Source: an uncultured Thermosynechococcus sp. (lineage in GTDB: Bacteria; Cyanobacteriota; Cyanobacteriia; Thermosynechococcales; Thermosynechococcaceae). Taken from it: a stretch of DNA of 52,836 nt. The stretch is from contig NZ_CALJEM010000021.1 in NCBI RefSeq assembly GCF_938074695.1, positions 1 to 52,836 of the forward strand, written 5' to 3'. This document shows, piece by piece, positions 1-52,836 of this stretch (its first letter is position 1; every line of letters starts with the position of its first letter). Position numbers and translations under genes: made by a program. The notes beneath the pieces were generated by a model, which was not told where the DNA came from, did no database searches, and saw nothing but the letters and a program-made list of their open reading frames with translations.

Positions 1-1
1 A

Positions 2-1570
2 GCGGCTGTTGACCCCTGCTATCGTGACCTGCTAGCGCACTATCAAATCAAGGCCAATTTAGTCGTCCCCATTGTGGTGGAAGCGCGGCTTTGGGGATTG
101 CTGCTCTGTCACCAATGTGATCATCCCCGCGACTGGCAAGATAGCGAAATTGAATTGATTAAGCAAATTTCAACCCAGTTGGCGATCGCCATTTTGCAAG
201 CAGAACTGTATCAAAAAGCGCAAGCGGAAATTCAAGAGCGCAAAGCAATGGAAGCTCAACTCCTCTACCAAGCCCGCCATGACCACCTGACGCATTTACC
301 CAACCGTTGGCTTTTTGAGGAATACTTGCGCACAACCCTCCGCCATGCCGCAGCACATCCCGACTATTGCTACGCTGTTCTCTGTTTAGACTTGGATCGC
401 TTCAAGACCCTCAACGACTGTCTAGGATACTCGATTGGCGATTTGTTCCTGCAAGCATTTGCCAAGCGGCTCAGCGGTTGCGTCAGTCCTCAAGATGTGG
501 TGGCCCGTTTAGGGGGGGATGAATTTGCCGTATTGCTCAACGACATTCAGGGCGTAGAACAGGCTCAAGTCATTGCCCAAAGCCTGCGGGAGCGCCTCAG
601 TCACCCCTTTGAAATTGATCACTACACCCTCTACAGCACCGTGAGTATTGGCCTGGTGATGGGAGATGCCCATTACACCAGCAGTGAAGAACTCCTACGC
701 GATGCCAACATGGCTATGTACCATGCCAAAACAAAGGGACACAATCGCATCGGTACGTTTAACCCAGCCCTGCTACAACAGGTGCGCGATCGCCTGTATT
801 TAGAAGTGGAACTGCGGCAAGCCCTTGAACGGGGTGACTTTTTCTTGCACTACCAGCCAATTGTCAATCTCCGCAGTCAATCGCTGCGGGGGTTTGAGGC
901 CCTACTCCGCTGGCAAAAGGGGGATACCCTCATTTCCCCTACAGTCTTTATTCCTCTTGCCGAAGAAACGGGACTAATTTTTGAACTCTCCCGCTGGGTT
1001 TTGCACAATGCCTGTGAGCAGTTGCAGCAGTGGCAGCAAAAGTACCCCAAACTCCAGTCCATGGGCTTTACAATGAGTGTTAATCTTTCTGCCAATCAAT
1101 TTTCTTTGCCCACCCTTGTGGCTGAAATTCAACAAACTCTTGAGCATCGTCACTTGAGGGGGCAGTTTCTCAAGATCGAAATCACTGAAAGTGTGCTGAT
1201 GCAGCACCTAGACTCTGCTTGCGAAATCCTTGCTGAGCTGAAGGAGATGGGCGTGCGCATTAACATTGATGACTTTGGCACCGGGTATTCCTCCCTGAGC
1301 TATTTGCGCAATCTCCCTCTGGATGGCATTAAAATTGATCGCTCCTTCATTTCCCAAATGGATCGCAGCCAAGAAGACCTAGAGCTGGTACACACAATTT
1401 TGGTTCTGGCGCGCAACCTGCACCTTGATTGCATTGCTGAGGGCATTGAAAACAAGACTCAACTGCAACTGTTGCGATCGCTCCGTTGTCCCTATGGCCA
1501 AGGCTATCTTTTTGCCCCGCCGCTGACCCCCGACAAGGCCGAGCTTTACCTCCAAGAGCACATCCTCTAA
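2..1570 (+). CDS. GAF-GGDEF-EAL signalling protein, 5' end cut off by the window
   Basis: Likely makes and/or breaks cyclic di-GMP in response to a sensory input domain. The reading frame is open from base 2, so the true start lies upstream; the GTG at 74 is internal. The first 70 or so residues look like the end of a GAF domain (LVVPIVVEARLWGLLLCHQC, then a linker helix). Next comes a GGDEF domain with an intact RLGGDEF motif, then an EAL domain with EALLRW, ITES, DDFGTGYSSL, KIDRSFI, AEGIE and QGYLF. The key catalytic motifs of both domains are present, so both activities are possible; hybrid proteins often use only one. The GAF resembles those of phytochrome-like or cyanobacteriochrome proteins, but no chromophore Cys is visible in the part shown. 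No gene follows closely; 323 bp separate it from cmpA. Confidence 0.93.
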   Translation, partial: AAVDPCYRDLLAHYQIKANLVVPIVVEARLWGLLLCHQCDHPRDWQDSEIELIKQISTQLAIAILQAELYQKAQAEIQERKAMEAQLLYQARHDHLTHLPNRWLFEEYLRTTLRHAAAHPDYCYAVLCLDLDRFKTLNDCLGYSIGDLFLQAFAKRLSGCVSPQDVVARLGGDEFAVLLNDIQGVEQAQVIAQSLRERLSHPFEIDHYTLYSTVSIGLVMGDAHYTSSEELLRDANMAMYHAKTKGHNRIGTFNPALLQQVRDRLYLEVELRQALERGDFFLHYQPIVNLRSQSLRGFEALLRWQKGDTLISPTVFIPLAEETGLIFELSRWVLHNACEQLQQWQQKYPKLQSMGFTMSVNLSANQFSLPTLVAEIQQTLEHRHLRGQFLKIEITESVLMQHLDSACEILAELKEMGVRINIDDFGTGYSSLSYLRNLPLDGIKIDRSFISQMDRSQEDLELVHTILVLARNLHLDCIAEGIENKTQLQLLRSLRCPYGQGYLFAPPLTPDKAELYLQEHIL

Positions 1571-1893
1571 AGTACTTCAAATCAAGTTCAAGTTTAAGAA
1601 AACAAATCAAATTGTCATTCTTCTCATGCTCTGCAATCAAGTGATCAATCAAGGGGGGAAATTGTACTAATAGAGGGGTCTAATAGTATTAGTCTAGATT
1701 ATAGATTCCATAATAAAATTAACTCCAGTTTATAGTATAGGCCTATATCTTTTTGGCGAGCTGGAGTGATAGGTTATTTTCAATCCAAATTTCGGTCTTT
1801 CGCCACCGCTAATTGGAAAACCCATCCCGGCCTATGAGTCTGGGAATCTGATTTTTTTGTCAACTATTTACTGTTCTCGGTATAGGTCACGCT
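1571..1893 (+). promoter_or_regulatory. cmp operon upstream region with two perfect palindromes
   Basis: This 323-bp gap has no convincing gene. It is AT-rich between about 1660 and 1760 and holds a 13-bp dyad CTAATAGTATTAG at 1680-1692 and a 12-bp palindrome TATAGGCCTATA at 1736-1747. cmp operons are activated by the LysR-type regulator CmpR, whose sites are TTA/TAA-type dyads, so 1680-1692 is a candidate site by inference. No cmpR gene is seen nearby. The leader just before the cmpA ATG has only a weak ribosome site. Confidence 0.45.
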
Positions 1894-3233
1894 ATGTCTC
1901 AATTATCGCGTCGTCATTTTTTAATGACTGCCACTGCTACCGCCATGGGGGCGATCGCCCTCAAGGGATGTGCTCCCGCAGAAACTCCCCAAGGACAACA
2001 GCAGGGAGGGGGGACTACCACTACGAGTGCAGTGGAAACGGACACGATTAAATTAGGTTTTATGCCCATTGTGGAATCAGCCCCCTGATTATTGCCAAAG
2101 AAAAAGGCTTCTTTGCCAAGCATGGTCTCACCAATGCTGAAGTCTCCAAGCAGGCCAACTGGGCCAGTGGTCGGGACAATGTGGTGATTGGCTCCGCTGC
2201 CGGCGGGATTGATGGTGGTCAGTGGCAGATGCCCATGCCCTACTTGATCAGTGAAGGCATTATCACCCTCAACAATCAAAAAGTGCCAATGTACGTTTTG
2301 GCACAGTTAAATACCCAAGGGAATGGAATTGCCATCTCCGGCGCCAACAAGGGCAAGGGCTTACACCTCAAAATCGCTGATCCCGACTACATCAAAGCCT
2401 TTGCTGCCAATAACGGCCGCAAGTTCAAAGCCGCCTATACCTTTCCCCATGCCAACCAAGACCTGTGGATTCGCTACTGGTTTGCGGCCAATGGTATTAA
2501 CCCTGATTCCGACATTGAACTCTTAGCCGTTCCTCCCGCTGAAACGGTTGCCGGTATGCGCAATGGTACGATGGATGCCTTCAGTACCGGTGATCCTTGG
2601 CCCTTTCGTATTGTCAGTGATGATATTGGCTTTATGGCTACCCTAACGGCACAGATGTGGCCCTACCACCCCGAAGAGTATCTAGCCGTGCGGGCTGACT
2701 GGGTCGATAAACACCCCAACGCCACCAAAGCCCTCTTGAAAGCGGTGATGGAAGCTCAGCAGTGGTGCGATGACAAGGCCAACCGCTCTGAACTCATTCA
2801 AATTTGTAGCCGCCGCGAGTATTTCAACGTTCCCGGCAACATCCTCACTCCTCCCTACGAAGGCACCTACACCATGGGGGATGGTCAACCAAATTTCAAC
2901 GACTTTAACATAGGACCCCTGTACTGGCGCGATCCCAATGGCAACAGTATTTCCTACCCCTACAAGAGTCACGACCTCTGGTTCTTGACTGAAAACCTGC
3001 GCTGGGGCTTCAACGCCGATAAACTCAAGGACTTTGACAATATCAAGCAAATGATTGGTCGGGTCAACCGCAGCGATCTCTGGCAAGAGGCCGCCAAAGA
3101 GTTAGGGGTGCCAGCAGCTGAAATTCCCACCACCGACTCACGGGGTGTTGAGACCTTCTTTGATGGCATCAAGTTTGATCCCGATAACCCTCAAGCCTAT
3201 CTGGACAGCCTCAAAATCAAGGTCAAGTCCTAG
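1894..3233 (+). pseudogene. cmpA: cmpA, bicarbonate-binding lipoprotein, with a one-base frameshift
   Basis: Substrate-binding subunit of the BCT1 bicarbonate ABC transporter, outside the plasma membrane. The protein starts with a twin-arginine-like SRRHFLM and a lipobox ending LKGC. Frame 1 runs to a TGA at 2086 just after VESAP. The homologous continuation [10 protein letters not shown] is in another frame from 2085, and the rest runs intact to 3233. One extra C in the CCCCC run at 2081-2085 would restore a full protein of about 446 residues. CmpA rather than NrtA is indicated by [24 protein letters not shown] and GDPWP, and by the absence of nirA or narB. The rest of the operon looks intact, which argues for a sequencing error, a very recent mutation, or slippage at CCC-UGA. 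Two-piece translation seems unlikely because the signal peptide is on the short piece. Confidence 0.9.
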
Positions 3234-3264
3234 TCATTTCGTTGCTACTCAATAGGAGACTTCT

Positions 3265-4101
3265 ATGGCTGTTGCATCTGTTCGCCGTAATGGCAATGCC
3301 AATCCCCTCCTGAAGTTTCTGCGCCAGCAGGGGGCGGATTTTTACCTACCGATTATTGGTGTGATTGGGTTTCTGGTGGTTTGGCAGATTCTCTCTTCGA
3401 TCAAAATTCTCTCCCTCCCCGGTCCGATTCAAGTGTTTGCTGATGAGCGCAGTCGCTATCTGATCTTTCATCCCTTTTACTACAACAGCCCCCTTGATCA
3501 GGGGTTGGCACGACAAACCCTAATTAGCTTGACCCGCGTTGCCCAAGGCTATGGGTTGGCAGCCATTGTCGGAATCACTCTGGGGATTTTGGTAGGTACC
3601 AGTAAGGCTCTGAATAAGTCCCTCGACCCCATCTTTCAATTTCTGCGCATGGTGGCACCCTTAGCGTGGGTACCCATCTCCCTTGCGGCGTTGCGCCAAA
3701 ATGAACCCGCCGCGATCTTTGTAATTTTCATTACCTCCATTTGGCCGATTCTCATCAATACTGCCGTGGGTGTACGGGAAATTCCCCAGGATTACAAAAA
3801 TGTGTCGCGGGTGCTGCGGCTGTCAAAGAAAACGTTCTTTTTGAAAATTCTCTTGCCCTCGGCACTGCCCTACATTTTCACAGGCTTGCGGATTGCCATT
3901 GGCTTGGCATGGCTGGCGATTATTGCTGCTGAAATCGTCATGTCGGGGGTGGCGGGCATTGGCTTCTTCATTTGGGATGCCTACCAGCAAAACTACGTCA
4001 CGGAAATTATTGTGGCGGTGGTCTATATCGGTGCTATTGGCCTGATTTTGGATCGCTTGGTGGGCTTCCTGCAAAGCAAGATTGCACCAGCAAATCGCTA
4101 G
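3265..4101 (+). CDS. cmpB: CmpB, bicarbonate ABC transporter permease
   Basis: Membrane subunit of the BCT1 bicarbonate importer. The 278 residues contain several hydrophobic segments (first near residues 28-50) and the usual binding-protein-dependent permease EAA-like loop around ALRQNEPAAIFVIF to VLRLSKKTFFLKI, which contacts the ATPases. The ATG at 3265 follows AGGAGA at a good distance. It lies 31 bp after cmpA and 9 bp before cmpC, as part of a four-gene operon. The family also covers nitrate (NrtB) and taurine/sulfonate permeases; the bicarbonate assignment rests on the CmpA-type binding protein next door. Confidence 0.93.
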   Translation: MAVASVRRNGNANPLLKFLRQQGADFYLPIIGVIGFLVVWQILSSIKILSLPGPIQVFADERSRYLIFHPFYYNSPLDQGLARQTLISLTRVAQGYGLAAIVGITLGILVGTSKALNKSLDPIFQFLRMVAPLAWVPISLAALRQNEPAAIFVIFITSIWPILINTAVGVREIPQDYKNVSRVLRLSKKTFFLKILLPSALPYIFTGLRIAIGLAWLAIIAAEIVMSGVAGIGFFIWDAYQQNYVTEIIVAVVYIGAIGLILDRLVGFLQSKIAPANR

Positions 4102-4110
4102 GAGGAAATC

Positions 4111-6087
4111 ATGGGCGCTTTTGTGGCTTTGGATCAAGTGGAGAAGGTCTTTGACCTGACGAATGGGGGGCAGTATCTCGCCCTCAAAGGAATTGACCTG
4201 ACAATTCAAAAGGGGGAGTTTATCTCGCTGATTGGTCACTCCGGCTGTGGCAAGTCCACGTTACTAAATATGATTGCCGGCTTAGACCTGCCCACCTCAG
4301 GGGTGGTGACGTTGGAGGGACAGCGGGTGCGCCAACCGGGGCCCGATCGCATGGTGGTCTTTCAAAACTACTCGCTGCTGCCGTGGCTTTCGGTACGCGA
4401 GAACATTGCCCTAGCGGTGGATGAAGTGCTCGATCACCTGACTCCGGCTGAACGGCGGCAAATTGTCGAGTCTCATATTGACCTCGTGGGGTTGCGCCCC
4501 CATGCCCACAAGCCACCCACAATGCTCTCTGGCGGCCAAAAACAACGGGTGGCGATCGCCCGTGCCCTTGCAATTCAGCCGAAGCTGCTGCTGCTAGATG
4601 AACCCTTTGGTGCCCTAGATGCCCTAACACGGGGCAATTTGCAGGAACAATTGATGAAGATCTGCGAAGCCCAGCAGGTGACGACGGTGATGGTCACCCA
4701 TGATGTGGATGAGGCGGTGCTGCTCTCGGATCGGATTGTGATGCTCACCAATGGCCCCGGCTCCAAAATTGGCGGCATTCTTGAGGTAGATATTCCCCGT
4801 CCCCGGCAGCGGATGGCCGTTGTCGAACACCCCAGTTACTACAGTCTGCGCAGTGAGATCATCTATTTCCTCAACCAGCAAAAACGGGTGAAACAGTTGC
4901 AGGCACGTCGCAAACCGGCCATTGCCCGCCACGGTCTCGAAAAAACGAATCTGGAAATTGGCTTTGTGCCCTTGACCGCCTGCGCTCCCATTGCCGTTGC
5001 CTACGAAAAGGGGTTCTTTACCCACCATGGTCTAGAGGAAGTGTCCCTTGTGCGCGAGAGCAGTTGGCGGGGCATTGTGGATGGGATTGCCGCAGGCTAT
5101 CTCGATGCCGCTCAGATGCCGGCAGGGATGCCCGTGTGGTTTACCTGTGGTGGTCATGAAGACCAGCCGCTTCCTGTGGTCAGTGCTCTGACCCTAAGCC
5201 GTAATGGCAATGGCATCACGCTGAAAAAGGAATTTGCTGAGCAGGGGATTCGTACCCTTGGTGACTTTCACCGCTACTTGCTGCAAACGCGCGATCGCCC
5301 CCACCGTTTTGGGATAGTGCATCCCTCGTCCATGCATAATCTCCTATTGCGCTACTGGCTGGCGGCAGCGGGCATTCACCCCGATCACGATGTCTATCTA
5401 CAAACGATTCCACCGGCACAAATGGTTGCGGCTCTGCGCTCTGGCAGTATTGATGGCTACTGCGTAGGTGATCCTTGGAATCTGCGGGCGGCCAAAGAGG
5501 GGGTGGGCTTTACTATTGCCAGCGACATTGACATTTGGGCAGGGCATCCGGGGAAAGTGCTGGGTGTGCGCGAAGATTGGGCGACGGCCTATCCCAATAC
5601 CCACATTGCCCTAGTCAAAGCCCTACTGGATGCCTGTCGTTACTGTGCCGACCCCGCTCACAGCGAGGAAATTAAGCAAATCCTCAGCCGCAAGGCCTAC
5701 GTGGCCACCACCCCTGAGTACATAGAACTGGGGGTAGATCAAAATGGCGGGCCAGTACATCATCTGTTCTTTGGCGACGGCGTGAATCGTCCCAGCCGCA
5801 CTGAGCACCTGTGGATGATGACCCAGCTTGCCCGTTGGGGCACTCTCCCCTTCCCTCGCAACTGGGTGGAAATTCTCGAACGGGTGTGTCGAGTGAGTGT
5901 CTTTAGTACAGCGGCCCGGGAGTTGGGACTCTTGGATATTAAGTATCGCACTGGACCAATCCAACTCTTTGACGGCACCACGTTTAATGCCGATGACCCC
6001 ATTAGCTACCTCAATAGCCTAGAAATCAAACACGAGGTCTATATGGCAGAAATTCCTTTGAATTTGCCCTTGCCCCGTGCTGCTTAA
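4111..6087 (+). CDS. cmpC: CmpC, ATPase fused to a CmpA-like binding domain
   Basis: One of two ATPases of the BCT1 bicarbonate transporter. Residues 1 to about 260 form an ABC ATPase: Walker A GHSGCGKST (42-50), signature LSGGQKQRVAIARA, Walker B LLLLDEPFGALDA. From about residue 280 to the end is a second domain homologous to the solute-binding proteins CmpA/NrtA (NLEIGFVPLTACAPIAVAYE onward). This layout, about 660 residues, is diagnostic of CmpC/NrtC. In this family the extra domain is thought to sense the substrate inside the cell and regulate transport. The start follows a strong AGGAGGAAATC site. The domain is intact even though the free-standing cmpA is frameshifted. Confidence 0.95.
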   Translation: MGAFVALDQVEKVFDLTNGGQYLALKGIDLTIQKGEFISLIGHSGCGKSTLLNMIAGLDLPTSGVVTLEGQRVRQPGPDRMVVFQNYSLLPWLSVRENIALAVDEVLDHLTPAERRQIVESHIDLVGLRPHAHKPPTMLSGGQKQRVAIARALAIQPKLLLLDEPFGALDALTRGNLQEQLMKICEAQQVTTVMVTHDVDEAVLLSDRIVMLTNGPGSKIGGILEVDIPRPRQRMAVVEHPSYYSLRSEIIYFLNQQKRVKQLQARRKPAIARHGLEKTNLEIGFVPLTACAPIAVAYEKGFFTHHGLEEVSLVRESSWRGIVDGIAAGYLDAAQMPAGMPVWFTCGGHEDQPLPVVSALTLSRNGNGITLKKEFAEQGIRTLGDFHRYLLQTRDRPHRFGIVHPSSMHNLLLRYWLAAAGIHPDHDVYLQTIPPAQMVAALRSGSIDGYCVGDPWNLRAAKEGVGFTIASDIDIWAGHPGKVLGVREDWATAYPNTHIALVKALLDACRYCADPAHSEEIKQILSRKAYVATTPEYIELGVDQNGGPVHHLFFGDGVNRPSRTEHLWMMTQLARWGTLPFPRNWVEILERVCRVSVFSTAARELGLLDIKYRTGPIQLFDGTTFNADDPISYLNSLEIKHEVYMAEIPLNLPLPRAA

Positions 6088-6116
6088 GCCCAGATGTCAG
6101 ACGATTGGAGTTACCC

Positions 6117-6962
6117 ATGATTAGCCAAGGAAACCAAGCCATGACTACCCCTGCTGCTGTAGTTTCCGCTGAATCCTTTTTGCGCCTAGAGCAGGTGAGC
6201 AAAGTCTATCCCACCAAGAAAGGCCCCTTTACCGTGCTGACGGATATTACCCTCGATATTCAAGCGGGAGAGTTTATCTGTGTCATTGGTCACTCTGGCT
6301 GCGGCAAAACCACCTTACTCAATATGGTCTCAGGCTTTGTGCGTCCCACCACGGGAGAAGTGCGCCTCAAGGGTCAGCCTATCAAGGAGCCGGGACCCGA
6401 TCGCATGGTGGTGTTTCAGAACTATGCCCTCTTGCCGTGGTTAACTGCTGCTGAGAATGTTTATCTTGCCGTGGATGCCGTCTGGCCAAAGAAATCCCGC
6501 CCGCAAAAGATGGCGATTGTCCGCGAACATTTGGCAATGGTGGGTCTAGCGGAGGCCGCAAATAGATATCCGGCACAGTTGTCAGGAGGGATGAAACAAC
6601 GGGTGGCGATCGCTCGTGCCCTTGCGATTCGGCCAGAAATCCTGATTCTCGATGAACCCTTTGGCGCCCTCGATGCCATCACCAAGGAGGAACTGCAAGA
6701 GGAACTGCTCAGCATTTGGCAGAAACATCGCTGCACCGTGCTAATGATTACCCACGACATTGACGAGGCACTCTTTTTAGCTGATCGCCTAGTGATGATG
6801 ACCAATGGGCCTGCTGCCAAAATTGGTGAAATCATGACAATTCCTTTCCCACGTCCGCGTGATCGCGAGCGTATCCTTGAAGATCCCACCTACTACCAAC
6901 TGCGCAACGATGCCCTTGACTTTCTCTATCGTCGTTATCATCTTGACGAAGAAGCAGAGTAG
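6117..6962 (+). CDS. cmpD: CmpD, bicarbonate ABC transporter ATPase
   Basis: Second ATPase of BCT1, without the extra binding domain. Walker A GHSGCGKTT lies near residues 58-66; the signature LSGGMKQRVAIARA and Walker B ILILDEPFGALDA follow. The ATG at 6117 is chosen because GGAG sits 6 bases upstream. An in-frame TTG at 6105 would start inside that site, and the ATG at 6141 has no ribosome site. It lies 29 bp after cmpC and ends the operon. NrtD is the close paralogue. Confidence 0.94.
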   Translation: MISQGNQAMTTPAAVVSAESFLRLEQVSKVYPTKKGPFTVLTDITLDIQAGEFICVIGHSGCGKTTLLNMVSGFVRPTTGEVRLKGQPIKEPGPDRMVVFQNYALLPWLTAAENVYLAVDAVWPKKSRPQKMAIVREHLAMVGLAEAANRYPAQLSGGMKQRVAIARALAIRPEILILDEPFGALDAITKEELQEELLSIWQKHRCTVLMITHDIDEALFLADRLVMMTNGPAAKIGEIMTIPFPRPRDRERILEDPTYYQLRNDALDFLYRRYHLDEEAE

Positions 6963-6973
6963 CTGGTTAATGC

Positions 6974-7000
6974 TCTTTTCTGCCTTCATTGCAGAAGGGG
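6974..7000 (+). terminator. hairpin after cmpD, possible terminator
   Basis: TTCTGC and GCAGAA (6978-6983 and 6991-6996) form a perfect 6-bp stem around a 7-base loop, extended outward by wobble pairs. It begins 11 bases after the cmpD stop. No T run follows on this strand, so it may stabilise the mRNA end rather than terminate transcription. Confidence 0.4.
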
Positions 7001-7048
7001 AAAAACCAAAGTCCACAGGGTGTGCCCATCGGATTTAGGAGAGTGGCA

Positions 7049-7174
7049 GTGCTCTTGGATGTTTCAGATGGTCCGCTTATTTAGCCAAAACTGCATTATA
7101 CTAATCGCACCCGCGCCCTCTTCAAAGAACTGAAACGCAATCTCGATCCTACTCGTAACCCAGAGGAAGCCTAG
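7049..7174 (+). pseudogene. small ORF interrupted by an in-frame amber codon
   Basis: A good ribosome site (AGGAGA at 7037-7042) is followed 6 bases later by GTG at 7049, reading VLLDVSDGPLI and then TAG at 7082-7084. The same frame continues with PKLHYTNRTRALFKELKRNL and DPTRNPEEA to a TAG at 7172-7174. The downstream 29 residues have a protein-like composition (basic helix, charged end). The stop is a single-base change from CAG or TGG. I do not recognise the family. It ends 15 bp before the next gene. It could be a recently inactivated small gene, a sequencing error, or a chance open frame. Confidence 0.4.
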
Positions 7175-7189
7175 CCCATGGTTTAGGGA

Positions 7190-7906
7190 ATGAGTTCTCA
7201 AGTGTGCATTTTGGAAGTTGAGTCCCTCAGTGTCCACTACGGGGGTATTTGCGCTCTGCGAGACGTGAGTTTGTCCATTGAAGCCGGAGAGTGCATTACC
7301 CTTGTGGGTGCCAATGGTGCCGGCAAAACCACCCTCCTGCGTGCCATCTCTAAACTCGTTCCCAGTGACGGTATCATTCGCTTTGCCGGTCAATCCATCG
7401 CACGGCGATCGCCCCACGAATTAGTAAGGTTAGGCATTGCCCATTGTCCAGAGGGGCGTCAGGTTCTTGCACGCCAAACCGTTCGCGACAATCTCCTTCT
7501 TGGTGCCTACTGCCGTCGAGATAAAGCACAGATTAAACAAGACCTCGAAGAGCAACTCAAGCGTTTTCCCAGACTGCGGGAACGACAACACCAACTGGCA
7601 GGAACCCTCAGTGGTGGTGAGCAACAAATGCTGGCGATCGCCCGTGCTCTGATGAGCCGTCCTCGCTTACTGCTCCTTGATGAACCCAGTTTAGGCTTAG
7701 CGCCCAATCTAGTACGAGAAATTTTTGCTATTTTGGCGCAACTGCGGGAACAGGGGATGACAATGCTACTGGTGGAGCAAAATGCTCACCTTGCCCTACA
7801 ATTGGGCGATCGCGGTTATGTCCTTGAAGCGGGTCAAATGACCCTGAGCGGTAGTGCTGTGGATCTCCTAAATGATCCACGGGTTCAGCAAGCCTACCTT
7901 GGTTAA
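7190..7906 (+). CDS. LivF-type branched-chain amino-acid ABC transporter ATPase
   Basis: ATPase of the high-affinity amino-acid uptake family (LivF/NatE/UrtE group). It is 238 residues, with Walker A GANGAGKTT (40-48), signature LSGGEQQMLAIARA, Walker B LLLLDEPSLGLAP and a typical H-loop region (LLVEQNAHLAL). No permease, binding protein or LivG partner is in the window, so its subunits must be encoded elsewhere. In cyanobacteria the neutral amino-acid transporter genes (nat) are scattered, which fits. UrtE (urea) is less likely because the urt genes normally cluster. No strong ribosome site is visible before the ATG. The stop is 18 bp before a tRNA. Confidence 0.85.
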   Translation: MSSQVCILEVESLSVHYGGICALRDVSLSIEAGECITLVGANGAGKTTLLRAISKLVPSDGIIRFAGQSIARRSPHELVRLGIAHCPEGRQVLARQTVRDNLLLGAYCRRDKAQIKQDLEEQLKRFPRLRERQHQLAGTLSGGEQQMLAIARALMSRPRLLLLDEPSLGLAPNLVREIFAILAQLREQGMTMLLVEQNAHLALQLGDRGYVLEAGQMTLSGSAVDLLNDPRVQQAYLG

Positions 7907-7924
7907 TGCTATGATGAGAGCACT

Positions 7925-7997
7925 GGACGTGTAGCTCAGTGGATAGAGCATCAGATTCCGGTTCTGAGGGTCGGGGGTTCAAATCCCTCCACGTCCG
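7925..7997 (+). tRNA. tRNA-Arg (anticodon CCG)
   Basis: A 73-base cloverleaf can be drawn by hand. The acceptor GGACGTG pairs with CACGTCC (discriminator G), the D arm is GCTC/GAGC, the anticodon stem TCAGA/TCTGA holds loop TTCCGGT with anticodon CCG, and a T arm has the TTCAAAT loop. It reads CGG arginine codons. The CCA is not encoded. A coiled-coil gene begins 16 bases downstream. Confidence 0.95.
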
Positions 7998-8013
7998 TTC
8001 CTCAAGCCTCAGA

Positions 8014-8601
8014 ATGATCAGAATGATGACTGAATCCGTTAGCCGTTCCGAGTTGAGCCAAGTCTTGGATGCGATCCAAGGAATGCAAAGCCATTTGCAG
8101 ACAATGCAAGCTGCCATCCAAGGCATGGAGAAAAAGCTCGATATTCACATCGCCACTAGTAACGAGAAATTCCAAAGGCTTGAAGACAAGATTGATAGCA
8201 CAGAGGCCAAACTGGAGCAGCGCATCAATGCCGTCGAAGCCAAACTTGAACAACAGATTAGCGCTGTAGAGACCAAACTGGAGCAGCGCGTCAATGCTGT
8301 CGAAGCCAAGCTGGAACAGCAGATTAATGCCGTAGAGGCAAAGCTAGAGCAGCGCATCAATGCCGTCGAAGCCAAGCTAGAACAGCAGATTAATGCTGTA
8401 GAGACCAACCTTGATCAACGGCTCAATTCCGCAGAGGCACAGTTAGGGCAGCGGATTGATACTGTAGAGTCCACTTTACAGGATATTTCTAAGCGACAGG
8501 CAGGCACAGATGCACGGCTGTGGGGATTCCTGGTGACGCTGTTGGTGGCTACCGTTGGATTACTGACTAAACTGCTCTTCTTTGATTTACCGCGTCCCTA
8601 G
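8014..8601 (+). CDS. hendecad-repeat coiled-coil protein with a C-terminal membrane anchor
   Basis: No family assigned. From the ATG at 8014 the protein has 195 residues. Residues 1-55 are helical and polar. Nine consecutive 11-residue repeats follow (RINAVEAKLEQ and QINAVEAKLEQ alternating), then a hydrophobic segment, LWGFLVTLLVATVGLLTKLL, and a short tail. The 11-residue period predicts a long, slightly right-handed coiled coil. The repeat is near-identical at DNA level, so the array can expand or contract. Other ATGs at 8023 and 8026 are possible starts. An upstream extension would run into tRNA-Arg and is rejected. It probably forms an oligomeric rod fixed to a membrane; substrate and partners are unknown. 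Confidence 0.8.
   Translation: MIRMMTESVSRSELSQVLDAIQGMQSHLQTMQAAIQGMEKKLDIHIATSNEKFQRLEDKIDSTEAKLEQRINAVEAKLEQQISAVETKLEQRVNAVEAKLEQQINAVEAKLEQRINAVEAKLEQQINAVETNLDQRLNSAEAQLGQRIDTVESTLQDISKRQAGTDARLWGFLVTLLVATVGLLTKLLFFDLPRP
8188..8484 (+). repeat. nine tandem 33-bp coding repeats
   Basis: Each unit encodes one 11-residue coiled-coil repeat. The central units are nearly identical and alternate between an arginine-led and a glutamine-led version, giving a 66-bp higher-order period. The outer units are more diverged, which fits array growth from the centre. Confidence 0.9.
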
Positions 8602-8622
8602 GTGGCGATCGCCCCTCTAGGG
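8596..8622 (+). terminator. hairpin after the coiled-coil gene
   Basis: CCCTAG (8596-8601) pairs with CTAGGG (8617-8622), and a HIP1 palindrome lies in the loop. It overlaps the stop codon of the coiled-coil gene. There is no T run, so terminator function is only possible. Confidence 0.3.
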
Positions 8623-8663
8623 GTTACGCTACCTTAAAATTGGCTTTGTCTTTCTTAGCCCCT

Positions 8664-9380
8664 ATGTTTCTCAACCTCAAAGACATCATTTTGCTATTGC
8701 ATCCCATCTTGGCCTGCACCTTTGTCTTTCCCGTACTGGGGATCACTGCCTTCTTTGCCCTGCAGACGCGGCAGCGGCGCCTCAAAGGAACCACCACGAT
8801 TCCTGCTACCGTGGGCAGTCTGCACGTGAGATTGGGCAATCTTTTGGCTGCTGGTGTGGTTGGCATCACATTGGTGGCCTTGGCCTACTCAGTGGTGTTT
8901 GGGTTTCAGGGCTTCTTGATGCAGGCGGAGAACAACACGCTGCAACCGCTCTCTGTTGTCCTAGTGGCGCTGATGTTTGTGGTGACTATTGCAGCAACGG
9001 TGCTTCTGTATCGCGCTCAATCCAAGCGATGGCGTGCTGTCTTTGCTACGCTCTCAGGGATGGGGGTAATCATTCTGGCCTTTCAGCCGGGGGTCTTTCG
9101 TCGTGATGATGAGTGGTGGGTTTCCCACTTTTACTTTGGCTTGGCGGCTGTGATGCTGATGATTTTTTCTGTGGCCATTGTGCGGGAGATTTACCAAGAT
9201 CGATCGCTCACGTGGCGGCGGATTCATATTGGCTTGAATTCCCTTGCCCTTGTTCTTTTCCTTTTGCAGGGAATTACGGGTACCCGTGACCTTTTGGAGA
9301 TTCCCCTGAGTTGGCAAGCACCCGTGGTCTATCAGTGCAACTTTGACTCGCGATCGCCCCAATTCAAGACCTGTCCCTAA
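8664..9380 (+). CDS. DUF4079-family membrane protein
   Basis: Multi-pass membrane protein of about 238 residues, found in cyanobacteria and plastid-bearing lineages. At least six hydrophobic segments are visible, starting with DIILLLHPILACTFVFPVLG. Conserved histidines occur in or near the segments (LLHPILA, HVRLGN, SHFYFG, RIHIGL), as in heme-binding cytochrome b561-like folds, but heme binding is inference. ATG 8664 is preferred over the in-frame TTG at 8640 because the protein then starts cleanly before the first helix. The stop codon overlaps that of ctaE by 4 bp, tail to tail. Confidence 0.8.
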   Translation: MFLNLKDIILLLHPILACTFVFPVLGITAFFALQTRQRRLKGTTTIPATVGSLHVRLGNLLAAGVVGITLVALAYSVVFGFQGFLMQAENNTLQPLSVVLVALMFVVTIAATVLLYRAQSKRWRAVFATLSGMGVIILAFQPGVFRRDDEWWVSHFYFGLAAVMLMIFSVAIVREIYQDRSLTWRRIHIGLNSLALVLFLLQGITGTRDLLEIPLSWQAPVVYQCNFDSRSPQFKTCP

Positions 9381-9982
9381 AAGCGAGTCAGGATATACAG
9401 CAGTGTGAAGAGAATAATCCAGATGACATCCACAAAGTGCCAGTAGATTTCTGCCATGGTCACTCCCGTATGCTTCTGGGCGCTGTAGTGCCCCGGACGG
9501 CGCGATCGCCAAATCACCCCCAAAATCAGCAAAATACCCACAAAAACATGGAGGCCGTGGAAGCCTGTCATTACATAGAAGCAGTTGGCAAAGACATTCG
9601 TGCGCAGGCCGTAGCCAAGGGTGAGATACTCATAGACTTGGCCCCCTAGAAACACCGCCCCCATGGCTGCCGTGATCCAGTACCACTTGCGCATACTGCG
9701 CACATCATCCCTCTTGATGGCAACATCGCCGTAGTGGATGACAAAGCTACTGGAGAGGAGAAGGAGCGTGTTAATGGTGGGCACAAGAAGTTCCACCTCG
9801 GTGCCTTCAGGTGGCCATTGTGCATGCATGCCCCGCAGGAGCAAATAGGCGGCAAAGAGGCCGCCAAACATCAGGGATTCAGAAATGAGAAAAACTAGCA
9901 ACCCTAAAACCCGAAAATCAGGGTGCTCATGGCCATGATCAGCAGTTATGGCGGTGGTCTGAGAATCAATCGTCCCTTGCAT
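9377..9982 (-). CDS. ctaE: cytochrome c oxidase subunit III
   Basis: Third core subunit of the aa3-type terminal oxidase in the respiratory chain (thylakoid and/or plasma membrane). It has 201 residues and about five membrane helices, and recognisable family motifs: FRVLGLLVFLISESLMFGG near the start and the FHGLHVFVG and EIYWHFVDVIWI signatures of COX3. It is the last gene of ctaC-ctaD-ctaE on the minus strand, 21 bp after ctaD. The cyanobacterial subunit is short compared with the seven-helix mitochondrial form; that is normal for the group. Confidence 0.96.
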   Translation of the reverse strand: MQGTIDSQTTAITADHGHEHPDFRVLGLLVFLISESLMFGGLFAAYLLLRGMHAQWPPEGTEVELLVPTINTLLLLSSSFVIHYGDVAIKRDDVRSMRKWYWITAAMGAVFLGGQVYEYLTLGYGLRTNVFANCFYVMTGFHGLHVFVGILLILGVIWRSRRPGHYSAQKHTGVTMAEIYWHFVDVIWIILFTLLYILTRF

Positions 9983-10003
9983 GGCGATCGCTCCTAGAAT
10001 GTC

Positions 10004-11656
10004 CTACTCTTCCTCATTTTCATTCGTACTTCCCTTGCGCTGCTCAATGCCGTAGTCATAGGGACCTTTGGTGACCACGGGCAGCACTTCCCAGTTTTCA
10101 ATGGGCGGCGGTGAACTAGTTGTCCACTCTAGGCTGAGACCACCCCAGGGATTGTCGCCCGCAATTTTACCCTTGTTCCAACTCCAGAGGACGTTAATCA
10201 AGAAAGGAATAATTGAGAAAGCCAAGACAAAAGCACCAATTGTGCAAATGAAATTAATTGGCTCAAATTGCGGATCGTACATTGCTACCCGCCGTGGCAT
10301 CCCTTTCAGTCCCAACTCGTGCATCGGCAAAAAGGTCAGGTTGGTGCCAATGAAGGTGAGGACAAAGTGAAGAATTCCCAATCGCTCATCTAAAAGCCGC
10401 CCCGTGATTTTCGGAAACCAGTGGTAAATCCCGGCATAGAGACCAAATACCGATCCCCCAAAAAGCACGTAGTGAAAGTGGGCCACCACATAGTAGGTGT
10501 CGTGGACGTGAATATCCACGGGGGCAGTCCCTAAGGTGACACCGCTGAGACCCCCCAAGACAAACATGGATAGGAGGCCAATGGCAAAGAGCATGGCACT
10601 GTTGAGGCGAATTTTGCCCCCCCAGAGGGTGGCCACCCAACTAAAGATTTTCACGCCTGTGGGCACAGCCACAATCAGCGTCGAAATGGTAAAGAACATC
10701 CGCATCCAAGGGGGAGTGCCGCTGGTGAACATGTGGTGCACCCAAACAAAAAGCCCCACACAGCAGATGGCCAAACTGGAGTAGGCGATCGCCTGATAAC
10801 CAAAGATCGGCTTACGGGCATGAACTGGAATCACCTCAGACATGATGCCAAAAATTGGCAGAATCATCAGGTACACTGCCGGATGGGAGTAAAACCAAAA
10901 CAGGTGTTGATAAATGATGACATTTCCTCCCGCATCGGGCCTATAAAACGAGGTGCCAAAGTTAATGTCAAACAGCAGCAAAATCAGACCCACCGCCAGC
11001 ACAGGTGTTGACACCAGCGCTAGAAGGGAGGTAGCCAGCATTGCCCAGCAAAAGAGGGGCAGTTGATTCCAGCGCATACTGGGCACCTTCATTTTCCAGA
11101 TGGTAACGATGAAGTTCACCGCCCCCAAAATCGAGGAGGTGCCCACCAGGACAATCGCCAGAATCCACATACTCTGGGCAGTTGTCGCTGTAATCGTACT
11201 CAAGGGGGGATAGGCCGTCCAACCCGCTTGGGCACCCCCAAAGAGAAAACTGGCCAAAAGGAGCGCCCCCGCTGGCGGATTGAGCCAAAAGGCCAGGGCA
11301 TTAAGGCGAGGGAAGGCCATGTCCCGTGCCCCTATCATCAAGGGCACCAAGTAGTTGCCAAAGCCCCCAATGGCTGCTGGCACAACCCAAAAGAAAATCA
11401 TGATTGTGCCGTGGTTGGTCATGAAGGCATTGTAGAGATTGGGATTCAAAAAATCGGAATCAGCCGTTGCCAGCTCCGTGCGCATAGCCACCGCCATTAG
11501 GCCACCAATCAGGTAAAAGATAAAGGCAGTGACCAAGTATTGAATGCCGATGACCTTGTGATCCACATTGAAGGTGAAATAGTCATACCACTTCCACGCC
11601 TTGGGATGCCCAGGGAGTGACAGGGGGGTCTCTAGCGGCAGTTGTGCTTGCGCCAT
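10004..11656 (-). CDS. ctaD: cytochrome c oxidase subunit I
   Basis: Catalytic subunit that reduces O2 to water at the heme a3-CuB centre while pumping protons. It has 550 residues and twelve predicted helices. Ligand motifs are visible: TNHGTIMIFFW (heme a His), YSHPAVY (CuB His), WVHHMFTSG (the paired CuB His) and HDTYYVVAHFHYVLFGG (heme a3 and heme a His). The D-channel glutamate of the usual HPEV motif is Ala here and the preceding residues are Tyr-Ser, so this is the A2 (YSHPxV) type. It sits 33 bp after ctaC and 21 bp before ctaE. Confidence 0.97.
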   Translation of the reverse strand: MAQAQLPLETPLSLPGHPKAWKWYDYFTFNVDHKVIGIQYLVTAFIFYLIGGLMAVAMRTELATADSDFLNPNLYNAFMTNHGTIMIFFWVVPAAIGGFGNYLVPLMIGARDMAFPRLNALAFWLNPPAGALLLASFLFGGAQAGWTAYPPLSTITATTAQSMWILAIVLVGTSSILGAVNFIVTIWKMKVPSMRWNQLPLFCWAMLATSLLALVSTPVLAVGLILLLFDINFGTSFYRPDAGGNVIIYQHLFWFYSHPAVYLMILPIFGIMSEVIPVHARKPIFGYQAIAYSSLAICCVGLFVWVHHMFTSGTPPWMRMFFTISTLIVAVPTGVKIFSWVATLWGGKIRLNSAMLFAIGLLSMFVLGGLSGVTLGTAPVDIHVHDTYYVVAHFHYVLFGGSVFGLYAGIYHWFPKITGRLLDERLGILHFVLTFIGTNLTFLPMHELGLKGMPRRVAMYDPQFEPINFICTIGAFVLAFSIIPFLINVLWSWNKGKIAGDNPWGGLSLEWTTSSPPPIENWEVLPVVTKGPYDYGIEQRKGSTNENEEE

Positions 11657-11689
11657 AACTCTCTCAAGAATACGACAGTAGGTAGAATG

Positions 11690-12703
11690 CTAAAGCTTGT
11701 CAGGAGAATGGTGGTGGGTCATTGCTTCCACCTGCGCCACCAATTGTGGGGTAACTCCTATTTCCTCGATATGGCGATCGCTCAGAGAGGAGATCACAGG
11801 AGCCGTTGCCGTTACTTGGTTTTGAGTGCGCCACGCTTCAAAATCCTCTGGGGTATGCACAATCACCTGCGTGCGCATGGCACCATGGTAGCCACCACAC
11901 AGCTCCGCACAGATGACCGGATATGTCCCCACTTTGGTTGCCTTAAATCGCAATTCGGTGGGTACACCGGGAATTGCATCCTGCTTTAAGCGAAACTGGG
12001 GCACCCAAAAGGAATGGATGACATCGCGGGCAGAAAGGTTTAACTGCACATCCTTGCCCACCGGAATATGCAACTCCCCAGAGACAATGCCACTGTCGGG
12101 GTAAGTAAAAATCCATGCATATTGCATACCCGTCACATCCACCACGACGTCCGGAGCTTTGCCTTGAACATCGGGACTAGCCCCAATGCCAATTTCTGGA
12201 GTTGGCGCCGCTGCCAAGAGGGCAGTTGCATCACTGGTGGTTTTGGAGGGAGCCTCAGCAACCACTGCAACCGCTTGCTCAGGGGTATGCATTGTGTGCA
12301 GGGTGTGATCCCCCGGATTCAGCCCCCCCATCCGTTGAAAAATATCCACACTGTAGATACCAAGGAAAATCACAATGAGGGCGGGAATGGCAGTCCAGAA
12401 GACTTCTAGGGGTAAGTTTTCCTCAATGGGCAGGCCATCCCCCTCATCACCGGGGCGGCGGCGATAGCGAATCACAAAAAGAAGAATGGCACCCTGCACA
12501 ACCAAAAAGAGGGCAGTACCAATTGTGAGCATAATGTTGAAGAAGTTGTCCACCAGGGGAGCTTGCTCAGAAGCTTGTTCCGGCAGAAGACCATGGTGCT
12601 GTCCAACCCAGAAACTAATCAGGGTTACAACAATGCCGGCGGTCAGTGTCCAGATTGGGGCGGGTATTTGTTCCATGGTGCCAAAGCGTCCAGAAAATCC
12701 CAT
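11690..12703 (-). CDS. ctaC: cytochrome c oxidase subunit II
   Basis: Carries the binuclear CuA centre that takes electrons from cytochrome c6 or plastocyanin. The 337 residues have two membrane helices (about residues 15-35 and 55-80, plus a possible third around 100-120) and a periplasmic or lumenal cupredoxin domain. CuA ligands are visible: His in VIHSFWVPQ and the CAELCGGYHGAM cluster (two Cys, His, Met). The insert between helix and cupredoxin is Ala/Thr/Pro-rich and longer than usual. The ATG at 12703 follows AGGATCGGG. It is the first gene of ctaCDE; no heme-A synthesis gene (ctaA/ctaB) is next to it. Confidence 0.96.
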   Translation of the reverse strand: MGFSGRFGTMEQIPAPIWTLTAGIVVTLISFWVGQHHGLLPEQASEQAPLVDNFFNIMLTIGTALFLVVQGAILLFVIRYRRRPGDEGDGLPIEENLPLEVFWTAIPALIVIFLGIYSVDIFQRMGGLNPGDHTLHTMHTPEQAVAVVAEAPSKTTSDATALLAAAPTPEIGIGASPDVQGKAPDVVVDVTGMQYAWIFTYPDSGIVSGELHIPVGKDVQLNLSARDVIHSFWVPQFRLKQDAIPGVPTELRFKATKVGTYPVICAELCGGYHGAMRTQVIVHTPEDFEAWRTQNQVTATAPVISSLSDRHIEEIGVTPQLVAQVEAMTHHHSPDKL

Positions 12704-12866
12704 CCCGATCCTAGGCAGATTCCCTAAGGATGTGGGTTAAAAGAATCTAAAGATTTATGTTGATTTATTGCTTATGCTGGAAGCAGATTGGGGCAGAATC
12801 CTCTGGTTTTGCGTTCTAAGCTAGGGATAGTTCACCAAACCTGACGGCTTTGCTGGAGGAAGACAA

Positions 12867-13880
12867 ATGCTGAGTGTGCTGCCGGGGCTAGGCGTTTCGT
12901 TGGCCACTCTCCAGTACGCAATCCACAGAATAGATCAAACGCAGGTGTACATGGTGGCAGCTCCAATGGCAGATTATCGGGTGGTGATGACCGAACCCAC
13001 CCCCAGTGGTGAGGACACTTACTTAGAGACGACAGCGGCTTTTGCGCGGCGCACGGGAGCTGTGGTAGCCATGAATACGAATTTTTTCCGTTGGTTGAAT
13101 GCTCAATCCCTGCGTTCTTTTCAGGACTATCAAAAATGGATCATGGGGGAATTGGCGCCCGCTGGCATTGGCTACGCGGCACTGCGGCAGACTTGCTTAA
13201 CGGGCCGAGGGCAGATTCCTGCAGGCGTTCTCGGAGCTTACATTGTGAATGGCCGTGGGGTGCGCCCCTACGAGGGTGGCTATGCAGCAATGGTGCACTT
13301 TCCTGCCCAAGGGGGAGTCGAGTTTTATCGCGGCAAGTTGCCAGAGCAGCCGTTTAATTTGGTGAGTGGCTCGCAGCAGTTGTTAGAGGCAGGCAAGAAA
13401 CTGCCCGTGGATGGGAGCGATCGCACGTCTCCCAAGGCGATTCTCGGCAAGCGCGGTAATGAGTATATTTTTGTGGTTAGCGATGGGCGGGGCAATGGTG
13501 GTTCAAAGGGGGTGTCCTTTCCGCAGCTTCAAACCTTTTTGCTAGAGCAGGGGGTGACGGATGCCACTGCTGTGGATGGGGGAGAATCGGCAACCTTGGT
13601 AGTGAAAGGGGAAGTGAAAAATCATCCCCGCGATCGCTATTGCGAACTGGCGCGTTGGATCCCTGCTCCCACCCTCACATTTCTAAATCCTGAAGAGGAA
13701 GCGCGTGAAGCGGCCATGGCCATGGGGCGATCGCTCAGACCCGTGGGTGCCAACCTTGGCTTAGTGCCCCGGCATTCTCCCCAAGCAGGCCTTCCATTTG
13801 CTTTCTGGCAGAATATCCGAGAACGGTTGATCGCGCGGCTACGGGCTTGGCGCGATGCAGTGTGGCGCCATTCAGTCTAG
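12867..13880 (+). CDS. NAGPA-domain (phosphodiester glycosidase family) protein
   Basis: The protein belongs to the family of mammalian uncovering enzyme and bacterial DUF2233 proteins, often near exopolysaccharide genes; the natural substrate in cyanobacteria is unknown. It has 337 residues. After a hydrophobic start, the domain runs from about residue 30 to 250, with AMNTNFFRW, FVVSDGRGNGGSKGVSF and the signature TAVDGGESATLVV near the end. The tail (about 255-337) is basic and proline-containing, without clear family. A good ribosome site (GGAGGAAG) precedes the ATG. It is transcribed away from ctaC. Confidence 0.85.
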   Translation: MLSVLPGLGVSLATLQYAIHRIDQTQVYMVAAPMADYRVVMTEPTPSGEDTYLETTAAFARRTGAVVAMNTNFFRWLNAQSLRSFQDYQKWIMGELAPAGIGYAALRQTCLTGRGQIPAGVLGAYIVNGRGVRPYEGGYAAMVHFPAQGGVEFYRGKLPEQPFNLVSGSQQLLEAGKKLPVDGSDRTSPKAILGKRGNEYIFVVSDGRGNGGSKGVSFPQLQTFLLEQGVTDATAVDGGESATLVVKGEVKNHPRDRYCELARWIPAPTLTFLNPEEEAREAAMAMGRSLRPVGANLGLVPRHSPQAGLPFAFWQNIRERLIARLRAWRDAVWRHSV

Positions 13881-13954
13881 TCGTTGCCTTCCTTAGCAGC
13901 AAGGCCGAGTTTTGTTAAAATTCTAGTGTTCACTTTGACCTGCAAAAAACAGCC

Positions 13955-14107
13955 ATGATTCACGCTGCATACCCTCTACTATTAACGATTACCCCTTCCC
14001 TCAAGGGCTTCTTTATTGGTTTGGTTTCAGGAGCCGTCGTTTTAGGTCTCACCTTTATTGCTCTCATTGCTATTAGCCAAATTGATAAAGTGCAGCGTTC
14101 TTCTTAG
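13955..14107 (+). CDS. psbX: PsbX, photosystem II small subunit
   Basis: One-helix subunit at the edge of photosystem II, near cytochrome b559 and the secondary quinone. From ATG 13955 it has 50 residues: a short lead (MIHAAYPLLL) and then the highly characteristic TITPSLKGFFIGLVSGAVVL helix ending in AISQIDKVQRSS. The core is almost the same as the Thermosynechococcus protein as I remember it. Published versions may begin nearer the TITPS; here no ATG is available there, so the upstream ATG is used. ycf66 follows 103 bp downstream. Confidence 0.93.
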   Translation: MIHAAYPLLLTITPSLKGFFIGLVSGAVVLGLTFIALIAISQIDKVQRSS

Positions 14108-14210
14108 GCCCTAGGCCAACGAGTAGATTTGCCAATTGCCGTTAGAATAGGGTCATGGCCCCAGGGCTATGGCTTCTCCTTCTATGTTGCCCCTTCAGTC
14201 AATGGGTTAA

Positions 14211-15068
14211 ATGACTTATCTTTTCTTTTCCCCTCTCCTTGGTCAAATTGTTAATGTCGGACTAGGACCTGCTGGCATCTTGGGGATTGCTCTAGCGGTA
14301 GCAGGTGCCCTCCTCTATTTTCTGCGCTCGATTCAGCCAGAGCTGGCGCGGGATCACGATATTTTCTTTGCGGCAGTGGCTCTCCTGTGCGGTGGGATTC
14401 TCTTTTTTCAAGGGTGGCGTCTGGATCCCATTCTTCTCTTTGGCCAGTTTCTGCTCACGGGCACGGCTGCATTTTTTGCTTACGAAAGTATTCGTTTGCG
14501 GCGCGTAGCCACAGAACAGGCGCGGCGGAATACCCCCATTGTGGATGAAGAGCGCCCCGTCAGCCGCAGCTACACCTATCGTGCAGAAATAGAGGAACTT
14601 GAACCCTACGAGGACGAGGAAGAAGAGGAGGAGGACTATCCACCGCTGCGGCGCATTCGGGGTAGCCGTGATGTCTCGCGATCGCGCTATGAAGACGAGG
14701 ATGTGGGGGATACTCCCCCAGTAGGACGTTTACCCTCGCGGCGCAGTACGCCGCCCGGAACTGAACCTCCCAGCCGTCCCAGTGTCCGTCGTCCCCCCTC
14801 CCGTCGTCCTCGACCGACCACACCGGCCGCAGAGGAGATTGTGGATGAACCCTATCGCCCGCCGACACCAACGCCCCGCCCCACCCGCCGTCCCCCACCG
14901 CCTACGACAGAAACAGCAACAGTGAGCGATCGCCCGCTGCGTCGCCGCCCTCCCCGTCCGCGCCCGGAAAACACCACCGATGGCAGTGAATATGTGCCCT
15001 ATCAACCGTTGGATCGTCCCCCCACTGACGAGCAGGATAACTCCGCCAACTTTGATGATCATGAATAG
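14211..15068 (+). CDS. ycf66: Ycf66-family protein with a long charged tail
   Basis: Conserved cyanobacterial and early-plastid membrane protein of unknown function. The family core is residues 10-105: VNVGLGPAGILGIALAVAGA, then RSIQPELARDHDIFFAAVAL and GGILFFQGWRLDPILLFGQF. The tail from about 110 to 285 is low complexity: an acidic patch (EPYEDEEEEEEDYPP) followed by proline- and arginine-rich sequence. It is probably disordered and may bind partners. The ATG at 14211 is the first in frame. The next gene follows after 25 bp, suggesting co-transcription toward minC. Confidence 0.88.
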   Translation: MTYLFFSPLLGQIVNVGLGPAGILGIALAVAGALLYFLRSIQPELARDHDIFFAAVALLCGGILFFQGWRLDPILLFGQFLLTGTAAFFAYESIRLRRVATEQARRNTPIVDEERPVSRSYTYRAEIEELEPYEDEEEEEEDYPPLRRIRGSRDVSRSRYEDEDVGDTPPVGRLPSRRSTPPGTEPPSRPSVRRPPSRRPRPTTPAAEEIVDEPYRPPTPTPRPTRRPPPPTTETATVSDRPLRRRPPRPRPENTTDGSEYVPYQPLDRPPTDEQDNSANFDDHE

Positions 15069-15093
15069 ACCCTAACAGCAAAGGCAATTCACA

Positions 15094-15879
15094 ATGCGGC
15101 GATACGTTCTGGTTTCGATTCTGGGTTTAGCAGTGACCTGTGGCGGCATCCCGCAGTGGACTTGGGCTGCGCCCCTAGGGCAGGCAACTTCTGTTCCGCT
15201 GCCGAAATCTGTACAAGCGGTAATCAGTGGTTTGGATGCGGCGGCCAGTCAAAAGGACTTAGAGGGGGTGTTGACCTTCTATGATCCTGACTTCAAAACT
15301 GCCGACGGCTTGACCCTTGAGATATTGCGCAAACGGTTGCCCATCTTTTGGCAGCCCTACCGCGATATTCGCTATCGGACGACGGTGAATCGTTGGCAAC
15401 AGCAGGGCAATGACTGGATTTTAGAGATTAGCACCACGATTGAAGGGACGGGGGGCACCAGCGATCGCCCACAACGGATGCGCGGCAGCCTCCAAGCCAC
15501 TCAAGTCGTCCGCAACGGCAAAATTGTCCGCCAAGACATTACCCAAGAAAAAACCACGATCACCATTGGTGCCACACCCCCCACCGTGGAATTCTCGCTT
15601 CCCCAAACGGTGCGCCCCGGTGAAGAGTTTAGTTTAGATGCGATTGTTCAAGAACCCATTGGCAACGCAATTCTCCTTGGTGCTGCCAGTGATCAACCCA
15701 TCAATACTCAAACCTACGCCAATCCCAGCCCCGTGAAATTAGAACTTCTCTCTGCGGGTGGCATTTTTAAGGTGGGACGTGCCCCCCAACAGCCCGGTAA
15801 CCGCTGGGTCTCGGTGGCCTTAATTCGGGATACCGGCATAGTCTTGATTACGCAGCGACTACGGGTGAAAAAAACATGA
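15094..15879 (+). CDS. secreted protein with an NTF2-like (SnoaL) region
   Basis: Not assigned to a named gene. A signal peptide ends around AAPLGQA (residues 1-26). Residues 40-135 look like a cystatin/NTF2-like fold used for small-ligand binding (SQKDLEGVLTFYDPDFKTAD, then WQQQGNDWILEISTTIEGTG). A second beta-rich part follows (150-261). Its ATGA overlap with minC (4 bp) shows translational coupling to the division operon, so a role at the cell envelope during division is worth considering, but that is inference. Confidence 0.75.
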   Translation: MRRYVLVSILGLAVTCGGIPQWTWAAPLGQATSVPLPKSVQAVISGLDAAASQKDLEGVLTFYDPDFKTADGLTLEILRKRLPIFWQPYRDIRYRTTVNRWQQQGNDWILEISTTIEGTGGTSDRPQRMRGSLQATQVVRNGKIVRQDITQEKTTITIGATPPTVEFSLPQTVRPGEEFSLDAIVQEPIGNAILLGAASDQPINTQTYANPSPVKLELLSAGGIFKVGRAPQQPGNRWVSVALIRDTGIVLITQRLRVKKT

Positions 15880-16667
15880 GTGAGGCACAGACACCCTCCC
15901 TAGAGGAATCTGTTACGGAAAGCACTGAAGAGGGGGATGAGGTTGAATCAGCCGAAATACCTATCAATGGTCTTGTTCTAGAACATTGTGAAGGACGCTG
16001 CCGATTCATATTGCCTGCTGACCTCGATTGGATTGACCTGTGGCCACAACTACAAGTGTATCTCGCAGGTCAAGAACATCTTTGGTCAGAAACCTTACCC
16101 GTGGACTGTGTCTGTGGGCAGCGGCTTTTAGATCAATCCCAGCTGCAACAGTTGGCAGACGCTCTTAGTGAGCATCAGTTGCGACTGGACAAAATTATTA
16201 CTGAACGCCGCCAGACGGCGATCGCTGCTGCCACCCTTGGTTACAGTGTCCAACAAAGGGAACTGCCTCCGCTACTTGTAAAAGAAGCCGATAGGGAGGC
16301 CAACGCAGCAGCTAACCCCCTTTACTTGAAAACAACCCTGCGCTCTGGCATGGAAATTCGCCACGAGGCCAGTGTAGTCATTGTCGGCGATGTCAATGCG
16401 GGCGCCAGCGTTATTGCTGCAGGGGATATTATTGTTTGGGGCCGGTTGCGGGGTGTGGCTCACGCCGGCGCTAAGGGCAACTTAGGGGCCCGAATTATGA
16501 CCCTAGAAATGGCGGCCACACAGTTGCGGATTGCTAATTTTGTCGCGCGTACTCCCGATCCCCCCAAGCCTCCCTATCCAGAGGTGGCCTATGCCACGCC
16601 GCAGGGCATTCAGATTGCCCCAGCCGATGCTTGGGCAGGTTCTCTCGCCGTATCCGAAGCACCTTAA
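15876..16667 (+). CDS. minC: MinC, septum-site inhibitor
   Basis: Inhibits FtsZ polymerisation away from mid-cell; acts with MinD and is positioned by MinE. The 263 residues show an acidic start, an N-terminal domain (about 30-120) and a C-terminal beta-helix domain with the MinC signature GDVNAGASVIAAGDIIVWGR followed by RGVAHAGAKGN. The C-terminal tail is proline-rich, as in other cyanobacterial MinC. The start ATG overlaps the previous stop (ATGA). minD follows after 38 bp. Confidence 0.95.
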   Translation: MSEAQTPSLEESVTESTEEGDEVESAEIPINGLVLEHCEGRCRFILPADLDWIDLWPQLQVYLAGQEHLWSETLPVDCVCGQRLLDQSQLQQLADALSEHQLRLDKIITERRQTAIAAATLGYSVQQRELPPLLVKEADREANAAANPLYLKTTLRSGMEIRHEASVVIVGDVNAGASVIAAGDIIVWGRLRGVAHAGAKGNLGARIMTLEMAATQLRIANFVARTPDPPKPPYPEVAYATPQGIQIAPADAWAGSLAVSEAP

Positions 16668-16705
16668 GATAATCTATTTTAGTAAGCCAATTCCTAGGGA
16701 GTTCA

Positions 16706-17509
16706 ATGGGGCGCACGATTGTCATTACCTCGGGTAAAGGGGGTGTGGGGAAAACAACCGCCAGTGCCAATATTGGTGTCGCTTTGGCAAAGTTGGGGCG
16801 ATCGGTGGTGCTCATTGATGCGGACTTCGGCTTGCGCAACCTTGACCTATTGCTTGGCTTGGAAAATCGGGTTGTTTACACTGCGATTGATGTGCTGACC
16901 GGGCAGTGTCGCTTGGATCAGGCCCTTGTGCGCGATAAGCGTCTAAATAAATTGGTGTTACTACCAGCCGCCCAAAACCGCAATAAAGATGCCATCACGC
17001 CGGAGCAAATGCGGCAGTTGGCCTCAGCCCTAAGTAAACACTACGATTATGTGCTCATTGATTGTCCAGCGGGAATTGAGGCAGGGTTTCGCAACGCCAT
17101 TGCCCCAGCTCAGGAGGCGTTGGTAGTGACAACGCCGGAAATCGCCGCAGTACGGGATGCCGATCGCGTGATTGGCCTTCTGGAGGCCTACCGCATTCGC
17201 AACAGCCATCTGATCTTAAATCGCCTACGCCCCGCAATGGTTGCAGCCAACGACATGATGTCTGTCGAGGATGTCCAAGAAATTCTTTCAATTCCGCTCA
17301 TTGGGATTGTTCCTGAGGATGAGAAGGTGATTGTTTCCACCAACAAGGGGGAGCCGCTGGTTTTGGCCGAGTCTCCATCTTTGGCTGGGCGAGCCTTTAT
17401 GAACATTGCCCGCCGCCTGGAGGGGGAAAAAGTTGAGTTTCTTGACTTAGAGGCGGCAAGCGGTGGGTTATTTAGTCGCATTCGACGCTTGTTTGGGGCA
17501 AAGGGATGA
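16706..17509 (+). CDS. minD: MinD, septum-site ATPase
   Basis: Membrane-cycling ParA/MinD ATPase that carries MinC. The 267 residues have a deviant Walker [10 protein letters not shown] (10-18), with [19 protein letters not shown] after it and the Walker [13 protein letters not shown]. The C-terminus ([10 protein letters not shown]) has the basic-hydrophobic look of a membrane-targeting helix. AGGGAG lies shortly before the ATG. The last four bases overlap minE (ATGA). Confidence 0.98.
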
Positions 17510-17826
17510 TCAGTGAACTTCTGGAGCGGCTGTTTACCCGCACTCCCCCCAGTCGCACCACTGCCAAAGAGCGCTTGAAGCTTGTCTTGGCGCACGATCG
17601 CACAGCGCTGACACCTGAAATTTTAGATAATCTACGGCGCGATATTTTAGAGGTGGTCTCCCGCTATGTGGAGCTAGAAACGGAGGGACTAGCGGTTTCC
17701 CTAGAATCGGATCAGCGGACAACAGCCTTGATTGCCAATTTGCCGATTAAACGGCTCAAGCTGTCCCCGACGGAGGCGCCGCCACCAGAGAATTCCCCAT
17801 CCAACAGCGAGGCAGGAGAAAGTTGA
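17506..17826 (+). CDS. minE: MinE, division-site specificity factor
   Basis: Stimulates MinD ATPase and sets the Min pattern. It has 106 residues. The N-terminal part ([20 protein letters not shown]) is the membrane and MinD contact, [19 protein letters not shown] follows, then the dimerisation domain with VSRYVELE. The last 20 residues are acidic and proline-rich. It overlaps minD by 4 bp and the next gene by 4 bp. Confidence 0.96.
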
Positions 17827-19031
17827 GTACCGTTGCCGTGGTATTGGCAGCGATCGCCAGCGCTGCAATTGTTGCCCAAGCCCCTTGGGCAGCTATTTTA
17901 GTGGCTCGCCTAGGGGCAGGTTGGCGACGTCCTGCTCCCTTGACCCCCCAGCCCTCTCGCCCGGAGAACTTAGCTAAAGTCTCCATCATTGTCCCCACCC
18001 TCAATGAGGCACGGCGGTTGCAACCCTGCCTAGAGGGGCTAATGCGCCAAGGCTACGAGGTGCGGGAAATTCTGGTTGTGGATAGTCACTCCCAAGATGG
18101 CACAGCCGAGATCGTGCGGGCAGCCCAGGATCGAGAACCTCGCCTTCGTCTTGAATTTGATCCCCCCTTGCCCCCTAGTTGGGTAGGGCGACCCTGGGCA
18201 TTGCAGACGGGGTTTTGTCGCGCCCATCCGCAGAGTGAGTGGATTTTGGGGATTGATGCCGATACGCAACCGCAACCTGGCCTTGTGGCGAGTCTCCTGG
18301 AGACTGCCCAGCGGGAGGAATTGGATCTCATTTCCCTCTCACCCCGCTTTGTCCTCAAAACAGGGGGGGAATGGTGGCTGCAACCGGCGTTGCTTTTAAC
18401 ATTGATCTATCGTTTTGGTGCAGCTCGCAGCGTGGAAACTCAGCCGGAGCGGATCCTAGCCAATGGTCAGTGCCTGCTCATTCGGCGATCGCGCCTTGAG
18501 GCAATGGGGGGCTACCAAGTGGCTGCTTCCTCCTTTTGTGATGATGTGACATTGGTGCGGGCGGCAGCGGCGGCAGGTGCCCGGGTGGCTTTTCGCGATG
18601 GGTCAAAGGTGCTTAAGGTGCGAATGTATGAAGGGATAGCAGAAACCTGGCGAGAGTGGGGGCGATCGCTTGACCTCAAGGACGCCACCCCAGCGGCACA
18701 GGTTTGGGGCGATGTCTATTTTCTCTGGGCAGTGCAGGGACTCCCCTTGCCCCTCTTTGGTCTAGGGCTGATTGCCCTAGCAGTCACTTCTCCCACCCTC
18801 CCGCTAGAGATGGCAACATTCCTCAATGGCTTGCTGGTGCTAATTCGCTGGGGCATGACCCTAGCGATCGCCCCCGCCTACGATTGGCAAACAGGTCAAG
18901 GGCGCTGGCTCTTTTGGCTTTCCCCCCTTGCGGATCCTCTAGCGGCTCTGCGGATTACCCTCTCCTGTTGCCAGCGTCCTAAGCAGTGGCGGGGACGGAC
19001 CTATCCTGCCAAAACTCAACCTTTGGTTTAG
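17823..19031 (+). CDS. cruG: CruG-like glycosyltransferase, family 2
   Basis: Probably adds a sugar to the 2'-hydroxyl of monocyclic carotenoids such as myxol. It has 402 residues: an N-terminal membrane segment, a GT2 catalytic domain with [19 protein letters not shown], the DXD-type motif [11 protein letters not shown] and [11 protein letters not shown], and two or three C-terminal membrane segments. The TTG start at 17823 overlaps the minE stop and has AGGAGA just upstream. Coupling of a carotenoid enzyme to minE is unusual. CruF, the usual partner, is not in the window. Other membrane GT2 proteins remain possible, but the pattern is close to CruG as I remember it. Confidence 0.78.
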
Positions 19032-19071
19032 ATAGAGATACTACAGCCTTTACTCAATCCTTGGTCTCAAC

Positions 19072-20295
19072 GTGAAAACGCCACTTTTAACGGCTGCCCA
19101 AGCAGCCCTGACATCCACCTTTGCGGAAATTGATGGCCGTGTCAAAGAAAATTTAGATCGGGTGCTTAGCGCCTTCCGTCGGCAGCGGCTGGGGGTGCAC
19201 CACTTTAGTAGCATGACCGGCTATGGCCACGGGGATCTGGGGCGCGAGGTGCTCGATTGCGTTTTTGCAGAGGTGATGGGGGCAGAGGCTGCCCTAGTGC
19301 GGGTGCAATTTGTCTCTGGTACCCACGCGATCGCCACGGCCCTCTTTGGCGTGCTTCGCCCCGGCGATGAATTGGTTTCCCTGACCGGTTCTCCCTACGA
19401 CACCCTAGAAGAGGTGATTGGCCTGCGGGGTCACGGCCAAGGCTCCCTCAAGGAGTTTGGCATTCACTATCGCGAGATTCCCCTCCTAAAGAATGGCGAA
19501 CCCGATTGGGGGGCGATCGCCACCTGTGTCGAGCCGCAGACTCGCATGGTGCTGATTCAACGCTCCTGTGGCTATACTTGGCGCCCCAGCCTTAGCCTTG
19601 AGGACATTGGCAAAATGGTCCAACTGATTAAGGGGCAGAACCCCAATGTGGTCTGTTTTGTGGATAATTGCTATGGCGAATTTGTCGAGACCCAAGAACC
19701 CCCCCATGTGGGCGCCGATTTAGTTGCAGGCTCCCTGATTAAAAATCCCGGCGGCACCATTGCCACGGCGGGGGGCTATTTAGCGGGACGCGCCGATCTC
19801 ATTGAGCAAGCCAGTTACCGGCTGACGGCACCGGGAATTGGCCATGCAGGGGGAGCCACGTTTGATCAACACCGTCTGCTCTTTCAAGGACTGTTCTTAG
19901 CGCCGCAGATGGTCGGCGAAGCCCTCAAGTGTGCCCATCTTTTAGCCTATGTTTTCGATCAATTGGGCTATCCTGTCAACCCCGCCCCCCTCGCCCGCCG
20001 CCGCGATGTCATTCAGGCCATTCAATTGGGCAGTCCAGAGAAGCTCATTGCCTTTTGCCGCACGTTGCAGCGCTACTCGCCGGTAGGCTCTTACTTAGAC
20101 CCAGTGCCCGCGCCAATGCCCGGCTATGCCGATAATCTGGTAATGGCTGGGGGCACATTTATTGATGGCAGTACGTCGGAACTGTCTGCCGATGGCCCCT
20201 TGCGTCCGCCCTATATTGTCTTTTGCCAGGGGGGGACTCACTGGACTCACATGGCCTTGATTTTAGAGGCTCTTTTAGAAGATCAGGCGTTTTGA
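19072..20295 (+). CDS. PLP-dependent methionine gamma-lyase family protein (aluminium-resistance family)
   Basis: Cys/Met metabolism type PLP enzyme. It has 407 residues and a GTG start. The fold-type I core shows VQFVSGTHAIATALFGVLRP, the aspartate loop CFVDNCYGEF and the likely PLP lysine K224 in SLIKNPGG, then GGYLAGR and GIGHAGGATFD. It matches the family named aluminium resistance or Met_gamma_lyase in databases; the true substrate in cyanobacteria is not known to me. It follows cruG by 40 bp. Its 3' end slightly overlaps the tail of the degraded glycosyltransferase on the other strand. Confidence 0.87.
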   Translation: MKTPLLTAAQAALTSTFAEIDGRVKENLDRVLSAFRRQRLGVHHFSSMTGYGHGDLGREVLDCVFAEVMGAEAALVRVQFVSGTHAIATALFGVLRPGDELVSLTGSPYDTLEEVIGLRGHGQGSLKEFGIHYREIPLLKNGEPDWGAIATCVEPQTRMVLIQRSCGYTWRPSLSLEDIGKMVQLIKGQNPNVVCFVDNCYGEFVETQEPPHVGADLVAGSLIKNPGGTIATAGGYLAGRADLIEQASYRLTAPGIGHAGGATFDQHRLLFQGLFLAPQMVGEALKCAHLLAYVFDQLGYPVNPAPLARRRDVIQAIQLGSPEKLIAFCRTLQRYSPVGSYLDPVPAPMPGYADNLVMAGGTFIDGSTSELSADGPLRPPYIVFCQGGTHWTHMALILEALLEDQAF

Positions 20296-21433
20296 GGCCA
20301 GCCATAGGCTTGGGCAACCACTTCCCCTTGGCACAAAATGCTCTGCTCAAAGGCTTCCTGCCCCGTGGGGCACGTCGCTTAAGTGGTCTGGGGTGGCTGT
20401 GCCCCCATCTGCTGGCGGTAGGGGGCATCTTCTAGAAGCGGGGTAATGGTGGCTGCCCAATCTTGGAGGTCGCGACTGTAAACCACGATCCCATCCTCCC
20501 CTGAAGCTTGCACAGAAGCTTGCACATATTTACGTCCGCCTCAAACCCAGAAATGACGACGGGTAACCCCGCTGCCCGTGTCTCCACCACCACATTGGGC
20601 CAGTTTCCAACTCTGAGGGAAAGGCAAACAGATCACTGCTGGCATAAATTGCCGCCAATGGTTCTTGATCCCCCTTCCCTGGGAGAGTGACGCGATCGCC
20701 CGAAAGTTTCTTGACAATTGCAGCCTGTTTAGGACATGGAACGCCTTCCCTGGGTTCACTAGCGCTTGAGCTGCCTGCGTCAACAGAAGCACATTTTTAC
20801 TGGCATCCACCCGACCGACAAAAAGAATGACCGGCACTGCTGGTAGGCAATACTCTTCCCGCAGCCATTGGAGATTGCGAAGGCGAGGATGAAAGCGATC
20901 GCGACCAATCCCCCGCTGAAACCACACCACCCGCTCAGGAGGCAAAAACCTGAGGAGCCAATCCGCGATCGCTCGCCCGCATAAGGTCTGCCAATTTGCG
21001 TTCGGCGCGGCAACCAAGCCACTGATCCCCTTGTTATTTCTCCAGCTATAGCCAGCGCCAAAAGTCTCGCCCCCAACTGCGGCCACTCATGGGCCAAAGA
21101 ATTTCCCGTGAATAGGTGCGGGTCAGCAACGGCAAATCAGTGTCAATAGTGCTGCAATGCGCAATGCAAGGGAGCCACGTCGGTCATGCCCGCCCCTTGG
21201 CACATCATTTCCAGTGAATGCGTGCTGAACTGCGGTGGTAGCAATTGGTAGCGAACATTGGCCGCCACCTCTAGGGTTTGCCGTTTTTCACCAAGGAAAT
21301 AAATTGTTAAGTCAACGCGGTCTGGGTAGTGGCTAGCGGCTTCCGCAAAGCGTTCCCACCATTTGACCTCTCGCCCAGCAGTGGGTTGCCGTTCAAGGCA
21401 AATAAAGACAGCAACAGATAGCGGCTGGGGCAA
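20283..21433 (-). pseudogene. degraded family 4 glycosyltransferase
   Basis: A once complete GT4 enzyme (sugar transfer from nucleotide sugars, probably to envelope glycans) broken by several frameshifts. Order on the minus strand: N-terminus MPQPLSVAVFICLERQPTAG at 21433, DLPLLTRTYSREIL near 21110, RFLPPERVVWFQRGIGRDRF, then FVGRVDASKNVLLLTQAAQA near 20790. YASSDLFAFPSELETG, VVVETRAAGLPVVISGFE and EDGIVVYSRDLQDWA then follow in changing frames, with a final open segment ending WPQNA near 20283. At least four frame changes and one TAA are needed. A 12-bp tandem duplication (20503-20526) lies in the C-terminal part. The repeat copy at 21449 sits right behind its start, so loss of the promoter may have begun the decay. 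Confidence 0.87.
20503..20526. repeat. 12-bp tandem duplication inside the glycosyltransferase relic
   Basis: GAAGCTTGCACA occurs twice head to tail. On the coding (minus) strand it doubles VQAS to give VQASVQAS, without shifting the frame, in the stretch before EDGIVVYS. Confidence 0.9.
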
Positions 21434-21448
21434 ACCAAACTCGTAAAG

Positions 21449-21803
21449 GCTCCGCTGATAAGCGGCTTCCCAATCCTGTTACCAGAGAGGGAGGCGGCAT
21501 TCTCGCCTACTGCCGGGAACTTTTGCCTTTGCAGCAACCCAGGTCATTTCTGCCTGGGGGTTTTGGGTTGAAGTGGTTCATGCCAACTTCTCGCCTGTTC
21601 CCTACGTTTATAAATCGGGTAATGTCAGGACTTACAGGTTCAGTTGTACCTTGCCAAGCAGGCCTTATATCTGCCCGGATCCCCAGAAGTCTTTCCGGCG
21701 GGCAATAGTGCCATACTTGGCTAGAAAAACCATATCATATTCGCCGCTAACTAGGGAATGACGCTTCCCCTTCATTCGTAGGATGCGCGGCGGCATTGCT
21801 CAA
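21449..21803 (+). repeat. dispersed hairpin repeat, copy 1 (about 355 bp)
   Basis: Near-identical to 40005-40378 (inverted) and, with an internal deletion, to 42997-43179. The left end has a perfect hairpin CCGCTGATAAGCGG. Near the right end, GAATGA and TCATTC can form a stem, then ATGC/GCAT, and the last shared bases are GCTCAA. Subterminal hairpins plus a TCAA right end recall IS200/IS605-type elements, such as the TCAA right cleavage site of IS608, and their palindrome-associated derivatives. No transposase is inside. The class is inference; the repeat itself is read directly. Confidence 0.85.
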
Positions 21804-21826
21804 GCTTGCATTCTGATAAATTTAAA

Positions 21827-21902
21827 AATAAAGATTACCTAAAATTTTTAATAAATAAACTAAAATTTTTAATAAATAAAAATAAATAAAGATTACCTAA
21901 AA
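21827..21902. repeat. AT-rich nested direct repeats
   Basis: CTAAAATTTTTAATAAATAAA occurs as two exact tandem 21-bp units (21839-21859 and 21860-21880). They are flanked by two copies of AATAAAGATTACCTAAAA (21827-21844 and 21885-21902). The stretch is nearly pure A/T, in sharp contrast to the GC-rich surroundings. It lies between repeat copy 1 and the TM2 gene. Confidence 0.92.
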
Positions 21903-21935
21903 AATATCCCATTGTAGGGTCATTTGCCGCTGTCA

Positions 21936-22235
21936 ATGATGAGCTACCGTCATCGTGCGATCGCTATCCTTTTAGCCTTGGCCGGTATCTTTCTCCCCGG
22001 TCTCCATAAGTTTTATTTGCGTCAACCTCTGTGGGGTGGCGTTTATCTCCTGCTGGGGCTACTCTTTTCAACGGTGCCCTATGGTTCTCTGGGTAGTATT
22101 GCTCGCATTGCCTGTGTAATTGAGGCAGTATGGTATTTGTTCCAGGGAGCCGATGCCTTTGATGGCACTTTTAACCCTGAGATTAGTGCCGTTGTTCCGA
22201 AGCTCTCCGCGTCTCCTTTTGAAGAATCAACCTAA
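21936..22235 (+). CDS. TM2-domain membrane protein
   Basis: Small membrane protein of about 99 residues. Two or three hydrophobic segments surround the TM2 pattern (GLHKFYLRQPLWGGVYLLLG), a family of unknown biochemical role. Start at ATG 21936 or the adjacent 21939; an in-frame TTG upstream lacks support. No clear ribosome site. The stop codon overlaps that of the next gene by 4 bp, tail to tail. Confidence 0.75.
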   Translation: MMSYRHRAIAILLALAGIFLPGLHKFYLRQPLWGGVYLLLGLLFSTVPYGSLGSIARIACVIEAVWYLFQGADAFDGTFNPEISAVVPKLSASPFEEST

Positions 22236-22675
22236 TACCGCCAATAGCGACGACCTTGCCAGAAAATCCCCACGGCTGTGCCAATCAAGAACACATCGGT
22301 CAAGGGAAAAAAGAGGGGTTGTAGTCCCAAAGTGCCGCCAAAAAAGCTGAAGAATACACTGCCCATTAGGACGCACAGAAATAACGCCCAGAGGGTACCG
22401 CTGGAGATAGGCGCTGGGTTAAACCACACCTCCAGACAAATTACTGCCACCATACCCAGGCCAATACTCAGACCAAGGCGGACTAATAAAACCAAGGGAG
22501 ACCGAAGCAGGAGGATTAGTGCCTCGCGCACTGCCGTAATGGTGGCGGCAATATAGTAAAGACCAGTATCAAATAGCGCTGCAATCAAGGCAATCAACAG
22601 ACCTGTGGGCACCAGCGATCGCCAAGGCAGTGCCTTAAACTGTTGCCAAGGATTAGACACAAGCAACACTCGCAT
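22232..22675 (-). CDS. conserved membrane protein, unknown family
   Basis: I do not recognise a named family. It has 147 residues with four or so hydrophobic stretches (LVPTGLLIALIAALFDTGLY, then LVLLVRLGLSIGLGMVAVIC, WALFLCVLMGSVFFSFFGG and FFPLTDVFLIGTAVGIF), and a basic aromatic C-terminus (WQGRRYWRY). It is probably an inner-membrane protein. It may be transcribed with the DUF760 gene upstream (24-bp gap, same strand). Confidence 0.7.
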   Translation of the reverse strand: MRVLLVSNPWQQFKALPWRSLVPTGLLIALIAALFDTGLYYIAATITAVREALILLLRSPLVLLVRLGLSIGLGMVAVICLEVWFNPAPISSGTLWALFLCVLMGSVFFSFFGGTLGLQPLFFPLTDVFLIGTAVGIFWQGRRYWRY

Positions 22676-22699
22676 TAAATTAATTTATCTTGGCAGAAC

Positions 22700-23032
22700 T
22701 TAGGGAGTGGGTAGATCGCCAAGGCTCATTTCCAGTTCCATGCGCTGTTCCATCTGGCGCAGGAAATATCCCGTCATCATTGCTGAGGCCAATAACCCCG
22801 CAAGATTGTCGCGATCGGTAGCAATTTGCACATTAAACTCCTCCGAGGGAAGGCCCCCCACGAGACCTTGGACATTTTGGCTGATAATTTGGCGAATTTC
22901 TGGACTGACGGAACGGGCAATGCGGCTTAAAACTTCTGGCGATTGACTTTGCAGGTACTTTAGGAGCAGATTGGGCTGTCCATCATCTGTAGAAGACTGG
23001 TAGAAATTAGCGTTTCCGGGATCAAAAACCAT
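22700..23032 (-). CDS. DUF760-family protein
   Basis: Soluble 110-residue protein of the cyanobacteria/plastid family DUF760. The pattern is typical: LLLKYLQSQSPEVLSRIARS, then ISQNVQGLVGGLP and DRDNLAGLLASAMMTGYFLR. Function is not established. It is divergent from the 23171 gene across a 138-bp promoter gap. Confidence 0.85.
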   Translation of the reverse strand: MVFDPGNANFYQSSTDDGQPNLLLKYLQSQSPEVLSRIARSVSPEIRQIISQNVQGLVGGLPSEEFNVQIATDRDNLAGLLASAMMTGYFLRQMEQRMELEMSLGDLPTP

Positions 23033-23170
23033 AGGCAGTGCTCGTTAGGTATGTTAACTATATGTTACCAAAACAAAATGCGCTACTAAAACCAAGGCAA
23101 CTGTGCTGCCTGCTCTAACTGTAGAATAGACCTTAGCACTCGGTGAGACTGAATACCCAAGGATTCCTGC

Positions 23171-23545
23171 ATGACCGCCCTCGATCAGCTTCAGCCTGCC
23201 AACCCCCGCGAAGTGAATATCTTTGCCCCCTATATGCGTGCTGAGAAACGTCCTCTGCTGCCCTTGGGCATTGCCCTCTACCGTTTGGGGAAGTTGGAGG
23301 GACAACGGGGGATTGAAGGCGGTAACAATGTTGATTTTGTTGCCACATGGACAATTGCCAATTTGCCGGCGGATTTATCCCGCTGTACGGTAACCTTTGA
23401 TAACTCTCCTGATCTACAGTACGAAATGTCGATCACTACATTTGAACTCGTGGACTATCTCATTGACGTGATCATTAACTACAAAAAGCATCGTATTGCT
23501 GATTTTTCTAAACCGTTTTATCGTAAGCTGTTACGGCTGGAGTAA
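23171..23545 (+). CDS. conserved cyanobacterial protein, probably EbsA-like (type IV pilus/biofilm)
   Basis: Soluble protein of 124 residues with no signal peptide. The pattern (QLQPANPREVNIFAPYMRAE, then LEGQRGIEGGNNVDFVATW, SRCTVTFDN and FSKPFYRKLLRLE) matches my memory of the family annotated as EbsA, which associates with the type IV pilus assembly and biofilm control in Synechococcus. This recall is not certain. No pilus gene lies next to it. It is followed 45 bp later by the DRTGG-domain gene. Confidence 0.6.
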   Translation: MTALDQLQPANPREVNIFAPYMRAEKRPLLPLGIALYRLGKLEGQRGIEGGNNVDFVATWTIANLPADLSRCTVTFDNSPDLQYEMSITTFELVDYLIDVIINYKKHRIADFSKPFYRKLLRLE

Positions 23546-23590
23546 CACTCGCGTGTTTAGGGCTGGGGTCATGGGAGGAGTAACTCAACG

Positions 23591-24658
23591 GTGGCAAAGC
23601 ATTTATTGATTGGTTCAATGGTGCCCTATAGCGGCAAGTCTGCAACGGTTTTAGGTTTGGCCAAGCTCTGTCGCGATCGCCACCTCCGCATTGCCTACGG
23701 CAAGCCCTTAGGTACATACCAGCCCGCCGCCGACAGCGAAGAAACCGAAGCCGACGTCAGTTTTATCCAGGAAACCCTCAATCTCGAGAATGTGCGACCC
23801 ACATTGCTCACTCTCACTCCAGAAGCCATCAAGGCAAGGCTCACAGGCACAGATCAGCAGGATTATCGCCAAGCCCTAGCAGCCTATCACCATATCAACC
23901 GCGAAGACTTGGTGCTCCTCGAAGGGCCAGCCACATTAGCAGAGGGGAGGCTGTTTGATTTGGGGTTAGCCCAGATGGCAGCGGTGTTGGATGCACCGAT
24001 TTTAATGGTAGTGCGCTATGAGTCCCCCTTGGTGGTGGAATCGCTACTCCTAGCCAAGTCGGAATTGAGCGATCGCCTGCTGGGGGTCATCATCAACGAT
24101 ATTCCCCAACCCGAGACTCAACCTTTATCCGCCGTTCGCCAATATCTGGAGGCACACCAAATTCCAGTTTTTGGCATGTTGCCCCGCAGTCAGTTGCTGC
24201 GCAGTGTCAGTGTCAAGGAATTAGTACGCCAGTTAAATGCCGAAGTTCTGTGCCGTCCCGATCGCTTGGATTTGCTGGTGGAAGAACTCACCATTGGAGC
24301 CATGAATGTCAGTGCCGCCCTGAAGTATTTCCGTAAAGCAAACAATATGGCGGTGATTACGGGGGGCGATCGCACCGATATTCAGTGGGCGGCTCTGGAG
24401 ACCTCTACCCATTGCCTGATTCTCACGGGGCATTTGCCCCCTTCCCCGGCTATTCTTGCCCGCGCCGAGGAGTTAGAAATTCCGGTCCTCTCGGTGGACT
24501 TAGACACCCTGACCGCTGTGGAAATTGTGGATCGGGCTTTCGGGCAGGTGCGGCTCCATGAAGTCGCCAAGGTCAAATGTGTCGAGCAACTGATGCAGGA
24601 GCACGTGGATGGCGATCGCTTGCTGGCTCAGTTGGGACTCTTGACCGTTGAAGCCTAG
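23591..24658 (+). CDS. BioD/Pta-like P-loop and DRTGG domain protein
   Basis: It has 355 residues and a GTG start. The N-terminal part is a dethiobiotin-synthetase-like P-loop domain (GSMVPYSGKSATVLGLAKLC near residues 8-27, with DLVLLEGPATLAEG). The C-terminal part (about 210-325) is a DRTGG regulatory domain. This is the layout of the N-terminal half of some phosphotransacetylases, without the catalytic Pta domain. Such free-standing proteins probably sense a nucleotide or metabolite; the role is unknown. Its stop overlaps the following minus-strand gene by 4 bp. Confidence 0.82.
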   Translation: MAKHLLIGSMVPYSGKSATVLGLAKLCRDRHLRIAYGKPLGTYQPAADSEETEADVSFIQETLNLENVRPTLLTLTPEAIKARLTGTDQQDYRQALAAYHHINREDLVLLEGPATLAEGRLFDLGLAQMAAVLDAPILMVVRYESPLVVESLLLAKSELSDRLLGVIINDIPQPETQPLSAVRQYLEAHQIPVFGMLPRSQLLRSVSVKELVRQLNAEVLCRPDRLDLLVEELTIGAMNVSAALKYFRKANNMAVITGGDRTDIQWAALETSTHCLILTGHLPPSPAILARAEELEIPVLSVDLDTLTAVEIVDRAFGQVRLHEVAKVKCVEQLMQEHVDGDRLLAQLGLLTVEA

Positions 24659-25722
24659 CGTTTAGTACTCAAGGCAAAAATCAGTACTTGGGTCGGCGTT
24701 TTGCCATCAAAGTTGTTATCGCCGATGAGATAGAGCGATCGCGCCCCATCCGCCAAAGGAGGACCAAAACTCATCCCCTCCAAGTTAGTGAGGGGAATCC
24801 CCAGGGTGTTCAAATCTAGGACTAAGCGTTTTTGCACAGGGCGGATGGCGCGTAAATCAACTGGTAAGGTGGCCATGCCCAAGGTATCCGTTGCCCCGCC
24901 AAGGGAAACCTCAAAGAGCTTAATGCCATACCCCTCCCTTGGGCTATAGCTGCGCTCTAGGCTCAGAAAATGGCCGCCGTTATCGAGGGCGAGCAGCTCC
25001 ACAAGGCCATTAAACATGGCTCCTGCGTTCTCTAGGGGATAGAGATGCTCCGCCAACAACACAGGGGCAACCTCCCCCCGCAGGTAGTGGAGCAGACGAC
25101 AGTAAAGGGGGATATTGGGGCGGACATCCTGGGCAAGGGCAGATTCCACGCCCACAAATAGGCGATCGCCCGCCGGGGAAAGCGTCAGAGCCTCAAAACC
25201 AAGATTATTGCGAATGCCCTGCTGCCCCTCAGGGAGATAGTACTGGGGAAGGGGTAGAGCTTCAATGGTTCGCCCATTCTCGCGCTCAAAGGTCTTAATC
25301 CAAGGGGGACTAGCTGTGGCTGTTACCCCTTCACTGCTAATTACAAGGTGTCCCTCCGGCGTTAGGGCAATCCCCTCAGGGTCAGCAGTGTTGGCGGGAT
25401 ACCCCTCCCCATTGGGCTGCCGAAGAAAAGTCACGCCCTTGGGGACAATGGTTTCGGGCGTGATTTCGAGGGTGTAAAACCGAGGCTGCTGGCGATCGTC
25501 ACTAATGGCATAGAAGTGCCGTTGGCGCGGATCGTACGTCAAACCCGACAGCCCCCCCACCTCCGTACCCTGCCACTGACTGCCAACGGGCAGTTGGACT
25601 TCGCCGCGAAATTCCACCCCCACATTCAGAAATAGGCGCTCCTCAGCTCGCACTTCGGGCAGGGTACATCCCCACAGTAAACCAAGGAGAAGTATTCCCG
25701 TCAGGAAGCGTGGCCAGTGCAT
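24655..25722 (-). CDS. phytase-like esterase/beta-propeller secreted protein
   Basis: Family named esterase-like activity of phytase (PF13449 type). It has 355 residues with a signal peptide and possible lipobox (LLGLLWGC, Cys 19). Repeated propeller-like motifs are visible: GGLSGLTYDPRQRHFYAISD, DPEGIALTPEGHLVISSEG, GFEALTLSPAGDRLFVGVES and NLEGMSFGPPLADGARSLYL. The catalytic activity is not proved for the family. It is 9 bp downstream of the Tic22-like gene on the same strand, so probably co-transcribed. Confidence 0.83.
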   Translation of the reverse strand: MHWPRFLTGILLLGLLWGCTLPEVRAEERLFLNVGVEFRGEVQLPVGSQWQGTEVGGLSGLTYDPRQRHFYAISDDRQQPRFYTLEITPETIVPKGVTFLRQPNGEGYPANTADPEGIALTPEGHLVISSEGVTATASPPWIKTFERENGRTIEALPLPQYYLPEGQQGIRNNLGFEALTLSPAGDRLFVGVESALAQDVRPNIPLYCRLLHYLRGEVAPVLLAEHLYPLENAGAMFNGLVELLALDNGGHFLSLERSYSPREGYGIKLFEVSLGGATDTLGMATLPVDLRAIRPVQKRLVLDLNTLGIPLTNLEGMSFGPPLADGARSLYLIGDNNFDGKTPTQVLIFALSTKR

Positions 25723-25731
25723 GGGGGTATC

Positions 25732-26646
25732 TTAGCGCTTGCGATTGGTGCCTTGATTGCTCCCTGTACCCCCCCCTTGTTGATTTGGGCGTTGGGGAGC
25801 AGCGGGTTGATTGGCCGGACTAGGTCGCTGGGCATTGTTGCCACCGCTTTGTTGCAGCGCGAACTGAATGGCCTCAGGGGTTTGGACTAGTTGAATTTGA
25901 CCCGCCACAGGATCGTTGGTGCTCAACATGGTTGTCACCAGATTATCCAGCATAACAACGCGAATACCGGTGTCTTTAGCGAGTTCAGGACGCTGTTGGC
26001 GGGCTTGATCCACCTCCCGTTGAAGTTGCGCCTTGTCAAAGTAAAAAGGAATAAACCGCTGGGTTCGAGTTTGGCCGTTTTCGCGCATTTGTGCTTCTAT
26101 GGCGATGGGGTTGCCTGTTTTGCTATCCGCCAGGAAGAACAGGGGGGTGCCGCCCATGAAAGGTTGACCATCTTTGGTTAGAATTTTGCCATCCCGTTCT
26201 ACGAGATCGCCACTTTGCTTGAGTAGGTTCACGGCTGCTTCCAGCTGCGGTTTTGAGGGGACAATGTCCACACCGATGGCAGGATTTTTCTGACTTTCGA
26301 GGGCAATTTTCACGGCACCACTGAGGGCGGCGGCGGAGACCCGAGCGACGCGACCCACCTCCGGCTGCTGCGTTTTAATCCCGTTCAGTGCAGTTTGAGC
26401 ATCCTGCTGATTGACAAAGAAGGTAAAGACCTGAATTTTCTTGTTGCGATCTTTAGGGTTGGGTATCTCAACGGTCAGCGGTTCCCCTTTATCATTGGTG
26501 ATCATAAAAATGGGTACATTGCTGAGAATCCGCAGCACTTGTTCTTCGGGCAAGGCGGTGGCAATATCATGGCGACTGAGGGCGGGTGCTAGCCACAGGC
26601 TACTCACTAACCCTGCCAAAACACCCAAGTGTGCCAATCGTTTCAT
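25732..26646 (-). CDS. Tic22-like periplasmic protein
   Basis: Cyanobacterial homologue of the chloroplast import factor Tic22, thought to act as a periplasmic or lumenal chaperone for outer-membrane biogenesis. It has 304 residues: signal peptide, then duplicated Tic22 modules with LSNVPIFMITNDKGEPL, QVFTFFVNQQDAQTAL, VPSKPQLEAA and GTPLFFLADSKTGNP. The tail is Gln/Pro/Gly-rich and basic (QRPSPANQPAAPQRP), longer than in plant Tic22 and probably disordered. Confidence 0.88.
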   Translation of the reverse strand: MKRLAHLGVLAGLVSSLWLAPALSRHDIATALPEEQVLRILSNVPIFMITNDKGEPLTVEIPNPKDRNKKIQVFTFFVNQQDAQTALNGIKTQQPEVGRVARVSAAALSGAVKIALESQKNPAIGVDIVPSKPQLEAAVNLLKQSGDLVERDGKILTKDGQPFMGGTPLFFLADSKTGNPIAIEAQMRENGQTRTQRFIPFYFDKAQLQREVDQARQQRPELAKDTGIRVVMLDNLVTTMLSTNDPVAGQIQLVQTPEAIQFALQQSGGNNAQRPSPANQPAAPQRPNQQGGGTGSNQGTNRKR

Positions 26647-26969
26647 ATAGTCTCCTAAATGAATGCTCTATTGCAGTAGGTGAACTCTCCAAAGTTAGTC
26701 CCTTGATTGTGGAGAGGGGTGGCGATCGCAATTTATTACCTAACTCACACCAAAACTTATGCACCACGTGCAGCCCTTTTCTTAAGTATGGAATGCATAA
26801 GGGAGATGGGATCTTTTTCCATACTGGCTTTCACGGTTTTAAGTGTGTGCCATTCTTGGGAAAAAGGCTGCAAATGAGTATTCTACACATAAAGTACTTC
26901 CTTTGCTTTCCCAGCCTAAGCCAATTTGACGCAATGTACGAGGGGCAAGTTTCCATACCCTTCCAGGAA
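26647..26969. other. 323-bp gap upstream of the Tic22-like gene
   Basis: No gene, RNA or strong hairpin seen. It holds the presumed promoter of the Tic22-like gene (reading left) and a HIP1 site near 26722. The right edge meets the corA remnant. Confidence 0.5.
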
Positions 26970-27330
26970 CTAGTGTTGAGTGTCCAGAGATTCCAAGCGG
27001 GTGGTGCTCTTGAACCAACCTTTGCACCAGAAAAAGAAAAACAAACTGACCGCGACGGCGAGCATGATTGCCCAGTAGGCCGAATAGCCCCAATACCGGT
27101 TCAGTTCTGGCATGTCCCAAGGGGAGGCCTCAGGATCAAAGTTCATACCATAGATACCCACAATAAACGTTAGTGGAATGAAAATCGTCCAGATAATTGT
27201 TAGAGGCTTCGCAATCTCGTTCATTTTGTTGCCGATAGCAGAAAGATAGTGCTGAGGTAGGAGCCACATTCTTCAGGAGTTTCTAAGATGCGACGGCTGG
27301 CCTGATCTGGCTGATAGTTAATGAGAATGA
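26970..27330 (-). pseudogene. corA remnant (magnesium/cobalt channel C-terminus)
   Basis: Only the end of a CorA-type divalent metal channel remains. On the minus strand YLSAIGNKMNEIAKPLTIIW is followed by the ion-pore signature GIYGMNF, then DPEASPWDMPELNRYWGYSA, a second membrane helix and the basic end WFKSTTRLES. Upstream, the residues RRILETPEECGSYLS are still recognisable in another frame, so one frameshift lies near 27250. The cytoplasmic domain, about two thirds of a normal CorA, is missing. The remnant cannot form a channel. Confidence 0.82.
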
Positions 27331-27480
27331 GTGTTGGTGGCGGAGCATTAGCCTTGATGCTGAGGAATAGACAGAGTACAGACCAGCGACCGGAGGCGTA
27401 GGCCAACATGAGCCGCCCTGCTCCAAACCCCTCTGAAAAGTTAAGATTGTCAAGTGTAGTGGCATTCGCGGTGGGATCGT

Positions 27481-28389
27481 GTGGTGAATCCTCAAGTCTC
27501 AACAACCTCAGTGCCCACTTGGGTCGCGATCGCCCAACTCCTGCGCTGGCACAAACCGGCGGGGCGTTTGATTCTCCTGATTCCGGCGCTGTGGTCATTG
27601 ACATTGGCTAGCGGGGGCTTTCCCTCGTTGAAGCTGCTCCTGATTATCACCGTGGGGGCGATCGCCACCAGTGCAGCGGGCTGCATTGTGAATGACTGTT
27701 GGGATCGGAACATTGACCCTTATGTGCAGCGGACGCAAAACCGCCCCCTTGCCAGCCGGCGACTCTCCTTGGGTGTGGCCTTGGGTCTAATGATAATTGC
27801 TCTGCTCTGTGCTTGGGGATTGACCTTTTACCTCACTCCCTTGGGATATTGGCTAGCGGTGGCTGCTGTGCCGGTGATTCTCCTCTATCCTTTGGCGAAG
27901 CGGGTCTTTCCCGTTCCGCAGCTTGTGTTGGCAATAGCTTGGGGGTTTGCTGTGCTGATTCCTTGGGCAGCGGTACAGGGGCGCTTAACCTTGACTACCG
28001 CGTGGTTGTGGGCGGCAGTGGTGGTGTGGACACTGGCCTTTGATACGGTCTATGCCATGCCCGATCGCCCCGATGATCGCCGACTGGGGGTCAATTCTAG
28101 TGCCTTATTTTTTGGTGCCTATGCGCCCTTGGCGATCGCCCTATTTTATGGGCTGACGGTGGTGTTTCTAATCATTGTTGGTTTCAGGGCGGGACTCACT
28201 TGGCGATTTTGGCTGGCTTTGACAGTCACCACCTACTTTTGGCTGCGCCAATCCCTGCAAATCTATACCCACGAACGCCGTGCGCCGCAAACCACAACGC
28301 TTTCCCTTCAGACCTATGCGCGTTACTTCAATGAAAATGTCTGGTTGGGCTTTTTGCTCTGGGTGGGGATGTGGTCTCCTACGCCTTAG
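27481..28389 (+). CDS. ubiA: UbiA prenyltransferase for plastoquinone (4-hydroxybenzoate solanesyltransferase)
   Basis: Attaches the C45 prenyl chain to 4-hydroxybenzoate in the cyanobacterial plastoquinone pathway. It has 302 residues, a GTG start and eight or nine membrane helices. Both aspartate motifs are present: NDCWDRNID (NDxxDxxxD) and [36 protein letters not shown] at the start is typical of UbiA. Another window gene acts in quinone synthesis (methyltransferase at 31772). The 3' end overlaps comB by 11 bp, tail to tail. Confidence 0.93.
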
Positions 28390-29113
28390 TCAAGAGCTTG
28401 GGGGAAACCTGCCACGGCACAATTGCCAGAATATCCACTTGGGCACAGTATTTGAGATCGGCTTCATTGCCGAGGTGGAGGAGGCGCTGCCCGTGGCTGG
28501 AATGGTGAAAGAGGGTCAATAGATCATCTTGATAGTAGCGGTACAGCGCGGTGGCGGCGATGGTTTCATCATTGCCGGCAAGGGTTTCCAAGGGAGCCTC
28601 CTGCCGACCCCACAGGTAGTGAATCAGTGCTCCAGCACAAACGGTATCTTCGAGGGAATAACTCCCTTCCCAACCAGAACCCACAATCCAAACAGTTTCT
28701 GGTTGATGTTTTTGCACAAACTCGGCAACCGCCGCACGATTCACCAAGGCGGCGGCCAGAACGAGGGGACTGGCCTGAATGCGCTCCAAAGAACGGGTGC
28801 CATTCGTCGTACTCATAAAGAGACGACACCCTTTAACGCGCTCGGGAACACACTCCGCGGGGGAGTTGCCCATGTCAAAACCAGCAACTTTTTTCCCTCC
28901 CCGCTCACCAACGCGAATTCGTTTGGCTGCCGGCCACTGCTGACTGACTTGCTCTAATTCTGCCAGATCACTAAAGACTTGAACTGCCTCCGCACCCGCA
29001 GCAAGAGCCGTGGCGATCGTCGTGGTTGCTCGCAGAACATCAACAGCAATAGCACAGTCAGGCTGCCAGTCGGCTGGTACACGCTCTGGTGTGTGGTAAG
29101 TATAGATTTTCAT
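28379..29113 (-). CDS. comB: ComB-type 2-phosphosulfolactate phosphatase
   Basis: Family enzyme removes phosphate from 2-phosphosulfolactate in archaeal coenzyme M synthesis. Cyanobacteria have the protein without that pathway, so the actual substrate here is unclear. It has 244 residues with family motifs [51 protein letters not shown] and the metal-site region [20 protein letters not shown]. psb32 lies 19 bp upstream on the same strand. Confidence 0.92.
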
Positions 29114-29132
29114 AAATAGAAGAAGGGTTTGG

Positions 29133-29819
29133 CTACGATGATCCTTGATACATAAAGTATGTCACCATTGGGATCACCGTAGCGGCGATTAACAGGGCAA
29201 CGACAATAATTGTGGCGGAGCGATCGTCGGTTTCCTCTTTGCTCTTGTAGGTTTTCTCGACAACAGCTTCTCGCACCAGCGGTGGCCCCGGATCGGGTTC
29301 ACCTTTGAGGACTTTGGCAAGGCGATCGACGGTGTCAAGCACCGATTGATTGTAGTTGCCGTCCCGCAGGGGCACCCGCATCGTTTCTTGGACAATACTT
29401 TCAGCCGTCTCAGGATTCAAGCGTTCAGCCACAGCCTCACCATAATGAATTGCTGTGCCATTGGTAACAGTATCGAGGGCAATGATCACCTGATTGGCTT
29501 GGGACTCCGCATCGGGAAACCACTGCCTAAAGAGGTTGTCCACAAAGCTCTGGGGGGTTTCACCATAGTCAAGGCGGTGCAGTGTAACAATATGAACATT
29601 GATGCCCGTTGCCTCGGCGAGATCTTGGAGCGATCGCCCGACACTGCCTTCGGTGACTGCACTGAGAACATTGCCTTCATCAATGACACCAGTTGCTGTT
29701 CCCGGAAAGGGAATATCGATCGCGCTGGTTGCCCAAAGGGGGGTGACCCACAACGTACTAGCGAGTAGTGCCAGCAAAAGAGAGCGAATGGTGTTCTTCC
29801 AAGCCACTTGCCAATGCAT
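29133..29819 (-). CDS. psb32: Psb32 (TPM-domain photosystem II repair factor)
   Basis: Membrane-anchored TPM-domain protein that helps protect and repair photosystem II. It has 228 residues: N-terminal signal peptide ([17 protein letters not shown]), a TPM domain with [10 protein letters not shown] and [20 protein letters not shown] plus the [19 protein letters not shown] stretch, and a C-terminal membrane helix ([20 protein letters not shown]). This layout fits Psb32 and its plant counterpart TLP18.3. It is 19 bp from comB. Confidence 0.87.
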
Positions 29820-29895
29820 CTGTGCTTAACCCTGTGTGTTTCTCTGCAATTTTCTCAGATGTTGATCGCAAAAATAAATTTTCTTTTCATAAATC

Positions 29896-31563
29896 TTAAT
29901 TTTCCACTGCTGACCATGAATAAATGAGATGAGGCTGCCACTCCCTAGGCGGCTGTTGCGTATAGGCTTGGCGATCCAGATGCATAGGTAGGTTAAGCAT
30001 CGGATCACCGCCTGTAGCCACAAGAAATTCAAACCCCTTCAGCCTTGGCCATTGACAAAATTGCCGCAGCAGGGTTTGCACCGCAAGCACATAGGGATGT
30101 TCTGGCTGCTGGTACCAGTGGCGGTCAGCTAAATGGGGTTGATCAAAGCCAAAGTGAACAATCAGGTTAGGATGCCCAAAGATGGCCTGAGCCACAGGTC
30201 GAGCTTCTTCCCGCACTAGCAAATGGACGCCTGCAGCCAAATGACGCAGTTTTTCCAGCCGCTCATAGCGATCGCCCGGATTGAGTTGCGACTCTTGCCA
30301 GCGAAAGGCCACGGTAATTAGGTAAGTTTGTAGCAGCAGATGCCCCAGTTTCTGGGCCTTGGTGGTTAAGTAGGGGGTGTTGTAGGGGGTCGCTTCAATC
30401 AACAACGGCACCCGATCCACCACTTCAAGGCCATAGCCCTTAAGGCCAGCAATTTTGCGGGGGTTATTGGTAATCAGGCGAATTTGCTTCACCCCTAGGT
30501 CATTTAGGATTTGTGCCCCAACCCCATAGTCACGTAAATCTGCTGGAAATCCAAGTTTTTCATTTGCTTCCACCGTGTCAAAGCCCAAGTCTTGGAGGGA
30601 ATAGGCGCGCAGTTTATTCACTAGGCCAATCCCCCGTCCCTCCTGACGTAGATAAACCACCACGCCGCGACCGGCAGTGTTAATCATCTTCAGTGCCGCT
30701 TGCAGTTGCATCCGACAATCGCAGCGCAGGGAACCAAGGGCATCGCCGGTCAGGCACTCGGAATGAACCCGCACCAGCACGGGTTGTTCGCTAAACGTGG
30801 CGGGATCCCCTTTGACAATGGCGACATGCTCCGATTGATCGAGGGAGTTGCGATAGCCATAGATTTGGAATTCACCGAACTCCGTCGGTAGCTTGGCCAC
30901 AGCCTCGCGACGGACAAAACGCTCATGCTGGAGACGATAGCTAATCAAATCAGCAATGCTTATGATTTTGAGCTGGTGGGTACGGGCATATTCCAAGAGT
31001 TGGGGCAGCCGTGACATGGTGCCGTCGGGATTTTGAATTTCGCAAATGACACCCGCCGGGTAGAGTCCCGCCAAGCGGGTTAGATCGACGGCTGCCTCTG
31101 TGTGGCCAGCACGCTTGAGAACGCCGCCAGGACGCGATCGCAGGGGAAAGACATGGCCGGGGCGACGCAAATCTTGAGGCTGGGTAGTGGGGTCAATGAG
31201 CGCTTGAATGGTGCGGGCACGGTCTTCGGCGGAAATGCCGGTGGTGACCCCCCACCGCGGACCGGCATCCACACTCACCGTAAAGGCCGTTTGATTGCTG
31301 TCGGTATTTGTTGTCACCATTAAGGGCAGATCTAATTCATCGAGGCGATCGCCCTCCATGGCAAGGCAAATTAGTCCCCGTGCATGAACCGCCATAAAGT
31401 TAATCATCGCGGGGGTTACCCGCTCGGCGGCACCAATGAGATCCCCTTCATTTTCGCGATTCTCATCATCCACCACCACAATGACTTCGCCCCGCCGCAG
31501 GGCATCCAACGCAGATTCAATCGAGTCAAACACAGGCACGTCCGCCAAGGCAGTTACTTCCAA
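29896..31563 (-). CDS. ribBA: RibBA, bifunctional riboflavin synthesis enzyme
   Basis: Makes the two precursors of riboflavin: 3,4-dihydroxy-2-butanone 4-phosphate from ribulose 5-phosphate, and the pyrimidine from GTP. It has 555 residues. The N-terminal DHBP synthase has [19 protein letters not shown] and [17 protein letters not shown]. The middle GTP cyclohydrolase II has the zinc cysteines [20 protein letters not shown] and [12 protein letters not shown]. About 140 further residues form a C-terminal extension of unknown role common in cyanobacteria. The start is TTG at 31563; no better ATG fits the conserved N-terminus. Confidence 0.95.
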
Positions 31564-31771
31564 AACTCTTAAGGGTTCTTAATTACTAAGTTACAGCGTT
31601 TTTCACGGGGAGTGGGTGCCTGCAACACTGGTAAGCAGGATTGTACCAATTTTTTAGGATAAATCGTGTTCATGGTGTTCCTGCAGGAAACCCCATCTAC
31701 GGCTCTGTGCCTTGTGAAAATGCTGAAAATCTCGTCATCATAGTGAAAGGTTTAGCCAACCAATCCGCTGC

Positions 31772-32746
31772 ATGTCTCATCTATTACTCATACTCGTTAT
31801 CGCTGTTAGCGCCTTAGTCGTCGTGGGGTTAGCGCTTTACCTATTGTTTCCCCGCAAGTACGAGTCTGCCCGCTCTGTTGCCAAGTCCTATGACGAGTGG
31901 ACTAATGATGGCATTCTTGAGTTTTACTGGGGTGAGCATATTCACCTTGGCCACTATGGTTCGCCCCCCCGTCCCAAAGACTTTCGCCAAGCGAAGGTAG
32001 ATTTTGTCCATGAAATGGTGCGCTGGGCCGGTCTTGATCGCCTGCCGGCCGGCACCACTGTTTTGGATGTGGGCTGTGGCATTGGCGGCAGCAGCCGCAT
32101 CTTGGCGCGCGATTACGGTTTCCATGTAACAGGGATTACAATTAGCCCCGAACAGGTGCGGCGGGCGCGGGAACTGACGCCTCCTGATCTGAATGTGCAG
32201 TTTCAAGTGGATGACGCCTTAGCCCTGTCATTTCCAGACGCAAGTTTTGACGTGGTTTGGTCAATTGAAGCAGGCCCCCACATGCCTGATAAGCAGCAAT
32301 TTGCCAAAGAGTTACTCCGTGTCCTGAAGCCGGGGGGGATTCTTGTGGTTGCTGATTGGAACCAGCGAGACGATCGCCAGCGCCCCTTAAGCTTCTGGGA
32401 GCGGCTAATTATGCGCCAACTCCTAGATCAATGGGCACACCCTGCCTTTGCCAGTATTGAAGGCTTTACCGAAGCCCTGAAAGCAACCGGTTTAGTGGCA
32501 GGAGAGGTAATCACCGCCGACTGGACCCAAGAAACGCTCCCCTCGTGGTTAGATTCAATTTGGCAGGGCATTGTGCGACCCGAAGGGCTGATTCGCTTTG
32601 GCCTACCGGGACTGGTAAAATCCTTGCGGGAAGTGCCCACTTTCCTGCTGATGCGGATTGCCTTTGGCATGGGACTGTGCCGCTTTGGCATGTTTCGCGC
32701 CGTGCGTGCAGAAGTTCCTGCCCTCTCCCTGAGCCAAACAACTTAG
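31772..32746 (+). CDS. MPBQ/MSBQ methyltransferase (tocopherol and plastoquinone pathways)
   Basis: SAM-dependent methyltransferase acting on 2-methyl-6-phytyl- or solanesyl-benzoquinone. It has 324 residues: one N-terminal membrane helix (LLILVIAVSALVVVGLALYL), then SYDEWTNDGILEFYWGEHIH, the SAM motif LDVGCGIGGSSRILARDYG, SIEAGPHMPDKQQFAKELLR and a C-terminal FGMGLCRFGMFRAV. It matches Synechocystis Sll0418 closely as I remember it. The last 4 bp overlap the next gene tail to tail. Confidence 0.93.
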   Translation: MSHLLLILVIAVSALVVVGLALYLLFPRKYESARSVAKSYDEWTNDGILEFYWGEHIHLGHYGSPPRPKDFRQAKVDFVHEMVRWAGLDRLPAGTTVLDVGCGIGGSSRILARDYGFHVTGITISPEQVRRARELTPPDLNVQFQVDDALALSFPDASFDVVWSIEAGPHMPDKQQFAKELLRVLKPGGILVVADWNQRDDRQRPLSFWERLIMRQLLDQWAHPAFASIEGFTEALKATGLVAGEVITADWTQETLPSWLDSIWQGIVRPEGLIRFGLPGLVKSLREVPTFLLMRIAFGMGLCRFGMFRAVRAEVPALSLSQTT

Positions 32747-33378
32747 GCCAGTTGCTCGCGAATAAGGGGCAACATCATGCCCCAGATGGCCGGCTGTACC
32801 TCCTTGAGGGCGTGATCGCTGTCCAATTCCACCCGACTCACCCAAGGGCGGCCTTCACAGTAGCGACGACTGGCTTCGATGGGAATCACCTCATCCTGAA
32901 GGCCATGGAAAATGAGGGTCGGCACAGGCCGCTGTAGCTGGCGATCGTCATAGGCCAGTAAATCCTTAGCAAAGTCGTAGCTCAAGGGCAGCAGGCGTTC
33001 TGCGGTGTGGTGATAGACTTCCAAAACCCCTGTTTCTTGCCAGCGATGGTATTGATTGCCTAAACGGGGCAGCCAATGGCTGGCGAACTCAAAGGCAGGG
33101 GCAAGGAGAAAGAGTTGCACCACTTGGGGATGTTTTTCTGCTAGCCAGGCGGCAGTTAATCCGCCAAAACTTGAGCCAATTATCGTCACGGGTTCCTCAG
33201 GAGAAAGCAGCGCCGCTACCTGGGCAATTTGGCGACTCAGCGTTAAGTGAAAAAAATCTCCTTGATTCAGATCAGGAATGAGGAGTGACTGACCGAGTTC
33301 CTCAAAGCGATCGCGAAAATACTGAGCTTTACCCGAGCGTGGGGACGAGGCAAATCCATGGAGGTAGAGATATTGCAT
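32743..33378 (-). CDS. YqiA-like alpha/beta-hydrolase esterase
   Basis: Small esterase-type hydrolase of 211 residues. The family start YLYLHGFASSPRSGKAQYF is clear. The nucleophile elbow is GSSFGG (Ser), the acid lies in HGLQDEVIP, and the His is in ELDSDHALKEV. The substrate is unknown. It belongs to the group with E. coli YqiA. It is divergently placed from psaD across 347 bp. Confidence 0.88.
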   Translation of the reverse strand: MQYLYLHGFASSPRSGKAQYFRDRFEELGQSLLIPDLNQGDFFHLTLSRQIAQVAALLSPEEPVTIIGSSFGGLTAAWLAEKHPQVVQLFLLAPAFEFASHWLPRLGNQYHRWQETGVLEVYHHTAERLLPLSYDFAKDLLAYDDRQLQRPVPTLIFHGLQDEVIPIEASRRYCEGRPWVSRVELDSDHALKEVQPAIWGMMLPLIREQLA

Positions 33379-33725
33379 TGATCAATCATCCCCTGTGAGG
33401 AGCGGACATATTTTTGTTGTACTTTATCAATAATCTTAACAAATTTGCCCTTTAGCTATAGGTTTTTTAAGGGTGATCATTGCCAATAGTTCAGAATCAG
33501 GATCAAGTAGCCCAATAACGACGAGTCATCGTGAACGAACTGTTACAGTTTCTCACAACTTGCCGCAAGATAGCGGTTTCAGTGCTACGATGCCGTTGAA
33601 TCTGGCTACAGCCCTTTTCGCAAGATGGAGAGAATTACCTCCTCTTTGTGTATCCCATATGCAAGAAAAGGGTTGTATCTAGCCGATCTTAAGGATAAAA
33701 ACGTGAGCGATTGAGGATCGAACGC
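33379..33725 (+). promoter_or_regulatory. psaD upstream region with a long leader inverted repeat
   Basis: No gene in this 347-bp gap. TGTTACAGTTTCTCACAA near 33541-33558 resembles the HLR1 element (paired TTACA-like blocks) bound by RpaB at photosystem I genes, but one half is imperfect. Closer to psaD, ACAGCCCTTTTC (33608-33619) pairs with GAAAAGGGTTGT (33665-33676), 11 Watson-Crick pairs and one wobble. Inside that loop, GGAG and CTCC can form a smaller stem and ACCTCCT could mask a ribosome site. Both signals suggest light and leader control of psaD. Confidence 0.45.
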
Positions 33726-34145
33726 ATGACAACACTCACTGGGCAACCCCCGCTCTACGGTGGCAGCACCGGCGGCCTCCTCAGCAAAGCGGATACCGAA
33801 GAGAAATACGCCATCACGTGGACAAGCCCCAAAGAGCAAGTTTTTGAAATGCCGACGGCTGGGGCTGCGGTGATGCGTGAAGGCGAAAATCTCGTTTACC
33901 TTGCCCGCAAGGAGCAGTGCCTTGCCCTCGCTACCCAACAACTGCGTCCCCGCAAAATTAACGACTATAAAATCTATCGCATTTTCCCCGATGGGGAAAC
34001 GGTGTTGATCCATCCTAAGGATGGGGTTTTCCCTGAGAAAGTGAACCAAGGGCGTGAAGCCGTCAACAGTGTGCCGCGCTCCATTGGCCAAAATCCCAAC
34101 CCCTCTCAACTCAAGTTCACGGGCAAAAAGCCCTACGATCCATAG
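33726..34145 (+). CDS. psaD: PsaD, photosystem I ferredoxin-docking subunit
   Basis: Stromal (cytoplasmic) extrinsic subunit of photosystem I that docks ferredoxin. It has 139 residues, the normal length. Family hallmarks include [60 protein letters not shown] and [23 protein letters not shown] 33726 is preceded by GAGG at a usable distance. The next gene on this strand is separated by a strong terminator. Confidence 0.99.
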
Positions 34146-34171
34146 ATTGGCCCTGAACAGCCTCTTGAGTG

Positions 34172-34207
34172 CCCCCTGTGGACCAGCCACGGGGGGGATT
34201 TGTTTTA
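34172..34207 (+). terminator. intrinsic terminator of psaD
   Basis: CCCCCTGTGG (34172-34181) pairs with CCACGGGGG with one bulged T, around a short loop, and a T-rich tail (TTTGTTTT) follows. It starts 27 bases after the psaD stop. This is the most convincing terminator in the window. Confidence 0.85.
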
Positions 34208-34288
34208 GCTATGGTTGAGCAGGCCTTCCAGACTATCCTATTTGACCGCTGTGCCTGATGATAAGGAAGACAGAGTCAGGTGACGCCC

Positions 34289-34597
34289 ATGAGTCGTACC
34301 CCCCTAATCGAACGCCTAGCGGCTGAAATTGGCCGTGATATTTACATTGATGTGGCCAAATGGCATCTCTACCTTGGGGATGCAAAACTGGCAACCCCCC
34401 TTGCTGAGGCCTTTTTGCCCCTCTTGGAACAGGGGGAGATCAATGCGGCGCAGGTCACCAGCATCTTGCAGGAGGTTTCAGTTCCCCTTGGCGGGGGTCA
34501 GCACTCCCTTTCCCTCGATCGCCTGATTCCCAAGGCCAACCAAGCGTTGCTGGTAGAACTGCTCAACCGCTTCCGCCAAGAGGAGCTGGAGTTCTAG
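34289..34597 (+). CDS. DUF3181-family protein
   Basis: Soluble protein of 102 residues from the cyanobacterial/plastid family DUF3181, function unknown. Typical stretches are LAAEIGRDIYIDVAKWHLYL and LAEAFLPLLEQGEINAAQVT plus VPLGGGQHSLSLDRLIP. ATG 34289 has AGG 8 bases before it; an alternative GTG at 34280 adds three residues. The stop overlaps that of the cyclase gene by 4 bp, tail to tail. Confidence 0.85.
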   Translation: MSRTPLIERLAAEIGRDIYIDVAKWHLYLGDAKLATPLAEAFLPLLEQGEINAAQVTSILQEVSVPLGGGQHSLSLDRLIPKANQALLVELLNRFRQEELEF

Positions 34598-35658
34598 TGC
34601 ACCGTGCCCCACTCCTGTTGGGCATTGACCGGGGGCAAAAGATAAATGCGCAGAAGATGACCTGCGATCGCCAGTTGATGGGGAAGCTTCCGCAAGGCCT
34701 TCAGCCACTGCGGTTGATTGCTGGCTTCTATGGCTTGGAGTTTTTCGTTAATCTCAACACAGCGTTGCAGACGCGGATAAAACTCAGGGTGGTCAACATT
34801 GAGCACCACAGAGAAGGTGCGCGCCGCTGTTTCATTCGTTTTGGCAATCACTTCGCGATCAAATTCCGTGGCATTGAGGCCAAGGGCTTCATAGAATTTG
34901 GCACGCTCATGCACCGTCAGGGTATGGGTGGCAAACACCGCTAGCAGGAAGAAACGCATCCAGAGTTTAGCGCCCCAGCCTTGAATCAATTGCGGCTGGG
35001 AGTGGATTAGAGCCTTAAAAATATCGCCGTGGCGATTCTCATCCTGGCACCAACTTTCAAAGTAATTAAACAGAGGATAGAAGGAATGTTCAGGGTGCTT
35101 TTCAAGGTGACGGTAGATAATGATGTAGCGCCAGTAACCGATTTTCTCCGATAGATAGACAGTGTAGAGCACCCAGGGCAGGGGGAAAAAGGTGTACTTG
35201 CGCGCCTTGGACAGATAGCCCAAGTCCATGGCATGGCCAAAATCCATCATTGCCTTGTTGAGAAACCCTGCGTGCCGCGCCTCATCCCGTGCCATGAGGT
35301 GAAAGATTTCCGCCAAAAGGGGGTTGCGATTCTTGAGCTTGCGCGAGAGTTCCTTAAAGAGCAAAAACCCTGAAAACTCAGAGACACAGGAACGCTCAAG
35401 ATAGTCAATAAAGGCTTTGCGGGTCTCTGCATCCAAGGTGTCCCATGTGCCTTTGAAGGAGTCGTCGCGGACAAAGTGATGGCGGTTGTAGTCTGCCCGC
35501 ATTTCCGCCAACATTGCTTCGAGTTGTTCCCGCTGGCGACTGAGGTCAAGTTTTGCTGCCTGTTCAAAATCTGTTGTGTAAAAGCGGGGCGTTAAAAGGT
35601 TTTCACGAATGGTTTTAACAGTCTGGCCTGAATCAGGGTGGGGGGCGATCGCCACCAT
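34594..35658 (-). CDS. acsF: AcsF-type Mg-protoporphyrin IX monomethyl ester cyclase (probable ChlAII)
   Basis: Oxygen-dependent diiron enzyme that makes the fifth ring of chlorophyll. It has 354 residues. Diiron ligands are visible in SCVSEFSGFLLFKELSR, ARDEARHAGFLN and WCQDENRHGDIFKA, with the family start LLTPRFYTTDFEQA. Cyanobacteria usually carry two copies: a main one and a low-oxygen one next to heme oxygenase 2 and hemN. The location here, divergent from exactly those genes, suggests the low-oxygen copy (ChlAII); sequence alone cannot prove this. The promoter at 35707-35734 overlaps a perfect dyad. Confidence 0.92.
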   Translation of the reverse strand: MVAIAPHPDSGQTVKTIRENLLTPRFYTTDFEQAAKLDLSRQREQLEAMLAEMRADYNRHHFVRDDSFKGTWDTLDAETRKAFIDYLERSCVSEFSGFLLFKELSRKLKNRNPLLAEIFHLMARDEARHAGFLNKAMMDFGHAMDLGYLSKARKYTFFPLPWVLYTVYLSEKIGYWRYIIIYRHLEKHPEHSFYPLFNYFESWCQDENRHGDIFKALIHSQPQLIQGWGAKLWMRFFLLAVFATHTLTVHERAKFYEALGLNATEFDREVIAKTNETAARTFSVVLNVDHPEFYPRLQRCVEINEKLQAIEASNQPQWLKALRKLPHQLAIAGHLLRIYLLPPVNAQQEWGTVH

Positions 35659-35706
35659 AAGCCTTTCACTCCTATAGAACTAAGCCTATGTTTGTCATAC
35701 CGTTTT

Positions 35707-35734
35707 ACTATACTATATCCCTTAGAATGGTCAA
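35707..35734 (-). promoter_or_regulatory. promoter of the acsF-type gene
   Basis: On the minus strand TTGACC (35734-35729) and TATAGT (35712-35707) are 16 bases apart, close to the vegetative consensus. The start codon is 48 bases further on. The -35 box shares bases with the dyad at 35730-35747. Confidence 0.6.
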
Positions 35735-35747
35735 GAATTGTCTTGAC
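35730..35747. promoter_or_regulatory. perfect 7-bp dyad, candidate operator (ChlR-like)
   Basis: GTCAAGA-ATTG-TCTTGAC: two exact 7-bp arms with a 4-bp centre, 18 bp in all. This is the size and symmetry of a MarR-family site. In other cyanobacteria the MarR-type, oxygen-sensing activator ChlR controls chlAII-ho2-hemN. That this is its site is inference. No chlR gene is in the window. Confidence 0.55.
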
Positions 35748-35793
35748 GTTTTTGCAAAAGTAAGCAGTTTTGTAATGTTTTTTGAAGTTTCGC

Positions 35794-35822
35794 TTGACAG
35801 CCATATGGTCAAAAAGTAATAC
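35794..35822 (+). promoter_or_regulatory. promoter of the heme oxygenase-hemN-desaturase unit
   Basis: TTGACA (35794-35799) and TAATAC (35817-35822) are separated by exactly 17 bases. The -35 box and the GTCAA at 35808-35812 also make a TTGAC-N9-GTCAA pair, so the same half-site motif as the neighbouring dyad recurs, in everted order. A 120-base leader precedes the ATG. Confidence 0.6.
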
Positions 35823-35941
35823 TCACCTGTAGCTTGCCGTTCTGCCCCTATCTAGCCCACGGCCATTCCCCGTTGGCAGGCCAACCTTTGCCTCAAAAAA
35901 ATGTTGAAAATAAATTTCAGGAGCTTTCAGGAGCCACCGCT

Positions 35942-36673
35942 ATGACTGTGCTCTCCCTTGCGCTGCGTGAAGGAACTGCCGAGGCTCACACCTTGGCCGA
36001 ACGCACTGCCTTCATGAAGTGTTTTGTCCAGGGATTCATTACTCCCAGCCTCTTTCGCCAGTTTCTGGCCAATCTCTATTTCGTTTACACTGCGCTTGAA
36101 TCGGCTTTGGCCAATACCAAGGGGGCTTCCCTGCGGGCAATGTACTTCCCTGAACTCAACCGCAGCGGTCAATTGGCTGAAGATTTGGCCTTCTACTATG
36201 GCGACAATTGGCGGGATCAGATTACGCCCCTCACGGCTACGCGGGTTTACCTCAGTCGCATTCATGATGTGGCTCAGAATGATCCTCTGCTGCTCATTGC
36301 CCATTCCTACACCCGCTATATGGGGGATCTCTCTGGGGGACAGGCTCTCGGTAAAATTGTTCGCTCCCACTTGGCGCTGCCCGAAGGTAAAGGCACGGCC
36401 TTTTACGAGTTTCCAGCGCTGCCGACCCCAGAGGACAAGAAAGCCTTTAAGCAGCGGTATCGAGAAACCTTAGATGGCCTTGGCCTCGATGAAGGGGCGA
36501 TCGCCCGCATTGTCAAGGAAGCCAACTTTGCTTTTGCCCTCAACTGCAATCTCATGCACGCCCTTGAGCCTGAGTTAAAAGCCAGCGTTGGCGATCGGGT
36601 GTGGCAGTCGGTTGTCATCGAGAACCAGCCCAGTCGGCGAGAGCACCGCCGTCCTGAAGCTGTTGCCGTCTAA
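35942..36673 (+). CDS. heme oxygenase (probable low-oxygen form HO2)
   Basis: Opens heme to biliverdin IX-alpha, the first step to phycobilins. It has 243 residues. The proximal histidine is H16 in LREGTAEAHTLAERTAFMK; distal-helix features AHSYTRYMGDLSGGQALGK are intact. ATG 35942 is chosen because GGAG lies upstream and because the conserved start MTVLSLALREGT fits the family; a longer in-frame GTG start (35834) would begin before the leader ends. It is the first gene of a unit with hemN and the desaturase, opposite acsF. Confidence 0.93.
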   Translation: MTVLSLALREGTAEAHTLAERTAFMKCFVQGFITPSLFRQFLANLYFVYTALESALANTKGASLRAMYFPELNRSGQLAEDLAFYYGDNWRDQITPLTATRVYLSRIHDVAQNDPLLLIAHSYTRYMGDLSGGQALGKIVRSHLALPEGKGTAFYEFPALPTPEDKKAFKQRYRETLDGLGLDEGAIARIVKEANFAFALNCNLMHALEPELKASVGDRVWQSVVIENQPSRREHRRPEAVAV

Positions 36674-36710
36674 GACCCCCTGTTATCTTGTGAGGAGCTT
36701 GCAAAAACCC

Positions 36711-38093
36711 ATGAGTGTGGTTCAGCCAATTCAATTTGAGGGGGCACTGCTGCAAAAATACGATCGCCCCCTGCCCCGCTATACGAGTTACCCTACAGCA
36801 GCCGAATTTACTGCCGATTTTGATCGCCATTGTTTCCAGCGGGAACTGCTGCGGAGCAACGCAGCGCACTTGCCCCTCTCCTTGTACGTGCATATTCCCT
36901 TTTGCCAGAGTGCCTGCTATTTTTGCGGCTGCAACGTGATTATCACCCAAAGCCAAACCATTGCCAAAACCTACTTGGACGCTTTGGCTGAGGAAATTGC
37001 CCTAGTTGCTGCACGGCTGGATCGCACTCGTCCAGTAATTCAAATGCACTGGGGCGGCGGTACCCCTAACTACCTCACTATTGACCAGGTGGAATCCCTG
37101 TGGCGCACCCTCACCCACCACTTTGAATTTGCCAAGGACGCCGAAATTTCAATTGAGGTGAATCCCCGCTATGTCAACCGCGAGTACCTCTTTCGTCTGC
37201 GGGAGCTGGGTTTCAATCGCATCAGCTTTGGCCTGCAGGACTTTGACCCTCAGGTGCAGCTGGCGGTAAATCGCATCCAGCCTGAAGCCTGGCTGTTCCA
37301 GGTAATGGAGTGGATTCGCGCTGCTGAGTTTACAAGTGTCAACATTGACCTCATTTATGGCTTGCCCTACCAAACCGTTCAATCCTTTGAAACCACCATT
37401 GCCAAGACGCTCCGCCTAAATCCAGATCGCATTGCTGTCTTTAACTTTGCCTATCTGCCCAATCTCAAACCAATTCAAAAGCGTATTGATCCAGCGACGC
37501 TACCCGATGGCTCGACCAAGTTGGCCATTTTGCAGCGGGTGATTGAACTGCTGACGAGCCACGGCTATCGGTACATTGGCATGGATCACTTTGCTAAGCC
37601 CACGGATGAGCTGGCGATCGCCCAAGAGGCGGGGACGCTCAAGCGCAACTTTCAGGGCTATACAACGCTGCCCCCGGCCGACCTCATTGGCTTTGGTCTG
37701 ACCTCGATTAGCATGTTGCAGGAGGCCTATGCTCAAAATCAAAAACATTTGGCCACCTACTTCAGTGAGATTGCAGCAGGTCAACTGGCCACAGAGCGCG
37801 GTATTCAACTGCGGGATGAGGATTTGCTGCGCCGCGCCATTATCATGGAATTGATGTGCCAGTTTAGCCTCGACAAGGGGGCGATCGCCCGCCAGTTTAA
37901 TCTCGATTTTGATACCCACTTTGCCCCAGAGTTAGCCGCACTGGAGGAATTGGCCGCCGATGGACTCCTCAAGTTGGGGCGCGATCGCCTAGAGGTCACC
38001 CCCGTGGGACGGCTCCTCATCCGCAATATTGCTGCCGCCTTTGATACCTACCTGCAACAAAAATCTGGTAGGACATTTTCCAGGGCCATTTAG
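36711..38093 (+). CDS. hemN: HemN, oxygen-independent coproporphyrinogen III oxidase
   Basis: Radical-SAM enzyme that makes protoporphyrinogen IX without O2. It has 460 residues, normal for the family. The iron-sulfur cysteines are C65, C69, C72 and C74 in HIPFCQSACYFCGCN (the CX3CX2CXC pattern of genuine HemN), then MHWGGGTPNYLTIDQ and INIDLIYGLPYQT-like motifs. ATG 36711 is used; a TTG at 36699 is closer to the GAGGAG site and would add four residues. It starts 37 bp after the heme oxygenase gene. Needed under low oxygen, when the aerobic HemF stalls. Confidence 0.95.
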   Translation: MSVVQPIQFEGALLQKYDRPLPRYTSYPTAAEFTADFDRHCFQRELLRSNAAHLPLSLYVHIPFCQSACYFCGCNVIITQSQTIAKTYLDALAEEIALVAARLDRTRPVIQMHWGGGTPNYLTIDQVESLWRTLTHHFEFAKDAEISIEVNPRYVNREYLFRLRELGFNRISFGLQDFDPQVQLAVNRIQPEAWLFQVMEWIRAAEFTSVNIDLIYGLPYQTVQSFETTIAKTLRLNPDRIAVFNFAYLPNLKPIQKRIDPATLPDGSTKLAILQRVIELLTSHGYRYIGMDHFAKPTDELAIAQEAGTLKRNFQGYTTLPPADLIGFGLTSISMLQEAYAQNQKHLATYFSEIAAGQLATERGIQLRDEDLLRRAIIMELMCQFSLDKGAIARQFNLDFDTHFAPELAALEELAADGLLKLGRDRLEVTPVGRLLIRNIAAAFDTYLQQKSGRTFSRAI

Positions 38094-38182
38094 TCCCAGA
38101 TTGGCTTTAGGATTCTCTTGTGGTGCAAGTTCTCGCCATCTAAACTCGCGTCTAAACTTGTAAACGGTGTTGAGGAGTGCCT

Positions 38183-39022
38183 ATGTCATCATCCTTGGAA
38201 TTGCAACCCCAGACCACCCGCTTCAATTGGGGGTTTGTCCTCTTTTTGGGAGTTATTCATCTTTTAGCAGGAGTTGCCTTTTTCTTTTTCTCTTGGTCTG
38301 CGCTGGCAGTCACCCTCTTTCTCCACTGGCTCTTTGGGAGTATCGGCATCTGCTTGGGATACCATCGCCTCTTGAGCCACCGCAGTTTCCAAGTCCCGCA
38401 GTGGCTAGAGTATGGCATTGCCCTTTTGGGTGCTTTAGCCATGCAGGGAGGTCCTATTTTTTGGGTCGCTGGCCACCGCTTGCACCATGCCCATACGGAG
38501 GATGAAGTGAAAGACCCCTACTCAGCGCGGCGGGGTTTTTGGTGGAGCCACATGCTCTGGCTTGTCTATCCCCAGCCTCAATTCTTTAATGCAGAGGAGT
38601 ATGCCCGCTTTGCGCCGGACTTGACGCGGCAGGCTTTCTACCGCTGGCTTGATCGCTACTTCTTGCTACTGCAAGTGCCCCTTGCGTTGCTGCTCTATAG
38701 CCTCGGCGGTTGGTCTTGGCTACTGTGGGGAGTGTTTGTGCGGGCGGTCTTCCTGTGGCATAGCACTTGGCTAATCAACTCTGCGACTCACAAGTGGGGC
38801 TACCGCCGTTTCGACACAGCGGACAACTCCCGTAACCTTTGGTGGGCGGCGCTCCTCACCTACGGCGAAGGTTGGCACAACAACCACCATGCCTATCCCC
38901 ACGTGGCCAAGGCTGGCTGGTATTGGTGGGAAGTGGATCCCACATGGTGGGTAATTCGCATCCTCCAGGGACTGGGTCTGGCTTCCAAGGTACAGTTGCC
39001 TCCGCCCACAGCGTTGTCCTAA
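38183..39022 (+). CDS. acyl-CoA/acyl-lipid delta-9-type desaturase (DesF-like)
   Basis: Membrane diiron desaturase that puts a double bond into fatty acyl chains, using O2. It has 279 residues and four or so membrane helices. The three histidine boxes are HRLLSH (61-66), HRLHH (98-102) and HNNHH (232-236). It follows hemN by 89 bp with its own ribosome site (GAGGAG). A desaturase next to ho2 and hemN recalls the desF gene of the low-oxygen regulon in Synechococcus 7002, as I remember it; DesC is the alternative name for such enzymes. Which lipid it uses cannot be read here. Confidence 0.88.
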   Translation: MSSSLELQPQTTRFNWGFVLFLGVIHLLAGVAFFFFSWSALAVTLFLHWLFGSIGICLGYHRLLSHRSFQVPQWLEYGIALLGALAMQGGPIFWVAGHRLHHAHTEDEVKDPYSARRGFWWSHMLWLVYPQPQFFNAEEYARFAPDLTRQAFYRWLDRYFLLLQVPLALLLYSLGGWSWLLWGVFVRAVFLWHSTWLINSATHKWGYRRFDTADNSRNLWWAALLTYGEGWHNNHHAYPHVAKAGWYWWEVDPTWWVIRILQGLGLASKVQLPPPTALS

Positions 39023-39762
39023 TTGCCTCGACTATCTTGGGCGATCGCTAGTTTACTCAGCCGATGGAGATCAACCCCCTCGGCGGTCATTAGCTCTCTC
39101 CAGAGAGTATTAATTTTAGGGTTATTGGGCTGCGCCTGTCGCAGTTTCACCAAAGCATCGAGGGCATCATACCAAAGGCCATTGATAGCCAACAACTCAT
39201 ACCGTTGTAGAGGATTGGCTTGGCGGAGTTGTTGTTCCAGGGTCTTCGGTAGAGCGATCCGTTGCACCCAGCCTTCCACAAAGCGAATCTGGGAGGGATC
39301 GGGGTCACTAGGGTTACAAATAAGGCTGACAGTCCAGCGGTAATCTACACCCTCCTGCAGGGGCGGCACGTCATCCGCCAACATAATACTGTCTAGGCGC
39401 GGCCGATTGGCCGTGGGAAACTGTTGTTTGTAAATTGGCACCTGTGTCCCGTCGGCAAGGGTCTGAAAGAGCGCAAACTCCAGAGCTTGGTAATTGTTGG
39501 CGGGTAAATACCAATAAAACGTCGGGCGAGTTGCTGCCGTCAAACCAATGTTACTCGCCGGTACCAATGTGGTTAAATCAGGTTCATTCGCTAGGGTTTG
39601 CACTTTACAGATGCCACGGGTGGCCGCCCCCTCACGATTTCCTGGACGGGATAGGTTTTTGGGGGGAATAAATCCAGCCCAACTAAGACCTGCATTGAGG
39701 ATGAGTACGGTCAAGCTCCAAGGAATGAAATATCGCAGTGACTTGAAAATAGAGCGTTTCAT
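39019..39762 (-). CDS. DUF928-family secreted protein
   Basis: Exported 247-residue protein of the cyanobacterial family DUF928. A signal peptide is present (FIPWSLTVLILNAGLSWAG). The DUF928 core follows, with LVPASNIGLTAATRPTFYWY, FALFQTLADGTQVPIYKQQF and VDYRWTVSLICNPSDPD. The C-terminal third has TPR-like helices (LQRYELLAINGLWYDALDAL). The function is unknown; such genes often sit near CHASE2 or adhesin genes, which are not seen here. The stop overlaps the desaturase stop by 4 bp. Confidence 0.82.
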   Translation of the reverse strand: MKRSIFKSLRYFIPWSLTVLILNAGLSWAGFIPPKNLSRPGNREGAATRGICKVQTLANEPDLTTLVPASNIGLTAATRPTFYWYLPANNYQALEFALFQTLADGTQVPIYKQQFPTANRPRLDSIMLADDVPPLQEGVDYRWTVSLICNPSDPDPSQIRFVEGWVQRIALPKTLEQQLRQANPLQRYELLAINGLWYDALDALVKLRQAQPNNPKINTLWRELMTAEGVDLHRLSKLAIAQDSRGN

Positions 39763-40004
39763 AGGTCAAGATCCTCAGTGAAAAGCGGTCGTGGGGAGTG
39801 TTAAGGGATTTTAGGCTTCAGTTTTTGGTCGTTTCCCTATCTGCCACACTCTCAGCATAGGAGTTAGTTGTGGGCTGTGGGGTGATAACTCCAACGTAAT
39901 TGTGATGATTTCCAGCACGTACCTGTATTGTCTTGGCTCACAACTGAGGTAACTCTCAAGACGAGGGCAGTAGGCTAGCAGTTCCAAGGTGGTGCTGGCA
40001 TCCT
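39763..40004. other. gap between DUF928 gene and repeat copy 2
   Basis: No gene or strong hairpin seen in this 242-bp stretch. It holds the upstream region of the DUF928 gene and ends at the repeat boundary. Confidence 0.5.
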
Positions 40005-40378
40005 TTGAGCAATGCCGCCGCGCATCCTACGAATGAACGGGAAGCGTCATTCGCTAGTTAGCAGCGGATGTGATATGATTCTCCTCCTCAAGTATGTCAA
40101 GTATGTCAAGCATGGCACTATTGCCCGCCAGAAAAGACTTCTGGGGACTCGGGCAGATATAAGACCTGCTTGGCAAGGTACAACTGAACCTGTAAGTCCT
40201 GGCATCACCCGATTTATAAACGTAGGGAACAGGCCAGAAGTTGGCATGAACAACTTCAACCCAAAACCCACAGTCGGAAATGATCTGGGGTGCTGCAAAG
40301 GCAAAAGTTCTCGGCAGTAGGCGAGAATGCCGCCTCCCTCTCTGGTAACAGGATTGGGAAGTCGCTTATCAGCGGAGC
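40005..40378 (-). repeat. dispersed hairpin repeat, copy 2 (about 374 bp, inverted)
   Basis: On the minus strand it matches 21449-21803 along its whole length, from GCTCCGCTGATAAGCG to GCTCAA. It is longer because a 9-base unit AAGTATGTC is tandemly repeated (40090-40107, with a third degenerate unit to 40116). It lies 170 bp from the IS5 relic. Together with copy 3 it forms inverted repeats around the 40-43 kb segment. Confidence 0.88.
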
Positions 40379-40547
40379 ATTCACCAATGGGTCTAAGGCA
40401 TATTTTTAGGGAAACGCTGAACAATTCCTTGTAAGTCCGTCTCGAAGCCCGCATGAGGGAGTTGGACGCGACTCCGAGACAGCATTCTTCCACAAAGATG
40501 CCCCAGTGGGCCGTTTTTTCCGCGTTTTACCGAAATTTTCCTCTTTT

Positions 40548-41085
40548 TTACGGTACTACGGGCGCAATACCCCCATCAGATACCCCCAACCACCTGCGCG
40601 CCAGCACCAGATTCGCCAAGCCAAACAGGGTCAACAACTGCTTGCCGTTCTTCTGCAACCCACGGTAGCGTGTCTTCTTATGGCCAAACAGGTTCTTCAC
40701 CACATGGAAAGCATGCTCGGCTTTGGCACGAATGCTTGCCTTGGTCTGCTCCACTCTCTCCATCAGCTCACCCAAGGCGTGGCAGGCAAGGCACGACGCT
40801 TGCCAGGTCTCATCGCCACATGCCAATTCACATTGGGGTGACGCTGCTGGACTTCGTCGCGTTTGTCCACCCCCTGGTAGCCGGCATCGGCAAAGACGTG
40901 GGTCTCTTGCCCGCAAGCTGCGCCTGCGCTTGGGTGACATCGGCCACATTGGCCGGGGTGGCCACAACGGTGTGGATCTGCCCAGAGCCTGCGTCCACCC
41001 CGATGTAAGCCTTCATCCCTAAGCGCCACTGACTACCCTTCTTGGCAGCGTATTCCAGGTCGGAAAAGCTTACTTGGGTCTGCAT
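40548..41085 (-). pseudogene. IS5-family transposase relic with large internal deletion
   Basis: On the minus strand the N-terminus VSFSDLEYAAKK is joined directly to GSQWRLGMKAYIGVDAGSGQ, the start of the DDE transposase C-terminal half. About 150 residues that normally lie between them are missing. Two frameshifts follow: FADAGYQGVDKRDEVQ and VNWHVAMRPGKRRAL are in a second frame, then ELMERVEQTKASIRAKAEH, KTRYRGLQKNGKQLL and LANLVLARRWLG in a third. One catalytic Asp is in GVDAGSG and one in FADAGYQG. The element cannot make active transposase. Clean terminal inverted repeats were not found. Confidence 0.9.
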
Positions 41086-41275
41086 AGGGTACTCGTGTCC
41101 TCAAAATTATCCTAGGGCAGGGGGAGGGCGGCAATTAAATCAGTGTTTCTCTAGAAAAGGCCGTATCTATACTGGAAAGTGCTTATCGTGTTGTTGAACT
41201 GAGCACCGTTGCCGCGACTTTATTTAACACTTTATTTAACTTTTTTGATTGAGTTGTACTGCATAACTCTTCACT

Positions 41276-42955
41276 GTGACTCACTCCTCACTTAAGTGGC
41301 TGGTATTACTGCCCCTCAGTCTCATTGTGGCGGTGAGTATTTTGGGGGGTGGCTCAAGGGAACTATGGGCAGCGGAGAGAATTATTTTGCGCTATGGCCT
41401 CTTGGAGCGATCGCTCTCCATTGCCGATTTAGAACGATTTGCCGCCACTGGCCAACCTTCCCTGGAACTGGCTAGCTACCTACGATTATTGCCACCTGCC
41501 CACCGGCAGCAATTGCGATCGGCATTGCAGGAACGACTGCAACTCTCCCCTGTTGCTGTTGCTCAACTCCTGTACTCTCCCCTTGGTCAAGAATTAATGG
41601 TGCAGGCAAGTCGGCTTCTTCAGACCCAAAGTCGCCAAGAAAATGCCCGTGCCCTGCGAGGAGCCCTGATTCTTGCCGCTGCCGATCCCAAGGGCCTCAC
41701 TGTGTTGAGTGTGATGCGCCACTACCCCTCCCCCAGTATCCGCTTTGACCTCAAGAAAGGACTCGCCATTCTCAAAAACTTCCAGCACACGATCCGCGTA
41801 ACAGAGACCATTTTGGATGTTGTCCGTCGGCAGGCGATTGAAAATCAGACAAAATTGATCCCTACCAGTGTGCAATCACTGCTCCAACCGGGATCTGGGC
41901 AGTGGCTAGAGATGCCTTGGGCAGCAGTGGATGAATCGCCTTGGCGATTGCAGTTGACAGGACATTCCCGCCCCATTGAAGCGGATTTTTATCTACCGAT
42001 TGTTCCCGCGGGACAGCAGGTTCCGGTGGTCATTGTTTCCCATGGCTTGGGGGCAAGTCGCTACAGCTATCGCTATTTGTGTCAACATTTGGCCTCCCAC
42101 GGTTTTGCGGTTATTGCCCTTGAGCACGTGGGTAGCTCAACTCGGCAGCTACTCTCGTTTCCCATAGGCTATGCCAGTTCGAGGACGGCGGCTCAGGAAT
42201 TTCTGGATCGTCCCCTTGATGTGACGTTTGTCCTTGATCGTTTAGGGGCATTTCCTGAGCAACTCTACCCTTGGCGAGGGCGGTTGAACTTGGAGCGGGT
42301 GGCCATCATTGGTCAGTCCTTTGGGGGCTACACGGCTCTGACCCTCGCAGGGGCACCCTTGGATTTTCAACAACTGCGGCGACATTGCACCAGAAGTGTC
42401 CTAGAGTCGTTTAATGTATCACTGCTGCTTCAATGCCAAGCCCAAGCCTTACCACCAAGGGTCTATTCTCTAAAGGATCCCCGTGTGCAAGCGGTAATTG
42501 CTGTTAACCCAATCACCAGTGCTGTCTTTAGTCCTGAGTCCCTGAGTCAGTTAAAAATTCCCGTGATGTTTGTGGCTGCAAGTGAGGATACGATCGCCCC
42601 TGCTGTCGAGGAACAGATTTATCCCTTTACGTGGCTGACGACGCCCGATCGCTACCTCGTCTTGATGGACGATGCAACCCATTTCTCAACGATTGGTGAG
42701 GCCGGTCAAAGGGAACCCGTACTGCCAGTCCCCCGGTTCCTAGTCGGTGCTGCTCCCCCGCGATCGCGTGCCTATCTGCAGGGATTGAGCTTGGCCTTTT
42801 TACGCTTGCATCTTCTAGGGGATGAGCAGGCGCGGCAATGGCTGACCCCAGCAGCAGCAAGGGCTTTGAGTTCACCCACTCATGGTCTGAGTCTAACCCA
42901 ATCTCTCTCGCCAGAACTATTGCAAAGAGTACCGCGGGCGGTGAAGTATCCCTAA
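41276..42955 (+). CDS. secreted alpha/beta-hydrolase with an N-terminal DUF1400 domain
   Basis: Cyanobacterial layout of 559 residues: signal peptide (LVLLPLSLIVAVSILGGGS), DUF1400 domain (about 30-190, with LRYGLLERSLSIADLERFAA) and a dienelactone-hydrolase or lipase-like domain. The nucleophile elbow is GQSFGGYTAL; VVIVSHGLGASRYSYRYLCQ is the oxyanion region; the late acid and His are likely in AASEDTIAPA and DDATHFSTIG. The substrate is unknown. The start is GTG 41276. It lies between repeat copies 2 and 3. Upstream, TTTATTTAAC occurs twice in a row. Confidence 0.85.
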   Translation: MTHSSLKWLVLLPLSLIVAVSILGGGSRELWAAERIILRYGLLERSLSIADLERFAATGQPSLELASYLRLLPPAHRQQLRSALQERLQLSPVAVAQLLYSPLGQELMVQASRLLQTQSRQENARALRGALILAAADPKGLTVLSVMRHYPSPSIRFDLKKGLAILKNFQHTIRVTETILDVVRRQAIENQTKLIPTSVQSLLQPGSGQWLEMPWAAVDESPWRLQLTGHSRPIEADFYLPIVPAGQQVPVVIVSHGLGASRYSYRYLCQHLASHGFAVIALEHVGSSTRQLLSFPIGYASSRTAAQEFLDRPLDVTFVLDRLGAFPEQLYPWRGRLNLERVAIIGQSFGGYTALTLAGAPLDFQQLRRHCTRSVLESFNVSLLLQCQAQALPPRVYSLKDPRVQAVIAVNPITSAVFSPESLSQLKIPVMFVAASEDTIAPAVEEQIYPFTWLTTPDRYLVLMDDATHFSTIGEAGQREPVLPVPRFLVGAAPPRSRAYLQGLSLAFLRLHLLGDEQARQWLTPAAARALSSPTHGLSLTQSLSPELLQRVPRAVKYP

Positions 42956-42996
42956 GCTAACCGTGAATGCTCCCCCGATGACCCTTTGCGTGCATC

Positions 42997-43179
42997 AGCG
43001 GCTTCCCAATCCTGTTAGCAGAGAGGGAGGCGGCTGTACCTTTATCTGTCCGGGTCTCCAGAAGTCTTTTCTGGCGGGCAATAGTGCCATACTTGATTAG
43101 AAGAATCACATCACATCCGCCGCTAACTAGGGAATGACGCTTCCCGTCCATTCGTAGGATGCGCCGCGGCGTTGCTCAA
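42997..43179 (+). repeat. dispersed hairpin repeat, copy 3 (internally deleted, 183 bp)
   Basis: Matches both ends of copies 1 and 2 but lacks about 190 bp between GAGGCGGC and TCTGTCCGG. The right-end hairpin sequence has changed to GCGCCGCGGCG while staying self-complementary. It ends in GCTCAA two bases before the cobQ ATG. Confidence 0.87.
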
Positions 43180-43181
43180 CC

Positions 43182-44663
43182 ATGGGTGCTAAAGCTCTAA
43201 TGGTGGTGGGAACCACATCCCATGCGGGGAAATCGCTTCTCACAGCGGTGATTTGTCGTTGGCTGGCTCAGCAGGGCTACCGGGTCACCCCCTTTAAGGG
43301 ACAGAATATGGCCTTGAATGCCTACGTCACCCGTGAGGGCGGCGAAATCGGCTATGCCCAAGCAATGCAGGCCTGGGCGGCAGGGGTGGAACCGGAAGTG
43401 GCGATGAACCCCATTCTCCTCAAGCCCCAAGGGAATATGACTTCGCAGGTGATTCTGAAGGGGCAGGTGGCGGGGGTCACCCAAGCAGCAGACTACTATC
43501 GGGATTACTTTGAGCGGGGTTGGCAGGCAATTACAGAGGCCTTGGCAAATCTCCAGCAACGCTTTGACTGGATTGTGTGTGAAGGCGCCGGCTCACCGGC
43601 GGAAATCAATCTCAAGCACCGCGACCTCACCAATATGCGGGTGGCCAAACACCTAGGGGCACCGACCATTCTCATCGCCGATATAGATCGCGGCGGTGTG
43701 TTTGCCCATATTGTAGGCACGTTGATGCTGCTAGATGCCGAGGAGCGGGCGTTGATCCAAGGAATTGTCATCAATAAATTTCGCGGCCAGCGATCGCTCC
43801 TCGACAGCGGTCTGCAATGGCTAGAGGAGACGACGGGGGTACCAGTCTTGGGCGTGATTCCATGGCTCGATCGCCACTATGCTGCCGAAGATTCCCTTGA
43901 TCTATGGGATCCGCGCCCCCAACGCCAAGGGGCAGACTTAAAAATTACCGTCATTCGCCTGCCGCGGATTGCCAACTTTAGCGATGTTGATCCTTTGCTG
44001 GCAGAACCCAGCGTCTCCCTTGAGTTTTTGCCGCCCCAGCGTCCCCTAGGTCAGCCCGATGCCGTCATTTTGCCGGGCACTAAAACCACGATTGCCGATC
44101 TCCACGTCCTGCGCGAAACGGGAATGGCAGCGCAACTAAAAGCCTATGCTGCCCAAGGGGGAACCATTCTCGGCATTTGCGGTGGCTGGCAGATGTTGGG
44201 CGTCACCATCAGCGATCCTCTGGGTTTAGAGGGATACTGCGGCACCTATGAAGGACTGGGACTCATGCCCCTGCACACCCAACTGGGAGAAACCAAATGC
44301 ACCCGACAACAACAAACCCAGTCCCTTTATTTCCCCTGTGCTGAGCCGATCTTGGGCTACGAAATTCACCAAGGCCAAAGTAATTACACAGGGGATCTCA
44401 AGGGTTGGCAGCCCCTTTTTGCCGCCTCAGAACTGGGTCTGGTTAACGGAGCGGGCACCCTTTGGGGGACTTATCTACATGGGCTATTGGAAAACGGCGC
44501 TTGGCGTCGCCATTGGCTGAATGTGTTGCGCTCCCGCCGCCAATTGCCACTCCTACCCACAGCAATTCCCCACTATGCCGAGCAACGGGCTGTTGCCCTA
44601 GATGAACTCACAGAAGCCGTCATGGCTCATCTGAACTTAGAGGGTATTTGTAAATTATGTTGA
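43182..44663 (+). CDS. cobQ: CobQ, cobyric acid synthase
   Basis: Amidates four side chains of adenosyl-cobyrinic acid diamide with glutamine and ATP in cobalamin synthesis. It has 493 residues. The P-loop-like start is TTSHAGKSLLTA, followed by PFKGQNMALNAYVT, CEGAGSPAEINL and IADIDRGGVFAHIVGT. The glutaminase half has GTILGICGGWQMLG (catalytic Cys) and a late HGLLEN. ATG 43182 fits the family start. The repeat ends 2 bases before it, so no ribosome site of the usual type is present. Confidence 0.96.
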   Translation: MGAKALMVVGTTSHAGKSLLTAVICRWLAQQGYRVTPFKGQNMALNAYVTREGGEIGYAQAMQAWAAGVEPEVAMNPILLKPQGNMTSQVILKGQVAGVTQAADYYRDYFERGWQAITEALANLQQRFDWIVCEGAGSPAEINLKHRDLTNMRVAKHLGAPTILIADIDRGGVFAHIVGTLMLLDAEERALIQGIVINKFRGQRSLLDSGLQWLEETTGVPVLGVIPWLDRHYAAEDSLDLWDPRPQRQGADLKITVIRLPRIANFSDVDPLLAEPSVSLEFLPPQRPLGQPDAVILPGTKTTIADLHVLRETGMAAQLKAYAAQGGTILGICGGWQMLGVTISDPLGLEGYCGTYEGLGLMPLHTQLGETKCTRQQQTQSLYFPCAEPILGYEIHQGQSNYTGDLKGWQPLFAASELGLVNGAGTLWGTYLHGLLENGAWRRHWLNVLRSRRQLPLLPTAIPHYAEQRAVALDELTEAVMAHLNLEGICKLC

Positions 44664-44759
44664 CGTAAAAATTTCAAATTGTTAGCAAGTGTCATCACGG
44701 GCAAACGACTGCCCTAGACTGAGGAACAATGTGCTGATGACAAGGAGTTCAAAAGAATA

Positions 44760-45113
44760 ATGGCAGTGGCTGCTTCTTGGTCAGTGGGAATCTTGATTGC
44801 CTCGGCGATCGCCGCTTTAGGTGGCTTAAGCTGGCTATTGTACACGGCTCATCAAGAGGAAAAACACTTTCCCCTGCGGGAGTGTTCCCCCCAAGAGGCC
44901 TATGGCGAAACTCTTTGGCGTATGATCTTTGTCTATTGGCTGGTCTATTGTGGTGCGCGGGGGCTACAGATCGCTGTACCATTGGAGGGCACAGAGTTGG
45001 GTCAAATGTGCAAGATCACCGCACTCCTGGCCCTTTTGCTCACCGCCTCCTCGCTGCTTTGCTTACCCCTGCACTATTGGCAAGCACGCCAAGGCCAGCA
45101 ACAACTCAATTAA
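44760..45113 (+). CDS. small membrane protein, unknown
   Basis: I do not recognise a family. It has 117 residues with three hydrophobic segments (VGILIASAIAALGGLSWLLY, then MIFVYWLVYCGARGLQ and ITALLALLLTASSLLCLPLH). It is probably an inner-membrane protein. It is 27 bp before trpD and so may share its transcript. It has an ATG start but no strong ribosome site. Confidence 0.65.
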   Translation: MAVAASWSVGILIASAIAALGGLSWLLYTAHQEEKHFPLRECSPQEAYGETLWRMIFVYWLVYCGARGLQIAVPLEGTELGQMCKITALLALLLTASSLLCLPLHYWQARQGQQQLN

Positions 45114-45140
45114 AGCCTAATTCTTTCCCTGCTCCTGTCA

Positions 45141-46160
45141 ATGTGGTCTGAGCTGCTCCAACAACTCCTCGATCGCCAAGCCCTGACGCAAGAGCAGGCC
45201 GCCCAGCTCATGCAGGGATGGTTGACAGGCGAAATTCCCGATGCTCTCTCCGGAGCTATTCTCACGGCACTACAGTTCAAGGGGCTGACGGTGGAGGAAC
45301 TGGCGGGGATGGCCAAGGTGTTGCTGGCTCAGTCCCCAGGGGTGTCATTGAATTTGGCCGAACCCCTCATTGATACCTGCGGCACAGGGGGCGATCGCGC
45401 CGGTACGTTTAATATTTCCACAGCAGTTGCCTTTGTGGTGGCGGCAGCAGGGGTCAAAGTCGCCAAGCATGGCAATCGTTCCGTCTCTAGCCGCGTTGGT
45501 TCAGCGGATGTTCTTGAGCACCTGGGGGTCAACCTTGCCCACGACGATCCCGCCTTTTTGCTCAAGGAAGTGGGGATCACGTTCCTCTTTGCCCCCGGTT
45601 GGCATCCCGCCATGAAAGCCGTGGCTTCCCTACGCCGTATCCTAAAAATTCGCACGGTCTTTAACTTGTTAGGTCCTTTGGTCAATCCACTTCATCCCAC
45701 GGGGCAGGTGATTGGGGTTTACAGCGATCGCTATCTGGAAGCGATGGCCGGTGCCCTGCAACGTCTGGGTCGTCAACGGGGGATTGTCCTCTATGGTCGC
45801 GAAGGAGTGGATGAAGCCACCCTTGGCAATATGACTGATTTGGTGATGTTTAGCAGTCCTGAGGAGCCGCTACGCCAAGCAGTCCTCGATCCCCAAGCCT
45901 TGGGTCTAGCCAGTGCTCCCCTCAGTGAGTTGGCAGGGGGGGATGTTCAGACGAATGCCGAGATTCTGACCCAAGTTCTTCAGGGAAAAGGGACAACGGC
46001 TCAACAGGAGGTGGTGGCGCTCAATGCCGCCCTCGCCCTCTACGTGGCCGCCGCAGTTCAGGATTGGTGGGAAGGGGTAGATCGGGCAAAGGCAATTCTG
46101 GCCAGCGGTGCGGCATGGGACAAGTTGCAGGCATTGGTGGCGCTCTCCAATGAAGCCTAG
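45141..46160 (+). CDS. trpD: TrpD, anthranilate phosphoribosyltransferase
   Basis: Joins anthranilate to PRPP in tryptophan synthesis. It has 339 residues. The family signature [20 protein letters not shown] (glycine-rich PRPP loop) and [20 protein letters not shown] are intact, as is [20 protein letters not shown]. The last 11 bp overlap nadC, which indicates translational coupling. Confidence 0.97.
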
Positions 46161-47016
46161 GGTATCTGCCTATTTGCCGCCCTGGTGTGTCTTGGATCCT
46201 CTCCTAGATCGGTGGTTACAGGAGGACATCGGTCGGGGCGATCGCACCACCCAGGCCCTGCACCTCCACGAGCACCGAGGAAAAGCCCACATTCGGCTCA
46301 AAAGTCAGGGAGTGATTGCCGGCCTGCCCATTGTGGAGCGGGTTTTTCAACGCCTCACATCAAGCGTTGTATTTACCTATGAGCAGGCCGAAGGCGCGAT
46401 TTGTGATCAGCCGACGATTGTTGCGCGGCTTGAAGCGCCTCTAGAAGCATTACTCCTTGGCGAACGGCTGGCGCTCAATTGCCTCATGCGCCTCAGTGGC
46501 ATTGCCACCCTCACCCATACCTATGCCCAGCAGATTGCCGATCTGCCCACCCAATTGGTGGATACCCGTAAAACGACACCGGGACTGCGCCTGCTGGAAA
46601 AATATGCAGTTGCTGTCGGGGGCGGGGTCAACCATCGCTTTGGCCTTGACGATGCAATCCTGATTAAAGACAACCATATTGTGGCAGCGGGGGGGATCAC
46701 GGCTGCGGTTGAGAAAGTGCGCCAAGCCAGTCCCTTTCCCTTGGTTATTGAAGTGGAAACCGAGACCCTCGATCAGGTGCGCGAAGCCCTCTCCCTTGGG
46801 GTGGCGGTGATTATGCTCGACAATATGCCGCTTCCAGACATGACCAAGGCAGTGGCGATGATCCGCGCCGAAGCTCCCCACATTAAAATTGAGGCCTCTG
46901 GCAATATCACTTTGGAAACCTTGCGATCCGTGGCCTTGACCGGCGTAGATTACATTTCTACGAGTGCGATGATCACGCGATCGCCTTGGCTAGATTTTAG
47001 TTTGACCATTCTTTAA
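46150..47016 (+). CDS. nadC: NadC, quinolinate phosphoribosyltransferase
   Basis: Converts quinolinate and PRPP to nicotinate mononucleotide, in NAD synthesis. It has 288 residues. Motifs: [73 protein letters not shown] and [23 protein letters not shown] 46150 lies inside the end of trpD. Both trpD and nadC use PRPP. Confidence 0.97.
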
Positions 47017-47051
47017 GTCTTTTTTGAGTGCCTGTTTTTGGAGGTCGTGCC

Positions 47052-48695
47052 GTGTCTAAGTCCCTGAGCCTCCCTCGGTGGCTTCGCCTGACACCTTGGG
47101 AGTTACTGGTGTGGCTGATTGCCCTAGGGATTGCCTTGCCGATTTTTGTCATTCTCAGCCAAATTTTTGTAAATACAGGTAACACTTGGCAGCATTTGGC
47201 CGCAACGGTTTTACCTGAGTACCTATTGAACTCCCTTTGGTTGATGTTGGGTGTAGGCATTGGGGTGATTGTCATTGGTGTGAGTACGGCATGGCTGGTC
47301 ACGAACTGTGAATTTTGGGGGGTGCGCTGGTGGCAGTGGCTGCTGTTGACTCCTTTAGCCGCACCGGCCTATGTGTTGGCCTACACCTATACAGAGTTTT
47401 TTGCCTTTGAGGGGCCTGTTCAGGCATGGCTGCGGCAACTGACAGGCTGGGGCTACGGTGACTACTGGTTTCCCAATATCCGTTCCCTTGGCGGGGCGAT
47501 CGCCATGCTCACCCTTGTCCTTTACCCCTATGTCTATTTGTTGGCGCGGGTAGCCTTTTTGGAGCAGGGGATCTGTAGTTTGGAAGCCAGTCGCTCCCTT
47601 GGCTGCGGCCCTTGGCGGAGTTTTTGGACTGTGGCATTGCCCCTGGCGCGGCCGGCGATCGCTGCCGGTACCAGTCTTGCCCTCATGGAAACCCTGAATG
47701 ATTTTGGCACTGTGCAGTACTTTGGCGTGGATACCTTCACCGTCGGCATTTACCGCACTTGGTTTGGCATGGGTGACAAGATGGCGGCGGCGCAGTTGGC
47801 TTCTGTGCTGGTGGTGATTGTTTTTGCTCTGCTGCTTGTCGAGAAATGGTTCCGGGGCAAGGCGCGCTATTACAATCGAGGGGGCGATCGCCCAGTGCCC
47901 TATCGCCTCAGGGGATGGCGAGCGGTTGCGGCTTGGTTCGTGTGTGCCCTGCCCGTCGTTTTAGGTTTATTACTGCCGGCGGGGTTGCTCCTCTATTTGG
48001 CCATTAGCTACCAACAGCTTCAGCTCAGTCGCGAATTTCTGGAACACGCCAGCCACAGCCTGATTTTGGCGACCCTTTCTGCGGTTCTAGCGGTTGGGAT
48101 TGCTCTGCTGTTGGCCTATGGCCATCGTTTGCTGCCAACGGTTTGGGTTCGTTGGGGAACCCAAGTGTGTATTACCGGCTATGCAGTTCCAGGGACAGTG
48201 ATTGCCGTTGGCATCCTCATGCCCTTGGGGTGGCTAGATAACGTCATTAACGATGTCAGTGAGCATCTGTGGGGGGTGGAAGTGGGCTTAATTCTCAGTG
48301 GCACAATAGTCGCATTGCTCTATGCCTACTTGGTGCGCTTTTTGGCCGTCTCCTTTAGCAGCGTTGAAGCCAGCTTAGTGAAAATTCGTCCATCCCTCGA
48401 TGAGGTGGCGCGGACCCTGGGGCGATCCCCTTGGAATATTCTGCGCACGGTTCACTTGCCCCTGATGGTGCCCGGCCTTTTTACCGCAGCCCTGATGATC
48501 TTTGTGGATGTCATGAAGGAATTGCCTGCGACATTGGTCATTCGGCCCTTTAACTTTGATACCCTAGCGATACAGGTTTACCGCTTTGCCTCCGATGAGC
48601 GGCTTCCCGAAGCGGCCTTAAGTGCCTTGGCCTTGGTGGTCGTGGGTCTCATTCCGGTGATTTGGCTGGGACGGCAAACCCACTGGGCAGATTAG
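47052..48695 (+). CDS. futB: FutB-like iron(III) ABC transporter permease
   Basis: Double-permease subunit (two fused six-helix halves) of the ferric iron importer. It has 547 residues from GTG 47052, which has TTGGAGG upstream; a GTG at 47028 would place that site inside the gene. Both EAA-like loops are visible: EASRSLGCGPWRSFWTVALP and EVARTLGRSPWNILRTVHLP. FutA (binding) and FutC (ATPase) partners are not in the window, which is common in cyanobacteria. The gap to nadC is 35 bp. Confidence 0.88.
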   Translation: MSKSLSLPRWLRLTPWELLVWLIALGIALPIFVILSQIFVNTGNTWQHLAATVLPEYLLNSLWLMLGVGIGVIVIGVSTAWLVTNCEFWGVRWWQWLLLTPLAAPAYVLAYTYTEFFAFEGPVQAWLRQLTGWGYGDYWFPNIRSLGGAIAMLTLVLYPYVYLLARVAFLEQGICSLEASRSLGCGPWRSFWTVALPLARPAIAAGTSLALMETLNDFGTVQYFGVDTFTVGIYRTWFGMGDKMAAAQLASVLVVIVFALLLVEKWFRGKARYYNRGGDRPVPYRLRGWRAVAAWFVCALPVVLGLLLPAGLLLYLAISYQQLQLSREFLEHASHSLILATLSAVLAVGIALLLAYGHRLLPTVWVRWGTQVCITGYAVPGTVIAVGILMPLGWLDNVINDVSEHLWGVEVGLILSGTIVALLYAYLVRFLAVSFSSVEASLVKIRPSLDEVARTLGRSPWNILRTVHLPLMVPGLFTAALMIFVDVMKELPATLVIRPFNFDTLAIQVYRFASDERLPEAALSALALVVVGLIPVIWLGRQTHWAD

Positions 48696-48766
48696 GAAGT
48701 TCGGTTTCCCGTTCACGGGCTTCTTAATAATTCGTTACATTAGAAACAACGTTCGCTAGGTGTGCT

Positions 48767-49348
48767 ATGTACTTAGAATTCAAGGCCAGCCAATCTGTTT
48801 GCCTCAGTATTGAAACACCCACGGCTCCCTTGCAGCACTACCTGCGTCAGCCCCGGCGGCTTGTTTATGCTTTGACGGATCCAACCCGCGTGGAATTTCT
48901 AGGGAGCGATCGCTTTCGTCTGAAGATGCGCCCCCTCAATTTTCTCATGGTCAGCTTGCAACCCACCGTTGATCTGGCCGTTCATGCCAATAGTGATGGC
49001 TCTTTACAATTACGCTCCCTTGGCTGTGAAATTCGCGGGGTGGACTACATCAATCGCCGCTTTCACCTCGCCCTCGAAGGTTACCTGTCTCCCCAAGCTA
49101 CGCCGAACGGTACGGATTTGGTTGGTCGAGCTGATTTGCAAGTGGGCGTGGATATTCCGCCGCCTTTAGATCTCACGCCGCGTCCCCTTCTCGAAGCCAC
49201 CGGCAATGGGTTACTCAAGAGCGTTCTTTTAACGATTAAACAGCGCCTTAGTCAGCACCTTGTGGCCGATTATCAACGCTGGCTCACGGAGGTGGAAAGC
49301 CATGGCAGTAGCGATTGGCTCACACCTATTCCTGTGAGTTCCACCTAG
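48767..49348 (+). CDS. DUF1997-family protein
   Basis: Soluble protein of 193 residues from a cyanobacterial and plastid family without assigned function. Recognisable stretches: LRQPRRLVYALTDPTRVEFL, RFRLKMRPLNFLMVSLQPTV and GVDYINRRFHLALEGYL, plus PPPLDLTPRPLLEATGNGLL. It is followed tail to tail by the ProA-like gene with a 14-bp gap. Confidence 0.83.
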   Translation: MYLEFKASQSVCLSIETPTAPLQHYLRQPRRLVYALTDPTRVEFLGSDRFRLKMRPLNFLMVSLQPTVDLAVHANSDGSLQLRSLGCEIRGVDYINRRFHLALEGYLSPQATPNGTDLVGRADLQVGVDIPPPLDLTPRPLLEATGNGLLKSVLLTIKQRLSQHLVADYQRWLTEVESHGSSDWLTPIPVSST

Positions 49349-49362
49349 AGCTGCAAGCTCCC

Positions 49363-50571
49363 CTACAAATAAACCTGCTTGGTACTGAGTAACTGAGCAA
49401 GGCCAAAGAGACCCCGTTGGCACCCCTGGGCAACAGCGCCAATGGCCAGTGCATCCAAGCGCTCTAGGTGGGGAGGACGATTGACAAAAACCAAGGGGGT
49501 CTGCACCTGCTGATAAAAAACACGGCAATCTCTGTAGCTGCTGGCAACAATCCCACTGGCGGCGCTGCCATACCGGTGAATCCAAGTGATTGCTGTGGTG
49601 AGATCCTCTTCGTAGTGCCACGCTAAGCGTTGATCTAGATAGGGGAGTGGCCACTCACCGGCATCTACAAGGGGAATGTGGGGATAGTTGCGGTGCAGGT
49701 ACTCGTCCACCCCCTGTTTGTAGCCGGCTTGGGTGAGTTCATTGATCACAAAGGTCAAATGGGAGGGATTGACATTGCTGAGTACAATGACCTTTTCAAT
49801 TGCCAGGGCGCGATCAGGGTTTGCTTGGTGGCTGTGCTGAATACAATTGAGGACACTCTCTGGCGACACAGAGCCATCCCAAACAAGGTAAGTATTACCA
49901 AGGGAAAGCGAGACTAGGGGACAGCGGGCAGCAGCGCGTTGCTCGGCCACAAAGCGGAAACGGCCATAAACAAGAGCGAGATCAACCGCAGTGGCATCCG
50001 CAAGCCAACTGGCGGGCGGGAGAGAAAGGGTCTGAATGGCCGTTTTTGGCAGACTGCTTTTGCTCAATGCAGCTTCGATGAGGCTGGCGATCGCCCCCGC
50101 CGTGTAGCGACTACTTTCAGCACTCCAGAGCACAAGGGCATTTCCCGTTTTCAGTGCCATGCCCGCCAGCATCAAACTTAAGGTGGGTAGTCCTTCATAA
50201 ACCAATGCCACCACCCCTAGGGGAACTGCATACTGAAACCGCTCTGGCTGTGTAGGGCAGGGTTGCTGCCACGGATCCGCTGCATGGTAGAGGCGCTCTA
50301 GCCACTGCTGAATGCGGTGCAGGCGCTCATGGGTCAACCGCAACCAGCCAACCACAATCTGAGATACTGCCAGATCGCGGCTGGATTCGAGATCAAGAGT
50401 ATTTTGTTCCAACAGCAGAGACTCTGCTGTTGCTAACTCCTCAATCAAATGCCTGAGAGCTTCCTGGCGCAGAGCATAGCCGGCTTGGCTGAGGTGTGTA
50501 CTGGCGACCCGCGCCACCCTTAGGGGCTCAGGCAACATAGCCGCAGATCGCTCAACGACGGGAGAGGGCAA
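49363..50571 (-). CDS. ProA-like protein lacking the catalytic cysteine
   Basis: Homologue of glutamate-5-semialdehyde dehydrogenase (ProA, proline synthesis). It has 402 residues, near the family length. The N-terminal half is typical (PLGVVALVYEGLPTLSLMLA, ALKTGNALVLWS) and the end keeps FVNRPPHLERLDALAIGAVA and RGLFGLAQLLSTKQ. At the active-site loop, where ProA has a Cys followed by N-T-V-E, this protein reads RALAIEKVIV, with Ala in place of the Cys in my hand alignment. It therefore cannot use the normal thioester mechanism. It is probably a second, non-classical ProA paralogue. It starts inside the end of the upstream gene (20-bp overlap). Confidence 0.82.
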   Translation of the reverse strand: MPSPVVERSAAMLPEPLRVARVASTHLSQAGYALRQEALRHLIEELATAESLLLEQNTLDLESSRDLAVSQIVVGWLRLTHERLHRIQQWLERLYHAADPWQQPCPTQPERFQYAVPLGVVALVYEGLPTLSLMLAGMALKTGNALVLWSAESSRYTAGAIASLIEAALSKSSLPKTAIQTLSLPPASWLADATAVDLALVYGRFRFVAEQRAAARCPLVSLSLGNTYLVWDGSVSPESVLNCIQHSHQANPDRALAIEKVIVLSNVNPSHLTFVINELTQAGYKQGVDEYLHRNYPHIPLVDAGEWPLPYLDQRLAWHYEEDLTTAITWIHRYGSAASGIVASSYRDCRVFYQQVQTPLVFVNRPPHLERLDALAIGAVAQGCQRGLFGLAQLLSTKQVYL

Positions 50572-50971
50572 TCCACACCAGAAATGCTGGTGTCAGGGCA
50601 ATCAGCAGGGAGGCAATAATCCATAGCAGCCCTTCAGGTTTTAAGGACAATTGTAGAAGTAAGGGCAGCCACAACAGAATAGGCATCAATAAAAAGAAAC
50701 TCAGGCCAATTGCGAAATACCAGTAACTTTCTGAGAACCCCCGCTGCAACTGACTCCACTGCAACCCTGTCCAATACCACGCTCGCTTGTAGGGATAGGT
50801 GGTAGCCAATTGCTCAATGGAAAAGCCATCGGGACGAACGACAAAGATTTGTTGACAGCGCCGACATCCAAAGGCTTCTGTGAGGGCAATAGGCACCAGC
50901 TCCCCCTGACGGCGACAAGGGCAGGGGTAACTTGCATCCAGATCCAGTTTCTGGGGTTTAATTGGAGCCAC
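50552..50971 (-). CDS. zinc-ribbon membrane protein, cyanobacterial, unknown
   Basis: Conserved protein of about 139 residues. From the GTG at 50971 it reads VAPIKPQKLDLDASYPCPCR, giving a clean N-terminus; the frame is open further upstream (to 51052) but that part looks unlike coding sequence. Four cysteines (CPC and CRRC) suggest a zinc ribbon. Two membrane helices follow (about 85-105 and 112-135). It is followed by the ProA-like gene, overlapping by 20 bp, so the two are coupled. The function is unknown to me. Confidence 0.65.
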   Translation of the reverse strand: MAPIKPQKLDLDASYPCPCRRQGELVPIALTEAFGCRRCQQIFVVRPDGFSIEQLATTYPYKRAWYWTGLQWSQLQRGFSESYWYFAIGLSFFLLMPILLWLPLLLQLSLKPEGLLWIIASLLIALTPAFLVWIALSRR

Positions 50972-51176
50972 GGTGGCTGTCCAGAACGCAAACAATAGGT
51001 TAGGTAATGATGCGATTAAGGGCGATCGCTCGCCTACTGATACAGCATACAAAGAGAATTCTGTTTTGCCCGTAACTTATACAATTTGTTAAAGATAGAC
51101 CGAAAAGCAGCACATTTTGAATTTTCTGTAATGGGGGAATGTAGGCTAGGATACAGTTCTGCCGCAACCCCTCTTG

Positions 51177-52082
51177 ATGATGATTCCCCAGGATTTTCTC
51201 GACCAAATTAACCCCGATCGCTATATCGTCCCCGCTGGCGAGAAATTTCACTGGAAGGACTATGATCCTGCCGATACTGCTGGCCTCAAAAGCAAAGTCG
51301 AAGCCCAAGAACTCCTCGCCGCTGGTATTAAGAAGCTAGCGGCCTACCAAGATGTCCTCTATGCCCAGAATATCTATGCGCTGCTGATTATCTTCCAAGC
51401 GATGGACGCAGCGGGCAAAGACAGCACAATCAAACACGTGATGAGTGGTCTCAACCCCCAAGGCTGTCAGGTGTATAGCTTTAAGGCACCCAGTGCTGAG
51501 GAGTTGGATCACGACTTTTTGTGGCGATTTAACCGGGCATTGCCAGAGCGGGGTTGCATTGGTATTTTTAATCGCTCCTATTACGAAGAAGTCCTTGTGG
51601 TGCGGGTACACCCCGATTTACTCAATCGCCAGCAACTTCCTGCGGAAACCAAGACCAAGCACATCTGGAAAGAGCGCTTTGAGGACATTAATCACTACGA
51701 ACGTTACTTGACACGTAATGGCATTCTCATCCTCAAGTTTTTCTTGAATATCTCCAAATCAGAGCAAAAAAAACGCTTTTTGGAGCGCATTAGTCGTCCA
51801 GACAAGAACTGGAAATTTTCGATTGAGGATGTGCGCGATCGCGCCCACTGGAATGACTATCGAGAAGCCTATGCCGAGGTCTTTCGCCACACCAGTACCG
51901 AATGGGCACCGTGGCACATTATTCCCGCCGATCGCAAGTGGTTTGCACGGCTGATGGTGGCTCACTTCATTTATCAAAAACTGGCAAGCCTTAACCTACA
52001 CTACCCCCTTGTCACTGAAACCCACAGGCAACAACTCCTAGAGGCAAAAGCACTGCTGGAAAACGAACCCGATGAGGATTAG
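51177..52082 (+). CDS. ppk2: PPK2, polyphosphate kinase 2
   Basis: Transfers phosphate between polyphosphate and nucleotides, usually favouring nucleotide formation. It has 301 residues. The P-loop [20 protein letters not shown] is clear, then [18 protein letters not shown] (Walker B and DRS-like region) and [20 protein letters not shown]. One-domain PPK2. ATG 51177 or 51180 is used; a TTG at 51174 adds one residue. The stop overlaps that of radC by 4 bp. Confidence 0.94.
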
Positions 52083-52828
52083 GCACTGCCCTCTCCTTGA
52101 GGGACTTCCTGCCAGAGGGACGTTATCTCCCGCAGGCTTCGGTAATCCCCATTTCCGAGAATCAAATGGTCAAGCACGGGAATTCCCATCACTTGTCCTG
52201 CTTGCAGAACTTGTTTTGTCAAGTCCAGATCCGCTTGACTGGGAGAGAGATTCCCTGAGGGATGGTTGTGGGCAATAATCAGGCGGCTGGCATTGCGGCG
52301 CACCGCTTCCCGGAAAATTTCGCGGGGATGGGCAAGGGTTTCGGTTGCCGTTCCCACCGTAATCACATGAGACCCCAATAGGCGATTGCGCACATCTAGC
52401 AGGAGAACGGCAAAGCGTTCCGTCGGTTGCCACATCAGATCGGCACTAAGCACAGCAGCAGCAAGGGCAGGATTGTCAATGATCGTTTGCTCCCCCGGCC
52501 GCGACTGAAAGACCCGCTTCCCCAATTCCACAGCAGCCAGAATTGTTGTGGCTTTGGCAGGGCCAACACCGGGAATCGCCATTAATTCCTCTGGGGTAAT
52601 GTCGCGCAAAACACTCACCGCATCGGTACTGTCACCACTGCGCTCCCCCAACTGTTTGAGGATGAATTGTCCTAAACCTACCGCTGAGAGTTTGCCAGCC
52701 CCTTGACCGGTGCCCAATAAAATCGCCAGCAGTTCTGCGGAACTGAGGTAGCGGGCACCTTGGCTGAGCAGCTTTTCACGGGGGCGATCGCCAATGGGCA
52801 AATCAGCAACACGGAGCGAGTAGGACAT
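52079..52828 (-). CDS. radC: RadC-family protein (JAB/MPN domain)
   Basis: Conserved bacterial protein, once linked to repair; the role is now considered uncertain. It has 249 residues. An N-terminal helix-hairpin-helix part ([24 protein letters not shown]) is followed by the JAMM metal-binding motif [20 protein letters not shown] and LIDHL-like end ([19 protein letters not shown]). The start lies 8 bases from the window end, so the upstream region is not visible. Confidence 0.94.
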
Positions 52829-52836
52829 GACAGCAG

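Follow-up and report, generated by a model that had tools for sequence, protein, structure and literature searches.

The chlAII locus and its outward promoters

The window, the whole 52,836-nucleotide stretch of Thermosynechococcus DNA that was analysed, carries a gene for Mg-protoporphyrin monomethyl ester oxidative cyclase on the minus strand (acsF; 34594..35658; 354 aa) that diverges from a heme oxygenase gene on the plus strand (35942..36673), with 283 bp between the start codons at 35658 and 35942 when the sequence is re-read. The cyclase is of the chlAII type and matches the NCBIfam AcsF profile TIGR02029 at 518.9 bits against a cut-off of 192.5, and the same draft genome, which is 91% complete, has a second AcsF copy on contig C70. 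The heme oxygenase (Pfam PF01126, 231 bits) is followed on the plus strand by hemN, encoding an oxygen-independent coproporphyrinogen III oxidase (36711..38093; NCBIfam TIGR00538, 668.8 bits), and by a fatty acid desaturase gene in the position of desF (38177..39022; Pfam PF00487, 82 bits), homologues of which lie after hemN in part of the comparison loci that were fetched. These profile matches agree with the gene identities given in the earlier note, acsF divergent from heme oxygenase. All of chlAII, ho2, hemN and desF are present at the locus, HO2 and DesF being assigned by cluster position only, and this is the low-oxygen gene set known from ChlR-controlled clusters. The ChlR clusters of Synechocystis 6803 and Synechococcus 7002 (review PMC4500134) are made up of these same genes, desaturase included, and their role of making pigment when oxygen is low is probably shared by the window; unlike them, the window has a divergent gene order, two promoters and other cis elements, and no ChlR gene was found in its clade.

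Two named Thermosynechococcus loci (L088 and L089) have the same gene arrangement, and a chlAII at least 80% identical to that of the window was found in ten genomes of the genus (the source genome, G001, G002 and G004-G010). In G003 the chlAII is not this gene (64% identity) and has a chlR of its own beside it; at this locus (L037) the cluster was possibly replaced through gene transfer.

The intergenic region contains a pair of outward sigma-70-type promoters, both at the places where the earlier note had read them. On the minus strand, the acsF promoter consists of a -35 box TTGACC (35729..35734), five bases of which are common to the dyad discussed below, and a -10 box TATAGT (35707..35712) at a spacing of 16, and both boxes are invariant in nine genus genomes and retained in G010. 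On the plus strand, the HO2 promoter consists of a -35 box TTGACA (35794..35799), which lies within the right arm of a central element, and a -10 box TAATAC (35817..35822) at a spacing of 17; a promoter scan lists the same -35 box but with a spacer of 18 and AATACT. As three promoter-like sites, two of them these promoters, were found in the 321 bp scanned versus 0.4 expected, the pair exceeds chance. Both strands thus carry -35 and -10 hexamers at a spacing of 16-18, with boxes kept in nine genomes. The block from -10 box to -10 box has a mean pairwise identity of 0.908, with 87 of its 116 columns invariant, compared with 0.786 at acsF third codon positions, and it includes a partly conserved box between the promoters (TACTTTTGCAAAA in the acsF sense; 35750..35762).

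A palindrome of other cyanobacteria and the central element

Among 80 named loci, 42 have a heme oxygenase divergent from chlAII, two of them from Thermosynechococcus, and motif learning on the other 40 yielded a 22-bp palindrome, TTAATARCTNTANAGYTATTAA. Nine of these 40 loci have hemF in between and were left out of a cross-validation on the remaining 31, in which each half served in turn for training and the other for testing. This revealed a site in 30 of the 31 held-out gaps at a shuffle P of 0.01 or less, with scores of 13.2 to 27.0, the single failing gap (L156) scoring 3.3; the 31 gaps include related species and so are not 31 independent cases, and they span 147 to 1536 bp, the long ones of which may hold another gene. 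Nodosilinea nodulosa PCC 7104 (L106) is an example of a strain carrying the full site. The ten Thermosynechococcus gaps hold weak matches, with scores of 1.4 to 11.9 (P 0 to 0.27), and in seven of the ten the model scores highest at TTTTTGACCATATGGCTGTCAA or a sequence very similar to it. In the open-access literature we found no paper recognisable as treating the TTAATARCTNTANAGYTATTAA palindrome or ArsR control of chlAII.

When 58 genomes were searched with the pattern ATMRCTNTANAGYKAT, 24 sites were found in 18 genomes versus 8 in 6 for a reversed control. Six of the sites belong to chlAII or HO2 loci (two in G013 and one each in G033, G034, G043 and G050); three are in Thermosynechococcus (G000, G002 and G009), none of them at the chlAII-HO2 locus. 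Eighteen loci around these 24 sites (L228-L245) were examined, L241 containing an additional site. The palindrome core was observed 48 bp before a psbA start in L242 (1501-1516; scanned), approximately 340 bp upstream of psbA in L229 (1501-1516; by eye), and, with a DUF302 gene on its other side, upstream of an SQR-like gene in the related genomes of L236 (from 1501; by eye) and L237 (from 1501; scanned). A weakly palindrome-like sequence, TATAAC[CT]ATATAATCA, is conserved 5' of the presumed psbA2 in L184, L185 and L186; in the palindrome scan that included these loci, from which rows L286 and L288 were left out for having no frame, it reached P values of 0.01 in L184 and 0.02 in L186 and was not the best-scoring place in L185. 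The string ACCATAT is common to the central element of the window and two of these three loci.

Scans and alignments suggest that the central element of the window (35794..35815; TTTTTGACCATATGGCTGTCAA in the acsF sense) is a decayed counterpart of this palindromic operator. The earlier note had observed that the plus promoter carries the half-site of the dyad in everted order, and TTGAC-N9-GTCAA does start at 35794. Unguided MAFFT alignment placed the window element in register with TTAATCGTTGTATAGCTATCAA of L090, TTAATCTCTATGTAGCTATGAA of L091 and TTAATGCGTATATAATTGTCAA of G010. For the window with G010, and likewise for G010 with L090, the local alignment outscored all 200 shuffles; that of G010 with L091 gave a P of 0.045, and through G010 the window element maps exactly onto the L090 and L091 palindromes. 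Direct alignment of the window to L090, L091, L092, L100 and L144 was not significant (P 0.28-0.81). The alignment of the window with L099 also beat 200 of 200 shuffles, yet the L099 palindrome lies 8-9 bases further on, and the L100 palindrome is off by about as much in the MAFFT alignment. Judging by the palindrome scores and the alignments through G010, the everted half-site is probably a remnant of a shared operator, and its right arm contains the HO2 -35 box. We infer from the spread of the palindrome, rather than from a tree, that it is the older state. The Thermosynechococcus element is a poor match to it and may no longer bind anything. The proposal that one factor controls both directions is plausible, as in other cyanobacteria the homologous gap carries the palindrome between chlAII and HO2.

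The dyad and rival explanations

The perfect 7+7 dyad GTCAAGA-ATTG-TCTTGAC (35730..35747), noted previously as sharing TTGAC with the minus -35 box, is present as described. As a perfect 7+7 dyad with a loop of 0-10 occurs in 191 of 1000 dinucleotide shuffles of the gap (19.1%), it is within chance range; with a loop of exactly 4 the frequency is 31 in 1000 (3.1%), and the whole window holds 26 perfect 7+7 dyads versus approximately 35 expected. Its conservation among relatives, proposed as a check in the earlier note, is borne out for the outer 5+5 bases, GTCAA-N8-TTGAC, which are invariant in nine of nine genomes, and fails for the perfect 7+7 symmetry, which is found in only two of them (G000 and G009). 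G010, a more distant genome, retains the acsF -35 box but has lost the left arm. A search for other GTCAAGA-N4-TCTTGAC sites returned the dyad as the sole 0-mismatch match in its own genome, and the shorter GTCAA-N8-TTGAC shows no excess in the 11 genomes (2-6 per genome versus 7-21 for the reversed control). A regulon built on this site was rejected, as it is not a repeated genomic site. When 17 loci were fetched for other GTCAA-N8-TTGAC sites, an open frame of at least 100 codons covered the site in 14, the exceptions being L071, L076 and L080; the test is loose, as a frame of at least 100 codons also spans the acsF dyad site in L073. The site in L071 (1501-1518, in G002) lies approximately 70 bp 5' of a substrate-binding protein gene that looks like urtA, and the same 18-mer is present in G004 and is not among the matches listed for the other nine genus genomes. 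No dyad site was found within 400 bp upstream of the presumed psbA2, the copy assigned from its tandem place, in G002, G004 and G007, and a dyad common to the psbA2 promoter was rejected. The psbA2 gene is reported to be induced microaerobically.

The dyad would be a true operator if a dimeric regulator other than ChlR read GTCAA-N8-TTGAC over the chlAII -35 box and blocked RNA polymerase there, which we consider possible though rather unlikely. The constraint on the site has the pattern expected of a dimer site, with the arms GTCAAG and TTGAC fixed across nine genomes (11 of 11 columns), a variable middle (one of seven columns invariant, six of seven bases varying), no indels and a constant position at -89 from the acsF start codon in all but G010, and the variability of the dyad middle is matched by only 0.9% of 7-column windows across the promoter block. 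The right arm must stay, as it is the -35 box, and the left arm alone is weak proof, as all-invariant 6-column stretches like it make up 21.6% of windows in the block. Against such an operator also stand the loss of the left arm in G010, the absence of an excess of sites across the genus, the open frames over most of the fetched sites, loosely tested as these were, and the absence of a site 5' of the microaerobically induced psbA2. In the preferred reading the dyad is the chlAII -35 box together with a conserved upstream box, the perfect symmetry in two genomes most likely being incidental; the promoter is constrained, and the outer dyad symmetry perhaps is so within one clade. A reading as an RNA hairpin acting as a plus-strand terminator, which draws on a scan that lists the dyad, then GTTTTTGCAA, as terminator-like, is highly improbable: the HO2 promoter is downstream of the dyad, and on the other side the closest gene is acsF, which points away on the minus strand; the outer stem has only five pairs in six of nine genomes, and Rfam returned nothing at gathering thresholds. 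A terminator or RNA element was thus rejected on position, stem shortening and the Rfam result. The SufR operator consensus in cyanobacteria is CAAC-N6-GTTG, and sites of this form can be read in the sufR-sufB gap of the same genome. SufR operators have the CAA-N8-TTG spacing in common with the dyad, but the fourth base is unlike theirs, with CAAG-N6-CTTG in the window and CAAG-N6-ATTG in six of nine genomes, and SufR was rejected as the dyad binder on this base.

The earlier note had linked the dyad to ChlR by inference, and this link is not supported. Binding of the dyad by ChlR or another HxlR protein, with activation of both genes at low oxygen, would suit the target genes, which are those of ChlR in Synechocystis 6803 and Synechococcus 7002, but it is scarcely credible here, as the HxlR family has no credible member in 10 of the 11 genus genomes. 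The Pfam HxlR profile had zero matches in the source genome, G002 and G004-G010, six of which (G002, G004-G007 and G010) are single-contig assemblies; G001 has a marginal match (6.8e-4) in a SufR-sized 224-aa frame, and the sole real match (3.6e-33) is in G003, beside its different chlAII. ChlR as the dyad binder was rejected on these grounds. The Pfam MarR models were set aside as the wrong family for ChlR, their matches including SufR and a Crp-like protein as judged by reading the sequences. The review PMC4500134 notes that T. elongatus BP-1 possesses the low-oxygen enzymes but lacks chlR, and that it probably evolved a different way of controlling them. The dyad is also unlike the published ChlR motif, reported as TTMCC-N3/4-GGWAA, which was not found with up to one mismatch in the 400 bp 5' of the window acsF and was found once, with one mismatch, in the relative G007; the test is weak, as the chlR-adjacent loci L033, L035 and L037 also lack the motif. 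The literature background used here comes from PMC4500134, PMC9709244, PMC13421787, PMC5295598 and PMC5061849, and a search of open-access literature found no study of how this cluster is expressed in Thermosynechococcus. An improbable, though less remote, alternative is that both promoters are now constitutive, the old regulator having been lost and its loss offset by consensus -35 boxes, with no factor acting. The strong consensus at both promoters, the decayed palindrome and the absence of ChlR fit this, but the higher conservation of the block between the -10 boxes than of acsF third positions exceeds what two promoters alone would need.

Candidate regulators and a model for the locus

The DNA fetched around chlAII contains an ArsR-family gene related to that of L023, sometimes at a distance of 2-4 kb, at 11 loci in ten genomes (L020, L022, L105 (one genome), L023, L099, L113, L120, L126, L129, L138 and L143), eight of them among the 80 named loci and three among 30 loci from a chlAII homologue search. 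In L099 the ArsR gene directly follows chlAII and an SQR-like gene comes next; in L305, which is the same locus, chlAII (178-1251), the ArsR-family gene (1492-1848) and the SQR-like gene (2177-3220) lie side by side, the last on the minus strand and matching the NCBIfam type III SQR model at 196 bits against a cut-off of 525. This trio ties low-oxygen chlorophyll synthesis to sulfide oxidation. According to PMC5061849, the ArsR-type regulators of Geitlerinema PCC 9228 adjoin sulfide:quinone reductase and their proposed target is sqr, whereas the L099 ArsR sits between chlAII and the SQR-like gene and the targets proposed here are chlAII, ho2-hemN and a psbA.

Palindrome-like sites were found in the gene's own promoter for 11 of 39 members of this ArsR group at P ≤ 0.01 and 20 of 39 at P ≤ 0.05, leaving 19 without, and these counts overstate independence, as the rows are related and include near-identical members of the genus. 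The corresponding numbers at P 0.01 and 0.05 were 1 and 6 of 60 for HxlR promoters, 1 and 4 of 18 for ZiaR-like promoters and 0 and 2 of 8 for other ArsR promoters, and neither of two SufR promoters had a site. Members of the group are present in ten of the ten other genus genomes, that of G007 at C1:718042-718353; none was found in the source draft, in which contigs C40 and C42 end on either side of its place. The Thermosynechococcus ArsR groups with that of L099 in a tree with moderate support (95/79), and it scores 44 bits against the NCBIfam BigR model, far below the cut-off of 155. Near the C-terminus, 23 of 37 distinct sequences of the group match a C-x3-C pattern, a cysteine pair that may act as a sensor, and nine more read C-x2-A-C. 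G059-G061 have the palindrome, yet their only ArsR genes diverge to roughly the same degree (50-54%) as the Thermosynechococcus ones.

In the other cyanobacteria the palindrome may be bound by ChlR or a relative, as 14 of the 15 palindrome loci searched, all but L099, are in genomes with a clear HxlR gene. We favour this less than ArsR, as three palindrome carriers are without a clear HxlR (G033 has no match, and G050 and G065, the genome of L099, have SufR-sized marginal matches only) and 59 of 60 HxlR promoters are without the palindrome at P 0.01. It is conceivable, though doubtful, that in many cyanobacteria a ChlR-independent, self-repressing repressor of the ArsR/SmtB family reads TTAATARCTNTANAGYTATTAA and that Thermosynechococcus keeps the repressor and a remodelled operator; its targets would be the low-oxygen gene set of chlAII, ho2-hemN, a psbA and sulfide:quinone reductase. 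Such a repressor would be the "other mechanism" left open in work on ChlR for species without chlR. ArsR control of the window itself is putative, a reasoned guess.

Our preferred reading, held tentatively and at somewhat less than even confidence, is that the locus may be a ChlR-independent divergent promoter pair, serving chlAII on one side and ho2, hemN and the desaturase gene on the other, that was rewired from a palindromic operator. An ancestral TTAATARCTNTANAGYTATTAA operator would have decayed in Thermosynechococcus, and the shared switch site would have been rebuilt into ordinary promoters, with -35 boxes starting with TTGAC at both and that of HO2 lying in the central element's right arm. 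An ArsR/SmtB-family repressor, of which the genus has members, would still bind the central element and block two promoters from there, that of HO2 directly and that of chlAII from a position approximately 50 bp upstream of it, limiting both in air. It would release the DNA when oxygen falls or sulfide rises, and RNA polymerase with a sigma-70-type factor would then use both promoters. As for the dyad, it may be bound by nothing, or by a further dimeric factor that recognises GTCAA-N8-TTGAC.

If this reading is correct, it would be a clear case of a shared operator rebuilt as ordinary -35 boxes. One switch would then govern the synthesis of chlorophyll and bilins, the variants of photosystem II and the oxidation of sulfide, and the comparison gives a testable question, with a named DNA site and a named candidate regulator family in a culturable thermophile.
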